From Liquorilactobacillus mali (GTDB lineage Bacteria; Bacillota; Bacilli; Lactobacillales; Lactobacillaceae), in assembly GCF_001437155.1 (NCBI RefSeq), contig NZ_JQAR01000009.1, forward strand, positions 1-64,000: a stretch of DNA of 64,000 bases. The letters are read 5' to 3'. The notes below the pieces were generated by a model that had not been told where the DNA came from, did no database searches, and saw only the letters and a program-made list of their open reading frames with translations. Positions within the stretch are counted from its first letter, which is position 1; the number at the start of each line of letters is the position of its first letter. The translations under genes were made by a program, and so were the position numbers. This document shows, piece after piece, positions 1 to 64,000 of this stretch.

Positions 1-65
1 AACCAAAGATTTTTCCAAACCGGCCTTTATTATGGAGACTTATGTCACAGCCTCTTTTATTTTTG

Positions 66-245
66 CTACTTAGTTGGAGACTTTACAAAGTAGTTCAATC
101 CATTTACGAGCAATAATCCGACTACCATTGCAAAGAGCCCGCTAAATAGTGGTGAAAATGTACCACCTGAAAGAGCGGCACTGATATAGCCAATGACTTC
201 ACCATAGATGAAGCCCCAAAATAAAATCGTTAACTGTTTAGCCAT
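66..245 (-). CDS. Small two-helix membrane protein, YjzD/DUF2929-like
   Basis: A 59-residue protein beginning MAKQLTILFWGF and ending VKSPTK. It has two hydrophobic segments (about residues 5-25 and 33-53) joined by a short Gly/Ser-rich turn, so it is predicted to be a small integral membrane protein. The start is an ATG on the minus strand with a good GAGGTG ribosome binding site 8 bases upstream. Length and the FWGFIYGEVIGY-type first helix resemble the YjzD/DUF2929 family of Firmicutes, whose function is not known. It is divergent from dnaE. The family assignment is from memory of the family pattern; the reading frame itself is well supported. Confidence 0.7.
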   Translation of the reverse strand: MAKQLTILFWGFIYGEVIGYISAALSGGTFSPLFSGLFAMVVGLLLVNGLNYFVKSPTK

Positions 246-339
246 CTATGCAACACCTCACAATATAACTGTAGTTTAGCACATTTTTTGTAATTTGGCA
301 CTCCTTAAAAAGGTCCAAGATGTTTTTTTTAGAGAGTAT

Positions 340-348
340 TGCTATAAT
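340..348 (+). promoter_or_regulatory. Extended -10 promoter of dnaE
   Basis: TG at 340-341, one spacer base, then TATAAT at 343-348: a perfect extended -10 element 28 bases before the dnaE start. No good -35 is visible (a T-rich stretch lies there), as is normal for extended -10 promoters. Confidence 0.55.
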
Positions 349-375
349 GTTAGATAAGAGTAAGGGGTGAATAAT

Positions 376-3300
376 ATGGGTGGTGCAGCACTTCAAGTGA
401 TTAGCAGTTATAGTTTGCTGCAAAGTTCAATTCGATTAAAAGATGTCATTAAAAGTGCTAAAGAAAAGGGATACACAGCACTAGCTTTAACAGACATAAA
501 CGTTATGTACGGAGCCCTTTCATTTTATGATGCATGTCGTGTTGAAGGAATTAAACCACTTATAGGGATGACATTAGAGACATCCACCGACAAAAAAGAA
601 ACACTGATTTTAATTGCTAAAAATGAGAATGGGTATCACAACTTGATTCAGATTTCGACTCAAAAACAATTGTTGCTTGCAAAGAATAATCCAGAGTTCA
701 TAATCAAGAAAAATGCTGCCCTTTTTGAAGATATAATTACGATAATTCCCCCTGAGGATAGTTTTTTTGTCAACAAGCTATTGGATGGAGAGAGCGAACT
801 TGCAGGGAAATACCTGAAACAAGGTAGAAATTTGTTGAAAGAAAATTTGTATATTGGAATAAGTGCAGCGACATCAGATGCACTGTATGATAAAGTATTG
901 CAATATGCAAATGAAATGGATATTAAAACTGTTGCTGTTGAATCTGTTAAGTATTTAGAAAAGAATGATTTATTTGTTTGTAAAGTCATGGATGCAATTA
1001 AGCAGAACAAACAGCTAGACAGCAAAGAATTGCAGTATGCAAATAATTTGAATGGTACTTCATGGCTAAAACCGTTAAATGACATAAAACAAGACTATTT
1101 AGAAAAAAATCGTTTTGAAGCATTTGAAAATATGATTTCTCTGACTAAACGAGTTGATTTCGCTTTTTCGCCAAAAAGAGTAATACTTCCAAAATTCCAA
1201 ACACCACAAGGCATTAATGCCAATATTTACTTGAAACAGCTTTGCAGTAAAGGAATGCAGGGAAGAATGCGAGATCAATCGCGGAACATAATTGAAAAAT
1301 ATCTGGGAAGAATGAACAAGGAACTAAATATCATTAAGAAAATGGGATTTGCAGATTATTTCTTGATTGTTTGGGATGTCACAAATTATGCCCATGAACA
1401 TGGGATTTTGGTTGGCCCCGGTCGTGGTTCTGCTGCTGGTTCGCTGGTTTCGTACCTCCTAGGAATTACAGATGTTGACCCAATTAAATACAATTTGCTT
1501 TTTGAACGTTTTTTAAACGAAGAACGTGCACAAATGCCCGATATTGACTTGGATATTCCAGATAATCGACGACAGGAAATAATTGAATATGTTAATAGAA
1601 AATATGGCGAAAACCATGTGGCACAGATAATCACTTTTGGGACATTTGGTGCAAAACAGGCTTTGCGCGATGTTGCAAGAGTAATGGATTTTTCGCAAGT
1701 AGAAAGTAATAGTTGGAGTCGTGTAATTCCCAGTCAATTGGGAATTACATTGGCAGATGCTGAGAAGAAATCTATTCAGTTGCGGAATTTAATCAACGAA
1801 AATGAGCGCAATCAGCTTTTATTTAAAACTGCACTGCTACTGGAAGGTCTACCTAGACATTATTCAGTTCATGCTGCCGGAGTGATTCTAAGTGATGCAG
1901 ATCTGAGAAAAGTTGTGCCATTGCAAATGGGTAACGATGATGTTTTGCTGACACAATATACTAAAGATGATGTTGAACGTGTAGGATTGCTGAAAATTGA
2001 TTTTTTAGGTTTGAGAAACCTAACGATTCTAAATAGCACATTGTCTGGAATAAAGAGAAATTTTGGTCAAACCGTTGATATAAATAAAATTTCATTGAAT
2101 GATGAAGAGACACTTCGGCTTTTTCAAAGGGCCGATACTAGCGGTGTGTTTCAGTTTGAATCATCCGGTATTCGCAATGTTTTGCGTAATCTTTACCCAA
2201 CTTCTTTTGAGGATATTGCTGCTGTCAATGCATTGTTTAGACCTGGTCCTATGGAGAATATTACGCACTTTATAGCTCGCAAACATGGTAAGGAGAAGAT
2301 TGTTTATCCAGATAATTCGCTAATTCCAATCCTGAAGAATACGTATGGAATTTTAGTTTATCAGGAGCAAGTTATGCAAGTTGCTTCTATAATGGGTGGA
2401 TTTACTTTAGGGCAAGCCGATATATTGCGAAGAGCAATGAGTAAAAAGAAGGCTAGTGTAATTGAGGAATTGAAGTCCAAGTTTGTCGATGGTGCCGTAA
2501 AGTTGGGATATTCTCAAAAAAACGCAGAACGAGTCTATGATTATATCGAACGTTTTGCTAATTATGGATTTAACCGTTCGCATGCCATTGCATATTCTAA
2601 AATAGCATTTCAGCTTGCTTATTTAAAAGTTCACTATGCTGCGCCATTTTTTGCAGCAATTTTGAATTCTGTTATCGGTGACAGGATAAAGACAAGGGAT
2701 TTTATAGTTGAAGCAAAGCAGCATCAATTAAAGATTGAGACTCCCAATATAAACAGAAGCAATTATTATACTTTTTCTGGGAAAAAGAACTTGATTATTG
2801 GTTTGGGTAACATCAAGACCTTGCGCAGAGATTTTATCAAAGAAATCATCGAAGAACGTAAGAGCACCGGTCAGTATAGTTCATTTGATGACTTCATAAG
2901 AAGAATTAATCACAAATTTTTAAAAGAGGAACCACTTAAGGCTTTGATATATTCTGGCGCTTTTGACTCATTTTCTGAAAATCGTGCAACTTTACTGGGC
3001 AATCTTAGCAAAAAGATGAGCAATGTTGAGTTGAGTGGAGAGAGCAGTGAGTTGTTATCACTGCTAGCACCCAAGCAGGAAAAATATACAGAACTTCCCT
3101 TGGAAGAGATTTTAGCTGGAGAGCAGAAGTATCTTGGTATTTTCCTTTCGGCTCATCCAGTAGAGCAGTTTGCAGAGGTTGCACAGCTGCATAACGCAAA
3201 GATGATAGCAAATGTTCACGAAAATGAGAAGCAGCAAATTTTGTGTTTGGTTAAGAAGATAAAAGTAATTAGAACAAAAACTGGTCAACAGATGGCTTTT

Positions 3301-3723
3301 TTAACGGTAGAAGACCAGACAGGCGAAATCGAATTGACGCTTTTTCCAAGTATTTTTGAAAAGATTGATGATGACTTGCAAACAAATCAGGTTTATCTTG
3401 TTTCTGGAAAGAGTGAAAAACGCAATCAAAAGATACAAATTATCGTTTCAACGATGGTTTCAGCTGAAAGTTTGAAAACAGAAATGAAAGGGAGGCTATT
3501 TTTAAGACTAACCGAAAATGATTCAAGCAGTATAAACAAACAACTTTTGAAAATATTACAGTTACATGCTGGAAAAATTCCAGTTGTCCTATATGAGGAG
3601 AAAAAAGCTGTGAAATGGGTTTTAGACGAAAAGTACTGGGTAAACAGGTCGTCAGAATTAGAAGAACAGTTAATAAAGTTGATTGGAAAAAACAACGTTG
3701 TCTTTCAAAATGAAAACAAATGA
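376..3723 (+). CDS. dnaE: DNA polymerase III subunit alpha, DnaE type
   Basis: Replicative C-family DNA polymerase, the second one of Firmicutes beside PolC; it extends RNA primers, mainly on the lagging strand. About 1115 residues, normal for DnaE. Order: N-terminal PHP domain (about 1-270), polymerase core, helix-hairpin-helix region, OB-fold near residues 950-1030. The catalytic aspartates are visible as D389 and D391 in PDIDLDIP and D542 in KIDFLGLR. The PHP domain reads LQVISSYSLLQ where active PHP domains have an HxH motif, so proofreading or pyrophosphatase activity of this domain is unlikely. I chose ATG 376 over GTG 367 because the AGGGG Shine-Dalgarno (363-367) would overlap the GTG. 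Followed by pfkA after a 118-base gap. Confidence 0.97.
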   Translation: MGGAALQVISSYSLLQSSIRLKDVIKSAKEKGYTALALTDINVMYGALSFYDACRVEGIKPLIGMTLETSTDKKETLILIAKNENGYHNLIQISTQKQLLLAKNNPEFIIKKNAALFEDIITIIPPEDSFFVNKLLDGESELAGKYLKQGRNLLKENLYIGISAATSDALYDKVLQYANEMDIKTVAVESVKYLEKNDLFVCKVMDAIKQNKQLDSKELQYANNLNGTSWLKPLNDIKQDYLEKNRFEAFENMISLTKRVDFAFSPKRVILPKFQTPQGINANIYLKQLCSKGMQGRMRDQSRNIIEKYLGRMNKELNIIKKMGFADYFLIVWDVTNYAHEHGILVGPGRGSAAGSLVSYLLGITDVDPIKYNLLFERFLNEERAQMPDIDLDIPDNRRQEIIEYVNRKYGENHVAQIITFGTFGAKQALRDVARVMDFSQVESNSWSRVIPSQLGITLADAEKKSIQLRNLINENERNQLLFKTALLLEGLPRHYSVHAAGVILSDADLRKVVPLQMGNDDVLLTQYTKDDVERVGLLKIDFLGLRNLTILNSTLSGIKRNFGQTVDINKISLNDEETLRLFQRADTSGVFQFESSGIRNVLRNLYPTSFEDIAAVNALFRPGPMENITHFIARKHGKEKIVYPDNSLIPILKNTYGILVYQEQVMQVASIMGGFTLGQADILRRAMSKKKASVIEELKSKFVDGAVKLGYSQKNAERVYDYIERFANYGFNRSHAIAYSKIAFQLAYLKVHYAAPFFAAILNSVIGDRIKTRDFIVEAKQHQLKIETPNINRSNYYTFSGKKNLIIGLGNIKTLRRDFIKEIIEERKSTGQYSSFDDFIRRINHKFLKEEPLKALIYSGAFDSFSENRATLLGNLSKKMSNVELSGESSELLSLLAPKQEKYTELPLEEILAGEQKYLGIFLSAHPVEQFAEVAQLHNAKMIANVHENEKQQILCLVKKIKVIRTKTGQQMAFLTVEDQTGEIELTLFPSIFEKIDDDLQTNQVYLVSGKSEKRNQKIQIIVSTMVSAESLKTEMKGRLFLRLTENDSSSINKQLLKILQLHAGKIPVVLYEEKKAVKWVLDEKYWVNRSSELEEQLIKLIGKNNVVFQNENK

Positions 3724-3757
3724 AAATATCATGTGATAAATTGAATTTAATTTGTAA

Positions 3758-4804
<1,047 letters not shown>

Positions 4805-4876
4805 TGCACTAATAACTTTGTAAAGAATTGACATTAAAGTCGTCTTTAAAAATTATTCAAAGGGGAGATTTTACTC

Positions 4877-6637
4877 ATGAAGAAAACCAAGATCGTAAGT
4901 ACACTTGGTCCAGCTAGTAATAGTTTGGAAACAATCGTTAAGTTAATCGAAGCAGGTGCCAACGTATTCCGCTTTAACTTTTCTCACGGTGATCATGAAG
5001 AACATTTAGGACGTATTAAGCTCGTTCATGAAGCAGAGAAGATTACAGGAAAAATGGTTGGTATCATGCTTGATACCAAGGGTGCCGAGATTCGGACAAC
5101 TGTTCAAAAAGAAGGCAAAATTCATTATGAAATCGGCGATGTAGTTCGTATTTCAATGGATAGCTCTATCGAAGGAACTCGTGAGAAGATCGCAGTTACT
5201 TATCCTGGATTGATTGATGATGTCCACGTAGGTGGTCACGTATTATTTGATGATGGTTTGATTGACATGCAGATCGAAGAAATCGATCAAGATAAAAAAG
5301 AATTAGTATGTAAAGTTTTGAATGCTGGTGTGTTAGGCTCACGTAAGGGTGTTAATGCTCCTGGTGTTTCTATCAACTTACCAGGTATTACTGAAAAAGA
5401 TTCAGATGATATCCGTTTTGGTTTAGATAACGAAATTAACTTTATTGCAGCAAGTTTTGTTCGTAAACCAGCAGATGTTTTAGATATTCGTGAATTACTT
5501 GAAGAAAAACATATGGAACACGTACAAATCTTCCCTAAGATTGAATCACAAGAAGGTATCGATAATTTTGACGAAATCATTAAGGTTTCAGATGGTTTGA
5601 TGGTTGCTCGTGGTGATATGGGTGTTGAGATTCCTGTAGAAAATGTTCCATTGGTTCAAAAGACATTGATTAAGAAATGTAATGCTCTTGGCAAACCAGT
5701 TATTACTGCAACTCAAATGCTTGATTCAATGCAAGAAAACCCACGTCCTACACGTGCTGAAGCTTCAGATGTTGCCAATGCTGTTTTTGATGGAACAGAT
5801 GCAACAATGCTTTCTGGTGAAAGTGCTAATGGTGATTACCCAGTTGAAGCAGTTGCAACAATGGCACGTATTGATATTAAGGCTGAAAACACATTGCGCG
5901 AACATCATACATTTTCAATCAATGACTTTGATAAGACAGATGTAACGGAAGCTGTTGGCCGTGCCGTTGCTGAAGCAGCTAACAACCTCGGAATTAAAAC
6001 AATTGTTGCTGCTACTAAGTCTGGTCATACAGCACGTATGATTTCAAAATACCGTCCAGATGCTGATATTTTAGCCGTAACATTCGACGATCGTACTCGT
6101 CGTGGTTTATCAATCAACTGGGGTGTTCATCCTGTTCTTGCAGAAACACCTGCTTCAACTGATGACATGTTTGCCTTGGCAACAGAAAAGGCTAAAGAAG
6201 CTGGATTTGCTAAGGAAGGCGACTTGATCTTGATTACTGCTGGTGTTCCAGTTGGTGAAAAAGGAACAACAAATGTTATGAAGATCCAATTGATCGGTTC
6301 AAAGCTTGTTTCAGGTCAAGGTGTTGGTGATGAAACAGTTATTGGAAAAGCTGTTGTAGCTAGTTCAGCTGCAGAAGCAAATAAAAATGCTGTTGAAGGC
6401 GGAATCTTAGTTACAAAAACAACTGACAAGGAATACTTGCCTGCTATTGAAAAATCAAGTGCTTTAATCGTTGAAAACGGTGGATTGACATCACATGCTG
6501 CTGTTGTAGGTATTTCTATGGGAATTCCTGTAATCGTCGGCGCAGAAGGTGCAACATCATTGATTTCAAATGATGAAGTTGTAACGGTTGATTCACGTCG
6601 TGGAATCGTTTATCGTGGTGCTTCAAGCGCACTTTAG
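4877..6637 (+). CDS. pyk: Pyruvate kinase with C-terminal PEP-utilizer domain
   Basis: Converts phosphoenolpyruvate and ADP to pyruvate and ATP. 586 residues, about 110 longer than the E. coli type; the extension (from about residue 480) is a PEP-utilizing mobile domain with the phospho-histidine-like motif GGLTSHAAVVG, as in Bacillus and lactobacilli. Barrel motifs are intact: FNFSHG near the N-terminus, IFPKIESQEG with the catalytic lysine, ARGDMGVE and ATQMLDSM. Translation start is the ATG after AAAGGGGAG. Co-transcribed with pfkA and closed by a strong terminator at 6719. Codon usage looks optimised, as expected of a highly expressed gene. Confidence 0.98.
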   Translation: MKKTKIVSTLGPASNSLETIVKLIEAGANVFRFNFSHGDHEEHLGRIKLVHEAEKITGKMVGIMLDTKGAEIRTTVQKEGKIHYEIGDVVRISMDSSIEGTREKIAVTYPGLIDDVHVGGHVLFDDGLIDMQIEEIDQDKKELVCKVLNAGVLGSRKGVNAPGVSINLPGITEKDSDDIRFGLDNEINFIAASFVRKPADVLDIRELLEEKHMEHVQIFPKIESQEGIDNFDEIIKVSDGLMVARGDMGVEIPVENVPLVQKTLIKKCNALGKPVITATQMLDSMQENPRPTRAEASDVANAVFDGTDATMLSGESANGDYPVEAVATMARIDIKAENTLREHHTFSINDFDKTDVTEAVGRAVAEAANNLGIKTIVAATKSGHTARMISKYRPDADILAVTFDDRTRRGLSINWGVHPVLAETPASTDDMFALATEKAKEAGFAKEGDLILITAGVPVGEKGTTNVMKIQLIGSKLVSGQGVGDETVIGKAVVASSAAEANKNAVEGGILVTKTTDKEYLPAIEKSSALIVENGGLTSHAAVVGISMGIPVIVGAEGATSLISNDEVVTVDSRRGIVYRGASSAL

Positions 6638-6718
6638 GATTCTGAGATTAATTTTAAATAAAGAGAATAAGTGCTATAAAAGTTAGTTTTTCTAAATTTG
6701 TTGCACTTCTCAATAGGA

Positions 6719-6756
6719 AAGTTGTACCAGGAAAATTAATGGTACAACTTTTTTGT
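6719..6756 (+). terminator. Intrinsic terminator of pfkA-pyk
   Basis: Perfect 11-bp stem AAGTTGTACCA (6719-6729) with TGGTACAACTT (6740-6750), 10-base loop, then a T-rich run. Lies about 80 bases after the pyk stop. The rest of the gap to 6931 is AT-rich and holds no gene that I can see. Confidence 0.9.
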
Positions 6757-6931
6757 TTTGTCAGAATATTAAGAATGTATAGACATCAGATAGAATATTT
6801 TATAAATGATATTTTTTGTGAGAATAACTTGTCGCTTTCCCTGTTTTTACTGAGTAGGGCCAGATATTAATTAGCAATTTATAATGGTTTCGGGTAAAAT
6901 AGGTAACGAATATATACATTGGGGTGGAAGA

Positions 6932-7390
6932 ATGGAAAGTTGGATTTTTTTGGGAATTATTTTCTTGGTGGCTTTATTTGCAAAGAATAATTCACTTACA
7001 ATTGCTGCGGTAGTTGTTTTAGCGTTGAAGGCAATCCCACTTACGAATAATTGGATGCCAGTAATACAAACAAAGGGTATCAATTGGGGTGTAACAGTTA
7101 TTTCAGTTGCTATTCTCATTCCAATCGCTACTGGACAAATAACTTTTAATGACTTGATACAAATTTTCAAAACACCTGTAGGACTTATTTCAGTTGCATG
7201 CGGTATCTTGGTTGCAGTATTGTCCCGTCAAGGGATTTCTTTGCTGGCTGGTTCTCCTCAAGTGACAGTTGCCTTGGTGATTGGTACAATAATTGGTGTC
7301 GTCTTCTTGCGAGGAGTCGCTGCTGGACCTGTAATTGCTTCAGGAATTGCTTATTGTATAATGAGTTTGTTACATGTGAGTCTTAACTAA
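6932..7390 (+). CDS. DUF441 family membrane protein
   Basis: 152-residue, very hydrophobic protein with four or five predicted membrane spans, beginning [11 protein letters not shown]. The pattern (short N-terminal helix, Leu/Ala-rich second helix, [21 protein letters not shown] near the end) is that of the DUF441/YtwI family, polytopic proteins of unknown function common in Firmicutes. I start it at ATG 6932, which has GGGGTGG 5 bases upstream, rather than at GTG 6884, whose extra 16 residues are polar and lack a ribosome site. Ends 12 bases before cvfB, so probably co-transcribed with it. Confidence 0.8.
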
Positions 7391-7402
7391 TGGAGGAAAA
7401 TA

Positions 7403-8269
7403 ATGGAAAAAGATAAAATGATTGGCCACATTATAGAAGCCCGTGTAACTGATCAGAATGATGATTTTTATTTTTTGCAGTGTGAAGGAACAACTTTTAG
7501 ATTGGCTAAAGAAGAATCTGAATCGGAACTAGTTAACGGAAGCTTGATTTCTGGATTTGCATATGAAAATGAGGATCATGAACTGCAGATAACAAAGAAA
7601 ATTCCGACCAGTCAAATTGGGCGCTATGCATTTGGAGAAGTTGTTTCTAGTCGACGCGACTTAGGTGTATTTGTTGATATCGGATTACCAAATAAGGACG
7701 TTGCGGTTTCACTTGATGAACTTCCTGAATTGACAAACCTCTGGCCCAAAAAGGGCGATAGTTTAATGATTGCTCTTAGAGTCGACGCAAAAGGACGCCT
7801 TTGGGGAACAATTGCAAGCGAAGAAATTTTTAAGGGTATTTCTGGCAAAGCGGATGATAGTATGAAAAATAAGAATGTTGAAGCAATTGCCTACCGCTTG
7901 AAGTTGGCAGGTACTCATGTCATAACTTCAGATTTCGAATTAGGTTTTATTCATCCAAGCGAACGAGACCGCGAACCACGTTTAGGAGAACATCTCAATG
8001 CACGAGTGATTGGAATCAGGACGGATGGAACACTGAATCTTTCATTGCGCAGAAGGGCATATGAGGCTATCAGTGATGATGCACAGATGATTTTAGCAGC
8101 ATTACAGCATTCTGAAGGTGTTCTAAGTTATACCGATAAATCTACACCAGCAGATATTAAGGATTATTTTGGAATCAGCAAGGGCCAATTCAAACGTGCT
8201 GTCGGACATCTTATGAAAGCTGGATTGGTAAAACAAACTGATGGGAAAATGTATCTTAACGAAAAATAA
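7403..8269 (+). CDS. cvfB: S1 RNA-binding regulatory protein, CvfB family
   Basis: 288-residue cytoplasmic RNA-binding protein of the CvfB/YitL family. Expected architecture is several S1-type OB folds followed by a winged-helix domain; visible are an S1-like unit near residues 70-140 (GEVVSSRRDLGVFVDIG), a further unit near 150-215 ending in LNLSLRRR, and a C-terminal winged helix (about 220-288, DYFGISKGQFKRAVGHLMKAGLV). Staphylococcal CvfB affects expression of virulence factors after transcription; the role in lactobacilli is not defined. Ribosome site GGAGG 7 bases before ATG 7403. Usual neighbour of fur and xerD in lactobacilli. Confidence 0.9.
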   Translation: MEKDKMIGHIIEARVTDQNDDFYFLQCEGTTFRLAKEESESELVNGSLISGFAYENEDHELQITKKIPTSQIGRYAFGEVVSSRRDLGVFVDIGLPNKDVAVSLDELPELTNLWPKKGDSLMIALRVDAKGRLWGTIASEEIFKGISGKADDSMKNKNVEAIAYRLKLAGTHVITSDFELGFIHPSERDREPRLGEHLNARVIGIRTDGTLNLSLRRRAYEAISDDAQMILAALQHSEGVLSYTDKSTPADIKDYFGISKGQFKRAVGHLMKAGLVKQTDGKMYLNEK

Positions 8270-8301
8270 CCATTTGGTGTGAGAAAGAAGGAGTTAATGT
8301 A

Positions 8302-8757
8302 ATGGAATTTTTGGAGACACGAATAACTGACATTGAATCCCAACTTCATCAGGCTGGTTTGAAGTTAACACCACAAAGACGTGCTACTGTCAGCACCCTT
8401 TTACATAATTGTGAAAAGCACCTCTCCGCCGAAGAATTATTTACTCTTGTACGTAAAAAAGAGACTGATATCGGCTTAGCTACTGTTTATCGAACACTTG
8501 AAATTTTGTTTGAACTTGGGATAGTGAACAAGATTAATTTTGAAGATGGCATGTCGCGCTATGATTTAAGGTTATCTGATCAGGGACATTTTCACCACCA
8601 TTTACTTTGTAAGGTATGCGGTAAGGTTCAAGAGGTTCATGAAGACTTACTTTTAGATGTTGAAGAGGAAGTTAAAAACAAATTTGGTTTTGAGGTAACA
8701 GATCATCGCTTGATTTTTCACGGTATCTGTGCGGACTGCTTGGCAAAGAAAAAATAG
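8302..8757 (+). CDS. fur: Fur-family metal-dependent transcriptional repressor
   Basis: 151-residue dimeric DNA-binding regulator. N-terminal winged helix (about 15-90: LTPQRRATVS, GLATVYRTLEILFELG) and C-terminal dimerisation domain with the histidine cluster HFHHH and two zinc-binding pairs, CKVC and CADC. These features fit the Fur/Zur/PerR superfamily; its position directly before xerD matches the genuine fur locus of Bacillus and lactobacilli, so an iron-responsive Fur is the best call, although the exact metal cannot be read from the sequence. Ribosome site AAGGAG before ATG 8302. A Fur-box-like palindrome occurs at 13144. Confidence 0.9.
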   Translation: MEFLETRITDIESQLHQAGLKLTPQRRATVSTLLHNCEKHLSAEELFTLVRKKETDIGLATVYRTLEILFELGIVNKINFEDGMSRYDLRLSDQGHFHHHLLCKVCGKVQEVHEDLLLDVEEEVKNKFGFEVTDHRLIFHGICADCLAKKK

Positions 8758-8790
8758 GGCCGGTAGAGCAGCAGTAATGAGGGTGAGTTT

Positions 8791-9678
8791 ATCAAAAATA
8801 CTATTTTAGATTATATACATTATTTAAAAGTAGAGCGTGGACTTTCTGAAAATACGGTTAGCAGCTATCAAAATGACTTGATGCAATTTATAGCCTTTCT
8901 TGAAACACGAAAAATTGATAATTTCACAGTTATTACGAGACAGATTATTGTTGATTTTCTAGAATTAGAATCCAATCAGCAAAAAGCTACAAGTTCGATA
9001 GTACGCTCTGTGACTAGTCTAAGAAAATTCTTTCAATATTTGGTTGAAGAGGGTATTATTCAAAATGATCCAATGGAATTAATTGACGCTCCCAAAAAGA
9101 GTGAACATCTTCCAGAGGTACTTTCAACATCTGAAGTTGAAAGACTCTTGAATTCACCCGATACTTCAAAGCCTCTTGGCATCAGAAATCGTGCCATCTT
9201 AGAATTGATGTATGCTACTGGATTGCGTGTCAGTGAAGTGATCAATATTCAGCTTGCGGATTTGCATCTGAGTTTGGGATTGATTCAAACAATTGGAAAG
9301 GGACAAAAAGAAAGAATAGTTCCAATTGGAGATAAGGCTATTTCGTGGGTTGAGAAATACTTGAATGACATTCGTCCTAGGTTATTGAAGAAACAGCAAA
9401 GTAATTTTTTGTTTCTAAATCATCATGGAAGAAAGTTGACAAGACAAGGTATATGGAAAAACTTGAAGGCAGATGTTTTAAGGGCAGGGATTGAAAAGAA
9501 TGTTACGCCGCATACACTTAGACATTCATTTGCAACTCATATCTTAGAAAATGGGGCAGATTTGAGAATCGTTCAGGAACTTTTAGGACACTCAGATATC
9601 TCAACGACTCAGATCTATACACATTTGTCAAAGAGAAGATTAGCGGAAATTTACGGAAAATATCATCCACGTGCTTAG
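8791..9678 (+). CDS. xerD: Tyrosine recombinase XerD (apparent ATC start)
   Basis: Site-specific recombinase that, with XerC, resolves chromosome dimers at dif. SAM-like N-terminal core-binding domain, then catalytic domain with R146 (GLRVSEV), the K in GKGQKERIVP, HTLRHSF, LGHSDISTTQ and nucleophile Y276. The first canonical in-frame starts are TTG 8878 and ATG 8881, but the frame is open back to 8767 and the extra residues (ILDYIHYLKVERGLSENTV) are typical XerD N-terminus. A strong GAGGGTGAG site (8779-8787) precedes an ATC at 8791; starting there gives 295 residues and puts R and Y within 2-3 positions of E. coli XerD R148/Y279. The exact start codon is therefore unusual or misread. Starts 33 bases after fur. 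Confidence 0.88.
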   Translation: MKNTILDYIHYLKVERGLSENTVSSYQNDLMQFIAFLETRKIDNFTVITRQIIVDFLELESNQQKATSSIVRSVTSLRKFFQYLVEEGIIQNDPMELIDAPKKSEHLPEVLSTSEVERLLNSPDTSKPLGIRNRAILELMYATGLRVSEVINIQLADLHLSLGLIQTIGKGQKERIVPIGDKAISWVEKYLNDIRPRLLKKQQSNFLFLNHHGRKLTRQGIWKNLKADVLRAGIEKNVTPHTLRHSFATHILENGADLRIVQELLGHSDISTTQIYTHLSKRRLAEIYGKYHPRA

Positions 9679-9762
9679 AATAAATTGTTTAAAGAATAGA
9701 ATTATGATAAAGTTGATGCAACTTTACTTATTAATACCTTTTTGAGACCACAGGAGGTCATC

Positions 9763-10125
9763 ATGCTTTATAAGTATAAAAACGATTATGAGAAAATTAC
9801 GATGGGATTACTTTCATTTATCCCAGATTTGAAGGAGTACTCACATCTAAAAACTGAATTGAATTGGTACAGTGGTGCTGATGAACGTTGCCTTTATCTT
9901 TGGAAGAATGATAATGGCGACTTTATTGGGGTTATTGGTGTCGAGATTTCGGATGATATCTTGATGGTACGCCATATTGCAATAACACCTGCAGAGAGAA
10001 ATGAGGGCGTCAGCTTTGATATGCTTAGTGGATTGTGCAAGCTATATCCAGGAAGAAAGATGATGGGGAGCCTTGAAACGGCTGGACTAATTACAAAGTG
10101 GGAGCACCGTAATAATGGTAACTAG
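9763..10125 (+). CDS. ribT: RibT-like GNAT-fold protein
   Basis: 120-residue protein matching RibT of the Firmicutes, a GNAT acetyltransferase-like protein first noted in the riboflavin operon of B. subtilis and commonly encoded before scpA. The region MVRHIAITPAERNEGVS corresponds to the acetyl-CoA binding strand and P-loop of GNAT proteins, though the usual R/Q-x-x-G-x-G/A is poorly kept (ERNEGVS). Substrate unknown. Start ATG 9763 has a perfect AGGAGG 5 bases away and is preferred to TTG 9742. Its end overlaps the scpA start by 11 bases, so translation is likely coupled. Confidence 0.8.
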   Translation: MLYKYKNDYEKITMGLLSFIPDLKEYSHLKTELNWYSGADERCLYLWKNDNGDFIGVIGVEISDDILMVRHIAITPAERNEGVSFDMLSGLCKLYPGRKMMGSLETAGLITKWEHRNNGN

Positions 10126-10885
10126 TTTTGAAAACCAGAAGCTGACCTTCAAAATAAAAAGTTTTGAAGGTCCTTTGGACTTGTTATTGCACCTTATAAA
10201 ACAGAATCAAATGGACATTTACGACATTCCAATGACAGAAATAACTTCGCAGTATATTGAAAAGCTGCATCAAATGCAGACGATGGAGCTCGATATAGCT
10301 GGGGAGTATTTGGTGATGGCCTCCACATTGTTAAACATAAAAAGCAAGATGCTCTTGCCTAATCATGATGAGTTGGAAGATGATGAGACGATCGATGATC
10401 CAAGACTTGAACTTGTTCAACAGCTTTTGGAACATCAATGCTATCAAATGGCAGCTGAGAACTTGGATGAGCTTTTTGAGTCAAGAGCACTACATTATAC
10501 TAGAGAACAGGCTGAGAAACCAGATGACACGCGTAAAGTGCTACTGAGCGGCAGCCAGCCTGCAGTGCTCTTGAAACAGACCTTTGTACGACTACTGGCC
10601 AGCAAAAAAACGGTCATTGCAAAAAAGGGAAGCATTAGGAAAGAACACTTTACAATTGAGGGGGAAATGACAAATATTCTTTACCGTTTACTGAAGAATG
10701 ATTCTATTTCTTTTGATTCTTTGATTATTGAAGAAGAAGTACAAGTTGAGAAAATTGTAACTTGTTTTCTAGCGATGCTGGAACTAGTAAAAAGAGGAAC
10801 AATCGAGATAATTCAAAAACAGAGTTTAGATACCATTATTTTGAGGAGTGTAGTTAATGCAATCAACAATTCAAGCAGAGATTGA
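10115..10885 (+). CDS. scpA: Segregation and condensation protein A
   Basis: Kleisin subunit of the SMC-ScpAB condensin, which bridges SMC heads and organises the chromosome. 256 residues. N-terminal SMC-neck-binding helices carry the family signature FEGPLDLLLHLI at about residues 18-29, a central acidic linker, and a C-terminal winged helix (about 185-250). The ATG overlaps the end of ribT, and the 3' end overlaps scpB by 29 bases, the usual tight scpA-scpB arrangement. Only a weak GGGAG ribosome site is present, in keeping with translational coupling. Confidence 0.95.
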   Translation: MVTSFENQKLTFKIKSFEGPLDLLLHLIKQNQMDIYDIPMTEITSQYIEKLHQMQTMELDIAGEYLVMASTLLNIKSKMLLPNHDELEDDETIDDPRLELVQQLLEHQCYQMAAENLDELFESRALHYTREQAEKPDDTRKVLLSGSQPAVLLKQTFVRLLASKKTVIAKKGSIRKEHFTIEGEMTNILYRLLKNDSISFDSLIIEEEVQVEKIVTCFLAMLELVKRGTIEIIQKQSLDTIILRSVVNAINNSSRD

Positions 10886-11450
10886 AGCTCTTCTTTTTGT
10901 TGCAGGAAATGAAGGAATATCCTTGGCCCAGCTCTCACAATTGACTGGACTGCTAAAGCCAGCTGTGATGGAGCAAATCGGTCTTTTAAATAAAAAATAT
11001 GCGGAAGATCAAAGTTGTTGTCTTGAAATAATTACAACTAATGAGTTCTATCGCTTAGCCACTAAGAGCAAGTTTGCAGATCTTTTACGGGATTATTTTG
11101 AGGCCCCTAATATGTCAGCTCTTTCACGGGCAGCATTAGAAGCACTTGCAATCATTGCGTATCAACAGCCTGTTACACGTATACGTATTGACGAAATTCG
11201 TGGTGTTAAGTCAAATGGATCAATTCAAAAGTTGCTGGCATTTGAATTGATTGAAGAATCAGGAAGGCTTGATGCGCCAGGTCGCCCTATCTTGTATAAA
11301 ACAACAGAGAACTTTTTGAATTATTTTGGTCTGCATTCGTTAGATGAATTACCACCTTTACCAGAGATATCTGAAGAAGAGGGTATGCCGAATAATGGAG
11401 AACAAAACTTATTAGACTTATTTAATGAGACCCTCGAAGATGATGAATGA
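10857..11450 (+). CDS. scpB: Segregation and condensation protein B
   Basis: Partner of ScpA in the SMC condensin complex. 197 residues with two winged-helix domains: N-terminal IEALLFVAGNEGISLAQLSQ and the second around ALSRAALEALAIIAYQQPVTR and IRGVKSNGSIQKLL. The C-terminal 35 residues are acidic and probably disordered. ATG 10857 lies inside scpA and has GAGGAG 8 bases upstream. An 18-base gap separates it from rluB. Confidence 0.95.
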   Translation: MQSTIQAEIEALLFVAGNEGISLAQLSQLTGLLKPAVMEQIGLLNKKYAEDQSCCLEIITTNEFYRLATKSKFADLLRDYFEAPNMSALSRAALEALAIIAYQQPVTRIRIDEIRGVKSNGSIQKLLAFELIEESGRLDAPGRPILYKTTENFLNYFGLHSLDELPPLPEISEEEGMPNNGEQNLLDLFNETLEDDE

Positions 11451-11468
11451 AAAATAGGAGAAACAAAT

Positions 11469-12188
11469 ATGGAATCAAATGAACGTTTACAAAAGGTTAT
11501 GGCAAATGCGGGTGTAGCTTCTAGGAGAGCATCTGAAAAGATGATTTTGGATGGCAAGGTATCTGTGAATGGCAAGATAGTTAAGGAACTTGGCACAAAG
11601 GTATCAAGCAGTGATATAGTTGTAGTTGCTGGAAAAACTCTGGATACAGAAAAAAAGGTATATTTTCTTTTCTACAAACCACGCGGAGTTATTACCGCAG
11701 TGAGTGATGATAAGGGACGGAAAGTCGTAACCGATTATTTTAAGAACATTGAGCAACGAATTTATCCGGTGGGCAGACTTGATTATGATACTTCTGGATT
11801 GCTTTTGATGACTAATGATGGTGATTTGGCCAACAAGTTAATGCATCCAAGAAATAAGGTTGATAAAACCTATGTTGCCAAAGTTTCGGGTATACCAGAG
11901 AATGATGATTTTAAAAAATTGCGTTTAGGTGTGACGATTGAGGGTAAAAAGACCGCACCTGCAAAGGCAAAACTACTATCAGCGGATCAGAAGAAGAACA
12001 AGGCTCTTGTTTCCTTAGTAATTCATGAAGGCCGTTATCATCAAGTAAAAAAAATGTTTGATGCAATCGGTCACCCAGTGGAGAAGTTAAAGCGTGAAAC
12101 GTACGGTTTTTTAACATTGGATGGTTTAACCTCTGGGGATTATAGAGAATTAACGCACGATGAAGTTTTACGCCTTAAAAGTAAGTAA
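11469..12188 (+). CDS. rluB: 23S rRNA pseudouridine synthase RluB
   Basis: Isomerises a uridine of 23S rRNA (position 2605 by the family rule) to pseudouridine. 239 residues: N-terminal S4 RNA-binding domain (about 1-62, ERLQKVMANAGVASRR), then RsuA/RluB/E/F catalytic domain with the aspartate motif VGRLDYDTSGLLL near residues 99-111 and C-terminal GRYHQVKKMFDAIGHPV. Located after scpB as in Bacillus and other lactobacilli. RluB rather than RluF is favoured by this gene context. Confidence 0.93.
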   Translation: MESNERLQKVMANAGVASRRASEKMILDGKVSVNGKIVKELGTKVSSSDIVVVAGKTLDTEKKVYFLFYKPRGVITAVSDDKGRKVVTDYFKNIEQRIYPVGRLDYDTSGLLLMTNDGDLANKLMHPRNKVDKTYVAKVSGIPENDDFKKLRLGVTIEGKKTAPAKAKLLSADQKKNKALVSLVIHEGRYHQVKKMFDAIGHPVEKLKRETYGFLTLDGLTSGDYRELTHDEVLRLKSK

Positions 12189-12250
12189 ATAAATAGTTGC
12201 ATTAATGTGTAGATAATGCTAAAATTCAAGAGTAACAAAATAATATGGTT

Positions 12251-12365
12251 TATCTTCAGGGGCAGGGTGAAACTCCCGACCGGCGGTGACAGTCCGCGAC
12301 CTGCATTTGTGCAGTTGATTTGGTGTGATTCCAAAACCGACAGTAAAGTCTGGATAAAGAAGATA
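12251..12365 (+). promoter_or_regulatory. FMN riboswitch (RFN element)
   Basis: Closing helix TATCTTC (12251-12257) pairs with GAAGATA (12359-12365). Between them are the highly conserved RFN blocks AGGGGCAGGGTGAAACTCCCGACCGG split over 12257-12282, GGCGGTGACAGTCCGCGAC and CCGACAGTAAAGTCTGGAT. It sits 111 bases before ribU, so FMN binding is expected to reduce synthesis of the riboflavin transporter. No other riboflavin biosynthesis gene follows. Confidence 0.97.
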
Positions 12366-12397
12366 GGGCTTGTTTGATTATAAAAAGTCAATTGAAC

Positions 12398-12427
12398 CCT
12401 GTTGGTCTCTGATCAGCAGGTTTTTTT
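12398..12427 (+). terminator. Riboswitch-controlled terminator before ribU
   Basis: CCTGTTG (12398-12404) pairs with CAGCAGG (12414-12420), one G-U pair, followed by seven T. It lies between the FMN aptamer and the ribU start, the normal position of the expression platform for transcription attenuation. Confidence 0.85.
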
Positions 12428-12475
12428 GTATTCTCAAATAAGACCCGTGAAGATGAACATCAGGAGGTTTTTTTG

Positions 12476-13054
12476 ATGGTCTATACAGCTACACGTCGTT
12501 ATGTTATTTCTGCTAGTTTAGCGGGTATTTCATACTTATTGATGTTCTTGTCTTTTGTGGTAGTTCCGCTGGTTCCTTACATGAAAGTTGATTTTTCGGA
12601 TTTACCAATTCTTTTTGGCATGTTTATCTTTGGACCGCTTGGAGGAATTGAGATTGCTTTGATTCGCTCAATTCTCTATTTTCTAATTTCTGGTCCATCA
12701 ATTGATAGATTGATTGGGGTAGCAACGAATTTTATTGCTTCGATGACATTCGCATTGCCAATTTTTTACGCATTACGTAAACGCTATGATGCAAGTGTCT
12801 GGAACATCGTCCGTTCTATTTTCTTGGGGACATTAAGCTTAACTGTAATCTTATCGTTAGCCAATTATTTTGTAATTATGCCTTTGTATATGAGTGTTTT
12901 AGGGATGAAGTTATCCATGCCACTAGCAAAACTTGTTTTAATTGGCATTGTTCCTTTCAATTTAATTAAAGGGGTTTTGGTTGGAGCAGCATTTTGGATC
13001 TTGTTTGCTAAGATGAAAGAATGGCTTGTTAAGCAATCAATTGTTCTGAAATAA
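12476..13054 (+). CDS. ribU: Riboflavin ECF transporter S component
   Basis: Substrate-binding membrane subunit of an energy-coupling-factor transporter; it works with the shared EcfA1/A2/T module encoded elsewhere. 192 residues with six hydrophobic segments. The KVDFSDLPILFGMFIFGPLGG region after the first helix is typical of RibU. Start ATG 12476 has AGGAGG 8 bases away; TTG 12473 just before it would be too close. The upstream FMN riboswitch confirms flavin specificity. Closed by a terminator at 13076. Confidence 0.95.
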   Translation: MVYTATRRYVISASLAGISYLLMFLSFVVVPLVPYMKVDFSDLPILFGMFIFGPLGGIEIALIRSILYFLISGPSIDRLIGVATNFIASMTFALPIFYALRKRYDASVWNIVRSIFLGTLSLTVILSLANYFVIMPLYMSVLGMKLSMPLAKLVLIGIVPFNLIKGVLVGAAFWILFAKMKEWLVKQSIVLK

Positions 13055-13075
13055 TCTTAATAGATAATTTTTTAC

Positions 13076-13113
13076 GCAGGGTTAGAAGTAAAAACTTCTA
13101 GTTCTGCTTTTTT
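13076..13113 (+). terminator. Intrinsic terminator of ribU
   Basis: GCAGGGTTAGAAGT (13076-13089) pairs with ACTTCTAGTTCTGC (13094-13107) through G-U-containing base pairs, four-base loop, followed by six T. Confidence 0.88.
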
Positions 13114-13143
13114 GTTGTGAACCAAGATTAGATACAATATGCG

Positions 13144-13156
13144 AATGATAATCATT
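13144..13156 (+). promoter_or_regulatory. Fur-box-like palindrome
   Basis: AATGATAATCATT, a 13-base near-palindrome that matches the centre of the classical 19-base Fur box without mismatch; 14 of the 19 positions match overall. It lies just downstream of a possible -10 (TACAAT, 13133-13138) and 126 bases before ypbB. A fur gene is in the same window at 8302. No regulated iron gene follows, so its target is uncertain. Confidence 0.45.
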
Positions 13157-13281
13157 GGAAATAAATAATACAGTTGACTCCATTTACTTTTTTATTAATC
13201 TTGCAGATAATATTAATGATACTGACTAAACATATATTAATAATGTAGAATAATCGTAGGATGTATAGGGGAGGTTAATTC

Positions 13282-14307
13282 TTGAACAATAATAAGTGGC
13301 TGTTTTTCTTTTCGGATATTCAACCAAGAAGGCATGCAGTGATCAGGCAAGTGCTAAGTAATAAAAGAACTGTTTCAAGTCTATATTGGGGAATGCAGTA
13401 TCACATTTTAGATTGGCTGAATGTTGAACCTGAATTAGATGAAAAGCAATTTGATTTGCAAATAGATAATCTGTGTGAAAAAGGGTGTCTTGCTACAACT
13501 TCGAAGGGTCTTATCTTATCGGCGTCTGGAATTATTCAGAAAAAGGATTATCAAAAAAAGAGTTATGTAATAACTGAACCATCGCTTTTTCAGCATATAA
13601 ATGAGAAACAATGGCTTGAACTCTTGCCGTTATTGATTCAAGTAATATCTGAGCTATCGTATCATAATCATCGTTATTACGTGGTTGGTTCCTCAATTAG
13701 AGCTCAGTTTTTCTTTAAGAATTGGTATCAAAATATTGCGAATAAGAATGAGCTTGCTAATAGCTTAAAACAGTTACTTAAACTTTTTTTAGGGCGTTTT
13801 CCACAAGAGCAGTCCAATATTTTTATGGCACTTTTCAGTGGACATGAAACTATCGGAAAGACAGCTGAACAAGTTGCAACCATGCTTCCAAGGTTCTCTC
13901 ATGAAGATGTTATTTCATTGTGGAGAGATTTAAGCATGCAATTTGCATTTTTTCTTCTAGAGAGCGACTCTATTTTTAGACAGTTAGTCGTCCCGCTAAG
14001 TACTATGGAAAAACTATCCAAAAGTGCATTAATCACTTACCAACTATTCAATGACGATCTGAGCATAGAACAAATCGCAGAAAAGCGTAGATTAAGGGTG
14101 AGTACAATTAAGGAGCATTTGTTGGAAAGTGCAATTCTACGTGAAGATTTTGTATACCATAGGATTATAACTGCTGATGATTACAGCATTATGACGAGTA
14201 CTCTCACAGGCAAGGCAATTGACTGGGATTATAAGCAGTTGGACGATCACATTGAGTTTTTCAAATTTAGATTATTTCAGATTGAAAGGAGCAAAAAAAT
14301 TGAATAA
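13282..14307 (+). CDS. ypbB: Helicase partner protein, YpbB-like helix-turn-helix
   Basis: 341-residue cytoplasmic protein encoded directly before the RecQ-family helicase and overlapping it, the same pairing as ypbB-recS in Bacillus. The C-terminal third (about 255-315) looks like a helix-turn-helix of the RQC or HTH_40 kind: LFNDDLSIEQIAEKRRLRVSTIKEHLLE. The short RecQ protein lacks its own RQC/HRDC tail, so this protein may supply the DNA-binding part in trans; that is inference. Starts with TTG, preceded by AGGGGAGG at a good distance. N-terminal two thirds show no motif I recognise. Confidence 0.75.
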   Translation: MNNNKWLFFFSDIQPRRHAVIRQVLSNKRTVSSLYWGMQYHILDWLNVEPELDEKQFDLQIDNLCEKGCLATTSKGLILSASGIIQKKDYQKKSYVITEPSLFQHINEKQWLELLPLLIQVISELSYHNHRYYVVGSSIRAQFFFKNWYQNIANKNELANSLKQLLKLFLGRFPQEQSNIFMALFSGHETIGKTAEQVATMLPRFSHEDVISLWRDLSMQFAFFLLESDSIFRQLVVPLSTMEKLSKSALITYQLFNDDLSIEQIAEKRRLRVSTIKEHLLESAILREDFVYHRIITADDYSIMTSTLTGKAIDWDYKQLDDHIEFFKFRLFQIERSKKIE

Positions 14308-15733
14308 TTTGCAATTAAATCAACTTTTAAAGCAATATTTTGGATATTCTGAGTTTAAAAAGGGGCAGATTGAGATTATCAAAAACCTGCTTGCAAATAA
14401 TTCAACATTGGGTATTCTACCAACAGGAACAGGTAAATCCTTGTGTTATCAGTTAACTGGCAAGATTATTAAGAAAACAGTATTGATAATATCTCCCCTT
14501 TTGTCTTTGATGAATGATCAGGTAGAACAATTAAAATATAGCGGTGAGAAAAAGGTTGTAGCATTGACGTCCGAATTGTCGTACAACGAGAAAAACTTTA
14601 TTTTGAACAACATAGCATCTTATTCATTTATTTATGTATCACCAGAAATGTTAAAAAATGATAAAGTTGCACTTCAATTATCAAAAATAGACATCGGGCT
14701 CCTAGTTGTTGATGAGGCTCATTGTATTTCACAGTGGGGGCCTGATTTTCGCCCAGATTATTTGCGTATTAAGAACTTCCGTAAATTGTTACATTGTCCG
14801 CTTACACTGGCTTTGACTGCGACAGCAACAAGTGAAGTTGCCCAGGATATAAAAGCAAATTTATTTGATAGTAGTGAGACTCCGCACGTAATCCGTTATT
14901 CTGTTGATCGTCCTAATATTTTTTTGGCTGTACACGAGTCACCGTCTTCAACAGAAAAGAATAGATACTTGATAGAATTGATTTCCCAGCTTAATGGGCC
15001 AGGTTTAATTTATTTCTCGAGTAAGAAACAGGCCGATAGAATTAGCGAGATGATCAGGATAAAAACTAATTTGCGTGCGGCGTCATATCACGCAGATTTA
15101 AGTGTAATGAATCGTTATACAATACAGCATCAGTTTATGGAAAATCAGTTAGACATTGTTTGTGCTACTAGTGCTTTTGGAATGGGAATAAACAAGCAGG
15201 ACGTGCGCTACGTCATACACTATCATCTACCAAGTGACTTGAGTAGCTATGTGCAAGAGATTGGGAGAGCTGGCAGGGATGGAAAAAGAAGTATTGCAGT
15301 CTTACTGTATTCAAAAACAGATATTGGATTGCAGCAACAGCTTAGCATAGACAGTTTGCCCGATGATATTGATATTGATAATTTTAATACTGAGAGTGAG
15401 TTTGATGACCTGTCCAGTAAGGGTAGAGTATTGCAGTATTATTTTGACCAAAATATAAAAACTGACAAAATTAAAGCAATTTTTTCTAAGAGACGTAAGG
15501 AAAAATTAGAGAAATTAAATGTACTATTGCGATATATTACAGATGATGGATGTAGAAGAAAATATTTACTAAAGTCTTTTGGAGAAAATGTGATTCCCGA
15601 GCATAACGAAAGGTGCTGTCAGTTAAAGGGAGAACAATTGAATTTAAATGAGTTTAAGTTTGAAAAAAAGGAATATAAAAAGGATTCACTGGTGAACTAT
15701 AGAGTAATTCTTGAATCTTTTTTTAAGACTTAG
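14300..15733 (+). CDS. recQ: RecQ-family ATP-dependent DNA helicase (short RecS form)
   Basis: 477-residue superfamily 2 helicase. Motif I PTGTGKS (residues 41-47), motif II DEAH from D138 in the RecQ-type context DEAHCISQWGPDFRP, motif III TATAT, motif VI QEIGRAGRDGK. It lacks the C-terminal HRDC domain, like B. subtilis RecS. The zinc-binding part is unusual: C418 is present, but the normal three-cysteine cluster CxxCxxC is replaced by adjacent C439-C440 with H435 nearby. Start TTG 14300 has AAAGGAG 8 bases upstream and overlaps the ypbB end by 8 bases; the ATG 14219 upstream encodes only ypbB shadow. Confidence 0.9.
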   Translation: MNNLQLNQLLKQYFGYSEFKKGQIEIIKNLLANNSTLGILPTGTGKSLCYQLTGKIIKKTVLIISPLLSLMNDQVEQLKYSGEKKVVALTSELSYNEKNFILNNIASYSFIYVSPEMLKNDKVALQLSKIDIGLLVVDEAHCISQWGPDFRPDYLRIKNFRKLLHCPLTLALTATATSEVAQDIKANLFDSSETPHVIRYSVDRPNIFLAVHESPSSTEKNRYLIELISQLNGPGLIYFSSKKQADRISEMIRIKTNLRAASYHADLSVMNRYTIQHQFMENQLDIVCATSAFGMGINKQDVRYVIHYHLPSDLSSYVQEIGRAGRDGKRSIAVLLYSKTDIGLQQQLSIDSLPDDIDIDNFNTESEFDDLSSKGRVLQYYFDQNIKTDKIKAIFSKRRKEKLEKLNVLLRYITDDGCRRKYLLKSFGENVIPEHNERCCQLKGEQLNLNEFKFEKKEYKKDSLVNYRVILESFFKT

Positions 15734-15823
15734 TGATTAAATGTAATTCTTAAGTAAAGAACTATGACTTGCTGTGGTAACGTATGGTAGAATAATAAAT
15801 GATTATTTGAGGGGGAAATTTTC

Positions 15824-16447
15824 ATGAGTCGTAAAACTCCGGACCAAAAACAGCAACCTTGGGATAAATCTTTTGACGATGCTCGTGACAATAGTGGAAA
15901 CTATTCACGGACAGCTAGCCGAAAGAGTAACCGAGCAAATAGCGTGTTAACCACATCATTATTAGTTGTGTTCATTGCAATTATTTTAGGAACAGTTGCA
16001 CTTTATTTTATTTCGCAGAAGACTTCACAGTCTTCTTCGGGAGGTAGTGACAATGTAGGTGTAGTTGAATCAAGTTCGAGCAAGAAGAGTAGTAGTAGTT
16101 CAAAAAAAGAATCATCGTCTAAAAAGAGCTCATCAAGTTCAGTCGCTGAGTCATCTTCTTCTGAGTCTACTAAAGAGTATACGGAAGCAGAAACTTCAAG
16201 CAGTTCAAGTGAAGTGGCGACAACAGCATCGAGTTCCAGTGAAACTGCAGATTCGTCCAGTGCATACAGTACAACATCGAGCTCTTCATCATCGGCCAGT
16301 GCTCAGTATGTCACAGTTGCTGCTGGTCAGGGAATCTATCGCGTGGCGGTCAATAATGGATTGACCGTTCAAGAGCTGCTTGAGCTGAATCCAACATTGA
16401 GCTCAAGTTCAACACTTACTCCAGGTGAGTCAGTTCGTGTCAAATAG
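15824..16447 (+). CDS. Membrane-anchored Ser-rich LysM protein
   Basis: 207-residue bitopic protein. Cytoplasmic, charged N-terminus (1-42), one membrane helix (about 43-65), a long extracellular linker extremely rich in serine with lysine, glutamate and threonine (about 68-160), and a C-terminal LysM peptidoglycan-binding domain (about 161-207, YVTVAAGQGIYRVAVNNG). The layout and the place before cmk match the EF1546/SAG1386 family of lactic acid bacteria, tethers of unknown function between membrane and wall. The Ser tract uses mixed serine codons, so it is not a simple DNA repeat. Good GAGGGGG ribosome site. Confidence 0.85.
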   Translation: MSRKTPDQKQQPWDKSFDDARDNSGNYSRTASRKSNRANSVLTTSLLVVFIAIILGTVALYFISQKTSQSSSGGSDNVGVVESSSSKKSSSSSKKESSSKKSSSSSVAESSSSESTKEYTEAETSSSSSEVATTASSSSETADSSSAYSTTSSSSSSASAQYVTVAAGQGIYRVAVNNGLTVQELLELNPTLSSSSTLTPGESVRVK

Positions 16448-16517
16448 TGTGGCCTTAATAAACACATAATCATAATAGAGATAGAAAATAATATTTTCAT
16501 GGAGAGGTTTAGTCAAG

Positions 16518-17189
16518 ATGGGGAAGTTATTACAAGTTGCAATTGATGGACCGGCTTCGGCTGGAAAAAGTACAGTTGCAAAACTTGTCGCGCATAAATT
16601 AAATTACATATACTGTGATACCGGTGCAATGTATCGTGCTGTCACTTGGGCGGCAATTCATGATGGAGTTCAACTTGATGATGAAGAATCATTAGGGGCA
16701 ATTTTGGACAATATCAATATTAAGTTTGTGCCATCAGCTGATGGACAAAGAGTTTTTGTGAATGAAAAAGAAGTGACAGAAGAAATTAGAATGCCTGAGA
16801 TCAGTAATAATGTGTCTACAGTTGCTGCTCAGGTTTCGGTCCGCAAGTATCTTACAGATTTACAGCAAAAGATTGCACGTGACGGTGGAATCGTAATGGA
16901 TGGTAGAGATATCGGAACAACTGTCTTGCCCAATGCTGAAGTTAAAATCTTTATGGTAGCAAGTGTAAAAGAAAGAGCGCTGAGAAGATACAAGGAAAAC
17001 ATCGAGAAAGGCATCCAGACACCGCTTGAGATTCTTGAGCGAGAAATAGAAGAGCGCGATCGTAAAGATTCTACCAGAATAATTTCGCCGCTTGTAAAAG
17101 CTGATGATGCCGTTCAATTAGACACAACAAGCCTAACAATTGAGCAGGTTGTTGACAAAATAATGAAAATAATTGGAAAAAAAGCTTGA
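16518..17189 (+). CDS. cmk: Cytidylate kinase
   Basis: Phosphorylates CMP and dCMP with ATP. 223 residues. P-loop GPASAGKST at residues 11-19, CDTGAMYRAVTW, DGRDIGT and the lid ERDRKDSTR are all present. Typically precedes rpsA, as here (91 bases to the rpsA start). Ribosome site GAGAGG before ATG 16518. Confidence 0.96.
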   Translation: MGKLLQVAIDGPASAGKSTVAKLVAHKLNYIYCDTGAMYRAVTWAAIHDGVQLDDEESLGAILDNINIKFVPSADGQRVFVNEKEVTEEIRMPEISNNVSTVAAQVSVRKYLTDLQQKIARDGGIVMDGRDIGTTVLPNAEVKIFMVASVKERALRRYKENIEKGIQTPLEILEREIEERDRKDSTRIISPLVKADDAVQLDTTSLTIEQVVDKIMKIIGKKA

Positions 17190-17280
17190 AATCTCACTAA
17201 AAGTGTATTTTAACTGGAATTTTTGATTGAATTCAGCTAGAATAGAGATTAGAGTTGAGTCGTTAAGGAGGACATGGTCC

Positions 17281-18489
17281 ATGAGTGAATCAGATGCAAA
17301 CAAGGATTTATTAGAAGCTTTAAATAGCGTAAATGAAGTAAAAATAGGTGATGTCGTTAAGGGCGAAGTTTTGGCCATTGATGATGCTAAACAAGTGATT
17401 GTTGGGATTGAAGGAGCAGGTGTTGAAGGTGTAGTTCCATTTAAGGAACTTAGCTTGAAACCTGATCAAGAGGTGTCAGATGACGTAACTATTGGTGATG
17501 TGATTGACTTGGTAGTTATTTCTCGTATTGGTTCCGACAAAGAAGGCGGTAGTTACTTATTATCACAACGTCGTCTTGAAGCACGTAAAATTTGGGATGA
17601 TATTGAGAAGAAGTTTGAAGCTGGCGAGACGATTACTGCTCCTGTAACACAAGTAGTTAAGGGTGGTCTAGTAGTTGATGCCGGTGTTCGCGGATTTATT
17701 CCAGCATCAATGGTTGATGATCGTTTTGTTGAAGACTTGAATCAATACAAGAATCAAGAACTTGAACTCAAGATCATTGAAATTGAACCAAGTGAGAATC
17801 GTTTAATTCTTTCTCATAAGGAAATTGTTAAAGCAGCTCGTGAGGCTAAGAAAGCAGAGACATTAGCAAAATTAGTTGTGGGTGATGTTGTCGAAGGAAA
17901 AGTTGCACGTTTAACAAACTTCGGTGCATTTGTTGATTTAGGTGGCGTGGATGGATTAGTTCATGTTTCAGAAATCTCATACGAGCGTGTTAACAAGCCT
18001 TCCGATGTACTTAAGGTTGGTGAAACTGTTAAGGTTAAGGTGCTTTCAATTGATACAGAAAGAGATCGTATTTCACTTTCAATCAAGCAAACCTTGCCAC
18101 AACCATGGGATAATATTACAGAAAAAGTTGCTGAAGGTGATGTACTTGAAGGAACAGTCAAGCGTCTTACAAGCTTTGGTGCATTTGTAGAAGTATTCCC
18201 TGGTGTTGAAGGCCTTGTGCATATTTCTCAAATTTCACACAAGCATATTGCTACGCCAAATGAAGTCTTGACTTCCAGCGAAAAAATTAAAGTGAAAGTC
18301 TTAAATGTTCATGCTGACGAGCATAGACTGGCACTTTCAATCAAAGCACTTGAGGAAAAACCAAGTGCTGCTGGTGAAGCTAAGAAAGAGGCATCTTCAG
18401 AAGAAAAAGTTGATCTTCCAGATGAAAGTACGGGCTTTACACTTGGTGACCTTGTTAGTGATTTGAAGGATGAGGATCATCAAGATTAG
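17281..18489 (+). CDS. rpsA: 30S ribosomal protein S1
   Basis: RNA-binding protein of four S1 repeats, the shortened Firmicutes form (402 residues against 557 in E. coli). Repeats lie near residues 20-90, 107-172, 193-261 and 278-347; the third and fourth have the classic [19 protein letters not shown]-type sequence, and the acidic tail (350-402) is probably flexible. Start ATG 17281 has AAGGAGG 9 bases upstream; in-frame upstream starts (17227, 17273 is out of frame) lack a site. Terminated at 18548. Its role as a ribosomal or mRNA-binding protein in low-GC Gram-positives is less essential than in E. coli. Confidence 0.93.
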
Positions 18490-18547
18490 TCACTTGGTTG
18501 TATGTTTTTCTAGTATGATAAATCTAGTAGTTATTCTTTAGCACGGA

Positions 18548-18582
18548 AACGGTAGATTGTTGAACAAATCTATCGTTTTTTT
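18548..18582 (+). terminator. Intrinsic terminator of cmk-rpsA
   Basis: AACGGTAGATT (18548-18558) pairs with AATCTATCGTT (18567-18577) with one G-U pair, followed by a T run to 18582. Confidence 0.88.
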
Positions 18583-18630
18583 GCTGATATAAGTATATTT
18601 TAATTTCAAATAGAAAAGAGGGATGCAAAA

Positions 18631-19941
18631 ATGGCAAATCCAGTTGTAGCAATTGTTGGTCGACCTAATGTTGGTAAATCGACTGTTTTTAATAGAATCG
18701 CGGGAGAAAGAATTTCTATTGTTGAAGATGTTCCCGGAGTCACGAGAGATAGAATTTATGCACATAGTGAGTGGCTCGGGCAGAAGTTTAATTTAATTGA
18801 TACTGGGGGAATTGATATTGGCGACGAACCATTCCTGACCCAGATTACAGAACAAGCTGAAATTGCAATTGATGAAGCTGATGTAATTGTTTTTGTTGTC
18901 AGTGTTCGAGAAGGAATAACTGATGCTGATGAAAAAGTCGCGCGAATTCTTTATAAATCTGATAAGCCAGTTATTTTGGCGGTTAATAAAGTTGATAATC
19001 TCGAATTACGGGGAGATATTTTTGATTTTTATTCACTTGGTTTTGGTGAACCACTAGCTGTTTCCAGTACACACGGGATAGGTGTGGGTGATTTGCTTGA
19101 TAAAATCTGTCATTCTTTTCCAGAAAATCAAGCTGAAGAAGAAGATAAAACAATTAAATTTAGTTTGATTGGTCGTCCTAACGTTGGGAAATCATCACTT
19201 GTAAATGCTATTTTAGGTGAAAATCGTGTAATTGTTTCAAATATCGAAGGTACAACTAGAGATGCAATTGATACACCTTTTATTTCAAGTCAAGGTGATG
19301 AATTTACAGTTATCGATACTGCGGGGATCAGAAAACGTGGGAAGGTTTATGAAAATACTGAAAAGTATTCTGTTTTAAGAGCCATGAGGGCAATCGATCG
19401 TTCAGATGTCGTATTGGTAGTATTGAATGCTGAAGAAGGAATTCGAGAACAAGATAAAAAAGTTGCAGGTTATGCTCATGAAGCAGGACGTGGCATTATT
19501 ATTCTTGTTAATAAATGGGATACACTAAAGAAGAATAATCGTACAATGACAGAGTTTGAGGAAAAAATTCGTCAAGAATTTCAGTATCTTAGCTACGCGC
19601 CGATAATTTTTGTTTCAGCCGTGACGAAACAAAGGCTAGATAAGCTACCTGCTTTGATTAAGCGGATCAATGAGAACCATCAACGAAGGATTCCTTCAGC
19701 TGTATTGAATGATGTGATCATGGATGCGATTGCTCGTAATCCTACGCCAACTGATCATGGCAAGCGTCTTAGAGTCTTTTACACGACACAAGTTGCGGTT
19801 AAACCACCTACATTTGTTGTCTTCGTTAACGACCCTGAGCTAATGCATTTTTCATATCAAAGATTCTTAGAGAATCAGATACGTGATTCGTTTGATTTTA
19901 CTGGTACTCCTGTTCATTTAATTGAACGCAAGCGTAAATAG
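18631..19941 (+). CDS. der: Ribosome biogenesis GTPase Der (EngA)
   Basis: Essential GTPase for 50S subunit maturation. 436 residues with two tandem G domains: first P-loop GRPNVGKST at residues 10-18, DTGG and NKVD; second P-loop GRPNVGKSS at 181-189, DTAGIRKRG and NKWD; C-terminal KH-like domain (about 350-436). Ribosome site AAGAGGG before ATG 18631. Stands between rpsA and hup, the standard order. Confidence 0.97.
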
Positions 19942-20035
19942 TTTTAATTAATTGGCCAATATGTTAGACTTAATATTCTATTGATATTTAGCACCTATCA
20001 GAAAGGTTAAATTTTTAAAAAAAAGGTGAAAAACC

Positions 20036-20064
20036 TTGTTATATTAGGCTTTATATGCTATCTT
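20036..20064 (+). promoter_or_regulatory. Putative hup promoter
   Basis: TTGTTA (20036-20041), 17-base spacer, TATCTT (20059-20064). This would give an untranslated leader of about 110 bases before hup, containing a GGCG/CGCC hairpin around 20114-20128. Confidence 0.45.
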
Positions 20065-20179
20065 ATTTAAAGAGATAATGATTTGTTAGTCATTGTTTCG
20101 TCATTACGACAAGGGCGAAATTACGCCAACGGATATTTAGTTATCTGTGCCTATTTCTTCGTATGAGGAGGTGAAACAC

Positions 20180-20455
20180 ATGGCAAACAAAGCACAATTA
20201 ATCGAAACAGTTGCAACAAAGACAGGTTTGACAAAAAAAGATGCAACTACTGCTGTTGACGCAGTTTTTGAAACAATTCAAGCTACATTGGCAGAAGGCG
20301 AAAAGGTTCAATTGATCGGATTTGGTAACTTCGAAGTGCGTGAACGTGCAGCTCGTAAGGGTCGCAACCCACAAACTGGTAAGGAAATTCAAATTCCTGC
20401 AAGCAAAGTACCTGCATTTAAACCAGGTAAAGCTTTAAAGGATGCTGTTAAATAA
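20180..20455 (+). CDS. hup: DNA-binding protein HU
   Basis: Nucleoid protein that bends DNA as a dimer. 91 residues with the HU signature [19 protein letters not shown] and the DNA-minor-groove arm ending in [16 protein letters not shown]. Start ATG 20180 has GAGGAGGTG upstream and gives the canonical [10 protein letters not shown]-terminus; the open frame reaching 20147 is not used. High-expression codon bias. Own promoter and terminator. Confidence 0.98.
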
Positions 20456-20481
20456 GCATTAAGCATTAATACTTATTCGTC

Positions 20482-20525
20482 AGGAGCTGTATCAAAACTA
20501 AGGTTTTGTTACAGTTCTTTTTTTG
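20482..20525 (+). terminator. Intrinsic terminator of hup
   Basis: AGGAGCTGTATCAAAAC pairs with GTTTTGTTACAGTTCT (one internal mismatch and G-U pairs), followed by T7. Starts 27 bases after the hup stop. Confidence 0.88.
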
Positions 20526-20652
20526 TTAAAATATAGCAACCAACCTTGTGAATGTAGTATAAATTTTTGTTTAATTGCCATGTCTTCACAGTCTTATTTT
20601 ATAGTTTTCTACACAGAATTTATTAAATAAACGGATGAAAAAAGGGGAATTT

Positions 20653-21918
20653 ATGAATCATTATGAAGGTGTAATTAATTTAATCGAAGAGGGAAATATT
20701 GAAAAAGCGACTCAAGTTTTTGAACAGGTCCTCAAAGAAGCAGATCCAGATGACATTTATAGCCTAGCAGAGGAATTATATATGCTGGGATTTTCTGATT
20801 TTGCAAAAAAAGCCTATAAATCACTTCTGGTCAAGTTTCCAGATGAAGATATTTTGCGTGTACAATTGGCAGATCTTGCAGTCAGTGATGGGCATGATGA
20901 TGAGGCACTTGAATATTTATCCGCAGTTAAGCCAGATTCTGATGCATATGTAAATTCACTTTTGGTTGCAGCAGATTTGTATCAGACGCAAGGATTACTG
21001 GAAGTCAGTGAAAATAAACTTCTTGAGGCATTAAAGATTGCTCCGAATGAAGAGGCAGTTATTTTTGGACTAGCTGAATTTTACTTTAATACTAAGAAAT
21101 TTGGTAAAGCGATTGAATTGTATCTTACATTGGTCAAGTTGGGATTTACTCAGTTAGCAGGTGTTTCAATGGTCCAGCGCCTTGGGCAGGCATATGCAGA
21201 AGTTGGTAAATTTGAACAGGCACTAGGGTACTTCGAACAATTAGAGGACGAACAGATTAGTCCTGATACACGTTTTCAGATTGCGTTTACGCAGCTTCAA
21301 GTCAAGAATTACGAAGATGCCATTGAAAATTTCAAAAAACTAAAAAAGGATAATAAAGATTACACGACACTGTATCCATTTTTAGCGACTGCATATGAAC
21401 AAATGGGATTTTTACAAGATGCACTTGAGACACTTCAAGAGGGACTGCGGGTAGATCAATACAATATTAAATTATATGAGAAAGCTAGCTCGATTTCTTT
21501 GAAGCTGCAGCAGCCTGAAGAAGCACAAGAATATCTGGAAAAAGCTCTTGAACTGGAACCAGACAGCCTAACATTAGTAATTGAACTCAGTAATTTACTA
21601 GTTAGCCGTCAAAAGTATCAAGAAACAATTGATTTTTTGAGTTCATTTGTTCAAAATGACGAGATAGATCCTCAAATTTATTGGAATCTAGGTAAGTCAT
21701 ACGGTGCATTAGATAATGATGAATTAGCACTCAAATACTATCAAGCTGCAAGTCGGGTATATGATGATAATCCAACATTTCTCAGAGAATTTGCTATTTT
21801 AAATCGACGTGTTGGAAATCTCGAAGAGGCTCGTCAAAATGTTGCTCTTTATCTTAAGCTTGTACCTGATGATTTAGAAATGCAGAACTTTGAAGATGAA
21901 TTACTTGAGGATTTTTAG
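20653..21918 (+). CDS. ypiA: Tetratricopeptide repeat protein, YpiA-like
   Basis: 421-residue soluble protein made almost wholly of TPR helices (repeats visible from about residue 5 to 400; examples ALDNDELALKYYQAASRVY and LQQPEEAQEYLEKALELEPD). TPR arrays mediate protein-protein contact; the partner is not known. Position after hup matches YpiA of Bacillus and lactobacilli. ATG 20653 was chosen because AAAGGGG lies 6 bases upstream; TTG/ATG positions before it lack a site. Acidic overall. Confidence 0.85.
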   Translation: MNHYEGVINLIEEGNIEKATQVFEQVLKEADPDDIYSLAEELYMLGFSDFAKKAYKSLLVKFPDEDILRVQLADLAVSDGHDDEALEYLSAVKPDSDAYVNSLLVAADLYQTQGLLEVSENKLLEALKIAPNEEAVIFGLAEFYFNTKKFGKAIELYLTLVKLGFTQLAGVSMVQRLGQAYAEVGKFEQALGYFEQLEDEQISPDTRFQIAFTQLQVKNYEDAIENFKKLKKDNKDYTTLYPFLATAYEQMGFLQDALETLQEGLRVDQYNIKLYEKASSISLKLQQPEEAQEYLEKALELEPDSLTLVIELSNLLVSRQKYQETIDFLSSFVQNDEIDPQIYWNLGKSYGALDNDELALKYYQAASRVYDDNPTFLREFAILNRRVGNLEEARQNVALYLKLVPDDLEMQNFEDELLEDF

Positions 21919-21928
21919 CAGAAACAAT

Positions 21929-21980
21929 AATAGTGTGCCATGAGACGCGATTTTAGTGTTTTATGGCACACTATTTTTTT
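21929..21980 (+). terminator. Intrinsic terminator of ypiA
   Basis: AATAGTGTGCCAT (21929-21941) pairs with ATGGCACACTATT (21963-21975), loop 21 bases, followed by T run to 21980. It marks the left edge of the accessory sugar island. The remaining gap to 22241 is AT-rich, contains a cre site (22184) and a TATAAT at 22072-22077 with no good -35, and no gene. Confidence 0.88.
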
Positions 21981-22183
21981 CATCTTTAGGTCTGAATGTG
22001 AAACAAGAATATGAAAGTTATTAAAATTTTAAACTAATAAGTACTATTTTCATTTTAAAAGCTGACTTCTGTATAATCGCATTAGATCATTAAGGAGAAA
22101 ACGTTATTTTTGATTTTTTACTTATTTTCAAAAAAAATTATTAAGTATTTTATAATTTTTGTCCTTTAATAAGGAACATATTT

Positions 22184-22198
22184 ATGTAAGCGCTATCC
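22184..22198 (+). promoter_or_regulatory. CcpA binding site (cre) before the PTS regulator
   Basis: ATGTAAGCGCTATCC fits the cre consensus WTGNAANCGNWNNCW at 14 of 15 positions (last base C instead of A/T). It is 44 bases before the regulator start, which suggests catabolite control of the cluster. Confidence 0.65.
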
Positions 22199-22241
22199 AA
22201 ATGGTGGGGTTATCATAATAACTGTGGAGAGGAGCATGACA

Positions 22242-23735
22242 ATGATAACTGAATATAACAAAAAAACATTAATTAAATATTTTTTGAATCATCGTGGATT
22301 TATTTCGGGATTTGAATTGTCGGCTTATTTAGGAGTCTCTACTAAGACTATTTCTCGTACTATAAAAAAGATTAATGAAAAAAGTATGGATAGTCCGATT
22401 ATTGAATCAAAAAGGGGGAAAGGGTACCGATTAAATTATCAGAACTATATGAGTAAAGAAGGAATTATTGAAAATAATAATTCTAATGAACTAACATCTG
22501 TTGAGCGTCGAAATGAAATTGTTAAACAATTATTAATTTCGTCACCCCAAAAACAAAATATAAATAGTGTATTTGGAAGATTTTATATTAGTGAATCTTT
22601 AGTGTCAGTAGATTTAAGGATCTTAAGAAGAATGTTACTCAGATATCACTTAAAATTAAAAAGAAGTAATGGTTATATTTGGATTGAGGGTGAAGAGGTA
22701 AATATTCGCAAAACAATAACAGATTTATTAGTCACGGATGATGTTACAAGTGTTAATTACTTTCTTCAAACTAATCAGCAGATACAAAAACAAGATGCAT
22801 CTTTTGTAACAAGACAAATAAATCTAATTGAAAACTCTATGAAGACTGAAATTCCATATCCTTATAATGTTAATTTATTTTCTCATATATATATACTAAT
22901 CGAGAGATATCATAATGCTGGTTCATTAATAAGTGATGATTACAAGTTAAAACCTAGTGAGGGGAAAGGTGTAGAAAGGGATCCTCATTTTCTATCCATT
23001 TGTAAAAAGATAATTGACAATTTAAATATTTATTTAAATTTTAAGCTTCCTTGTGTAGAAACATATTATCTCTACCAATATTTAAGTTCATCAAGAGTAC
23101 TTGATGAACAGGTAGATATTAAAGAAATATCAGATAAGTTGAAACATGTTACCTTATTTTTGATGAAGGAAGTCTCTAGGAACCCTAAATACCAGAATTT
23201 GAAAGGCAAAAGTTTATTTATTAACCTAGCAAATCATATAAAACCAATGTTAAAAAGATTGGAAAATAATATAAAAGTAAAAAATAGTTTATTAGAGCAA
23301 ATAATTTTAGAGTATCCCGAATTGTTTAGAACTGTGAAAAGAGCAACGCTGAATGTGAGTAACGAATTCCATTTGAAAAAAATTAATGACGAGGAAGTTG
23401 GATTTTTAACAGTATATTTTGCACAATCTTTGGAAAACTTGCGACCACCAATTAATATTTTAATAGTTTGTACGACTGGTTTTGGAACTGCACAATTATT
23501 AAAAGCAAAAATAAAAAAAAGATTTTCTGAGCTAAATATTGTAAATCTGGTAGCAAGCCATGATTTAAATGATGTCCTAGATAGTAATCCTGAGGTTAAT
23601 TTAGTTGTTTCAACCATCAATATAGAAAATGTTTCTCCAGTACCAATTTTGGTTGTAAGTGCCATGTTTACAATGGAAGATCAGAGACTTCTTGAAAAAA
23701 AAGTCGATAGCATTCGTAAGGAAATGATGATTTGA
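22242..23735 (+). CDS. PRD-containing transcriptional regulator of the PTS cluster
   Basis: 497-residue LicR/MtlR-type activator. Order: N-terminal helix-turn-helix (about 1-60, ELSAYLGVSTKTISRTIKKI), a second Mga-like HTH (about 90-150), two PTS regulation domains (about 190-290 and 295-395; PRD histidines probably at SHIYILIERYH and NHIKPMLKRL), and a C-terminal EIIB-like domain with C410 in CTTGFGTAQL. Family members are controlled by PTS phosphorylation of PRD histidines and the EIIB cysteine. Unlike many relatives it lacks a fused EIIA domain; that domain appears to be the next gene. Start ATG 22242 has GAGGAG 8 bases upstream. Ends in tandem TGA TGA. Likely activates the operon it heads. 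Confidence 0.88.
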   Translation: MITEYNKKTLIKYFLNHRGFISGFELSAYLGVSTKTISRTIKKINEKSMDSPIIESKRGKGYRLNYQNYMSKEGIIENNNSNELTSVERRNEIVKQLLISSPQKQNINSVFGRFYISESLVSVDLRILRRMLLRYHLKLKRSNGYIWIEGEEVNIRKTITDLLVTDDVTSVNYFLQTNQQIQKQDASFVTRQINLIENSMKTEIPYPYNVNLFSHIYILIERYHNAGSLISDDYKLKPSEGKGVERDPHFLSICKKIIDNLNIYLNFKLPCVETYYLYQYLSSSRVLDEQVDIKEISDKLKHVTLFLMKEVSRNPKYQNLKGKSLFINLANHIKPMLKRLENNIKVKNSLLEQIILEYPELFRTVKRATLNVSNEFHLKKINDEEVGFLTVYFAQSLENLRPPINILIVCTTGFGTAQLLKAKIKKRFSELNIVNLVASHDLNDVLDSNPEVNLVVSTINIENVSPVPILVVSAMFTMEDQRLLEKKVDSIRKEMMI

Positions 23736-24178
23736 TGAAAAAAATTATTTTATGGGAACCTACTTTTATAAATACAAAAAAAAAGGAACTGATTAATGAT
23801 GTTGTCGATTATTTGTTAAAGAAGAATTTAATTTATAGTTGTGACGAGGTAGCAAAAGCAATAAATTATCGTGAAAGCCTAAATAGTACAATTATTGCGC
23901 ACAATTTAGCTGCTCCACATGCGAAAAGCGGAGCGATAAGACAAACGATTTTATTATTTATCAAGTTAAAGGAGGGGGAATTTGTAACAGATTGGACAGA
24001 AAACGATAAAAGTATTGATAGATTTATATTTACATTAATTCCTGAAAAATGTAGCTTGAATGACTTGCAAGCTTTAAAGAATTTTTATATTCATTTATCA
24101 AAAAATAATGTAATGCAGTTATTTTGTCGTGGGAAAAAAGATGAAATAAGAAAGTTATTATGGGATGAAGGAGATTAG
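23735..24178 (+). CDS. Stand-alone PTS EIIA-like (fructose/mannitol type) domain
   Basis: 147-residue protein with the PTS_EIIA type-2 fold pattern; the phosphorylatable histidine is H62 in NLAAPHAKSG. It is less conserved than the true EIIA at 24181. Its ATG shares one base with the regulator stop (TGATG), so translation is coupled, and together with the regulator it would reach about 644 residues, the size of fused PRD-EIIB-EIIA regulators. It is therefore most likely a regulatory EIIA that broke away from the regulator rather than the transport EIIA. Followed 2 bases later by the transport EIIA gene. Confidence 0.78.
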   Translation: MKKIILWEPTFINTKKKELINDVVDYLLKKNLIYSCDEVAKAINYRESLNSTIIAHNLAAPHAKSGAIRQTILLFIKLKEGEFVTDWTENDKSIDRFIFTLIPEKCSLNDLQALKNFYIHLSKNNVMQLFCRGKKDEIRKLLWDEGD

Positions 24179-24180
24179 TT

Positions 24181-24642
24181 ATGCAAGAAAAATCATTAGA
24201 GAATTTTTTAGATAAGAAGACAATTATCGTCGACTTGAAAGTAAATACCAAGGAAGAGGTAATTAAAGTAATTGCAGAAAGATTTTATGAAGAAGGATAT
24301 ATAGATTCAATCAAAGAATTTATAGGAGCAGTTTATGAAAGAGAAAAAGAAGGAGTCACTGGGATTGGCAATCATGTAGCTATTCCGCATGGTAAAAGTA
24401 ACACAGTAAAAAGGAATGGGGTAGCAATTGCAATTCTTGATCACGAGATTGAATGGGACTCTTTAGATGATACGGGCGCAAAGGTAGTTGTTTTGTTTGA
24501 TATTGGGGAAAACAGTGAAGGTGCAAAAGAGCATTTAAAAATGTTATCAGTTTTTGCTCGAAAATTAGGAAAAAAGGAGGTGATTGATTATTTATTGAAG
24601 GCAAAGTCAATCGATGATGTTATTAACGCGTTTAAAAAATAA
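24181..24642 (+). CDS. PTS EIIA component, fructose family
   Basis: 153-residue cytoplasmic phosphocarrier that accepts phosphate from HPr and passes it to EIIB. Active H70 lies in GIGNHVAIPHGKS, the classic type-2 EIIA motif; ENSEGAKEHLKMLSVFARKL near residues 106-125 is also typical. ATG 24181 follows the previous stop by 2 bases with GAAGGAG upstream. Its 3' end runs up to the EIIB gene (16-base gap). Confidence 0.93.
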   Translation: MQEKSLENFLDKKTIIVDLKVNTKEEVIKVIAERFYEEGYIDSIKEFIGAVYEREKEGVTGIGNHVAIPHGKSNTVKRNGVAIAILDHEIEWDSLDDTGAKVVVLFDIGENSEGAKEHLKMLSVFARKLGKKEVIDYLLKAKSIDDVINAFKK

Positions 24643-24658
24643 AAAGGAGGGATTTAAT

Positions 24659-24976
24659 ATGAAAATTGTTGGGATTTCAGCGTGCACAGTTGGGATTGCG
24701 CATACTTATTTAGCACAGCAAAAAATTGAGGATGCTGCAAAAAAAGTTGGTGATGAGGTAAAAATTGAAACTCAAGGAACAATAGGGACAGAAAATAAAT
24801 TAACAAAAGAAGAAATTCAAGAAGCAGATATTATCATTTTGGCCGTGGATGTCAAAATATCAGGAGAAGAACGTTTTAAAGGAAAAAAAGTAGTTAAGGT
24901 TTCAACCGAGACCGCAATTAAATCACCAAACAAATTAGTTGAAAAATTACACGAAATTGTTGAAAAGGAAAATTAA
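24659..24976 (+). CDS. PTS EIIB component, fructose family
   Basis: 105-residue EIIB. The phosphorylated cysteine is C9 in ISACTVGIAHTYLA; TQGTIGTENKLT corresponds to the conserved fructose-EIIB loop ETQG. ATG 24659 has AAGGAGG at the right distance. Separate EIIB and EIIC genes in this order (EIIA-EIIB-EIIC) are typical of the Frv/Fry-like branch of the fructose-mannitol family; the sugar is not determined by the sequence. Confidence 0.93.
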   Translation: MKIVGISACTVGIAHTYLAQQKIEDAAKKVGDEVKIETQGTIGTENKLTKEEIQEADIIILAVDVKISGEERFKGKKVVKVSTETAIKSPNKLVEKLHEIVEKEN

Positions 24977-25008
24977 TTGATTGCAAATTTAAGGAGGAAT
25001 TATTAGTA

Positions 25009-26121
25009 ATGAAAGAATTTTTAAAAAAAGCTAATTTTAAAGGCCATTTACTGACAGCTATTTCCTATTTAATTCCAATTGTTTGTGGAGCAGGGTTTGT
25101 TATTGCGATTGGTATGGCTTTTGGAGGAAAAAGTCAAACAACATTAATAATTGGAAAATTTGATTTTTTTCAAGCTCTAGCCACGATAGGTGGGCAAACA
25201 TTAGGAATGTTACCGGTTATTATTGCTACAGGAATTGCTTTTTCGATTGCTGGTAAACCTGGTATTGCTCCTGGATTCGTTGTTGGACTAGCTGCTAATT
25301 CAATTAGTGCTGGGTTTATAGGTGGTATTATTGGTGGTTATATAGCTGGATGGATAGCTTTTGCTGTTCTAAAATATGTGAAGGTTCCTGATTGGGCTAA
25401 AGGATTAATGCCAACATTAATTGTTCCCTTCCTAGCTTGTATAGCCAGTGGATTGATTATGGTATATATCATTGGGACACCTGTTTCATGGTTCACGGCT
25501 TGGCTAACTGCATTATTAAAGGGGTTAAATGGAACATCTAATTTAATATTTGGAGCTGTCTTGGGTATTCTCAGCATTGTCGATTTTGGAGGACCAATTA
25601 ATAAAACTGCTTTTGCCTTTGCGTTGACATTACAGGCACAAGGAATTAATGGTCCAGTTACAGCTTTACAGCTAACTAACACAGCTACTCCAATAGGTTT
25701 TGGTCTTGCTTTTTTAATTGCTAGAATGCTTCATAAAAATATTTATACGCATGAAGAAATTGAAACGTTAAAATCTACGGTTCCAATGGGGGTTGTTAAC
25801 ATCGTTGAGGGCTCAATTCCAATTGTTATGAATGATATTGTTCGAGGAGTTGTTGCTGCCGGACTTGGAGGAATGTGTGAAGGTGCAATTTTGATGTCAC
25901 TTGCACATGGCGAAGGAGCAACAGTACCTTTCGGAGGATTTTTGATGTTGCCAACTATGGGAAAAAATTGGTGGGTTGGCCTACTGGCTATTTCAGCTAA
26001 TGTGTTAGTGACAGGCGTTGTGTATGCTTTGATAAAGAAAAATATCTCAATTGATGACGAAAAAATTAATAGACAAAAAGAGGAAGAAGATATTAGTTTA
26101 GACGACATTCAGGTTATGTAA
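25009..26121 (+). CDS. PTS EIIC permease, fructose family
   Basis: 370-residue integral membrane sugar permease with about eight to ten spans; N-terminus carries the EIIC start pattern GHLLTAISYLIPIVCGAGFV and the mid-region GGPINKTAFAFA motif known in fructose-family EIICs; the EGSIPIVMNDI segment corresponds to the substrate-binding GITE-like loop. The charged C-terminal 30 residues are cytoplasmic. Works with EIIA (24181) and EIIB (24659). AAGGAGG precedes ATG 25009. Confidence 0.93.
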   Translation: MKEFLKKANFKGHLLTAISYLIPIVCGAGFVIAIGMAFGGKSQTTLIIGKFDFFQALATIGGQTLGMLPVIIATGIAFSIAGKPGIAPGFVVGLAANSISAGFIGGIIGGYIAGWIAFAVLKYVKVPDWAKGLMPTLIVPFLACIASGLIMVYIIGTPVSWFTAWLTALLKGLNGTSNLIFGAVLGILSIVDFGGPINKTAFAFALTLQAQGINGPVTALQLTNTATPIGFGLAFLIARMLHKNIYTHEEIETLKSTVPMGVVNIVEGSIPIVMNDIVRGVVAAGLGGMCEGAILMSLAHGEGATVPFGGFLMLPTMGKNWWVGLLAISANVLVTGVVYALIKKNISIDDEKINRQKEEEDISLDDIQVM

Positions 26122-26160
26122 ATAAACAATTTTAAAATATTGAGAAAGGAACTTACAAAA

Positions 26161-26877
26161 ATGAAACATAAAATTGAATTATCACCGTCATTAATGACGA
26201 TGAATTTAGATAAGTTTAAAGAGGAAATTGAATTTTTAAATGATAATGTTAACTCATACCATATAGACATAATGGATGGACATTTTGTTCCTAATATTAC
26301 TTTATCACCTTGGTTTATTGAACAGGTTAGAAAAGTTTCAGATGTGCCTTTATCAGCGCATTTGATGGTAACAGATGCAAGTTTTTGGGTCGAAAAGTTG
26401 ATAGACATAAAATGTGAATTTATATGTATGCCTGCAGAAGTTATTAATGGTGTTGCTTTTCGATTAATTGATGAAATACACGATGCAGGATTAAAAGCAG
26501 GTGTAGTTTTGAATCCAGAAACGCCAATAAGTGCTATTCAAAGCTATATTGATCTGATTGATAAGATAACAATTATGACAGTAGATCCAGGGTATGCAGG
26601 TCAACGATTCTTAAAAAACTGTTTGAATAAGGTTAGTAAACTTAGAAAATTACGTGAAGAAAATGGTTATACGTATGAACTTGAAATTGATGGCTCTACT
26701 AATATAAAACATTGGAAATTAATGTCTGATGTAAACCCAGATATTTATGTTATTGGACGCAGCGGTTTGTTTGGCTTGACTGAAAACATTGAGAGTTCTT
26801 GGGGTCAGATGGTTGAAGAATATGAAAAAAGTACTGGTTACAAATTTAATAATGGAATATACGTAAAAAATAATTAA
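26161..26877 (+). CDS. alsE: D-allulose-6-phosphate 3-epimerase-like enzyme (AlsE)
   Basis: 238-residue TIM-barrel enzyme of the ribulose-phosphate 3-epimerase family. It resembles E. coli AlsE more than Rpe: LSPSLMTMNLDKFKEEIEF at the start, INGVAFRLIDEI, LNPETP, LREENGYTYELEIDGS and the SGLF end motif are AlsE-like, against EVDGGIN/AGSYVF in the true Rpe at 29821. Metal ligands H34, D36, H67 and D177 are all present. AlsE converts allulose 6-phosphate to fructose 6-phosphate. Start ATG 26161 chosen because GAGAAAGGA lies about 10 bases upstream. Substrate preference (allulose 6-P or ribulose 5-P) cannot be settled from sequence. Confidence 0.78.
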   Translation: MKHKIELSPSLMTMNLDKFKEEIEFLNDNVNSYHIDIMDGHFVPNITLSPWFIEQVRKVSDVPLSAHLMVTDASFWVEKLIDIKCEFICMPAEVINGVAFRLIDEIHDAGLKAGVVLNPETPISAIQSYIDLIDKITIMTVDPGYAGQRFLKNCLNKVSKLRKLREENGYTYELEIDGSTNIKHWKLMSDVNPDIYVIGRSGLFGLTENIESSWGQMVEEYEKSTGYKFNNGIYVKNN

Positions 26878-26928
26878 TGAAGATTTTAAAATCCTAAAAT
26901 AATTGGTACGTCCCAAAAAAATAAAAGG

Positions 26929-26959
26929 TTGACTTTTTTGATGCGAGGTTTATTATAAT
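26929..26959 (+). promoter_or_regulatory. Putative tkt promoter
   Basis: TTGACT (26929-26934) and TATAAT (26954-26959) with a 19-base spacer; an alternative -10 TATTAT gives 16 bases. It suggests that tkt-tal can be expressed independently of the PTS genes. Confidence 0.55.
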
Positions 26960-27007
26960 TCATGAAAGCCCTTTTTTAGGGGAATTATAAGTTGAGGAGG
27001 TAACAAA

Positions 27008-29011
27008 ATGTTTGATGAACAAGATAAATTGTGTGTAAATGCAATTCGTATGTTGAGCATTGATACAATTGAAAAAGCAAATTCTGGTCATCCGGGTTTG
27101 CCAATGGGTGCTGCACCAATGGCGTACGTTTTGTGGTCACGACATTTGAAGATTTATCCCAAGAAGTCTAAATGGTTTGATCGTGATCGTTTTGTTTTAT
27201 CAGCAGGTCATGGATCTGCGATGTTGTACAGTTTGTTGCATTTGGCAGGGTACCAAGTTTCTTTAAATGATTTAAAACAATTTCGTCAAGAGGATAGTTT
27301 GACACCTGGTCATCCTGAATTTGGTAAAACTGATGGGGTTGAAGCGACGACTGGGCCACTTGGGCAAGGCCTAGGTATGGCAGTTGGTATGGCAATGGCT
27401 GAGAAACATCTTGCAGCTATTTACAATAAACCAGATAAAGAAATAGTTGACCATTATACTTACAGTTTAGTGGGAGATGGAGATTTAATGGAGGGAATTT
27501 CTCATGAAGCGGCTAGTTTAGCTGGTCATTTGAAACTTGGCAAATTAATTGTGCTTTATGACTCAAATGATATTTCATTAGATGGTCCCACCAAAATGTC
27601 TTTTGATGATAATGCGAAAAAAAGATTTGAAGGATATGGTTGGGAATATATTCGTGTAGAAGATGGAAATAATTTAAAAGAAATTGATAGCGCTTTAAAA
27701 ATGGCTAAGAAAGATATTCAAAGGCCAACAATTATTGAAGTAAAAACAGTAATAGGATATGGTTCGCCTGATCAAGGAACAAACAAAGTACATGGAGCAC
27801 CATTAGGAAAAGAAAATGTTGCAATTACGCGTAAGTCCTATGATTGGAATTATCAGCCTTTTGAAATCCCGGATGAAGTTTATGAGCGATTCCATAAATT
27901 AATAAATGAAACTGGGAAGAAATCTTATGAGAACTGGGAAGAAAGGCTCAAGGATTACGAGGATAAGTATCCTAGTCTGGCATATCAATTTAAAGATGGT
28001 CTAACAAATAAGGTCGACTTCAACTGGATAAAGGAAGTTGCGGATTATCATGAAGGAAGTTCTGCAGAAGCAAGTAGAATCACTGGTCATAAAGTAATCT
28101 CGGCGATTTCTAAGTTCAATCCTACTTTCTGGGGAGGATCTGCGGATCTCTTCTCATCAAACAAAACAAATGCTGCAGATACAAAAGCGTTTGAACCAAG
28201 TAATCCTAAGGAGCGAAATATTTGGTTTGGTGTGCGTGAATTTGGTCAGGCTGCTGCAATTAACGGAATCGCTTTGCATGGTGGTACGCGAACTTATGGC
28301 AGCACATTCTTTGTATTTTCTGATTATTTACGAGGCGCTTTGAGATTGTCTGCGTTACAGCATTTACCAGTAACTTATGTCTTCACTCATGACTCAATTG
28401 CTGTAGGTGAAGATGGACCAACTCATGAACCAATTGAGCAATTAATGAGTTTGAGAGCTATGCCAAATGTAAATGTTATCCGTCCTGCTGATGCTAATGA
28501 AGTAATTGCTGCGTGGAGAATTGCCTTAAATGCTGATAGAATACCTACAGTTTTGGTTTTGACTCGTCAAGGATTACCTGTACTTCCTAAGACAGACAAA
28601 TTAGCCGATGAGGGTGTAAAGCATGGAGCATATGTTTTATTACCAGCACAAAAGGATGTACCTGATGGAATTTTAATTGCAACTGGATCCGAGGTGAGTC
28701 TTGCTCAAGAAGCTCAAAAGCAATTGTTGAGTGATGGAATTGATGTTTCTGTGGTTTCAATGCCTTCGTTTGAGTTATTTGAAGCACAGGGGAGTGAGTA
28801 CAAAGAAAAAATTTTGCCAAATAGTGTTTCAAATAGAATGTCAATTGAAATGGGAGCCACATTAGGTTGGGAACGTTATGTTGGTAGAGATGGAGTAGCA
28901 ATTGGAATTGATAAATTTGGAGCTAGTGGTAATGGCCCATTAATTACTAAACACTATGGTTTTAATGTTGAAAATATTGTTACACAGTATAAGAAAGCAT
29001 TTATTAAATAA
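27008..29011 (+). CDS. tkt: Transketolase
   Basis: TPP-dependent enzyme of the non-oxidative pentose phosphate pathway; transfers two-carbon units between xylulose 5-P and ribose 5-P or erythrose 4-P. 667 residues, normal length. N-terminal [22 protein letters not shown] motif [10 protein letters not shown]...N, and the pyrimidine-domain [16 protein letters not shown] are intact. GAGGAGG before ATG 27008. With tal, rpe and rpiB it completes the non-oxidative pathway next to the PTS genes. Distinct from phosphoketolase, so pentose carbon would enter glycolysis rather than yield acetate directly. Confidence 0.96.
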
Positions 29012-29026
29012 ATGGAGGCTTTATAA

Positions 29027-29749
29027 ATGGTAAATGATAAATTAAATTTTAAGATCGAAGTTTATTCTGATGGAGCAGATATTAAAGATATGCGTGATGT
29101 TGCTGAGAATGATTTTATTACTGGTTTCACAACGAACCCTTCTTTGATGAAACAAGCTGGTGTCAAGAACTATCTAACTTTTGCAAAAGAAGTTGTCAAG
29201 GAATTTCCTGATTATTCGATCTCTTTTGAAGTATTTAGCAATGATCACGATACAATGTTGAAAGAAGCTGAATTATTGCATGCTTTAGGAGAAAATGTTT
29301 ATGTAAAGATTCCTAGTATTACAACTGAAGGAAAAAGTACAGCACCAATTATTAAATATTTGTCTGAAAAAGGAGTTTCTATTAATGTAACTGCAATTGC
29401 AACAATCGATCAAGTTAAGACTGCAGTAGCATCATTTTCAGCAGGAACGGAGAACATTGTTTCAATTTTTGTTGGTCGTTTGGCTGATACCGGAGCAGAT
29501 CCTACAGAATTTGTTAAAGAGAGTGTAGCTATAACAAAAGATCATCCAGAAGCACAACTATTATGGGCAAGTACACGTGAGGTATTAAATATCTTCCAAG
29601 CACAAGAACTGGGTGTTGATATCATTACTGTACCACCAACAATAATTAAGAAGTTAAGTAGTGTTGGCAAGTCAGCAGAAAAAGTATCACTTGATACAGT
29701 TTTGGGATTTGAAAAAGATATTAAGGCTTCAGGTTTAAAGATTCTTTAA
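29027..29749 (+). CDS. tal: Transaldolase (short type)
   Basis: 240-residue class I aldolase-type TIM barrel of the transaldolase/FSA family; transfers dihydroxyacetone between sugar phosphates. The Schiff-base lysine is K94 in VYVKIPS; ASTREVLN and TVPPTIIKKL are also characteristic. The short form is like the TalC/transaldolase of lactobacilli rather than the 310-330-residue TalB. Starts 15 bases after tkt (AATGGAGG ribosome site), terminated at 29762. Fructose-6-phosphate aldolase activity cannot be excluded. Confidence 0.88.
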   Translation: MVNDKLNFKIEVYSDGADIKDMRDVAENDFITGFTTNPSLMKQAGVKNYLTFAKEVVKEFPDYSISFEVFSNDHDTMLKEAELLHALGENVYVKIPSITTEGKSTAPIIKYLSEKGVSINVTAIATIDQVKTAVASFSAGTENIVSIFVGRLADTGADPTEFVKESVAITKDHPEAQLLWASTREVLNIFQAQELGVDIITVPPTIIKKLSSVGKSAEKVSLDTVLGFEKDIKASGLKIL

Positions 29750-29761
29750 TAAATTTGAATT

Positions 29762-29798
29762 AGTCTAAATAGTTAAATTTTACTATTTAGGCTTTTTT
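29762..29798 (+). terminator. Intrinsic terminator after tal
   Basis: AGTCTAAATAGT (29762-29773) pairs with ACTATTTAGGCT (29782-29793), a 12-bp stem with one G-U pair, then T6. It divides the operon: rpe-rpiB must rely on readthrough or a separate promoter. Confidence 0.88.
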
Positions 29799-29820
29799 GG
29801 TCAGGAAGGGATGAAAAATT

Positions 29821-30468
29821 TTGATTATCGAACCATCGCTATTAAGTGCTAATTTAATGAATGTAAAACATGATTTAAATAAGTTATCGCAAGATCGAAT
29901 TGAACGGGTCCATATTGATATTATGGATGGTAACTTTGTACCAAATTTAGCTTTTACACCAGAATTTGTTAAACGGTTAAATGAGACAACAAGTTTTTTC
30001 TTGGATTGTCATCTAATGGTCGAAAATCCTGAAAAGTGGGTAGATCATTTTGAAAAAAGCGGTGCGGATTTAATAACAATTCATGTAGAGAGTACACCTC
30101 ATATTCATCGGGTATTGCAACAAATTAAAGAGACAGGGAAAAAAGTTGGTATTGCAGTTAATCCAGGAACAACTCTTCAATCTATAGCATGGCTATTTCC
30201 ACTAGTTGATCAAGTCTTAATAATGACGGTTAATCCAGGCTTTGGAGGCCAAAAATTTATTTTTGAAATGGTTGGCAAAATTAAAGAACTCAACAAATTG
30301 AAGAAACACTTCAATTATAAGTTTGATATTGAGGTGGATGGGGGAATTAATGTTAAAACCGGCAGGTTATGTTTAGACGCGGGAGCAAATATATTAGTTG
30401 CGGGTTCATACGTATTTTCTGGAGAAAGTATTTCAGAACAAATTAATAATTTAAGACAACTAGTCTAA
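29821..30468 (+). CDS. rpe: Ribulose-phosphate 3-epimerase
   Basis: 215-residue TIM-barrel enzyme interconverting ribulose 5-P and xylulose 5-P. Motifs: PSLLSAN, VHIDIMDGNFVPN with H31 and D33, DCHLMV with H64, MTVNPGFGGQKF, EVDGGIN and AGSYVF, the Rpe-type set. TTG start at 29821 with GGAAGGG upstream. Second epimerase of this cluster, but of true Rpe type, unlike the AlsE-like gene at 26161. Eighteen bases before rpiB. Confidence 0.93.
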   Translation: MIIEPSLLSANLMNVKHDLNKLSQDRIERVHIDIMDGNFVPNLAFTPEFVKRLNETTSFFLDCHLMVENPEKWVDHFEKSGADLITIHVESTPHIHRVLQQIKETGKKVGIAVNPGTTLQSIAWLFPLVDQVLIMTVNPGFGGQKFIFEMVGKIKELNKLKKHFNYKFDIEVDGGINVKTGRLCLDAGANILVAGSYVFSGESISEQINNLRQLV

Positions 30469-30485
30469 CAAAGGGGGGTTGTATT

Positions 30486-30965
30486 TTGAAAAAAATTGTT
30501 TTTGGTTCGGATCATGCAGGCTTTTCATTAAAGGAAGAATTAATTCCCTACGTCAAAAGTCTTGAATATCAAGTGATAGATTTAGGAACTTTTTCAAAAG
30601 AAAGTACTGATTATCCAATTTATGGCAAGAAGGTTGGTGAAATTGTGGCCAATGCCGAGGCCGATCTGGGTATTGTAATTTGTGGGACTGGTATTGGAAT
30701 ATCAATTGCTGCTAATAAAATACCAGGAGTTCGAGCAGCCTGCGTAACTAACTTATATGGAGCGGAATATTCAAAAAAGCACAATAATGCGAATGTTTTA
30801 GCACTAGGTGCCAGAATGCTAAATATAACACAGGCAAAAGAAATTGTTAATAAATGGTTACAAACTGACTTTGAAAGCGGAAGACATCAAAGAAGGATTG
30901 ATGAGATTTCTGCTCTTGATGAGAGAGATGTAGAAAAGTTTGAAAGAATTTCAGGAAACAGATAA
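30486..30965 (+). CDS. rpiB: Ribose-5-phosphate isomerase B
   Basis: 159-residue RpiB/LacA-family isomerase interconverting ribose 5-P and ribulose 5-P; E. coli RpiB also isomerises allose 6-P to allulose 6-P. Motifs FGSDHAGFSLKEEL (N-terminus), ICGTGIGISIAANK with C66, and VTNLYGAEYSKKHNNANVLALG. About ten residues longer than usual at the C-terminus. Start is TTG 30486 with AAAGGGGGG upstream. Terminated at 31101 after a non-coding 130 bases. Confidence 0.92.
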   Translation: MKKIVFGSDHAGFSLKEELIPYVKSLEYQVIDLGTFSKESTDYPIYGKKVGEIVANAEADLGIVICGTGIGISIAANKIPGVRAACVTNLYGAEYSKKHNNANVLALGARMLNITQAKEIVNKWLQTDFESGRHQRRIDEISALDERDVEKFERISGNR

Positions 30966-31100
30966 ATATATGATTTATATTTCTTAGATTATCTAATTCT
31001 GAAGTTACAGTGAATAAATTCTTTTACTACGGGTTAAATAGAGGCTAAATTAATAGTTTGTGTGTAGATAAAAATTATTAGAAAAACAGATCTCTTAAAT

Positions 31101-31142
31101 AAAAAATGAGATGAATTTGGATATTCATCTCATTTTTTATTT
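31101..31142 (+). terminator. Intrinsic terminator of rpe-rpiB
   Basis: AAATGAGATGAAT (31104-31116) pairs perfectly with ATTCATCTCATTT (31122-31134), loop of 5 bases, then T-rich tail. Flanking A and T runs make it look bidirectional. Confidence 0.9.
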
Positions 31143-31382
31143 TGATTTGTAGTTTCTGCAAATTAAGTGCTTTTGCTCTCAAAGTGAGTTAATAAATTTT
31201 GAATTGATATTTAAATATATACTTAATCATAATAATTATCTTAATTAATGAAATTCAGCTTTAGTAAGTTTGCTATAAGCTCCTCCGAATGATTGTAAGA
31301 CATACTAAAAAATGTTGTAGATACAAGTATATATATAAAGGAACATATATATCTAGTTTAGTTTTGTTTAGTAAATAAATGC

Positions 31383-31411
31383 TTGACATAAAACAAAATT
31401 AGTATTAAATT
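31383..31411 (+). promoter_or_regulatory. Promoter of the MFS transporter pseudogene
   Basis: Consensus TTGACA (31383-31388), 17-base spacer, TAAATT (31406-31411). The start of transcription would lie about 31418, just before the cre site. Confidence 0.65.
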
Positions 31412-31422
31412 AAAAACGTTTA

Positions 31423-31437
31423 AAGAAGCGCTTTCAG
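31423..31437 (-). promoter_or_regulatory. CcpA binding site (cre) before the MFS pseudogene
   Basis: On the minus strand CTGAAAGCGCTTCTT matches the cre core TGAAAGCGCT with two mismatches at the edges. Placed directly downstream of the promoter, a position typical of catabolite repression. Confidence 0.6.
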
Positions 31438-31577
31438 AACGTGCATTCAGAAACCATTATTTAGCCAAATAAAAGATTAGTGTCAAAATATAAACTACTT
31501 TTAGTGTATGATTTTTTATCTTCTTATATATACTGTACGAATATTAAATTATTTTTTTTAAGAAAGGGTGGTAAAAA

Positions 31578-32843
31578 ATGCAAAATGGAAATAAGACTTT
31601 AGAGAAAAATGATAAGGTAGTAATACCTTTGATACGCTTATTGCCTGCTCTTGCTATAGGGCCTGCAACATGGCTTGGTGCCTATATTGTAGCTAATTCA
31701 ATTTTTATTCCTGCAATGTTACAAAAATTAGACGGTACAAATAAAGTGAATTTAGTAGCTCTTTTTTCCACATGTGCGATGATTTTATGTGCAATATCTA
31801 ATATGGTTGCTGGATATTTATCTGATCGTACTAGGAGTCACTTTGGTGCAAGGACGCCATGGATTCTTGGAGGTTCTACGGTATTTGCAATTGGGATGTT
31901 TTTAGCTTCAGCATCTACTAGCGTCTTATGGCTGTTTGTGATGTGGATGGTAACAGCAGTTGCGTTACAATTTATTGTGGCACCAATGGTTGCATGGATA
32001 GATTTCGCTGAAAAAAAATATCAAAGTACTGCTTCTAGTGCATATGGTGGTGTCGGAATGGCCTTTGGTAATAATGGCTTTTCAGTTATTGGGGCACTTT
32101 TTTAAGCACATCTTAAATTGGGATTTATAGTATTCGGACTAATTTGTTTTATAGGTTCTTTGATTGCATGCTTATTAGTCAGAGAACCTTCTAATGTTAA
32201 TCAAAGAAGCATAAATACAAGTAAAAATAAAGTAGGCTTTAAAGAATTTATTATGAATATTTTTCCTAGTTGGGAAAAGGGAAGAAATTATTATTTAACA
32301 CTCATAGGTAAAATGTTCTTGGGTATTGGTAACTTTTTAATTGGTTCATATCTTTTATATATTTTAGAAGACTTTTTCCATCAAGGAACTAGAGACGCGT
32401 CGTCGTCAATTCAACTTATTAATATGATAATGTTTATTTTTGCCTTAGTTCTAGGACTTTTTGCAGGTCCTATTTCTGATAAATTTAGATTAGTAAAGTT
32501 ACCAGTGGCATTTTCTGCTGTTTTTGTTGGCCTTGGAGCTTTGAGTATTATCATACTTCAAAATGAAATTGGTCTAATACTTTATGCCGTATTTGCAGGT
32601 TTTGGAATGGGATTATGGAACTCGTTAGATAATAGTTTAAATTTAATAGTATTACCAGACAAACAGCGTGTGGCTTTTTTCTTGGGAGTTTATAATCTTG
32701 CAAATTCATTACCCCAAGCGATTGCCCCAATTCTTGCAGCAATTCTTATTCCGATAAGTGGATATCCAGCGGTATTTATTGGTGCTTTTGTATTTGCAGC
32801 TCTAGGAGGCATAACTATTTTGTTCGTTAAAAGTGTAAGATAA
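31578..32843 (+). pseudogene. MFS/GPH-type sugar transporter broken by an in-frame stop
   Basis: An approximately 421-residue polytopic transporter split by TAA at 32103-32105 (codon 176). The two parts are in the same frame: upstream ends GNNGFSVIGALF, downstream resumes AHLKLGFIVFGLICFIG, so one base substitution explains the break and there is no frameshift. The loop motif LSDRTRSHFGARTPWI after helix 3 is typical of sugar-transporting MFS/GPH proteins. TTG 32118 could in principle restart the second half but has no ribosome site. AAAGGGTGG precedes ATG 31578. Promoter and cre site are intact, so inactivation may be recent. Substrate unknown; it is next to the pentose phosphate genes. Confidence 0.85.
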
Positions 32844-33469
32844 AGTTTTTTCTAAACATGTTAAGAAACATGACTTCAAATAATCCCTCAATTTTCAGTA
32901 AATAAGTGTTTGAAATATTTAGTTATAAAAAATTAATTATACAATATAGAGAAAACCTTATTCACGAAAGAATGAGAAATCTGGAGTAGGTACGAAAGTA
33001 ACTTAATTGGGTCTATGGTCGGAAACTGATTTTAGATATAAAATCATACTGCACTTTTATTTTAAATAAGTAAAAATTAAAGTGCGGATTTTCTGAGCCG
33101 GTGATGGAGTTTATAAGATATATACTCCAAGAAATTGGTACTTGGTCTATTATTACACAATCTAAAAATTTATACTTTTTCATTGAATATGTTAGCTTAA
33201 TGAAACAAGGTATTTTTTACTGTAACTAAATTATTAGAGACATTCTTATAAAAAATTGTATTTTAAAGAGTGGAAAAAATGGGCAAAGACTTTAAAATGA
33301 TTATACTTATGCAATCTTTTTCTGGGGATACTACCTATTTTCACTTTTTATATTTTCAACTAAGATGGCAGATTTTTCGTTGTAAATAATGAATATGAAT
33401 AATTTGTAATTAAGAAAAAAATACTTTACAAGTCAGAAAAAGAATTTGATTCGTGAATCATGTTTATGT
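32844..33469 (+). other. Non-coding tail of the sugar island
   Basis: About 625 AT-rich bases with no convincing gene. There is an imperfect hairpin with GCACTTT/AAAGTGC arms at 33051-33084, a 41-codon open frame at 33104-33229 with no recognisable family, and a decayed hydrophobic fragment at 33279-33385. Looks like gene decay debris at the right edge of the accessory region. Confidence 0.5.
33279..33385 (+). pseudogene. Decayed N-terminal fragment of a membrane protein
   Basis: ATG 33279 encodes MGKDFK after a GAGTGG site; shifting frame at the AAAA run (33294-33297) gives NDYTYAIFFWGYYLF continuing SLFIFSTKMADFSL and a stop at 33383-33385. The combined peptide looks like the first helix of a transporter. 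Low confidence: too short to identify. Confidence 0.25.
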
Positions 33470-33515
33470 AGATAAATAAAAGACCAAATCAAAGTTTTAC
33501 CTTTGATCCAGTCTT
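33470..33515 (-). terminator. Intrinsic terminator of yitT (minus strand)
   Basis: Read on the minus strand, AAGACTGGATCAAAG pairs with CTTTGATTTGGTCTT (one G-U and one mismatch), then TTTTATTTATC. It lies 54 bases after the yitT stop. Its core closely resembles the plsY terminator at 53217. Confidence 0.8.
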
Positions 33516-33568
33516 AAAATATTTCTTATATTATTAATCCTAAGAGCTAATTGATAATGATCAGGCTC

Positions 33569-34456
33569 TTATTTTTTTAATTTAAAAATTCTTTTTTTCG
33601 GCACAGAGTAGCTGAAACCTTCGCCGAAAACTTCGCTTACTGTTAGAACAGAAACAAATGCTTTTTCATCATATTTAGCGACGATATGTTTTAAGGTCAT
33701 CAATTCACTTGGACTGACAACACAATATATTGCCTGTCTTGTTTCATTTGAATATGCACCTGTTGCTTGTAAATGGCTCACACCACGTTCCAAAACATCC
33801 ATAATATCCTTCGTAATCTTTTCATATTGATTGCTCATTATGATGACACCGCGTGCTGTATATGCACCTTCAAGGGTAAAGTTGACAATTTTTGAGAAGA
33901 CGTAAGATGCTAGCAGGGTGTACATCATTCTCCTGATATCAACGTAACTCAACGAAGCGGTTAGAACAATACAGTCAAGTATTAACAAGGTTCGTCCCAT
34001 TGCAACACCTTGTTTTTTCTCCAAAATCCGTGCAACAATATCTGCACCGCCCGTTGTGCCGCCAAACCGATAGACAATTCCTGAGCCAATCCCGCCAAGC
34101 ACACCAGCCAATATTCCGGCAATAAACAAATCATGGTGAATGTTAATTGAAAATGGCAGTCTTTGCCATAGCCAGATAAAGACTGAAAGTGAAAGAGTGC
34201 CATAAACCGTATAAATAAGTGCTTTTTTTCCTAGGTATTTGTAGCCGATGACTACTAAAGGTATATTAATTGCAAGTGTTGAAAAAGCGGGATCAATATG
34301 CAGCCAGTAGCGGGTAATGAGTGAAATACCTGTCACACCGCCTTCGGCCAAGTTGTTACTGATGTTGATCATCACAAAACCAAAAGCATACATTCCACAG
34401 CCAAAAGCAATCATAATAAAGTCAACCAAGCGAACTTTTGAATCAGTTGAATACAT
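33569..34456 (-). CDS. yitT: YitT family membrane protein (DUF161/DUF2179)
   Basis: 295-residue protein with five or six N-terminal membrane spans (about 10-190) and a C-terminal soluble DUF2179 ligand-binding-like domain (about 205-290: ARGVIIMSNQYEKITKDIMD, GVSHLQATGAYS). Motifs GGVTGISLI, FGGTTGGADIVARIL are diagnostic of the YitT family, which is abundant in Firmicutes and has no firmly assigned transport substrate. GGAGGG ribosome site before the ATG. Single minus-strand gene between the sugar island and dapB, with its own terminator. Confidence 0.93.
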   Translation of the reverse strand: MYSTDSKVRLVDFIMIAFGCGMYAFGFVMINISNNLAEGGVTGISLITRYWLHIDPAFSTLAINIPLVVIGYKYLGKKALIYTVYGTLSLSVFIWLWQRLPFSINIHHDLFIAGILAGVLGGIGSGIVYRFGGTTGGADIVARILEKKQGVAMGRTLLILDCIVLTASLSYVDIRRMMYTLLASYVFSKIVNFTLEGAYTARGVIIMSNQYEKITKDIMDVLERGVSHLQATGAYSNETRQAIYCVVSPSELMTLKHIVAKYDEKAFVSVLTVSEVFGEGFSYSVPKKRIFKLKK

Positions 34457-34626
34457 CTTTTTCCCTCCAAGAACTTAGTATCTTTTAAGAGCATAACATA
34501 ATTTTTGTCAAAATAGCTCTTCACTGAGCACTTGTTAAGCAGAATTTCATTATTCTTGCAGATGCAGGCAAAGCAACAATCTGTTAGAATAAATAGGAAT
34601 AAACAAAATTGAAGAGGATGATAAAT

Positions 34627-35415
34627 ATGGTTAAGATTTTAGTAGCTGGATTTAAAGGACGTATGGGCAACACAACTACAAAAATGGTTTTAGAGAATGC
34701 GGATTTTGAATTGACTGGTGTATATGATCCAAATGCATCTGAAAATAATCTCAATGAATTATCCGATTTTAAAGATGAGGATGTACCAGCTTATACTAAA
34801 TTAGCAGACATTGATGTGAATTCAATTGATGTTTGGATAGATTTCACATCGCCTGCCTCAGTGTTTGAAAATGCTAAATTTGCTTTCTTACACAATATCT
34901 CACCGGTTATCGGTACAACTGGTCTGACTAATGATCAAGTCGCTGAACTAAAAGAAATCGCAAAGAAAAATAAGGTTGGTGGATTAATTGCACCAAATTT
35001 TGGAATTTCTGCCGTTCTCTTGATGCAATTTGCACAACAAGCTGCTAAGTACTTTCCAGATGTAGAAATAATCGAGATGCATCACGATAAGAAGCTGGAT
35101 GCACCTAGTGGTACAGCATTAAATACTGCGAAATTAATTTCTGAAGTTCGTAAGCAAAAAATTCAAGGTAATCCTGAAGAAAAAGAGAGCCTAATTGGGG
35201 CACGTGGAGCTGATTATGAAGGAATGCGTATTCATAGTGTCCGTTTGCCAGGTTATGTTGCACATGAACAGGTATTATTTGGCGGAAAAGGTGAAGCTTT
35301 AACAATAAGACAAGATTCATTTGATCGTATCTCATTCATGTCAGGTGTTGCAGTAGCCGCGAAGAAGATAGGAGACTATGATGAATTGCTTGTAGGACTT
35401 GAGAATCTCCTATGA
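34627..35415 (+). CDS. dapB: 4-hydroxy-tetrahydrodipicolinate reductase
   Basis: NAD(P)H-dependent reductase of the diaminopimelate/lysine pathway, needed for peptidoglycan cross-links. 262 residues: Rossmann fold with GFKGRMG (residues 8-14), GTTGL, and the active-site [13 protein letters not shown]. Start ATG 34627 is preferred to 34609/34618 because AAGAGGA lies 9 bases upstream and the protein then starts MVKILVAG. No other lysine-pathway gene adjoins; the lone dapB before cca is usual in lactobacilli and Bacillus. Its stop overlaps cca by 4 bases (ATGA). Confidence 0.95.
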
Positions 35416-36620
35416 AATTAATTAAGTTACCCCTTGAATTTCAAAAGGCTCGAATTATTCTTGAAAAAATTCGCAATGCTGGATTTGAAGCTTATTTTGT
35501 GGGGGGCAGTGTTCGTGATACTTTATTAGGTTTGCCATTGCATGATGTTGACATTGCTACAAGTGCCTATCCAGCTGAGATTAAGCAAATATTTAGAAAA
35601 ACGGTGGATACTGGTATTGAACACGGAACTGTGACAGTCCTTGACCACGGCGATGGTTATGAAGTGACTACTTTCAGAACTGAGTCGACCTATCAAGATT
35701 ACAGAAGACCTGATAGTGTTCAATTTGTTCGTTCACTTAAGGATGATCTTAAGCGCAGGGATTTAACTATCAATGCTTTGGCGCTCAGCCTTAATGGCGA
35801 GATTATTGACTTATTTGGTGGGCTTGAGGACTTGAAGAAAGGCCTAATAAAGGCTGTTGGAAATCCTAATGAAAGGTATCATGAAGATGCTTTGCGAATG
35901 ATGCGAACCGTTCGCTTTGCGAGTCAGCTTGATTTTGAAATTGAAACAACTACATTGGAAGCAGTTACCAATAATGCACACTTACTTGAGAAAATTGCAG
36001 TTGAGAGAATTAACGTTGAATGGACAAAGCTACTTTTGGGTAAGAATCCTAAAAAGGGTATAGTTGGATTCCTTGATACGAGACTTTTTGTTTATTGTCC
36101 ACTATTTAATACAATGGAACAAGTACTCAAGACTATGCTTTCACTTGAGCAATTACATTTTAGTGATGATGTTGCGGCCTGGACGCTTTTCTGTTATCTG
36201 GCACTGAATGACCATAAGCAGATAAGAAAGCTATTAAAAGCATGGAAATGTTCTAATGAGTTGATAGCAAATGTTCAAAGCTGTTTTTCAGCGCTTGAAC
36301 TGCTCAAAACTAACCAATTTAATGCATGGAATTTGTATACACTTGGATTGCCAGCATTTGAGACGGCTAATTTGGTTGCAAATATGCTAGGATTTGCAAG
36401 AGATATTGCAGCTATTCAGAGTAATTATGAATCTTTGCCAATTAAAAATAAAAAAGAATTAGCTGTTAACGGTGGAAATTTGATCAAGGATCTGCAGTTT
36501 ACTCCTGGACCATTGCTAGGCAAGGTTTTAACAGAGATTGAAAAACAAGTAGTGTGCGGTGAACTAAAAAATGAATTGCCTTCATTAGAAGAAGCAGCAC
36601 TAAAAATCAAGAATAATTGA
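35412..36620 (+). CDS. cca: CCA tRNA nucleotidyltransferase
   Basis: Adds or repairs the CCA end of tRNAs without a nucleic acid template. 402 residues, class II. Motifs: [14 protein letters not shown] (residues 26-39), HDVDIATSA with the metal-binding aspartates, [10 protein letters not shown] and the RxxRF-type FASQLDF block. ATG 35412 overlaps the dapB stop, implying translational coupling. Followed by the ABC-F gene 18 bases later. Confidence 0.96.
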
Positions 36621-36638
36621 TAGCGAAAGAGTGGGAAA

Positions 36639-38537
36639 ATGCAGACATTACGTGTTGAAAATTTGAGTAAGACTTACGGAGAAAAAACACTTTTTGAAAA
36701 CCTAAATTTCCTAATCAACGAACATGACAGAATAGGTCTGATTGGGACTAATGGTTCTGGGAAAACATCGCTTCTAAATGTTTTAACAGGAGAAGACAGT
36801 GCAGACAGCGGAGAATTGATTGCACCGAATAATTATCGAATTAGTTATTTGAAACAAGTTCCCGAATTGGATGAAAATGCAACGGTGATGGATGCAATCT
36901 TTGAAGGAGCTGCTCCGATTTTTAAAACTATTCGTGACTACGAAGATGCGTTGACTGTTTATGGTCAAAATCCGGATGATCCTAAGGCCCAGCGGCGATA
37001 TGATAATGCCGAAGCGGCTATGAATCGCGAAGACGCATGGAGTGCTGAGAGTGATGTGAAAACAATTCTTAGTCAGCTTCATTTGAATCAACTTGATGTC
37101 GCAATTAAGACTCTTTCAGGTGGGCAGAAAAAACGTGTCGGGTTAGCACAGGTTTTGATTCAAGCACCTGATTTGCTTGTGCTGGATGAACCAACCAACC
37201 ACCTTGATTTTGATTCGATTAACTGGCTGCAAGATTACCTAGTGAGCTACAAAGGAGCACTACTTGTAGTTACGCATGATCGGTATTTTTTGGATCAGAT
37301 TGCTACACAAATTTTGGAATTATCCTTTGGAAGTCTTTATCCATATCAAGGCAATTACCAGGATTATGTTGAACAAAAGGCACAACGAGTTCAAAGAGAA
37401 GCCGACTTTGAACATAAGCAGCAGCAATTATATAAAAAAGAACTAGCTTGGATGAGAACTGGTGCAAAAGCGCGTACAACTAAGCAACAGGCCCGCATCA
37501 ATAGTTTTAATGAACTTGAGGAAAATCTGAAAGTAACTAAAGACGATGGCGCTGTCAATATTTCCTTAGGACAGCAGCGGCTTGGCAAGAAGGTCATTGA
37601 ATTGAAAAATGCATCATTGTCGATTGCCAATCATGTAATTATGCGAGACTTTAGTTTGTTGGTCCAAGCTGGAGATCGAATTGGAATTACAGGGGCTAAT
37701 GGTGCAGGAAAATCAAGCCTTCTAAATGCATTAGCAGGAGATCTACCACTTGATGCAGGTCTCCTAGAAATTGGGGAAACAGTTAGAATTGCTTATTATC
37801 GGCAGCAGACTGAGCCGATTCCTGAGGATAAGCGGTTGATTAGTTATCTCAACGAAGTTGCCCAGAGTGTAACTGATAAGCATGGTGTACAATTAAGCAC
37901 AACGCAGCTTCTAGAACAGTTTTTATTTCCAAGATTTATGCACGGAACACTGATTCGAAAGCTTTCAGGCGGTGAAAAACGCAGACTGTATTTGCTGAAA
38001 CTATTGATGAGCGAACCAAATGTCTTGATATTAGATGAACCAACAAATGATTTGGATATCGCTACATTGACGGTTTTGGAAGACTATGTAAGCAATTTTA
38101 ATGGGACTGTGATTACTGTTTCTCATGACCGGTATTTTCTTGATAAAGTTGCTACAAACCTATTAATTTTTAAAGGCAGCGGAGTGATTGAGCGTTTTAC
38201 GGGTGAGTTTACAGACTATCTAAGTCAGCATAGTGACTTTGAGAAGCAGCAGAACACGAATCGCAAAGAACAAGTTCAACTTGATGAAAAGAATGCTGTC
38301 CCTGCTAAAAAAGAAAAGAAAAAATTAACATACGCTGAAAAAATTGAATTTGAAAAAATTGAAGATTTGATTGATAATTTAGAAAGTGAAAAAGAACAAT
38401 TGACTGAAACAATGAACAATACGGATGGAACCAACTATGGTGAATTAGCTGATTTACAGCGGCAAATAGATGAACATGATCAGTTGATTGATGAAAAAAT
38501 GGCACGTTGGGAATACCTAAGTCAATTTGAGCAATAA
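36639..38537 (+). CDS. ABC-F family ATPase, Uup-like
   Basis: 632-residue soluble protein with two ABC ATPase domains and no membrane span. First P-loop GTNGSGKT (36-43) with signature LSGGQKKR and LDEPTNHLD; second P-loop GANGAGKS (352-359) with LSGGEKRR and LDEPTNDLD; between them the linker with basic [10 protein letters not shown], and a C-terminal coiled coil (about 555-632), the Uup hallmark. ABC-F proteins act on ribosomes or DNA branched structures; antibiotic-resistance types have a longer linker, so housekeeping Uup-like is favoured. Placed between cca and thyA as in other lactobacilli. Confidence 0.92.
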
Positions 38538-38559
38538 TTTGAATAACGGAGGAATATTT

Positions 38560-39516
38560 ATGGCAATCTTGGAAACTCCATACTTACAACTTATAAATGA
38601 TATTCTAGAAAAGGGACATCAAAAAGATGATCGGACTGGTACAGGTACCAAGAGTCTTTTCGGATATCAGATGCGCTTCGATCTAAGCCAGGGCTTTCCT
38701 CTTTTAACAACTAAGAAAGTAGCATTTGGCCTTGTAAAAAGTGAATTATTATGGTTTTTACGTGGTGATACCAACATTCGTTTTTTATTGCAGCATAAGA
38801 ATCATATCTGGGATGAATGGGCATTCAAGAAATGGATTGAAAGTGATGAATATACAGGACCAGACATGACAGATTTTGGTAGAAGAGCACTTATTGATGC
38901 TGATTTTGCAGCAGCTTACAAGAAACAGAAAAAGATTTTCTGTGATCGTATTCTAGCCGATGACGAATTTTCTGCAAAATACGGTAATTTAGGCGATGTT
39001 TATGGAGCTCAGTGGCGTCACTGGAAGACAAGAGATGGTCAAGTTATTGATCAGATTCAGAACGTAATTGATGGCATTAGAAACACGCCAGATTCACGAA
39101 GATTAATTGTATCTGCTTGGAATCCAGAAGATGTACCGAATAGCGCACTCCCACCGTGTCATACCCTGTTCCAATTCTACGTTGTTGATGGAAAATTGAG
39201 TTGTCAGCTTTATCAACGTAGTGCGGATGTCTTTTTAGGAGTTCCATTCAACATTGCAAGTTATGCATTATTAACGTATTTGATTGCCCATGAGACTGGG
39301 CTTGAGGTTGGTGAATTTGTGCATACTTTAGGAGATGCACATATTTACAATAATCATGTTGGACAGATTAAAGAGCAATTAGCACGTACACCCAAAGATT
39401 CACCAACTCTCTGGCTGAATCCTGATAAGAATAGCATCTTTGATTTTGAGATGTCTGATATCAAGGTGGAAGGTTACGATCCTGCACCAGCAATCAAAGC
39501 ACCAGTTGCAGTGTAA
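38560..39516 (+). CDS. thyA: Thymidylate synthase
   Basis: Methylates dUMP to dTMP with methylenetetrahydrofolate. 318 residues: the long Lactobacillus form, with an insertion after about residue 85 as in the L. casei enzyme (316 residues). Nucleophile C200 in [22 protein letters not shown] and GDAHIYNNH are intact. Start ATG 38560 with CGGAGGAA upstream; the frame open to 38527 overlaps the previous gene and is not used. Forms an operon with dfrA, which regenerates the folate it consumes. Confidence 0.97.
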
Positions 39517-39538
39517 TTAATTATCTGAGGTGGATAAA

Positions 39539-40042
39539 ATGTTAGCATATATTTGGGCAGAAGATGAGCAGCACCATATCGGGATAGATGGCCATTTACC
39601 ATGGTCATTGCCTGCTGATTTAGCATATTTTAAGGTTGTGACAAAGAATCATCCAATTGTTATGGGACGCAGAACCTTTGATAGTTTTCCTGGATTTTTG
39701 CCAAAAAGACATCATTATGTTCTAACCAGATCGATTGCTTTTGGTGATAAATACAAAGATGATAGTCGAATAACCGTTGTAAATAATATCGAAGATTTAA
39801 AAAAAATGCTCAAGAAAGAAGATAGTGATGTTTTCATCATTGGGGGTGCATCCCTTTTTGCTGAATTTGCAGATACAGTTGATCTCCTGTATGTGACACG
39901 CATTAAAGGGAAGTTTTCAGGAGATACAACTATGCCTGAACTTCAAATGGATGCTTTTAAATTAATCAAAAAAGTACCTGGAACTGTTGATGAACGGAAT
40001 AAGTTTCCTCATGTTTTTGAAGTTTACCAAAGAAAAGCATAG
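39539..40042 (+). CDS. dfrA: Dihydrofolate reductase
   Basis: NADPH-dependent reduction of dihydrofolate, supplying thyA. 167 residues: HIGIDGHLPWSLPADLAYFK N-terminal block, VMGRRTFDSF, IGGASLFAEF and a C-terminal barrel strand. ATG 39539 with GAGGTGG upstream (GTG 39530 overlaps the site). Residues lining the trimethoprim pocket look ordinary as far as can be judged, so no resistance is inferred. Confidence 0.95.
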   Translation: MLAYIWAEDEQHHIGIDGHLPWSLPADLAYFKVVTKNHPIVMGRRTFDSFPGFLPKRHHYVLTRSIAFGDKYKDDSRITVVNNIEDLKKMLKKEDSDVFIIGGASLFAEFADTVDLLYVTRIKGKFSGDTTMPELQMDAFKLIKKVPGTVDERNKFPHVFEVYQRKA

Positions 40043-40146
40043 AAAACAGATCGAAAATGGGGCATGAGAGGTACGGTGTCATGCTCTATAGATAGCTCAA
40101 ATTTAGACGGAATTTTTGACTTATGACAAGCATTTAAAACATGTAC

Positions 40147-40198
40147 AATAAAGGGATTAGGCCAGAAATTAATTCTCGACTGATTCCTTTATTTTTTT
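40147..40198 (+). terminator. Intrinsic terminator of thyA-dfrA
   Basis: AATAAAGGGATTAG (40147-40160) pairs with CTGATTCCTTTATT (40180-40193), two G-U pairs, followed by T7. The remainder of the 328-base gap (40043-40370) carries only the next promoter. Confidence 0.88.
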
Positions 40199-40319
40199 AT
40201 CAAATATTAGAAAAATAACGTGTTTCTTTTATTAAACAGGAATAACCATAATGAGTTTAGGAAAAAATAGTAAAAATATATTAAACAAAAAATGATTTTA
40301 TGAAATATTGAAAGAACTT

Positions 40320-40328
40320 TGTTATAAT
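40320..40328 (+). promoter_or_regulatory. Extended -10 promoter of the SGNH-ypmS-yozE-ctpA run
   Basis: TG (40320-40321), one base, TATAAT (40323-40328), 42 bases before the TTG start at 40371. No clear -35. Confidence 0.5.
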
Positions 40329-40370
40329 TGTCTCATTTAAATTTCTTTAATTATTAGAGAGGATGCTTTT

Positions 40371-41318
40371 TTGAATAAAATTATAAAAAATCTTGTTCCA
40401 GTCATTGTTTGCTGTATCTTAGGACTTATTTTTTATTTAGTACTCTCCTTTGCTTTTGGTTCAAATAATATTAAAGTTAACAAAGCTGCTGATTCAAGCT
40501 CGAAACAAGTAGCAAGAAAGCAAACTAAACAAAAGAAGAATATCAAGTTAGTTGCGTTGGGGGATTCATTAACACAGGGAGTAGGAGATTCTACTAATAA
40601 GGGCGGCTATGTCCACCTGATCCAAGAAAAATTAAAGAAAAACAACAAGTTAAATGTTTCGACTGAAAATTTTGGTAAGGCTGGGGATCGTAGCGACCAG
40701 ATATTAGCGCGGCTCAAAAAGAGCGAGAACATGCAAAAACAGCTAGGGAGTGCTGATGTAATTGTATTAACAGTCGGCGGAAATGATTTGATGCAGACAT
40801 TGCAGAAAAACTTTACATCACTGTCTTCTGATGATTTTGCTAATGTTATGGCAAGTGCAGAAAAGGTTTATACTAATAAGTTGAATAAACTGTTAAAATC
40901 GGTAAGAGCATACAATTCAGAAGCACCGGTATTTATTTATGGTGTTTATAATCCCTTCTATGTTTATTTTCCAAGATTGTCACAATTACAAAAGTATACT
41001 AATGAGTGGAATACAGAGACTCTCAGTGTTGTTGCTAAGAAACATGATATGTATATGGTGCAAATTAATAAACAACTATCTGAGGGACAATATCTAGGTA
41101 AAACGGCACAACTCAAGACCACTACTGTAACTGATTTAGATAAACTCAGCGAAAATGAACTTACACAAGTTGCATCTAATAAAAAGGAGAAAAATAATTA
41201 TTTATCGTCTGATGACCATTTTCATCCGAATTTAAAGGGGTATAATTATATGACAGGGCGGTTGTATGCTGTAATGATGAGACATAAGAAAACTTGGCTG
41301 AATGAGGTGAATAAGTAG
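40371..41318 (+). CDS. Membrane-anchored SGNH/GDSL hydrolase
   Basis: 315-residue secreted or anchored esterase-like protein. N-terminal hydrophobic helix (about 8-30) acts as signal anchor, basic linker (40-57), then SGNH domain with block I GDSLTQGVG (nucleophile S66), block III TVGGNDL and block V DDHFHPN. Family members are lipases, esterases or acetylhydrolases of wall polymers. Start TTG 40371 with AGAGGATG upstream. Overlaps ypmS by one base (TAGTG), an arrangement shared with Bacillus ypmR-ypmS. Confidence 0.9.
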   Translation: MNKIIKNLVPVIVCCILGLIFYLVLSFAFGSNNIKVNKAADSSSKQVARKQTKQKKNIKLVALGDSLTQGVGDSTNKGGYVHLIQEKLKKNNKLNVSTENFGKAGDRSDQILARLKKSENMQKQLGSADVIVLTVGGNDLMQTLQKNFTSLSSDDFANVMASAEKVYTNKLNKLLKSVRAYNSEAPVFIYGVYNPFYVYFPRLSQLQKYTNEWNTETLSVVAKKHDMYMVQINKQLSEGQYLGKTAQLKTTTVTDLDKLSENELTQVASNKKEKNNYLSSDDHFHPNLKGYNYMTGRLYAVMMRHKKTWLNEVNK

Positions 41319-41944
41319 TGAGTGAGTTAAAGAGGCCAAAGAAAATAAAAAAGAAGGCCAAGATAAATTATTGGAAGTGGGCTTTTGTTGTGTTAGCTGC
41401 ACTTGTTTTGGGAACTACATTATTTGTCTATAAACAAGTAACTACACAATCTGTAGAGCAAAAGGAAGTTACTGCAAAAACTGCCAAGACCGGTAAATAC
41501 ACCACGATTAATGTGGAAATGAATAGAAAGCAACTGAATGGAACAATTAACTATTATTTGAAGAAACAGCAACAGAAAAATAATATTAAGTATCGTTTTT
41601 ATGTCAGTGACTCAGCCGCTATCATGGTAGGAACAACGCAAATATTAGGGCAAAATGTTTCATTTTCACTTTATACGACTCCAAAAGTCACAAAAGATGG
41701 TAATATTGTGTTGCTTGCAAAGGGCGTAGGAATCGGTTCTTTAAGTGCCCCTCCTTCATTTATACTTAATTATGTGAAAAAGCATTATAAGCTTAATAAG
41801 GGAATTACGATTGATGCTAAACATGATAAGATTGGCCTCAATCTTAATAAGTTTGCAACAGCAAGGGGAATTAGTATCAAGGCTAAAACAATTGATCTGA
41901 AGAACAACGATTTTCATTTTACTCTCTCAATACCTTTAAAATAA
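41318..41944 (+). CDS. ypmS: YpmS/DUF2140 family membrane-anchored protein
   Basis: 208 residues, GTG start coupled to the preceding stop. Basic N-terminus, one membrane helix (about 21-41), then an extracellular beta-rich domain with VEMNRKQLNGTINYYLKK and a YRFYVSDSAAIMVGTTQILG core, the DUF2140 pattern. Function unknown; encoded with the GDSL hydrolase as in Bacillus ypmR/ypmS, which hints at a shared wall or lipid task. Confidence 0.85.
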   Translation: MSELKRPKKIKKKAKINYWKWAFVVLAALVLGTTLFVYKQVTTQSVEQKEVTAKTAKTGKYTTINVEMNRKQLNGTINYYLKKQQQKNNIKYRFYVSDSAAIMVGTTQILGQNVSFSLYTTPKVTKDGNIVLLAKGVGIGSLSAPPSFILNYVKKHYKLNKGITIDAKHDKIGLNLNKFATARGISIKAKTIDLKNNDFHFTLSIPLK

Positions 41945-41955
41945 GGAGGTCTTTT

Positions 41956-42180
41956 ATGCATCGTTTAAGTTTCTACCAATATTTGATGACTGAAAGAGAT
42001 CCAAATAGTCATAAGGAAGTTGCGCAATTCGCAAATAACGCTTTTTACGATCAATCTTTTCCGAAACAGTCGCAGATTTATGATGAGTTATCACAGTATC
42101 TTGAATTAAATGGCAGCTACCTGCCTTCAATGACTGTTTTTGACGAAGCGTGGGAATTATATCTTGAAAAGATGAATTAA
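41956..42180 (+). CDS. YozE/UPF0346 family small protein
   Basis: 74-residue acidic cytoplasmic protein with a SAM-like helical fold pattern: SFYQYLMTERDPNSHKE at the start and SMTVFDEAWELYLEKMN at the end, the YozE_SAM_like (UPF0346) signature. Function unknown. AAGGAGG precedes ATG 41956 by 7 bases; 26 bases before ctpA. Confidence 0.88.
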   Translation: MHRLSFYQYLMTERDPNSHKEVAQFANNAFYDQSFPKQSQIYDELSQYLELNGSYLPSMTVFDEAWELYLEKMN

Positions 42181-42206
42181 ATAAATGTAAAGCTGAGGTA
42201 ATAGAA

Positions 42207-43661
42207 GTGAAAAAGGAAGAGAATTCAAAAAAACAGCAAAAACAAAAGAATAGGCGCAAATATAGTCTATTAACTTTGATTCTAACTAGTTTAGTAACAC
42301 TGTTAATTGGTGGCGGAGCTGTTTTTTATTATATGAATCAAAAATTAGTAGCAGCAACTGAAACCAGTCAAGCAATGAGTAAGATTGAAACAGTTTTTTC
42401 ATCGCTCTACAGTGGTTACTACAAGTCTGTCAGCAAGAAAAAGCTTGAAAATGGTGCACTAACGGGGATGGTAAATGCACTGGGTGACCCATTTACAGAC
42501 TATATGTCTAAAGATGAAACTGAGTCATTGAACAATACCATTTCAAGTAGTTTTACAGGAATTGGTGCTGAGGTCCAAAAGAAGGGGGATTACGTTCAGA
42601 TAATTGCCCCAATTAAGGGCACTCCTGCTAAAAAGGCTGGGTTGCAAGCCGATGATATTATTTTGAAGATCGATGGCAAGTCAATTAAGGGTTATTCATT
42701 GAGTAAAGCAATCTCGTTAATTAGAGGTAAAAAAGGGACAAGTGTCACGTTGACTATCAAGCGTGGTGATTCAACCTTTACCAAAACATTAACTAGAGCA
42801 ACAATTCCGGTTGAAACGGTAACGGGTCACCTTCTTAAGAATAACAAGACAATTGGATATATTCAGGTCTCGACTTTCTCCGAAAAGACAGCTGCTGAAT
42901 TCAAAGCTGAGATCAAGAGTTTGCGCAAGCAAGGTGCAAAATCCTTTGTGATCGATATGCGTGATAATCCTGGTGGCTTGATGGACCAAGCACTTAAGAT
43001 GTCTTCCATGTTTGTGAAAAATGGGAAGACAATCCTGCAAGTTCAACAACGTGGTCAGGCGGCACAAGTGTACAAGGCTGGCAAGAAGTATGATAAAGGG
43101 TTCAAAGTTAATGAGAAAACAGTTGTCTTAATAAACAGCGGTAGTGCTAGTGCTGCTGAGATTTTCTCTGCAGCCTTGAATCAATCGGCCAATATTAAAT
43201 TGATTGGTACTAAGTCATACGGTAAAGGTACTGTTCAAACAACTCTGCCTTTCACTGATAAAACAGAGCTCAAGATGACAATTGCAAAATGGTTGACACC
43301 AAATGGCTCTTGGATTAATCACAAGGGATTGAAACCTACGATTAAGGCTGATTACCCAAGTTATGCTTATCAAACAGCTATTAGTACGAAGAAGACATAT
43401 ACGCAGGGTGAGGTCTCTGGTCAGATTAAGAAAGCCCAAGTCCTTTTAAATGCTTTGAATTATAGTGTAGGCTCAGCAAATGGTTATTATGGTGATTCAA
43501 CAGTTGCAGCTGTAAAGAAATTCCAGACAGACAATAAGCTGACTGTTAATGGTAATATGGATAAAGAAACTATCAACAAGCTTGAGGAATTAGCGGCTGA
43601 AAAAGTTTCTGATAGTGATAATGCGCTTAAAGCAGCCATTTCTCAACTTAGTGGTAATTAG
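42207..43661 (+). CDS. ctpA: C-terminal processing serine protease, S41 family
   Basis: 484-residue secreted protease of the CtpA/CtpB family. N-terminal membrane anchor (about 18-42), helical region, PDZ domain (about 120-200, IIAPIKGTPAKKAGLQADDII), S41 protease core with Ser in the motif NSGSASAAE (residues 310-318) and Lys in SYGKGTVQ, and a C-terminal PG_binding_1 domain (about 405-465, NGYYGDSTVAAVKKFQ). GTG start 42207 with GAGGTA upstream. PDZ-gated proteolysis of extracellular targets; the peptidoglycan-binding tail is as in Bacillus. Confidence 0.95.
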   Translation: MKKEENSKKQQKQKNRRKYSLLTLILTSLVTLLIGGGAVFYYMNQKLVAATETSQAMSKIETVFSSLYSGYYKSVSKKKLENGALTGMVNALGDPFTDYMSKDETESLNNTISSSFTGIGAEVQKKGDYVQIIAPIKGTPAKKAGLQADDIILKIDGKSIKGYSLSKAISLIRGKKGTSVTLTIKRGDSTFTKTLTRATIPVETVTGHLLKNNKTIGYIQVSTFSEKTAAEFKAEIKSLRKQGAKSFVIDMRDNPGGLMDQALKMSSMFVKNGKTILQVQQRGQAAQVYKAGKKYDKGFKVNEKTVVLINSGSASAAEIFSAALNQSANIKLIGTKSYGKGTVQTTLPFTDKTELKMTIAKWLTPNGSWINHKGLKPTIKADYPSYAYQTAISTKKTYTQGEVSGQIKKAQVLLNALNYSVGSANGYYGDSTVAAVKKFQTDNKLTVNGNMDKETINKLEELAAEKVSDSDNALKAAISQLSGN

Positions 43662-43996
43662 TTTTAAGATTAATAATTATTAAGAATTGGTTTTTTGATG
43701 TCCTATTAATATTTTAAACAACAGCGACTTATCTCATTGGGATCGGTCGTTGTTTTTGGTTTATAAAATGGTACTGAAGTTGAGTAACAGTTCCTGATAG
43801 ACAGGCAGCAACGACCTCATTATTTATTACTAAGGAACTTTTAATTTTAACCACATTTTTCAGGCAGTTTTCTAAACAATACTCGCACAATCTCATTTTT
43901 TTTGTTAAAGTTAAGAAAGATAAGGTCCCAATAGAAATGGAAATGTAGTTAATTAAATGAAAGTAGAAGAACAGCTGAATTGTTGGAGGGGAAGTT
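43662..43996 (+). other. Intergenic region ctpA-lepB
   Basis: 335 bases without a gene. It has the ctpA terminator (43717-43757) and a distant inverted pair GGTCGTTG (43745-43752) / CAACGACC (43809-43816) that could form an alternative stem. AT-rich sequence to 43980 presumably carries the lepB promoter, but no clear -35/-10 pair is visible. Confidence 0.5.
43717..43757 (+). terminator. Probable terminator after ctpA
   Basis: AACAAC..CGAC pairs with GTCGTTGTT, with a bulge, followed by T5. Weaker than the others. Confidence 0.5.
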
Positions 43997-44542
43997 TTGA
44001 GACGCTTTATAAAAAGATTTCACTGGAGCTATTGGATTTTACTTACATCAATTGCTGTTCTTATTGCGCTTTTTATCAGATCATTTCTAATCACGCCACT
44101 TCAAATTGATGGTAATTCGATGGAACCAACACTTCAATCAAAAGAAGAAGCTCTTGTGATGAATCTCGGAAAGATACATCGTTTTGATGTAGTTATTATC
44201 AGAATGCCTAATAATGAGACATATATTAAAAGGGTTATCGGAATGCCTGGGGATCGTTTATCATATAAAAATGATGTACTGCGTATAAACGGAAGACCAG
44301 TCAAAGAAAATTTCTTAAAGAAGATACTTGCGACCAAACATCAGCCGTATACATCTGATTTCACCTTGAAGGAACTAACTGGGAAATCGAAAATACCTAA
44401 GAATGAATATTTTGTACTCGGTGATAATCGGCGAATAAGCAAAGATTCACGTACCTTTGGTCCAGTCAAAGATAGTTGGATTAAGGGGCGAGCAATCATC
44501 GTTTATTGGCCGCTGAATAGGATTCAGTGGATCGGACATTAG
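43997..44542 (+). CDS. lepB: Type I signal peptidase
   Basis: 181-residue membrane-bound Ser/Lys protease that removes signal peptides. One N-terminal membrane helix (about 12-33), box B DGNSMEPT with S41, box D YIKRVIGMPGD with K78, box E GDNRRISKDSR. Gram-positive S26 form. TTG start with GGAGGGG. Directly followed (27 bases) by rbgA, the normal lactobacillus arrangement. Confidence 0.96.
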   Translation: MRRFIKRFHWSYWILLTSIAVLIALFIRSFLITPLQIDGNSMEPTLQSKEEALVMNLGKIHRFDVVIIRMPNNETYIKRVIGMPGDRLSYKNDVLRINGRPVKENFLKKILATKHQPYTSDFTLKELTGKSKIPKNEYFVLGDNRRISKDSRTFGPVKDSWIKGRAIIVYWPLNRIQWIGH

Positions 44543-44569
44543 TTGTATATTGAAAGGACTAAATTAACT

Positions 44570-45430
44570 ATGGCAACAATTCAATGGTTTCCAGGACACA
44601 TGGCTAAGGCCTTGCGTCAAGTAAAAGAAAATATAAAACAAGTTGATATTGTACTTGAACTTGTTGACGCACGATTACCAGAGTCGTCGCGTAATCCACA
44701 ATTAGCCCAAATTCTTCAAAATAAACCAAGTATTTTGGTGCTAACGAAAAAAGATTTAGCAGATTCACAGACCACTGCTCGCTGGGTTAGATATTACGAG
44801 TCACAAAAGCAGCCTGCAATTGCTGTTAATAGCACAACAGGCAGTTTAAAAATCATTGAAGAAAAAATAAAGCAAGTTCTTGCTGATAAAATAGCTTTGC
44901 AGGCAGAGAAGGGGATATTGCATAAGCGTATTAAGGTAATGTGTATTGGTATTCCAAATGTTGGTAAATCAACGCTACTTAATCATTTGGTTAAGAAGAA
45001 TGTAGCTCAGGTTGGTAACCGCCCTGGCGTCACAAAGTCGCAGCAATGGCTCAAAGCTGGGAAAGATATGCTATTGTTGGATACTCCAGGAATTTTATGG
45101 CCCAAATTCGAGGATCCAATGATTGGGAAAAAATTGGCATTGACTGGCGCAATTAAAGAAACTTTGTATGCTAAAGATGATATCGCACTGTATCTGCTCG
45201 AACATTTCTGTCAATTTGCCCCTGCAAAGCTTAAAGAACACTACAAATTGTCAGAAAGCGATCTATCCTTGTCAACGGTAGATTTGTTACTACTAATAAC
45301 TAAAAAGATTGGGTTCAAAGATGACTATGATAAAGCAAGTGAAAGAATGATACTGGAGTGCCGTAAAGGCAAGCTGGGTAGATATACACTTGATGCAGTA
45401 CCAGAAAGCACTCAAAGATATGATGGATAA
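44570..45430 (+). CDS. rbgA: Ribosome biogenesis GTPase RbgA (YlqF)
   Basis: Circularly permuted GTPase for late 50S maturation. 286 residues: IQWFPGHMAKA N-terminus, G4-like TKKDLAD before G1 GIPNVGKST, G3 DTPGILWP, C-terminal four-helix domain. Start ATG 44570 with GAAAGGA upstream; the ATG at 44543 directly after lepB has none. Its end overlaps the rnhB reading frame. Confidence 0.95.
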   Translation: MATIQWFPGHMAKALRQVKENIKQVDIVLELVDARLPESSRNPQLAQILQNKPSILVLTKKDLADSQTTARWVRYYESQKQPAIAVNSTTGSLKIIEEKIKQVLADKIALQAEKGILHKRIKVMCIGIPNVGKSTLLNHLVKKNVAQVGNRPGVTKSQQWLKAGKDMLLLDTPGILWPKFEDPMIGKKLALTGAIKETLYAKDDIALYLLEHFCQFAPAKLKEHYKLSESDLSLSTVDLLLLITKKIGFKDDYDKASERMILECRKGKLGRYTLDAVPESTQRYDG

Positions 45431-46187
45431 GAGAAGATCAATCAATGAGATAAAGGCGTTAATTAATGTCGATCCCAATCAGGAATTATTGCAAGAATTA
45501 GCCGGTGATGAACGCAAAGGTGTGCAAAATTTGTTAGCACAATATAGAAAGCGTGAACTCAAGAAGCAAGCAGCGATGGAAGCATTCAAGAAACGCTTTA
45601 GCTACGAACGGGCTTTTTGGCAAGAGGGGAAACAGTTAGTTTGCGGAATTGATGAAGTTGGCCGTGGACCACTGGCTGGACCTGTTGTAGCAGCGGCAGT
45701 TATTTTGCCACATGATTTTGGACTCGTTGAGGTCAATGATTCAAAGCAATTAACGAAAAAAACAAGAGAAAGACTGTATAGTCAGATCATTGAACAGGCA
45801 CTTGGTGTTTCTGTTGGGCTTTGTGATAATTATGAGATAGATACTGTCAATATTTATCAGGCTGCACGGATTGCAATGTTAAAGGCAGTTAATGGGCTAT
45901 CGCGTAAACCACAACAACTAATTATTGATGCAATGGATATTGACTCTTCAATTGAACAATTAAAGCTGATTAAGGCAGATTCCAAAAGTGTTAGTGTCGC
46001 TGCCGCGAGTATTGTTGCAAAAGTCTGGCGTGACCACTTAATGAGTTTTTATGATAGTTTGTACCCAGAATATGATTTCAAGTCAAATGACGGTTATGGG
46101 ACAAAAAAGCACCTTGATGCTCTGAATGCATATGGTATAACACCGCTTCATCGTAGAAGCTTTGAACCAATCAAGTCTAATTTTTAA
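45420..46187 (+). CDS. rnhB: Ribonuclease HII
   Basis: Cleaves RNA in RNA-DNA hybrids, including single ribonucleotides. About 255 residues, Bacillus-type with an N-terminal extension (SINEIKALI...DERKGVQNLLAQY) before the catalytic domain. Active-site acids lie in GIDEVGRGPLAGP and the later DAMDID. Start uncertain: ATG 45420 or 45423 gives an N-terminus like that of Bacillus RnhB, while TTG 45390/ATG 45393 would add ten residues; no start has a strong ribosome site, in keeping with coupling to rbgA. Confidence 0.9.
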   Translation: MMDKRRSINEIKALINVDPNQELLQELAGDERKGVQNLLAQYRKRELKKQAAMEAFKKRFSYERAFWQEGKQLVCGIDEVGRGPLAGPVVAAAVILPHDFGLVEVNDSKQLTKKTRERLYSQIIEQALGVSVGLCDNYEIDTVNIYQAARIAMLKAVNGLSRKPQQLIIDAMDIDSSIEQLKLIKADSKSVSVAAASIVAKVWRDHLMSFYDSLYPEYDFKSNDGYGTKKHLDALNAYGITPLHRRSFEPIKSNF

Positions 46188-46230
46188 TTAATTGCGTATT
46201 TTTATAGAAAACACTTTAGAGGGTGATTCT

Positions 46231-47100
46231 ATGAAGATAAAAGAATTTATAATAAAACTGCACTTGAGTAATCTCATTAGTGCAGCCAAGTTAAGAAAAA
46301 TTTGTACTTGGATGAAAGAAAATCAGGCTATTCCCGATATTAAAAAATTGGAAGAATTAGCTGAAATTAAAGAATCTGAGCGTAGTTTCTTTTGGAAGAA
46401 ATTCAATTCGATTGAATTAGAACTTGCAGTTGATCGCAATTTATATCATAGTAAAGCTATTACGATAATTGATTCTGCATATCCGCAATGCTTACTGGAA
46501 AGCTATAATCCACCAAATGTACTGTTCTATCGCGGAGATTTATCTTTGATTACAAACGATCGAAAATTGTTGGGAATTGTGGGTGCCCGTCGGAATAGTA
46601 CATACTCATCAGTTGTTCTTGCAAAACTGTTGCCTGCCGTTGTTGCGGCTAAAATCATAACTGTGAGTGGCTTAGCCCAAGGAGTTGACAGCCTTGTACA
46701 TCTGCAGACATTTGCAGATTGCGGCAAGACAATTGCTGTTATCGGCACTGGGCTGGACATTTTTTATCCTAGCCAAAATCGTGTGCTTCAGCAAAAAATT
46801 GCACGCGAAGGGTTGTTACTTAGTGAATATGGACTTGGTACCGGACCAAGAAGATTTCATTTTCCTGCAAGAAATCGAATTATTGCTGGACTAGTTGAAA
46901 CCTTACTAGTTGTCGAGGCAAGACACCATAGTGGCAGTCTGATTTCTGCAAATCTTGCCTTGCAAGAAAATCGTAATGTACTTGCGGTTCCTGGGCCAAT
47001 TAACTCGCTATTATCCGTTGGCACAAATGAGCTGATTAAAGCTGGAGCTAAACCTGTGTTAGATGCTCAAGATATTATTGAAGAATTTCGAAATACTTGA
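46231..47100 (+). CDS. dprA: DNA processing protein DprA
   Basis: Loads RecA on incoming single-stranded DNA during natural transformation. 289 residues: short SAM-like N-terminal domain, then Rossmann-type DprA domain with GIVGARRNS, TVSGLAQGVDSLVH, IGTGLDIFYP, FPARNRIIAG and HHSGSLISANLA. ATG 46231 with GAGGGTG upstream; TTG 46192 has no site. Presence of an intact dprA is compatible with, but does not prove, competence. Followed by topA as usual. Confidence 0.95.
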   Translation: MKIKEFIIKLHLSNLISAAKLRKICTWMKENQAIPDIKKLEELAEIKESERSFFWKKFNSIELELAVDRNLYHSKAITIIDSAYPQCLLESYNPPNVLFYRGDLSLITNDRKLLGIVGARRNSTYSSVVLAKLLPAVVAAKIITVSGLAQGVDSLVHLQTFADCGKTIAVIGTGLDIFYPSQNRVLQQKIAREGLLLSEYGLGTGPRRFHFPARNRIIAGLVETLLVVEARHHSGSLISANLALQENRNVLAVPGPINSLLSVGTNELIKAGAKPVLDAQDIIEEFRNT

Positions 47101-47178
47101 CAAAGCCTGCGGTTATGGCCTAAGATTATTAGCGATTTTTATACATTAAAAAAAGATATTAAAAAAGGAGTCTGGTAG

Positions 47179-49281
47179 ATGCCTAAGACCCAGAAGAAAA
47201 CAACAACAAAAAGAAAAGTAAAGAAAAACCTTGTGATTGTTGAGTCTCCATCAAAGGCTAAAACAATTGAAAAGTATTTAGGATCTCGATACAAGGTTAT
47301 GGCCAGTTTAGGCCATATCAGAGACTTACCGAGAAGTACGATGGGTGTCGATGTTGAACACGATTATGAACCCCATTATATTTCGATACGCGGCAAAGGC
47401 GACGTTATCAAAGAATTGCGCAAAGAGGCTAAGAAAGCAGCACATGTTTATCTTGCAGCCGATCCTGATAGAGAGGGAGAAGCGATTGCATGGCATCTTT
47501 CTTATTTATTAGGATTAAATCCTGAAGATAAGAATCGAGTTGTTTTTAATGAAATCACTAAAGACGCAGTAAAGAATTCATTTAAAAATCCACGTGCAAT
47601 TGACATGAACCTTGTAGATGCACAGCAAGCAAGGCGTGTTCTTGATCGCCTAGTAGGTTACTCTATCAGCCCAATACTTTGGGCAAAAATAAAAAAAGGA
47701 TTGAGTGCAGGTCGTGTGCAGTCAATTGCTTTGAACCTGATTATTAAAAGAGAACAAGAGATTCGTGAGTTTGTACCTGAAGAGTACTGGTCGATTGATG
47801 CTCAATTTCAAGCCAGCAGGACTAAGTTCAATGCCGATTATTATGGAATAAATGGTAAGAAAAAGGAATTGCATAATAACGATGAAGTTCAAGAAATCAT
47901 GCAAAAGATTGATAAGAACAAGCCGTTTAATGTGACACGGGTTGTCCCTAAGGAACGCAAGCGATTCCCAGCACTTCCTTTTACAACAAGTACAATGCAG
48001 CAGACAGCTAATAATACGCTTAACTTTAGAACTCAAAAAACGATGATGGTTGCGCAGCAGCTTTACGAAGGAATTAATATTGGAAAAGGCGGCGCGGTGG
48101 GACTAATCACTTATATGCGTACGGATTCAACCAGAATTTCTGATATCGCCAAGCACGAAGCTTCTGCTTTTATTCACGAAACTTATGGTGCGGAGTATGC
48201 TGCAGTCAAACCACGCAAAGGCAAACTTGCTGAAGGTGCCCAAGACGCTCATGAGGCTATTCGTCCTTCGTCAGTTTTACGAACTCCGGAGTCACTTTCA
48301 GCATATTTGAACAAAGACCAAATGAAGCTGTATTCATTAGTTTGGTCGCGCTTTGTAGCAAGCCAGATGACACCGGCAATCGTCGATACAATGAGTGTTG
48401 ATATTGAGCAGAATTCTGTGATGTATCGGGCAAAAGGCTCAAAGATGAAGTTTCCTGGTTTTACGAAGGTTTACAGTGAAAGCAAGCGCAAAGACAATAT
48501 TTTGCCAGATCTAGAAGTTGGTCAAGAAGTCAAGCTAGTAGCCAATCAACCTAATCAGCATTTTACTTTACCGCCCGCAAGATATACTGAAGCTACATTG
48601 ATCAAGACACTTGAAGAAAATGGTGTTGGACGTCCTTCAACCTATGCGCCTACGCTGAATACTATTCAAAAACGTTATTATGTAAAACTCGTTGCACGTA
48701 AGTTTGAGTCTACTGAGTTGGGTGAAATAGTAAACAAGATGATTGTTAAATGTTTCCCAGATATCTTAAATGTTGATTTTACTGCTCAATTAGAAGATCA
48801 ACTGGATGAGATTGAAGAAGGAAAGCAGGAATGGGTTAAAGTCATTGATAGTTTCTATCAGCCTTTTGCAAAAGAGGTAGATGCTGCTGAAGAGAAGATG
48901 GCTAAAGTCAAAATTAAAGATGAACCTGCAGGTATTAACTGTGATGTCTGTGGTGCTCCTTTAGTAATTAAACTTGGCCGCTATGGTAAATTTTATGCAT
49001 GCAGCCGTTTCCCTGATTGTCACAACACAAAACCTATTACAAAGGAAATCGGAGTAGTTTGTCCAGAATGTCACAAAGGGCAGATTATTGAACGCAAATC
49101 AAAAAAGAATCGCATTTTTTATGGATGTGACCGTTATCCCGAATGTGAGTTTGTTTCATGGGATAAGCCAGTTGGTCGTGATTGCCCTAAATGTCAGCAT
49201 TACTTGATTGAGAAAAAGACTAAAAAGGGAATGCAGGTTAAATGTAGCAATTGCGATTATCAAGAGGAAATTCAAAAATAA
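47179..49281 (+). CDS. topA: DNA topoisomerase I
   Basis: Type IA topoisomerase that relaxes negative supercoils. 700 residues: Toprim domain ([32 protein letters not shown]), active Y312 in [10 protein letters not shown], and three C-terminal zinc-ribbon units (CDVC...CSRFPDC, CPEC...CDRYPEC, CPKC...CSNC). Ribosome site AAAGGAG before ATG 47179. Terminated by a hairpin that also covers the xerC ribosome site. Confidence 0.97.
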
Positions 49282-49324
49282 TAATATTAGTAATTCATAA
49301 TTTTTGAATGGCTCATAGGGCACA

Positions 49325-49371
49325 CCTCCATTTTTTATGCTAAAGTTATAGCATAAGGTGGAGGTTTTTTT
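49325..49371 (+). terminator. topA terminator that contains the xerC ribosome binding site
   Basis: CCTCCA (49325-49330) with TGGAGG (49359-49364) and TTATGCT (49335-49341) with AGCATAA (49350-49356) form a two-part stem, followed by seven T that end exactly at the xerC ATG (49372). The 3' arm GGTGGAGG is the xerC Shine-Dalgarno, so the hairpin would both stop topA transcripts and hide the site. Confidence 0.85.
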
Positions 49372-50271
49372 ATGGAACAGGAATGGGTAAAAGAATTTAA
49401 ACAATATTTGGCAGTAGAAAGAAGATATTCTGATGATACAGTCAAAGCATATACTGATGATTTAAGACTCTTCAATGATTTTCTCCTTGAGAATGGTGGT
49501 TCCTCATCTTTTTCACAAGTAAATCGATTTGATGTACATGTTTTTATGAGTTTTTTGTATGATAAACATTATCAACCATCATCAATTGCTAGAATTATTT
49601 CAAGTTTGCGTTCTTTTTACAGATTTGCGGAAAAAAACAGCTATGTTAAGAACAATCCTTTTGCCTATGTTCAATTAAAGAGACATCCGCGTGCCTTGCC
49701 ACGCTTTTTCTATGAAAAAGAAATGACGGCTCTTTTTGAGGCAACTGATGGAGATGAGCCAATCTTAATCAGGGATAAGGCGTTACTAGAAGCTCTTTAT
49801 GCGACTGGAATGCGTGTTAGCGAGTGTACTGGACTAACTTTGCAAGCGGTTGATATGGAGATGCGAGCAATGTTATTGCATGGTAAAGGTAATAAGGATC
49901 GCTATGTTCCCTTTGGCACATATTGTCAAAAAGCACTAGAAAATTACTATGTTAAGGTTCGAACACCATTAATGGCGAAGTATAAGAAAGAGCATAATTT
50001 TGTATTTGTAAATCATTATGGTGATCCGTTGACTGCCGCTGGGATTACGTATATTCTAAAGAAAATCGTCAGCCGCAGCATCTTGACCACACAGATACAT
50101 CCCCATGAACTACGTCATACTTTTGCAACACATATGATGAACAACGGTGCTGACTTGCGAGCAGTCCAAGAACTGTTGGGACATAGCAGCTTATCTACTA
50201 CGCAAATTTATACACATGTTACAAAGGAACACTTACAACGAGATTATCGTAAGTTCTTTCCACGGGCATGA
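49372..50271 (+). CDS. xerC: Tyrosine recombinase XerC
   Basis: Partner of XerD in chromosome dimer resolution. 299 residues: SAM-like N-terminal domain (FKQYLAVERRYSDDTVKAY), catalytic R148 in ATGMRVSEC, K in GKGNKDRYVP, HPHELRHTFATH, LGHSSLSTTQ and nucleophile Y280. XerC rather than XerD is indicated by the place between topA and hslVU, the codV-clpQY order of Bacillus. SD lies in the terminator stem upstream. Confidence 0.95.
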   Translation: MEQEWVKEFKQYLAVERRYSDDTVKAYTDDLRLFNDFLLENGGSSSFSQVNRFDVHVFMSFLYDKHYQPSSIARIISSLRSFYRFAEKNSYVKNNPFAYVQLKRHPRALPRFFYEKEMTALFEATDGDEPILIRDKALLEALYATGMRVSECTGLTLQAVDMEMRAMLLHGKGNKDRYVPFGTYCQKALENYYVKVRTPLMAKYKKEHNFVFVNHYGDPLTAAGITYILKKIVSRSILTTQIHPHELRHTFATHMMNNGADLRAVQELLGHSSLSTTQIYTHVTKEHLQRDYRKFFPRA

Positions 50272-50293
50272 TAAAATTTAGGAGGAATATAAA

Positions 50294-50839
50294 ATGACTG
50301 GTGTATCATTTCACGCAACAACAATTTGTGCAGTTCGCCATAATGGACATACTGCAATGGCCGGTGACGGACAGGTCACAATGGGTGAAAAAGTTATAAT
50401 GAAGGGTACTGCACGCAAGGTCAGAAGAATCTATAACAATCAAGTCGTTGTTGGTTTTGCTGGAAGTGTTGCGGATGCTTTTAATTTAGAAGAACGTTTT
50501 GAAAGAAAATTAGATGAATATAGCGGTAATCTGCAGCGAGCAGCTGTTGAGTTAGCCCAAGAATGGCGGAGTGACCAAGCTTTGCAAAAATTAGAAGCAC
50601 TCTTAATTGTTATGAATAAAGACGAATTATTAATGGTGTCTGGGAGCGGTGAAGTAATTGCACCCGATGATGATATCTTAGCAATCGGTTCTGGTGGTAA
50701 CTTTGCCTTAGCGGCTGCAAAGGCTATGAAGGAATATGCTTCAACGATGTCTGCAGGCGAAATTGCTAAGGCTGCTATTAATATCGCAGGTGATATTGAT
50801 ATCTTTACCAACCATAATGTAATTGCAGAAGAACTTTAA
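50294..50839 (+). CDS. hslV: ATP-dependent protease subunit HslV (ClpQ)
   Basis: Proteolytic subunit of the two-component HslUV protease. 181 residues. N-terminus is [14 protein letters not shown]; the threonine equivalent to the E. coli catalytic Thr1 aligns at T9, so the protein has an 8-residue extension with T2 exposed after Met removal, comparable to Bacillus CodW, which has a short extension and an N-terminal serine nucleophile. [19 protein letters not shown] are family motifs. GGAGGA before ATG 50294. Confidence 0.95.
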
Positions 50840-50859
50840 GAAGAGAAAGGATCTTTTAA

Positions 50860-52275
50860 ATGAACCCTATTGAAAAAACCCCAAAACAAATTGTTAAGGA
50901 ACTCAATGCTTATGTAATTGGCCAAGATAAAGCCAAAAGGGCAATTGCAGTTGCATTACGTAACCGCTACCGCAGGATGCAGCTTTCAGGAGAAATGCAA
51001 GAGGAGATCACACCAAAGAATGTTTTGATGATTGGTCCGACGGGTGTTGGTAAAACCGAAATTGCAAGAAGGCTGGCTAAAATTGTTCAAGCTCCCTTTA
51101 TAAAGGTTGAGGCCACTAAGTTTACTGAAGTCGGATATGTCGGTCGAGACGTTGAGTCAATGGTTCGTGACTTGGTAGAAGTTTCATACAAAATGGAAGC
51201 GGAGCTCCAGTTTGACAAGGTACGTTCAGAAGCTCGAGCAAATGCCAATAAACGTTTGGTAAAAATACTTGTACCAGCTATTAAAAAAAATAAGAAAGAA
51301 GGGGTAGAGGAAATAAATATCACACAAATGTTTCAAGAAATCCAAAGAGGCCAAGCCCCTAGCCTTGAACCTGTTCAAAAAGAAGTAGTCACAGAGAAGA
51401 TTAAGAATGAACGTTTATCTGTAAAGGAAAAGCTGAATAAGGGTTTGCTTGAGAAACGAGAGATTACTATAGAAGTTGATGATACTTCGCAAAAAACGAA
51501 GGGATCATCAGGGCTGTTAAGCCAGGTAGGAATTGACTTGGGAGATGCTTTAAGTTCTTTGGCTCCAACAAAAAGGGTTAAACGAACCATGACTGTGGCA
51601 GAAGCACGTGAATATTTTACTCATGAGGAAGCTAAAAAACTCATTAATACTGCGGATGTTGCTGATCTAGCGATTAAACGTGCAGAAAATACAGGAATTA
51701 TTTTTATCGATGAAATTGATAAGATCACATCTAAATCACAAAGAAATAGCGGTGAGGTTTCACGTGAAGGTGTTCAAAGAGATATCTTGCCTATTGTCGA
51801 AGGTTCGCAAATTCAAACAAAGTACGGTCTAATTAATACAGATCACATTTTATTTATTGCTTCAGGAGCTTTCCACGAAAGCAAACCCAGCGATTTAATT
51901 GCCGAATTGCAGGGTCGCTTCCCTATCAGGGTTGAACTTGATGAATTGAAGGCAGAAGACTTCGTTAAAATATTGACGGAGCCAAACAACGCATTAGTAA
52001 AACAATATATTGCACTGATTGGTACAGATAATGTTAAAGTTACATTTACAATTGAAGCAATCCAAAAGATTTCCGAGATAGCATATCGTGTCAATCATGA
52101 GAATGAAAATATTGGGGCACGTAGATTGCATACGATTCTTGAAAAATTATTGGAGGACTTGTTGTTTGAGGGACCAGATATGCAGATGGGTGACATTACA
52201 ATTACCGAAGCATACGTACAGAATAAGATTGGCAATATTGCGGCAGACAAGGATCTAAGCCAGTATATTCTATAA
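50860..52275 (+). CDS. hslU: ATPase subunit HslU (ClpY)
   Basis: AAA+ unfoldase of HslUV. 471 residues: GPTGVGKTE P-loop (59-67), I domain (about 110-245), Walker B IIFIDEIDKI, pore motif GYVGRDVES, sensor region AELQGRFPIRVEL and C-terminal YIL that docks into HslV. GAGAAAGGA before ATG. Co-transcribed with xerC-hslV. Confidence 0.97.
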   Translation: MNPIEKTPKQIVKELNAYVIGQDKAKRAIAVALRNRYRRMQLSGEMQEEITPKNVLMIGPTGVGKTEIARRLAKIVQAPFIKVEATKFTEVGYVGRDVESMVRDLVEVSYKMEAELQFDKVRSEARANANKRLVKILVPAIKKNKKEGVEEINITQMFQEIQRGQAPSLEPVQKEVVTEKIKNERLSVKEKLNKGLLEKREITIEVDDTSQKTKGSSGLLSQVGIDLGDALSSLAPTKRVKRTMTVAEAREYFTHEEAKKLINTADVADLAIKRAENTGIIFIDEIDKITSKSQRNSGEVSREGVQRDILPIVEGSQIQTKYGLINTDHILFIASGAFHESKPSDLIAELQGRFPIRVELDELKAEDFVKILTEPNNALVKQYIALIGTDNVKVTFTIEAIQKISEIAYRVNHENENIGARRLHTILEKLLEDLLFEGPDMQMGDITITEAYVQNKIGNIAADKDLSQYIL

Positions 52276-52301
52276 TAATCGTTGAATGAAGGGAAAATAA
52301 G

Positions 52302-53177
52302 ATGACAATTAGCTTAGAAAATACATTCTTGAAGGTTTCTTTTGATGAACATGGTGGTGAACTGACGAGCTTATTCAACAAGAAAAATAAACTTGAATAT
52401 CTTTGGCAGGCTGACCCTAAGTATTGGGGCCGTCATGCACCAGTCCTGTTTCCAATCGTTGGTAGACTAAAAAACGATGAATATAGCTATGAACAGCATA
52501 AGTATCGAATGACACAACATGGATTTGCCCGTGATACGGATTTTGAAATTGAAACAAAAACTGATAAATTTGTAATTTTCCGTTTGGAATCGAACGAAGA
52601 AACTATGCAAAATTATCCATTTGAATTTGTATTGCGTATCAAGTACGAACTTATGAGCGATACATTAAAGGTTAGCTACTTAGTTGACAATCCAAGTAAA
52701 AATCAGTTGCTGTTTTCTGTTGGTGGTCATCCGGCTTTTAATGTTCCCCTATCATCCACAGAAACATTTTCTGATTATCATGTAGCAGTTACTCCCAATA
52801 AAATTTATCAGCAGATTCAACTTCAGGGAAATTACAGTGATTCTAGCCACCCGCTTGATTTTACAGCTGGAGCTATTGATGTTACGAGAGAAACATTTAA
52901 AAATGATGCAGTTATTTTGAGGTTGGAGGAGAAAAGTACAGAGCTAACACTAACAACGGCCCAGGGGAAAAATGGTATTCGTTTCAATACGGGTAATGCT
53001 CAGTATGTTGGAGTCTGGTCGAAATATCCGGAAGAAGCCCCATTTGTATGTATTGAACCATGGTGGGGTTTGGCTGACGATGTAAGTGCCAGTGGCGAGC
53101 TAACTGAAAAGGTTAGCGTACATGTACTAAAAACCAATGAAAGTTTTAACGGCTTTTATAAGATTCAGGTTTTTTAA
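52302..53177 (+). CDS. Aldose 1-epimerase family protein, LacX-like
   Basis: 291-residue soluble beta-sandwich sugar mutarotase-like enzyme. Recognisable family points: HGGELTSL near the N-terminus, GRHAPVLFPIVGRL, HGFARDTDF, GGHPAFNVPL and CIEPWWGLADD. LacX-like proteins are fairly often encoded in lactobacilli; substrate is probably a hexose or hexose-phosphate anomer. Follows hslU by 26 bases but is unlikely to be functionally linked. Confidence 0.85.
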   Translation: MTISLENTFLKVSFDEHGGELTSLFNKKNKLEYLWQADPKYWGRHAPVLFPIVGRLKNDEYSYEQHKYRMTQHGFARDTDFEIETKTDKFVIFRLESNEETMQNYPFEFVLRIKYELMSDTLKVSYLVDNPSKNQLLFSVGGHPAFNVPLSSTETFSDYHVAVTPNKIYQQIQLQGNYSDSSHPLDFTAGAIDVTRETFKNDAVILRLEEKSTELTLTTAQGKNGIRFNTGNAQYVGVWSKYPEEAPFVCIEPWWGLADDVSASGELTEKVSVHVLKTNESFNGFYKIQVF

Positions 53178-53216
53178 AAAGAATATAAAGTAGGAAAATC
53201 GTTATTTATGCAGAAT

Positions 53217-53267
53217 AAATAAGGGAGCCAGGTCAAAATTTAACTTTTGGACCCAGCTCCTTTATTT
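53217..53267. terminator. Bidirectional terminator between the LacX-like gene and plsY
   Basis: AAATAAGGGAGCCAGGTC (53217-53234) pairs with GACCCAGCTCCTTTATTT (53250-53267) through G-U pairs and a two-base mismatch; A-rich left and T-rich right flanks allow use in both directions. The loop core resembles the yitT terminator. Confidence 0.85.
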
Positions 53268-53308
53268 AACTGAATATAAATTGTTGTAGTATGCTTAGAC
53301 TATGCAAT

Positions 53309-53923
53309 TTACCGTTTATTTTTCTTCCTGTAAACCAAACCAAAAGGGACTAAGTTCTCATTACCATTTTTGATTCGCGATAAATTTCCCTTGTGGCGAT
53401 AGAAAACGAAAACTGTTAGAATGAGTGCAATAACTGTCAAAATCGGGTCATGGAAGAATAACGATAAGATTGTAATCAATGTCATTCCCACCATACTTGC
53501 AATACTGACCATGCTTGAAAGATACAGGGTGGTCAGGAATATAAGCCATGCAACAACAAAGAATAACGGACTATACGCGAGTAGAATACCGGCACTGGTT
53601 GCAACCGCTTTACCGCCCTTAAATTTCGCAAAAATTGGAAAAACATGACCAATAACGGCGGCACATCCTATTATCAAAACATTGATATGAACATCGAAAA
53701 AATAGGGTTGACATGCAGCAAGTGTCCCTTTTAGCATATCAATTAATAAAACGATTACTCCTGCTTTTTTCCCAAGTACTCTGAAAGTATTCGTTGTTCC
53801 CATGTTGCCACTTCCGAATTGGCGAATATCCTTATTATAGAATATTTTACCAATCCAAATACCTGATGGAATTGATCCAAGAAGGTATCCTATTATTAAC
53901 ATTAATACAATAGTCGAATCCAT
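53309..53923 (-). CDS. plsY: Glycerol-3-phosphate acyltransferase PlsY
   Basis: Transfers acyl groups from acyl-phosphate to glycerol 3-phosphate, the first step of phospholipid synthesis. 204-residue polytopic protein with [10 protein letters not shown] near the N-terminus, the loop motif [12 protein letters not shown], and [26 protein letters not shown] before the ATG. Divergent to parE, the conserved plsY-parEC neighbourhood of Firmicutes. Confidence 0.96.
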
Positions 53924-54035
53924 TACAGATTGACCTCCTTTAGCTTAATACGACCTATTCTATCATTTTTTTGGCATTATCTACAAATCTAATTTTATTA
54001 CTGCGAATTTACTAACCACTAAAACAAGTGATTAC

Positions 54036-54065
54036 TTTACAATTTGCAATTTCATAAGGTATGAT
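54036..54065 (+). promoter_or_regulatory. Promoter of parE-parC
   Basis: TTTACA (54036-54041), 18-base spacer, TATGAT (54060-54065), 65 bases before parE. Confidence 0.6.
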
Positions 54066-54130
54066 ATTCAAGTTGGAACGTAAGAACGAGCATTAATTCA
54101 ATACTCCATGAAGTAGAAGGGGTTTAATAT

Positions 54131-56116
54131 ATGGAAAAAACAAATTACAATGATGATTCAATTCAAGTGTTAAAGGGATTAGAGGCTGTCAGAAAAAGGC
54201 CAGGGATGTACATTGGGTCAACTGATAGTCGTGGATTGCATCATTTGGTATATGAAATAGTTGATAACGCCGTTGATGAAGCACTATCCGGATACGGTAA
54301 GGAAATAAATGTGATTTTGCATAAAGATAATAGTATTTCAGTTGTAGATCATGGACGTGGTTTGCCTGTTGGAATGCATTCTTTAGGAATTCCGACTGTT
54401 GAGGTCATATTTACAGTTCTTCATGCCGGTGGAAAGTTCGGTCAAGGTGGCTACAAGACATCTGGTGGTTTACACGGAGTTGGTGCCAGTGTTGTCAATG
54501 CTCTTTCTTCAAAATTGACTGTTAATACCATTAGAGATGGTATTGAGTATGAAGAAGACTTTAAAGATGGCGGGAAACCTATTGGCACACTGCGTAAGAT
54601 TGGAAAAACTAAAAAAACAAATGGTACTACAGTAACCTTTAAACCTGATGAAACCATCTTTACGACCACTAAGTATAACTATGACACATTGGCTGAGCGA
54701 CTACGTGAATCGGCCTTTTTATTAAAAGGTGTCAAGATTACAATCACTGATGAACGAACCGAACAAGAAGATATTTTTTATTTTGAAGATGGAATTAAGG
54801 AATTTGTTGCTTATCTCAATGAGGATAAGGATACATTGGGCAACGTAATGTATTTTGACGGTATTAAAGGCGGCATTGAAGTTGAGGTCGCTGCTCAATA
54901 CAATGATGGTTATTCCGAGAGTATCTTGTCATTCGTAAATAATGTTAGGACTAAGGATGGCGGCACACACGAAGCTGGCATGAAATCGGCTTGGACAAAA
55001 GCATTCAATGACTATGCTCGTCAGGTTTCTTTGCTGAAAGAAAAAGATAAAAACTTGGAAGGCAGTGATGTTCGTGAGGGACTTACTGCTGTTATTTCGA
55101 TTCGTGTTCCAGAAGAACTATTGCAATTCGAAGGACAGACAAAAGGAAAGCTTGGAACACCAGAGGCACGTTCAATAGTTGAGAGCGTTATCTCTGAACA
55201 ACTGGGCTTTTACTTAATGGAAAATGGTGAATTTGCGCAAGACCTTGTTAGAAAATCGTTGAAAGCTAGAGAGGCTAGGGAAGCTGCACGGAAAGCAAGA
55301 GATGAGAGCAGAACTGGCAAGAAAAAGAAAAAAGAACGATTGTTATCCGGTAAACTGACACCTGCCCAATCTAAAAATGCTAAAAGAAATGAATTATTCT
55401 TGGTCGAAGGTGACTCTGCTGGCGGTTCGGCTAAGCAAGGACGAGATCGGAAATTTCAAGCAATCTTGCCATTACGCGGTAAAGTGTTGAACACCGAGAA
55501 GGCTAAGCTGTCTGAAATTCTCAAAAATGAAGAAATTAATACGATGATTTATACAATTGGTGCTGGTGTTGGTACGGAATTTACAATAGATGATGCCAAC
55601 TATGACAAAATCATCATCATGACTGATGCCGATACAGATGGTGCGCATATTCAAACATTGCTATTAACATTCTTTTATAAGTACATGAGGCCAATGATAG
55701 ATGCTGGGAGAATATATATAGCACTACCGCCCTTATACAAGATCCAAAAGAAGATTAAAAATAAGAATGTAATTAAGTATGCTTGGACCGATGATGAATT
55801 GCATTATGCAACTAAAGAAATGAAGAAGGGTTACACACTGCAAAGGTTCAAAGGTCTGGGAGAAATGAATGCTGATCAACTCTGGGAAACAACAATGAAT
55901 CCAGAAACAAGGACGCTGGTTCGGGTCAAGATTGAAGATGACACTCTGGCAGAGAAGCGTGTTACGACTCTGATGGGTGATAAGGTAGAACCACGACGCA
56001 AATGGATTGAGAAAAATGTTCAGTTTACACTAGAAGAAGACGGCAGTTTATTGGACAACACAGTTGCTGCAGGGGCACACCATATTGAAGAAAAGCAAGA
56101 AGGGAGTGTTGAATAA
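54131..56116 (+). CDS. parE: DNA topoisomerase IV subunit B
   Basis: ATPase subunit that decatenates daughter chromosomes. 661 residues: GHKL ATPase (DNAVDEALSGYG, DHGRGLPVGMH, GGLHGVGASVVNALS), transducer, Toprim (EGDSAGGSAKQGRDR, LPLRGKVLN, MTDADTDGAHI). ParE rather than GyrB by the parC neighbour and plsY context. Its stop shares one base with the parC ATG. Confidence 0.96.
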   Translation: MEKTNYNDDSIQVLKGLEAVRKRPGMYIGSTDSRGLHHLVYEIVDNAVDEALSGYGKEINVILHKDNSISVVDHGRGLPVGMHSLGIPTVEVIFTVLHAGGKFGQGGYKTSGGLHGVGASVVNALSSKLTVNTIRDGIEYEEDFKDGGKPIGTLRKIGKTKKTNGTTVTFKPDETIFTTTKYNYDTLAERLRESAFLLKGVKITITDERTEQEDIFYFEDGIKEFVAYLNEDKDTLGNVMYFDGIKGGIEVEVAAQYNDGYSESILSFVNNVRTKDGGTHEAGMKSAWTKAFNDYARQVSLLKEKDKNLEGSDVREGLTAVISIRVPEELLQFEGQTKGKLGTPEARSIVESVISEQLGFYLMENGEFAQDLVRKSLKAREAREAARKARDESRTGKKKKKERLLSGKLTPAQSKNAKRNELFLVEGDSAGGSAKQGRDRKFQAILPLRGKVLNTEKAKLSEILKNEEINTMIYTIGAGVGTEFTIDDANYDKIIIMTDADTDGAHIQTLLLTFFYKYMRPMIDAGRIYIALPPLYKIQKKIKNKNVIKYAWTDDELHYATKEMKKGYTLQRFKGLGEMNADQLWETTMNPETRTLVRVKIEDDTLAEKRVTTLMGDKVEPRRKWIEKNVQFTLEEDGSLLDNTVAAGAHHIEEKQEGSVE

Positions 56117-58572
56117 TGGTTGAAAACCAAGTCAGTAAAATTCAAGAACTCTCACTTGAGGCTGTTATGGGTGAACGCTTTGGACGTTACTCCAAGTATA
56201 TCATTCAAGAACGTGCTCTACCTGATATTAGAGACGGTTTAAAACCCGTTCAGCGTCGCATCTTATACGCGATGAATCAGGATGGTAATACTTACGAGAA
56301 AGCATTTAGAAAATCTGCAAAATCTGTAGGTAATGTGATGGGGAATTTTCATCCCCACGGTGATAGTTCGATCTATGAAGCAATGGTTCGCTTGAGCCAA
56401 TCATGGAAACTCCGCGAGCCGCTTATTGAGATGCATGGAAATAATGGATCGATGGATGGTGATCCACCTGCAGCCATGCGTTATACGGAAGCGCGTTTAA
56501 GCCAAATATCAGGTGAGCTGCTTCGCGATATTGATAAAAACACAGTTGACTTTGTTCCCAATTTTGATGATACAGATATGGAACCAACCGTTTTACCAGC
56601 ACGCTTCCCCAATCTGCTTGTAAATGGTGCAACTGGGATATCTGCAGGATATGCTACTGAAATTCCGCCTCATAACCTCCATGAAACGATTCAGGCACTA
56701 CTTTATTTGATGAGTCATCCTAAAGCTACACTTGATGATCTTATGGAATTTGTGAAGGGTCCGGATTTCCCAACGGGAGGAATTCTGCAGGGAATAGATG
56801 GGATTATTAAGGCTTATACTACTGGGCGCGGACGCGTTATGCTACGGGCGAAAACAGAAGTCGAATCCTTAAAGGGTAACAAAGAGCAAATTGTCATAAC
56901 TGAGATACCTTATGAAGTTAACAAAGCGATTCTTGTGAAGAAAATAGATGAAATCCGCTTGTTAAAGAAAGTTGAAGGTATTGCTGAAGTTCGTGATGAA
57001 AGTGACCGTGAGGGGTTACGTGTCGTAATCGAATTAAAACGAAATGCCAATCAAGAAGGTATCTTAAATTATTTGTTCAAGAATACTGATTTGCAGATAT
57101 CATACAATTTCAACATGGTTGCAATTAATAATATGCGGCCTGAAAATGTAGGGCTGAAACAAATATTGACTGCCTATCTTGAACATCAAAGAGTTGTAAC
57201 AACAAGAAGGACTCAATTTGAACTTGAAAAGGCTCGTGAACGCGAACATATTGTTGCTGGGTTAATCAAGGCATTGTCAATTTTAGATGATGTAATTAAA
57301 ACGATTCGTGCAAGCAATAATAAAAAGGATGCAAAAGACAATTTGGTTGTCGAGTACAGTTTCACTGAAGCACAAGCTGAGGCTATTGTGTCATTACAAC
57401 TCTATCGTTTAACAAATACTGATGTAACTGCTCTTCAGGCGGAAGCAAAGGAATTGACTGATAAGATCAGAAAATTTGAACTTATTCTGGCAAATCCAAA
57501 AGAATTGGATAAAGTTATCAAGAAGGAAATCTTGGCAATTGACAAGAAATATACATCTGAGCGAAAAACGGTTATTCAAGACAAAGTTGAACAGCTGAAG
57601 ATCGAAACAGAAGTTCTTGTTGCTCCCGAGGATGTTGTTGTTATGGTAAGTAGAGATGGTTACCTTAAGAGAAGTTCCCTGCGCTCATTCAATGCATCTG
57701 ATGTTACAGAAAATGGTTTGAAACCTGAGGATTCGGTTGTGTATCAGGAAACTATAAATACGCTTGATCATTTCTTTATCTTCACAGATAGTGGGAATGT
57801 GATATATCGTCCTGTGCACGAAATTCCTGATTATAAGTGGAAAGACACAGGTTTACATCTTTCCCAGTCAATAGGACTCAAACCAGATGAGAAGATTCTA
57901 GCTGCATTTGCCTTTAAAGATTTGGAACAAGCTGGTAATTTTGTTCTTGCTACAAAAGAAGGGAATATCAAACAAACTGCTTTTGCTGATTTAAAACCTG
58001 GTAGAACTTATAAATCCAGAGCGAGTCAAGGTATGAAGTTAAAATCTGATACGGATAAGTTGATATTGGTTAATTTTGTACAGTCTGAGCAGATTAATGA
58101 TATGTATGTTTTTGCAATCACACATGGTGGATATGGGCTAAGATACTTGTTATCTGAGGTTCCAGTATCAGGTGCTAAAGCCGCAGGTGTTAAGGCAATG
58201 GACTTACGAGATGACTTTATTGCTTCGGTCTTGTTGGTAACAGGTTCTGAGCAGGTTGGAATTCTTACGCAAAGAGGTGCATTCAAGCGAATGTCAGTAG
58301 CTGAAGTGTCCCCTACAACTAGGGCAAGACGTGGTGTCCAAGTTTTACGGGAACTAAAAAGAAATCCTCATCGTATTGAGTTTGTTTCTTTATTATCGAA
58401 AGAAGAACCTCATGATTTGACGATAATCACTGACAAACAAGAAACAGTAACGATCAATCCATTTGAACACCCTGTAGGTGATCGTTATTCAAATGGTTCG
58501 TTTGTAGTTGATACGGCTACTCAGGGTAACCCAATAAGATTTATAGTAACAAAAGAGAAAAAAGAAGAATAA
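56116..58572 (+). CDS. parC: DNA topoisomerase IV subunit A
   Basis: DNA-cleaving subunit of topoisomerase IV. 818 residues with active tyrosine Y123 in AAMRYTEARL, and a C-terminal beta-pinwheel. Quinolone-determining positions look wild type: S84 and E88 in HPHGDSSIYE correspond to E. coli ParC S80 and E84. Coupled to parE by ATG/TAA overlap. Terminated at 58581. Confidence 0.96.
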   Translation: MVENQVSKIQELSLEAVMGERFGRYSKYIIQERALPDIRDGLKPVQRRILYAMNQDGNTYEKAFRKSAKSVGNVMGNFHPHGDSSIYEAMVRLSQSWKLREPLIEMHGNNGSMDGDPPAAMRYTEARLSQISGELLRDIDKNTVDFVPNFDDTDMEPTVLPARFPNLLVNGATGISAGYATEIPPHNLHETIQALLYLMSHPKATLDDLMEFVKGPDFPTGGILQGIDGIIKAYTTGRGRVMLRAKTEVESLKGNKEQIVITEIPYEVNKAILVKKIDEIRLLKKVEGIAEVRDESDREGLRVVIELKRNANQEGILNYLFKNTDLQISYNFNMVAINNMRPENVGLKQILTAYLEHQRVVTTRRTQFELEKAREREHIVAGLIKALSILDDVIKTIRASNNKKDAKDNLVVEYSFTEAQAEAIVSLQLYRLTNTDVTALQAEAKELTDKIRKFELILANPKELDKVIKKEILAIDKKYTSERKTVIQDKVEQLKIETEVLVAPEDVVVMVSRDGYLKRSSLRSFNASDVTENGLKPEDSVVYQETINTLDHFFIFTDSGNVIYRPVHEIPDYKWKDTGLHLSQSIGLKPDEKILAAFAFKDLEQAGNFVLATKEGNIKQTAFADLKPGRTYKSRASQGMKLKSDTDKLILVNFVQSEQINDMYVFAITHGGYGLRYLLSEVPVSGAKAAGVKAMDLRDDFIASVLLVTGSEQVGILTQRGAFKRMSVAEVSPTTRARRGVQVLRELKRNPHRIEFVSLLSKEEPHDLTIITDKQETVTINPFEHPVGDRYSNGSFVVDTATQGNPIRFIVTKEKKEE

Positions 58573-58580
58573 TGATTAAT

Positions 58581-58629
58581 AGTCCTGTTAGAAGTTAGCG
58601 AAAGCTAATTTTTAGAAGGACTTTTTTTT
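58581..58629 (+). terminator. Intrinsic terminator of parE-parC
   Basis: AGTCCT...TTAGC, GAAA tetraloop, GCTAA...AGGACT, then T8. The gap from here to 58819 is AT-rich; a -10-like TATAAA occurs at 58793-58798 but no good -35 can be matched, and I see no gene. Confidence 0.88.
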
Positions 58630-58819
58630 AATAATTCACAATTAATGTTATTTATTTTACTTTACTATCTTTTTTTCACAAATAATTCATACATTAGACA
58701 TACAGCTGTCAAATCAATATTTTAAATTATTATATGGGTAATAAAGAGTTTATTTCTGCTTATTTTGGGAGTAGGGAAAATAACGACTTTATTATAAATT
58801 ATGGTATAGGGGTCTTTGG

Positions 58820-59965
58820 ATGAAGAAAAAGTATTTATATGAAGTTGATTTAATGAGGTGTATTTTCATTTTTGGGGTACTAGCAAATCATGTAACATCA
58901 TCATTTATTGCTAGCTTATCAACCGATTCAGTTCCACAGTTAGTTTTGTTAATGACACATTTATTGTTGCATTTCACAAGAATGGGATTCATGTTCGTTA
59001 CAGGGTTAGTACTATTTTTACAATATTATAAAAAAGATCAGGTAAATTATCTGGCCTTCTGGTACAAACGCTACAAGGGTGGTGGAGTGCCTTACTTATT
59101 TTGGAATGGATTTTTCTTAATATTTGTTGCTATTGCAGCAGGCGACACTTTGAATTTTCACAGTTGGGTAACAGATTGGTATTCGGCTTTGATTCATGGG
59201 GATCAATTCTATATGTACTACATTTTGGTGACATTTCAGCTTTATCTGATTTTTCCATTATTACTTAAATTGTTTAAGAAGTTGAATGGTTATCATCTAT
59301 TGATATTCTCAATCAGCGCGTTAATCCAATTATTTTTCTTAATCTGGACAAAATATATATATCCAGAGATGAATCATGATAACTGGCCATATTTACTGAA
59401 GTACTACGGCAACTTTGTCTTATCATACCAATTCTATTTTATTGCAGGTGGCTTTGTTTCAATTCATTATGATGAGGCCAAGGTATTCATCACAAAGTAC
59501 CGAAAAATCGTCTATACACTCACTGCCTTACTAGGATTAGGAACGTTTGTTCTGTTTTACATTAACTGGTATATTCTCAAGTTAGGCAAACATTATACAG
59601 AGCTAGTACATCAGCCTTACTTGATGATTTATGCTTCACTCATGATTTGTACTGTTTGGTGTCTTAGCCTTTCATATGCGAGTCACAGAACGCAACCACG
59701 ATGGGAGAAATTTGCAAGATTCGTTTCCTTATCTTCAAAGTTATCTTTTGGTGTCTATCTGACTCAAACTATTGGGCTGACACTTTTAGCGTATATCTTA
59801 TTGAATATTAAGGGGTACTTGAATGAATGGGTCTTATTCCTGCTATTACCAGTAGGATATTTAGTTGTTTTGGGGACTTCATGGCTAGTGTCATTCATTC
59901 TCTACAAAGTTCCTCCATTTGGAATATTGATTGGACGCCCACAAAAGCTTAGGAGGAGTAAATAA
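58820..59965 (+). CDS. Membrane acyltransferase, acyltransferase_3 family
   Basis: 381-residue polytopic protein with about ten membrane spans. N-terminal pattern YEVDLMRCIFIFGVLANH has the conserved R13 and H24 of acyltransferase_3 enzymes, which move acyl groups to sugars, wall polymers or small molecules at the membrane. No extracellular SGNH domain is fused. AGGGG site before ATG 58820. Overlaps the ligase gene by one base. Acceptor is unknown; the tight linkage to an acyl-adenylating ligase suggests that the ligase makes its donor. Confidence 0.85.
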   Translation: MKKKYLYEVDLMRCIFIFGVLANHVTSSFIASLSTDSVPQLVLLMTHLLLHFTRMGFMFVTGLVLFLQYYKKDQVNYLAFWYKRYKGGGVPYLFWNGFFLIFVAIAAGDTLNFHSWVTDWYSALIHGDQFYMYYILVTFQLYLIFPLLLKLFKKLNGYHLLIFSISALIQLFFLIWTKYIYPEMNHDNWPYLLKYYGNFVLSYQFYFIAGGFVSIHYDEAKVFITKYRKIVYTLTALLGLGTFVLFYINWYILKLGKHYTELVHQPYLMIYASLMICTVWCLSLSYASHRTQPRWEKFARFVSLSSKLSFGVYLTQTIGLTLLAYILLNIKGYLNEWVLFLLLPVGYLVVLGTSWLVSFILYKVPPFGILIGRPQKLRRSK

Positions 59966-61485
59966 TGACAAAATTAACTACAGAACTTGCTATGCATTTA
60001 AAAAAGAATGTTAATCGTGAATTTTTAAAAGATGAACGAATGAACAAATGGTTTACTGGAAAAGACGTAGAAGAAGACATAACAAAGCTTCAAAAAATTT
60101 TTTTAGACGCCCATATGGGCAGTGGGGACATTGCATTTATGTGTCTTGAAAATTCCGCTGCATATATTCCAATCAATCAGGCTTTGTGGCGGTTGGGTGT
60201 CACTGCACATCCCGTTTCTGAGAGTACCTCTGATGTAGAACTTGTCAAAGACTTTCGCGAGAATCATTATGCGGCAATTATTTTTAATGACAGCCGTGCC
60301 GAAGTTTTCAGTAATTTCACTGAATTAGATAAGCACACAGTTCAGTTGCATACATTTGAAGATTTGGTCATTCTAACAAGAAATGATTTGAACATAGGTG
60401 AGAAGGAAGCTAAGCCAAATGAGCAGTCATATGGTTGGATATTGAATACATCTGGAACCACCGGAAAGCCTAAGAAGGTTGGCCTGACTCATGAGATTAT
60501 GTTAAAGGCAGCGCACTATGACATGGGGAGCCATCGTTTAAGTGCAGATGATACTGTTTTGATTATAATGCCAATGTTTCACATTAATGCACAGGAATTA
60601 ATCGTTGTTTCTACACTTCTATCGGATGGGAGGTTAGTGATTGCACCTAAGTTCAGTGCAAGCCGTTTCTGGCAGCAGGTGATGAAGAATGATGTTACAT
60701 GGTCCTCAGTGGTTCCTACAATTGTTTCTATCTTATTAAAAAATGAGAAAGCCTTAGCTCAATTTGACCCAAATCACAAACTTCGCTTCGTTAGATGTGC
60801 TTCTGCGATGCTTCCGGTTAGCCGTCATAAGAAATTTGTAAAAAAGTTTGGTGTTCCGTTGCTTGAAGGGTATGGCATGACAGAATCTTGTAGTCAATGT
60901 ACTTTGAATCCATTAGATAATATAAAAATTGGTTCAGTCGGTAAACCATACCATACTGATGTAACAATTATAGATGGGGATGACTTTACTGATGCACCAG
61001 GAATTCATGGAGAGATTGCAATTCGCGGTGATCACGTAATTACGAGCTATCTTGATCCACATCCCGACTCCTTTAAAGATGGTTGGTTCTTAACAGGTGA
61101 TTTAGGCTACTTTGATGAAGAAGGTTATCTGTGGTTGGAAGGTCGTAGTAAAGATGTTATTAATCATGGTGGTGAAAAAGTCAGTCCATCGGTTGTCGAA
61201 GATGTTCTTGGAAACCTGGACTTCATTAAACAAGTTGCAGTCGTGGGATTGCCTGATGAACTATATGGCGAAATTGTAGCGGCTGCCGTAATTGATGATA
61301 CCAAAGATTCTGAGACTCTGGCAAAACACCGTCAACGAATTATTGATTATGCAGCAACACATCTTGCTAAGTATCGGAGACCAACTGAAATCTTCTTTTT
61401 AGATGAATTTCCATTAAATCCAACTCGCAAGATATTAAGGCCAAAATTGGCAGAGATACTACAAGAAAAGAGGACTGTGAAATAG
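59965..61485 (+). CDS. AMP-forming acyl ligase (ANL superfamily)
   Basis: 506-residue adenylate-forming enzyme that activates a carboxylic acid with ATP, probably to a CoA thioester. Visible motifs: A3 NTSGTTGKPKK (T162-K171 region), A5 YGMTES from Y303, A7 TGDLGYFDEEG with D379, A8 GRSKD with R394, and A10 lysine K489 in NPTRKILRPK, where the family usually has GK before the isoleucine. No carrier-protein gene adjoins. AGGAGG at the right distance. Substrate unknown; could be oxalate-, short-chain- or aromatic acid-like. Confidence 0.85.
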   Translation: MTKLTTELAMHLKKNVNREFLKDERMNKWFTGKDVEEDITKLQKIFLDAHMGSGDIAFMCLENSAAYIPINQALWRLGVTAHPVSESTSDVELVKDFRENHYAAIIFNDSRAEVFSNFTELDKHTVQLHTFEDLVILTRNDLNIGEKEAKPNEQSYGWILNTSGTTGKPKKVGLTHEIMLKAAHYDMGSHRLSADDTVLIIMPMFHINAQELIVVSTLLSDGRLVIAPKFSASRFWQQVMKNDVTWSSVVPTIVSILLKNEKALAQFDPNHKLRFVRCASAMLPVSRHKKFVKKFGVPLLEGYGMTESCSQCTLNPLDNIKIGSVGKPYHTDVTIIDGDDFTDAPGIHGEIAIRGDHVITSYLDPHPDSFKDGWFLTGDLGYFDEEGYLWLEGRSKDVINHGGEKVSPSVVEDVLGNLDFIKQVAVVGLPDELYGEIVAAAVIDDTKDSETLAKHRQRIIDYAATHLAKYRRPTEIFFLDEFPLNPTRKILRPKLAEILQEKRTVK

Positions 61486-61486
61486 T

Positions 61487-62458
61487 ATGAAGAATCTTAA
61501 AAAAAGTTTTATCGCAATTCTTTTATTATTTTGGTGTGGGATTGCTGTTTATGGCTGGCACCTGACAAGAGAAGATGCTGGAAGTTCCAGCTTAAAGAAT
61601 GTCGTACTTGGGTATCAAGCTGGAGATGAATTCTATATCTCTAAAATTAGAGGCCAGTTCGTTAAAAAGATGAAGGCGAAGGGATACAATGTTAAGTTCA
61701 AGGAATTCCAAAATGGTGCGGCAATGATGCAGGCACTTGCTTCAGGTAATGTCGACTACGCGCGTGTAGGAGATACGCCGCCCGTATCTGCCTTGGCATC
61801 GGGTACTAAATTAACTTATGTGGCAGCTGGTGGAACAAAAGCAAAAGGTAGTGGAATTCTGATTCACAAAAACTCTTCAATCAAAACATTGGCGGATTTA
61901 AAAGGTAAAAAAGTTGCATACACTAAGGGTACAAGTTCACAATACATGCTGCTGAGGGCTCTTAAAGTAGCCGGATTGAGCAATGATGATATAACATGGG
62001 TCAATTTAGATTCTGATGCTGCAAGTGTTGCATATTCTAAAGGAAAGGTTGATGCTTGGGCTAACTGGGATCCTAGTGTAGCACAAGTTGAAATAACCGA
62101 GAATTCAAAGCTGCTTGTTGATGGTACAACTACAAAGGCACTCAACCGAAGCTTCATTGTTTCACCAACAACATATGCAAGCAAAAACAAAACACTAAGC
62201 AAGCTAATTATTAAATATACTGAGCAAGATATGAAGTGGGCTAACAAGAATCATTCTAAATTGATCAAAAAAATGAGTGCAGATTTAAAACTTTCTAAGA
62301 AGGTGGTTCGTAGATCTGTTACCAGAAGAACGTTCTCAATGAAAGCAATGTCAAAGAGTGTCGTAAAAGAGGAACAGGAAATTGCTAATGTATTTTACGA
62401 CAATAACATTCTTACAAAGAAAATTGATGTTTCAAAACATGTTCAGTACCTTAAATAA
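61487..62458 (+). CDS. ABC transporter substrate-binding protein, SsuA/TauA family
   Basis: 323-residue extracytoplasmic binding protein. N-terminal hydrophobic segment (about 6-26), then a NMT1/SsuA-type bilobal fold with QALASGNVDYARVGDTPPV, LKGKKVAYTKGTSS and GKVDAWANWDPSVAQVE. The only cysteine in the leader (C17, in LFWCGIA) is not in a good lipobox, so it may be membrane-anchored by an uncleaved helix instead of lipid. Family members bind aliphatic sulfonates, taurine, nitrate or aromatic acids. Begins one base after the ligase stop. The lack of a desulfonating monooxygenase nearby argues against simple sulphur scavenging. Confidence 0.88.
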   Translation: MKNLKKSFIAILLLFWCGIAVYGWHLTREDAGSSSLKNVVLGYQAGDEFYISKIRGQFVKKMKAKGYNVKFKEFQNGAAMMQALASGNVDYARVGDTPPVSALASGTKLTYVAAGGTKAKGSGILIHKNSSIKTLADLKGKKVAYTKGTSSQYMLLRALKVAGLSNDDITWVNLDSDAASVAYSKGKVDAWANWDPSVAQVEITENSKLLVDGTTTKALNRSFIVSPTTYASKNKTLSKLIIKYTEQDMKWANKNHSKLIKKMSADLKLSKKVVRRSVTRRTFSMKAMSKSVVKEEQEIANVFYDNNILTKKIDVSKHVQYLK

Positions 62459-62476
62459 TTAATAAGGAGAAAGATT

Positions 62477-63307
62477 ATGGAAAATATTGAAACAAATGAA
62501 AATTATCATTTTTCGTTTAAGTTTAAAAATTCATTACCTTGGTTGATTCCTGTTTTCTTGATAGTTTTTTGGCAAGTTGCTTGCAATCTCTCGTGGGTCA
62601 ATGAGACCTTGTTACCATCTCCAATTGATGTTGTAACAAATGGTATTAAGCTTTTTAAGAAGGGTGAACTTCAAGAAAATATGAGTATTAGTCTTTATCG
62701 TGCAACTGCCGGTCTTCTGATTGGTGGTGGACTAGGGTTCATTCTAGGTTTTATAAATGGAGTTTCACGTAGGGCAAGATTATTGTTTGACAGCACTATT
62801 CAAATGTTGCGTAATATCCCACATTTAGCATTGATTCCCTTGATTATTTTATGGCTTGGAATTGGTGAATCTGCCAAAATATCATTGGTTGCATTAGGGT
62901 GTCTCTTCCCGATGTATATCAATACCTACCATGGAATTACATCAGTCGATCCTAAGCTAATTGAGATGGGAAAATCTTATGAATTGAGTAAAAAGGATCT
63001 GTTTATCAAGGTTATTTTTCCTGGAGCTCTTCCAACTATTTTGATGGGTGTTAGATATGCACTTGGTGTAATGTGGACGACCTTGATTGTTGCTGAAACA
63101 ATTTCTGCAAGTTCTGGTATAGGTTATATGTCAACGAACGCCGAACAGTTCATGGATATGAAGACGATTGTTTTATGTATTTTAATCTATGCCCTATTGG
63201 GAAAATTATCTGATTTTATCGCTAAAAACTTAGAAGACATCTTCTTAGAATGGCGTGCAATTGAAAGGAGGAATACAGATGCCTCAGAAACTTCTGGAGA
63301 TAAGTAA
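62477..63307 (+). CDS. ABC transporter permease, SsuC/TauC family
   Basis: 276-residue inner-membrane permease with about six spans and the binding-protein-dependent permease (EAA) motif near residues 170-195: EMGKSYELSKKDLFIKVIFP, followed by GALPTILMGVRYALG. AATAAGGAGAAAG before ATG 62477. Overlaps the ATPase gene by 29 bases. Confidence 0.92.
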   Translation: MENIETNENYHFSFKFKNSLPWLIPVFLIVFWQVACNLSWVNETLLPSPIDVVTNGIKLFKKGELQENMSISLYRATAGLLIGGGLGFILGFINGVSRRARLLFDSTIQMLRNIPHLALIPLIILWLGIGESAKISLVALGCLFPMYINTYHGITSVDPKLIEMGKSYELSKKDLFIKVIFPGALPTILMGVRYALGVMWTTLIVAETISASSGIGYMSTNAEQFMDMKTIVLCILIYALLGKLSDFIAKNLEDIFLEWRAIERRNTDASETSGDK

Positions 63308-63998
63308 AGTCGGTAAGTCGTACGGCAACAGTGTTATTTTGAGTGATGCTAACCTAGTCATTAATGAAGGTGAATTTATTGCACTAGTCGGAATGAGTGG
63401 TGGCGGTAAAAGTACGCTATTGCGAATGTTGGCCGGCTTAGAAGAGACATCTGCCGGTTCCATTATTCAAGATGGTAATAAGATTCATGGGTTAAACAAA
63501 GAAGCTCGTGTAATGTTCCAAGAAGATCGCTTGCTCCCATGGATGAATGTCATAGATAACGTTTTGCTGGATAAAAAGGGTAAACAAGCAGTTAGCGAGG
63601 CTACCGAACTACTGGAACAAGTAGAATTAGAGCAGTATGCTAAGCAATTTCCTTCTCAATTATCAGGTGGACAAAGACAGCGTGTTGCTTTGGCACGCGC
63701 GCTAATGTCACATCCACGCCTGCTTCTGTTGGATGAGCCATTAGGAGCACTTGATGCACTAACAAGGACTAAAATGCAGGACTTGATTAGAAAAGTTTGT
63801 CAGGATAAGGCGATTACAACTTTTTTGGTAACACATGATATTAATGAAGCTGTGAGAATGGCTGATCGTATCGCCATAATCAAGAATGGAACAATCTGGC
63901 GAATCGTTGATAATCCATATCGTGGCAAAGAAAGCCTTATCGATAAGGAAAAAGAAGTTGAAATCTCTGAAGAGATTCTTGCCGAAATTTTGGATTAA
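63279..63998 (+). CDS. ABC transporter ATP-binding protein, SsuB/TauB family
   Basis: 239-residue ATPase: Walker A GMSGGGKST (38-46), Q-loop MFQEDRLLPW typical of the nitrate/sulfonate class, signature LSGGQRQRV, Walker B LLLLDEPLGALD and H-loop THD. Start ATG 63279 has AAAGGAGG and lies inside the permease gene; the earlier TTG/ATG at 63255 is not needed. Complete: TAA at 63996-63998, two bases before the window ends, so genes may follow. Confidence 0.93.
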   Translation: MPQKLLEISKVGKSYGNSVILSDANLVINEGEFIALVGMSGGGKSTLLRMLAGLEETSAGSIIQDGNKIHGLNKEARVMFQEDRLLPWMNVIDNVLLDKKGKQAVSEATELLEQVELEQYAKQFPSQLSGGQRQRVALARALMSHPRLLLLDEPLGALDALTRTKMQDLIRKVCQDKAITTFLVTHDINEAVRMADRIAIIKNGTIWRIVDNPYRGKESLIDKEKEVEISEEILAEILD

Positions 63999-64000
63999 AT

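Follow-up and report, generated by a model that had tools for sequence, protein, structure and literature searches.

An operon of Lactobacillaceae proposed to import 3-sulfolactate and transfer it to the cell envelope

The window analyzed here, a 64,000-nucleotide stretch of Liquorilactobacillus mali DNA, carries five plus-strand genes between positions 58820 and 63998 (Table 1). The initial annotation had described closely packed genes with junctions of 1, 1, 18, and 29 bases, and all five genes and all four junctions were recovered: AT3 overlaps LIG by 1 base, gaps of 1 base and 18 bases separate LIG from SBP and SBP from PERM, and PERM overlaps ATP by 29 bases. A Shine-Dalgarno-like sequence precedes each of LIG, PERM, and ATP; for ATP it is GGAGG ahead of the ATG at 63279, and an in-frame GTG is also found at 63255. 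The contig runs on to 76595. Its sequence was read to 76000, and the first genes past ATP are encoded on the minus strand; the operon is thus complete and ends with ATP at 63998. In a scan for promoters and terminators, the number of sites did not exceed that in shuffled sequence.

Table 1. Genes of the operon, with coordinates in the window
Gene	Position	Strand	Description
AT3	58820..59965	+	Stand-alone membrane acyltransferase-3 protein, 381 aa; PF01757, E = 3e-28; proposed sulfo-acyl transferase
LIG	59965..61485	+	AMP-forming acyl-CoA ligase, 506 aa; PF00501 and PF13193; proposed 3-sulfolactate--CoA ligase
SBP	61487..62458	+	Membrane-anchored SsuA-family substrate-binding protein, 323 aa; TIGR01728 above cut-off
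PERM	62477..63307	+	SsuC-like ABC permease, 276 aa; PF00528; NF008470 (SsuC) 310 bits, below the cut-off of 347
ATP	63279..63998	+	SsuB-like ABC ATPase, 239 aa (ATG start); PF00005

LIG was identified in 75 of the 301 Lactobacillaceae genomes sampled, representing 18 of 40 genera, and in three further Lactobacillales families; Levilactobacillus cerevisiae, Weissella confusa, and Secundilactobacillus odoratitofui provide examples, and in the last of these the importer is not beside LIG. Open reading frame maps of ~80 loci place AT3, LIG, and SBP together with PERM and ATP, mostly adjacent and in varying order (AT3-LIG-SBP-PERM-ATP, PERM-ATP-AT3-LIG-SBP, and PERM-ATP-SBP-LIG-AT3). In one genus (g4), PERM and ATP stand apart as a divergent unit that includes a second ligase with ~40% identity, and some genomes have two ligases. 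A collection-wide scan with the LIG alignment returned, outside Lactobacillales, mostly ANL ligases with neither AT3 nor SsuABC adjacent. Conservation of the gene set across genera indicates that the operon is not a chance arrangement, and changes in order while membership is kept are the pattern of a functional unit. Functional coupling of importer, LIG, and AT3 is therefore strongly supported. The proposal that the three act together thus holds across many genera, and ligase and transporter are not mostly apart in relatives; the gene set recurs in other genomes, with its order varying among loci. No gene for an acceptor co-localizes with the operon.

AT3 is assigned to its family by a PF01757 domain and an R13-X10-H24 motif in the first helix, which is invariant in 18 homologues. 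The equivalent residues of OafA, R14 and H25, are essential (PMC7448272). A sequence search found no AT3 relative of solved structure. Stand-alone AT3 proteins are able to transfer succinyl, and acyl-CoA is the donor for the AT3 proteins tested; ExoH, MdoC, and OpgC resemble AT3 in lacking an SGNH domain, and the acyl group that they add on the extracytoplasmic side is anionic (PMC9558356). By analogy, AT3 would transfer an acyl group to an extracytoplasmic acceptor. The three known proteins use succinyl from central metabolism, whereas AT3 is proposed to add a sulfonated acyl group. We know of no AT3 protein of the ExoH, MdoC, or OpgC type that is served by a dedicated importer and ligase or that moves such a group.

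The adenylation motifs of LIG (TSGTTGKPK, YGMTE, and TGD) are conserved and its catalytic K489 is invariant, as in ANL enzymes. The closest solved structures to its model (pLDDT 87.1), by both fold and sequence, are oxalyl-CoA synthetases; there is also a resemblance to the PRK06187 subfamily of fatty-acid ligases. Oxalyl-CoA synthetases activate a small dianionic acid. In the alignment, AtAAE3 and Pcs60 share an Arg at the position of LIG R277, but they are only ~30% identical to LIG and the A4 motif differs (FHINAQ in LIG, FHVHGL in Pcs60); from its context, LIG is not expected to be active on oxalate. H206, N208, and R277 are identical in all homologues compared, whether linked to an importer or to sulfoquinovose (SQ) genes. 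Its family and genomic context suggest that LIG activates the carboxylate of the sulfonate proposed below. The sulfoacetate and 3-sulfopropionate CoA ligases SqwKL, SauCD, and HpfYZ likewise convert between a short sulfo-carboxylic acid and the corresponding CoA ester; they are ADP-forming, catabolic, and uncoupled from any acyltransferase, whereas LIG is AMP-forming and coupled to AT3.

SBP scores 196.9 bits against TIGR01728 (cut-off 163.5), and the structure nearest to its model (pLDDT 92.8) is Escherichia coli SsuA (2x26). In Xanthomonas citri SsuA, Gln36, Gly68, Gly86, Ser141, and Trp185 contact the sulfonate or form part of the pocket wall (PMC3839906), and these residues align with Q44, G77, G95, S150, and W194 of SBP. 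Q44, G77, G95, and W194 are invariant in 24 SBP homologues, and S150 is replaced by Ala in a few. The top NCBIfam match of ATP is likewise an aliphatic sulfonate ATPase (NF008420, below cut-off). The operon shares with SsuABC (SsuA structures 2x26, 3ksj, and 3ksx) a three-component importer, the binding-protein fold, the Gln/Gly/Gly/Ser contacts, and the pocket Trp. It differs in lacking a desulfonating monooxygenase and in including a ligase and AT3. SBP itself is distinguished by a membrane helix at its N terminus and by Arg93, which is invariant in the family but is not Arg in SsuA or TauA; R93 would meet the carboxylate of the substrate. Membership of the TauABC family was not indicated (79.6 bits against TIGR01729, cut-off 304). 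Glu106 of TauA binds the taurine amine (PMC6906117), and by alignment the equivalent position of SBP falls within a KGSG motif and is not Glu. These data strongly suggest that SBP-PERM-ATP imports a sulfonate.

The initial annotation had taken the lack of a monooxygenase as an argument against desulfonation, with the reservation that a taurine- or alkanesulfonate-specific binding protein might be served by a monooxygenase encoded elsewhere. Neither SsuD nor TauD is encoded in the operon, a search of the whole genome found no TauD, and its sole luciferase-like protein belongs to TIGR03858 and is not SsuD. Use of taurine or alkanesulfonates as a sulfur source was rejected on these grounds. The argument against desulfonation stands. 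Even so, a sulfonate that is used intact is very probably the substrate, given the conserved contact residues and the linkage to SQ catabolism described next.

Clustering of the neighbors of LIG loci revealed a recurrent aldehyde dehydrogenase and a recurrent isomerase, and no further recurrent enzyme apart from other SQ genes. The isomerase matches the SQ isomerase model NF048012 (E about 1e-124), with homologues scoring 286-576 bits, below the curated cut-off of 700. At locus L062, one strand encodes LIG, a YihQ-type sulfoquinovosidase, the aldehyde dehydrogenase, a GPH transporter, a transaldolase, DUF4867, the isomerase, and AT3; at L178 and L179, LIG adjoins the isomerase, DUF4867, transaldolase, transporter, and dehydrogenase. 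Sulfoquinovosidase, SftI homologue, transaldolase, and aldehyde dehydrogenase occur together at L062 and L203-L209, the sulfoquinovosidase scoring above the cut-off of the YihQ-type model in L062 and L203 and the SftI homologue falling below its cut-off. Judged from gene content, L062, L178, L179, and L203-L209 carry a sulfo-TAL gene set. At L052 and L164, the isomerase, a class II aldolase, a PFK-type kinase, and the aldehyde dehydrogenase directly adjoin PERM-ATP-AT3-LIG-SBP, an arrangement resembling sulfo-EMP2. The SQ identity of these clusters follows from the whole cluster, above all from the YihQ-type sulfoquinovosidase. In genome G277, the dehydrogenase adjoins LIG, and a different contig carries the isomerase and aldolase. 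An exception is G123, where the cluster contains a reductase of the YihU type together with a TauE exporter instead of the aldehyde dehydrogenase, with LIG and AT3 kept. Sulfolactaldehyde is the intermediate shared by the sulfo-TAL and sulfo-EMP2-like routes. In known pathways, the dehydrogenase oxidizes sulfolactaldehyde to 3-sulfolactate (PMC10599462, PMC8873060, PMC12890257), and the aldehyde dehydrogenase of both routes is expected to yield this acid, although it also matches succinate-semialdehyde dehydrogenase models below their cut-off. In the LIG tree, the SQ-linked ligase of L062 nests with strong support inside the importer-linked clade. No SQ isomerase was found in the L. mali genome itself, so the substrate assigned there rests on homology and the association is drawn through relatives; an order-wide isomerase search returned a single genome, one already in the set.

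The SQ isomerase homologue is present in 17 of 301 Lactobacillaceae genomes, all 17 of which have both LIG and AT3. Across the LIG loci, AT3 is mostly adjacent to LIG and is its most constant partner. The hypergeometric probability of the isomerase-LIG co-occurrence is 1.2e-11 by genome and 0.005 by genus, uncorrected for shared ancestry; as a control, only 21 of the 55 genomes with L-rhamnose isomerase have LIG. In 5 of the 17 genomes, from three genera, LIG and the SQ isomerase are less than 10 kb apart (simple binomial estimate, 2e-7 by genome and 3e-4 by genus, again uncorrected for ancestry). SBP is retained in 56 of 58 LIG genomes without the isomerase versus 9 of 17 with it (Fisher 5e-5, shared ancestry uncorrected), and its absences among the isomerase genomes fall in three genera (g3, g16, and g21). 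Within g21, a genome without the isomerase (G057) retains the entire operon. One genome (G014) has LIG and AT3 with both SBP and the isomerase absent. Because SBP is so often missing where the isomerase is present, cells that produce the sulfonate internally seem able to do without the importer. This replacement pattern is as expected if importer and SQ pathway both supply one acid, and it is the strongest argument concerning the substrate because it depends least on family names.

The sequence of import, activation, and acylation put forward in the initial annotation stays the best reading, and the substrate, which had been left unnamed, can now be narrowed to a C2-C3 sulfonate with a carboxylate, 3-sulfolactate being the most likely. 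We assign a probability of roughly 0.6 to a route in which the cell takes up 3-sulfolactate, converts it to its CoA ester, and passes the acyl group through AT3 to an acceptor in the envelope. The operon would scavenge a small carboxylated sulfonate, likeliest 3-sulfolactate released by SQ-degrading neighbors, for use at the cell surface. The SsuABC-type importer would take it in, LIG would convert its carboxylate with ATP to sulfolactyl-CoA, and AT3 would move the sulfolactyl group across the membrane onto a glycan, teichoic acid, or glycolipid, conferring a permanent negative charge much as ExoH, MdoC, and OpgC do with succinyl. In SQ-degrading relatives, the aldehyde dehydrogenase would make the same acid inside the cell, and the importer could be lost. 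The exact identity of the acid is read from the linked pathways, and the CoA ester, the acceptor, and the purpose of the transfer are likewise inferred.

Several other readings were considered. The same scheme could operate on sulfoacetate, 3-sulfopropionate, sulfopyruvate, or cysteate, since the sulfonate shell of SBP and the oxalyl-CoA-synthetase-like pocket of LIG leave chain length unfixed, in other bacteria two of these acids (3-sulfopropionate and sulfoacetate) are formed with CoA ligases, and the SafD sulfoacetaldehyde dehydrogenase model matches the aldehyde dehydrogenases, albeit well below cut-off. The linked transaldolase, or aldolase and kinase, would instead lead to sulfolactaldehyde and hence sulfolactate, and neither a transketolase nor a glycyl-radical enzyme is among the cluster genes identified; we regard a different acid as unlikely, while taking it seriously. 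Catabolism often begins with formation of a CoA ester and SsuABC importers usually supply sulfur, so LIG and the importer might serve degradation or sulfur assimilation, the sulfo-acyl-CoA being broken down in the cytoplasm with AT3 a secondary partner. Such a role is improbable in view of the constancy of AT3 beside LIG, including every SQ-isomerase genome, the lack of a recurrent third enzyme outside the SQ genes, and the monooxygenase inventory of the L. mali genome given above.

The imported sulfonate might alternatively be the acceptor, with LIG activating another acid that AT3 places on taurine or a related compound. Uptake of taurine and alkanesulfonates by this importer family and the likeness of LIG to PRK06187 fatty-acid ligases agree with this arrangement, but SBP has by alignment no equivalent of the Glu106 that TauA needs for taurine, and LIG remains with the SQ genes where SBP is absent. 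AT3 proteins are, moreover, thought to acylate on the outer side of the membrane, which would make import of an acceptor pointless, and we consider this arrangement very improbable. Lowest of all we rate a role in handling gallate or other phenolic acids. It was raised by gallate-decarboxylase-like genes downstream of the operon, lpd-like clusters being found within 9 kb in three genera (L005, L052, and L071); these clusters are missing from the great majority of loci, are not co-transcribed with the operon, and suit neither the sulfonate-binding residues of SBP nor the SQ linkage. Separately, an oleate hydratase neighbor, seen outside the operon at one locus in each of three genera, was taken as chance.

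Among known systems, sulfo-TAL and sulfo-EMP2 gene sets (Bacillus, Enterococcus gilvus, and Arthrobacter) are of the kind that adjoin relatives of the operon, but the published pathways excrete sulfolactate or DHPS, and the SQ-pathway literature examined contains no extension by ligase and AT3, no acyltransferase, and no lactobacilli. In the Dlt system, a dedicated adenylating ligase feeds a membrane acyltransferase that D-alanylates teichoic acids. The order of ligase and membrane acyltransferase is shared with the operon, whereas Dlt works through a carrier protein and an MBOAT protein, makes the surface charge more positive, and lacks an importer. The literature search retrieved no sulfolactyl-CoA, sulfolactylation, or sulfolactate-CoA ligase; subscription journals lay largely outside its coverage, so novelty is provisional. 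Every part comes from a known family, and the combination and the sulfonated acyl group appear new.

These results tie an orphan operon, present in about one-quarter of the Lactobacillaceae sampled, to a testable substrate, and they indicate SQ catabolic clusters in lactobacilli, which are not described in the literature searched. At somewhat less than even odds, we propose that an envelope polymer or lipid of Lactobacillales receives sulfolactyl groups, either scavenged or formed from plant SQ, by acyl transfer and not by sulfotransferases. If so, sulfolactate, a product of the degradation of an abundant plant sulfolipid, would be used anabolically by bacteria common in food and the gut, and a strongly acidic group would join the known envelope modifications, which influence surface charge, the binding of phages, and contact with the host.

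Complete or nearly complete sulfoquinovose clusters of the transaldolase type (sulfo-TAL) were found in several Lactobacillaceae genera (loci L203-L209, L062, L178, and L179), most of them with a YihQ-type sulfoquinovosidase; the sulfoquinovose literature examined makes no mention of these Lactobacillaceae clusters. The sulfoquinovose cluster of genome G123 is of the reductive type, in place of the oxidative type, and this genome carries two binding-protein copies, one of them split into two ORFs. Across seven loci of a single genus (L043, L044, L045, L047, L048, L050, and L054), a second ligase (~40% identical) is grouped with the permease and the ATPase as a separate unit, divergent from the acyltransferase, ligase, and binding-protein genes (AT3-LIG-SBP).

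Coordinates of two features
Feature	Locus coordinates	Contig coordinates	Location
UbiD-family, gallate-decarboxylase-like gene	L005:8577-10060	C78:66576-68059	Outside the window, past its end
Duplicated binding protein, one copy broken	L055:6798-8867		Genome G123

Downstream of the operon, the UbiD-family gene is frameshifted into two overlapping ORFs and is surrounded by UbiX-like, LpdD-like, and LysR genes; a group resembling these lies close to the operon at loci L052 and L071. Elsewhere, a second SsuABC-type importer of its genome adjoins an arylsulfotransferase-like gene (PF05935; L003, contig C28), and a D-2-hydroxyacid dehydrogenase gene is followed by another NMT1-family binding protein (L001, contig C44).
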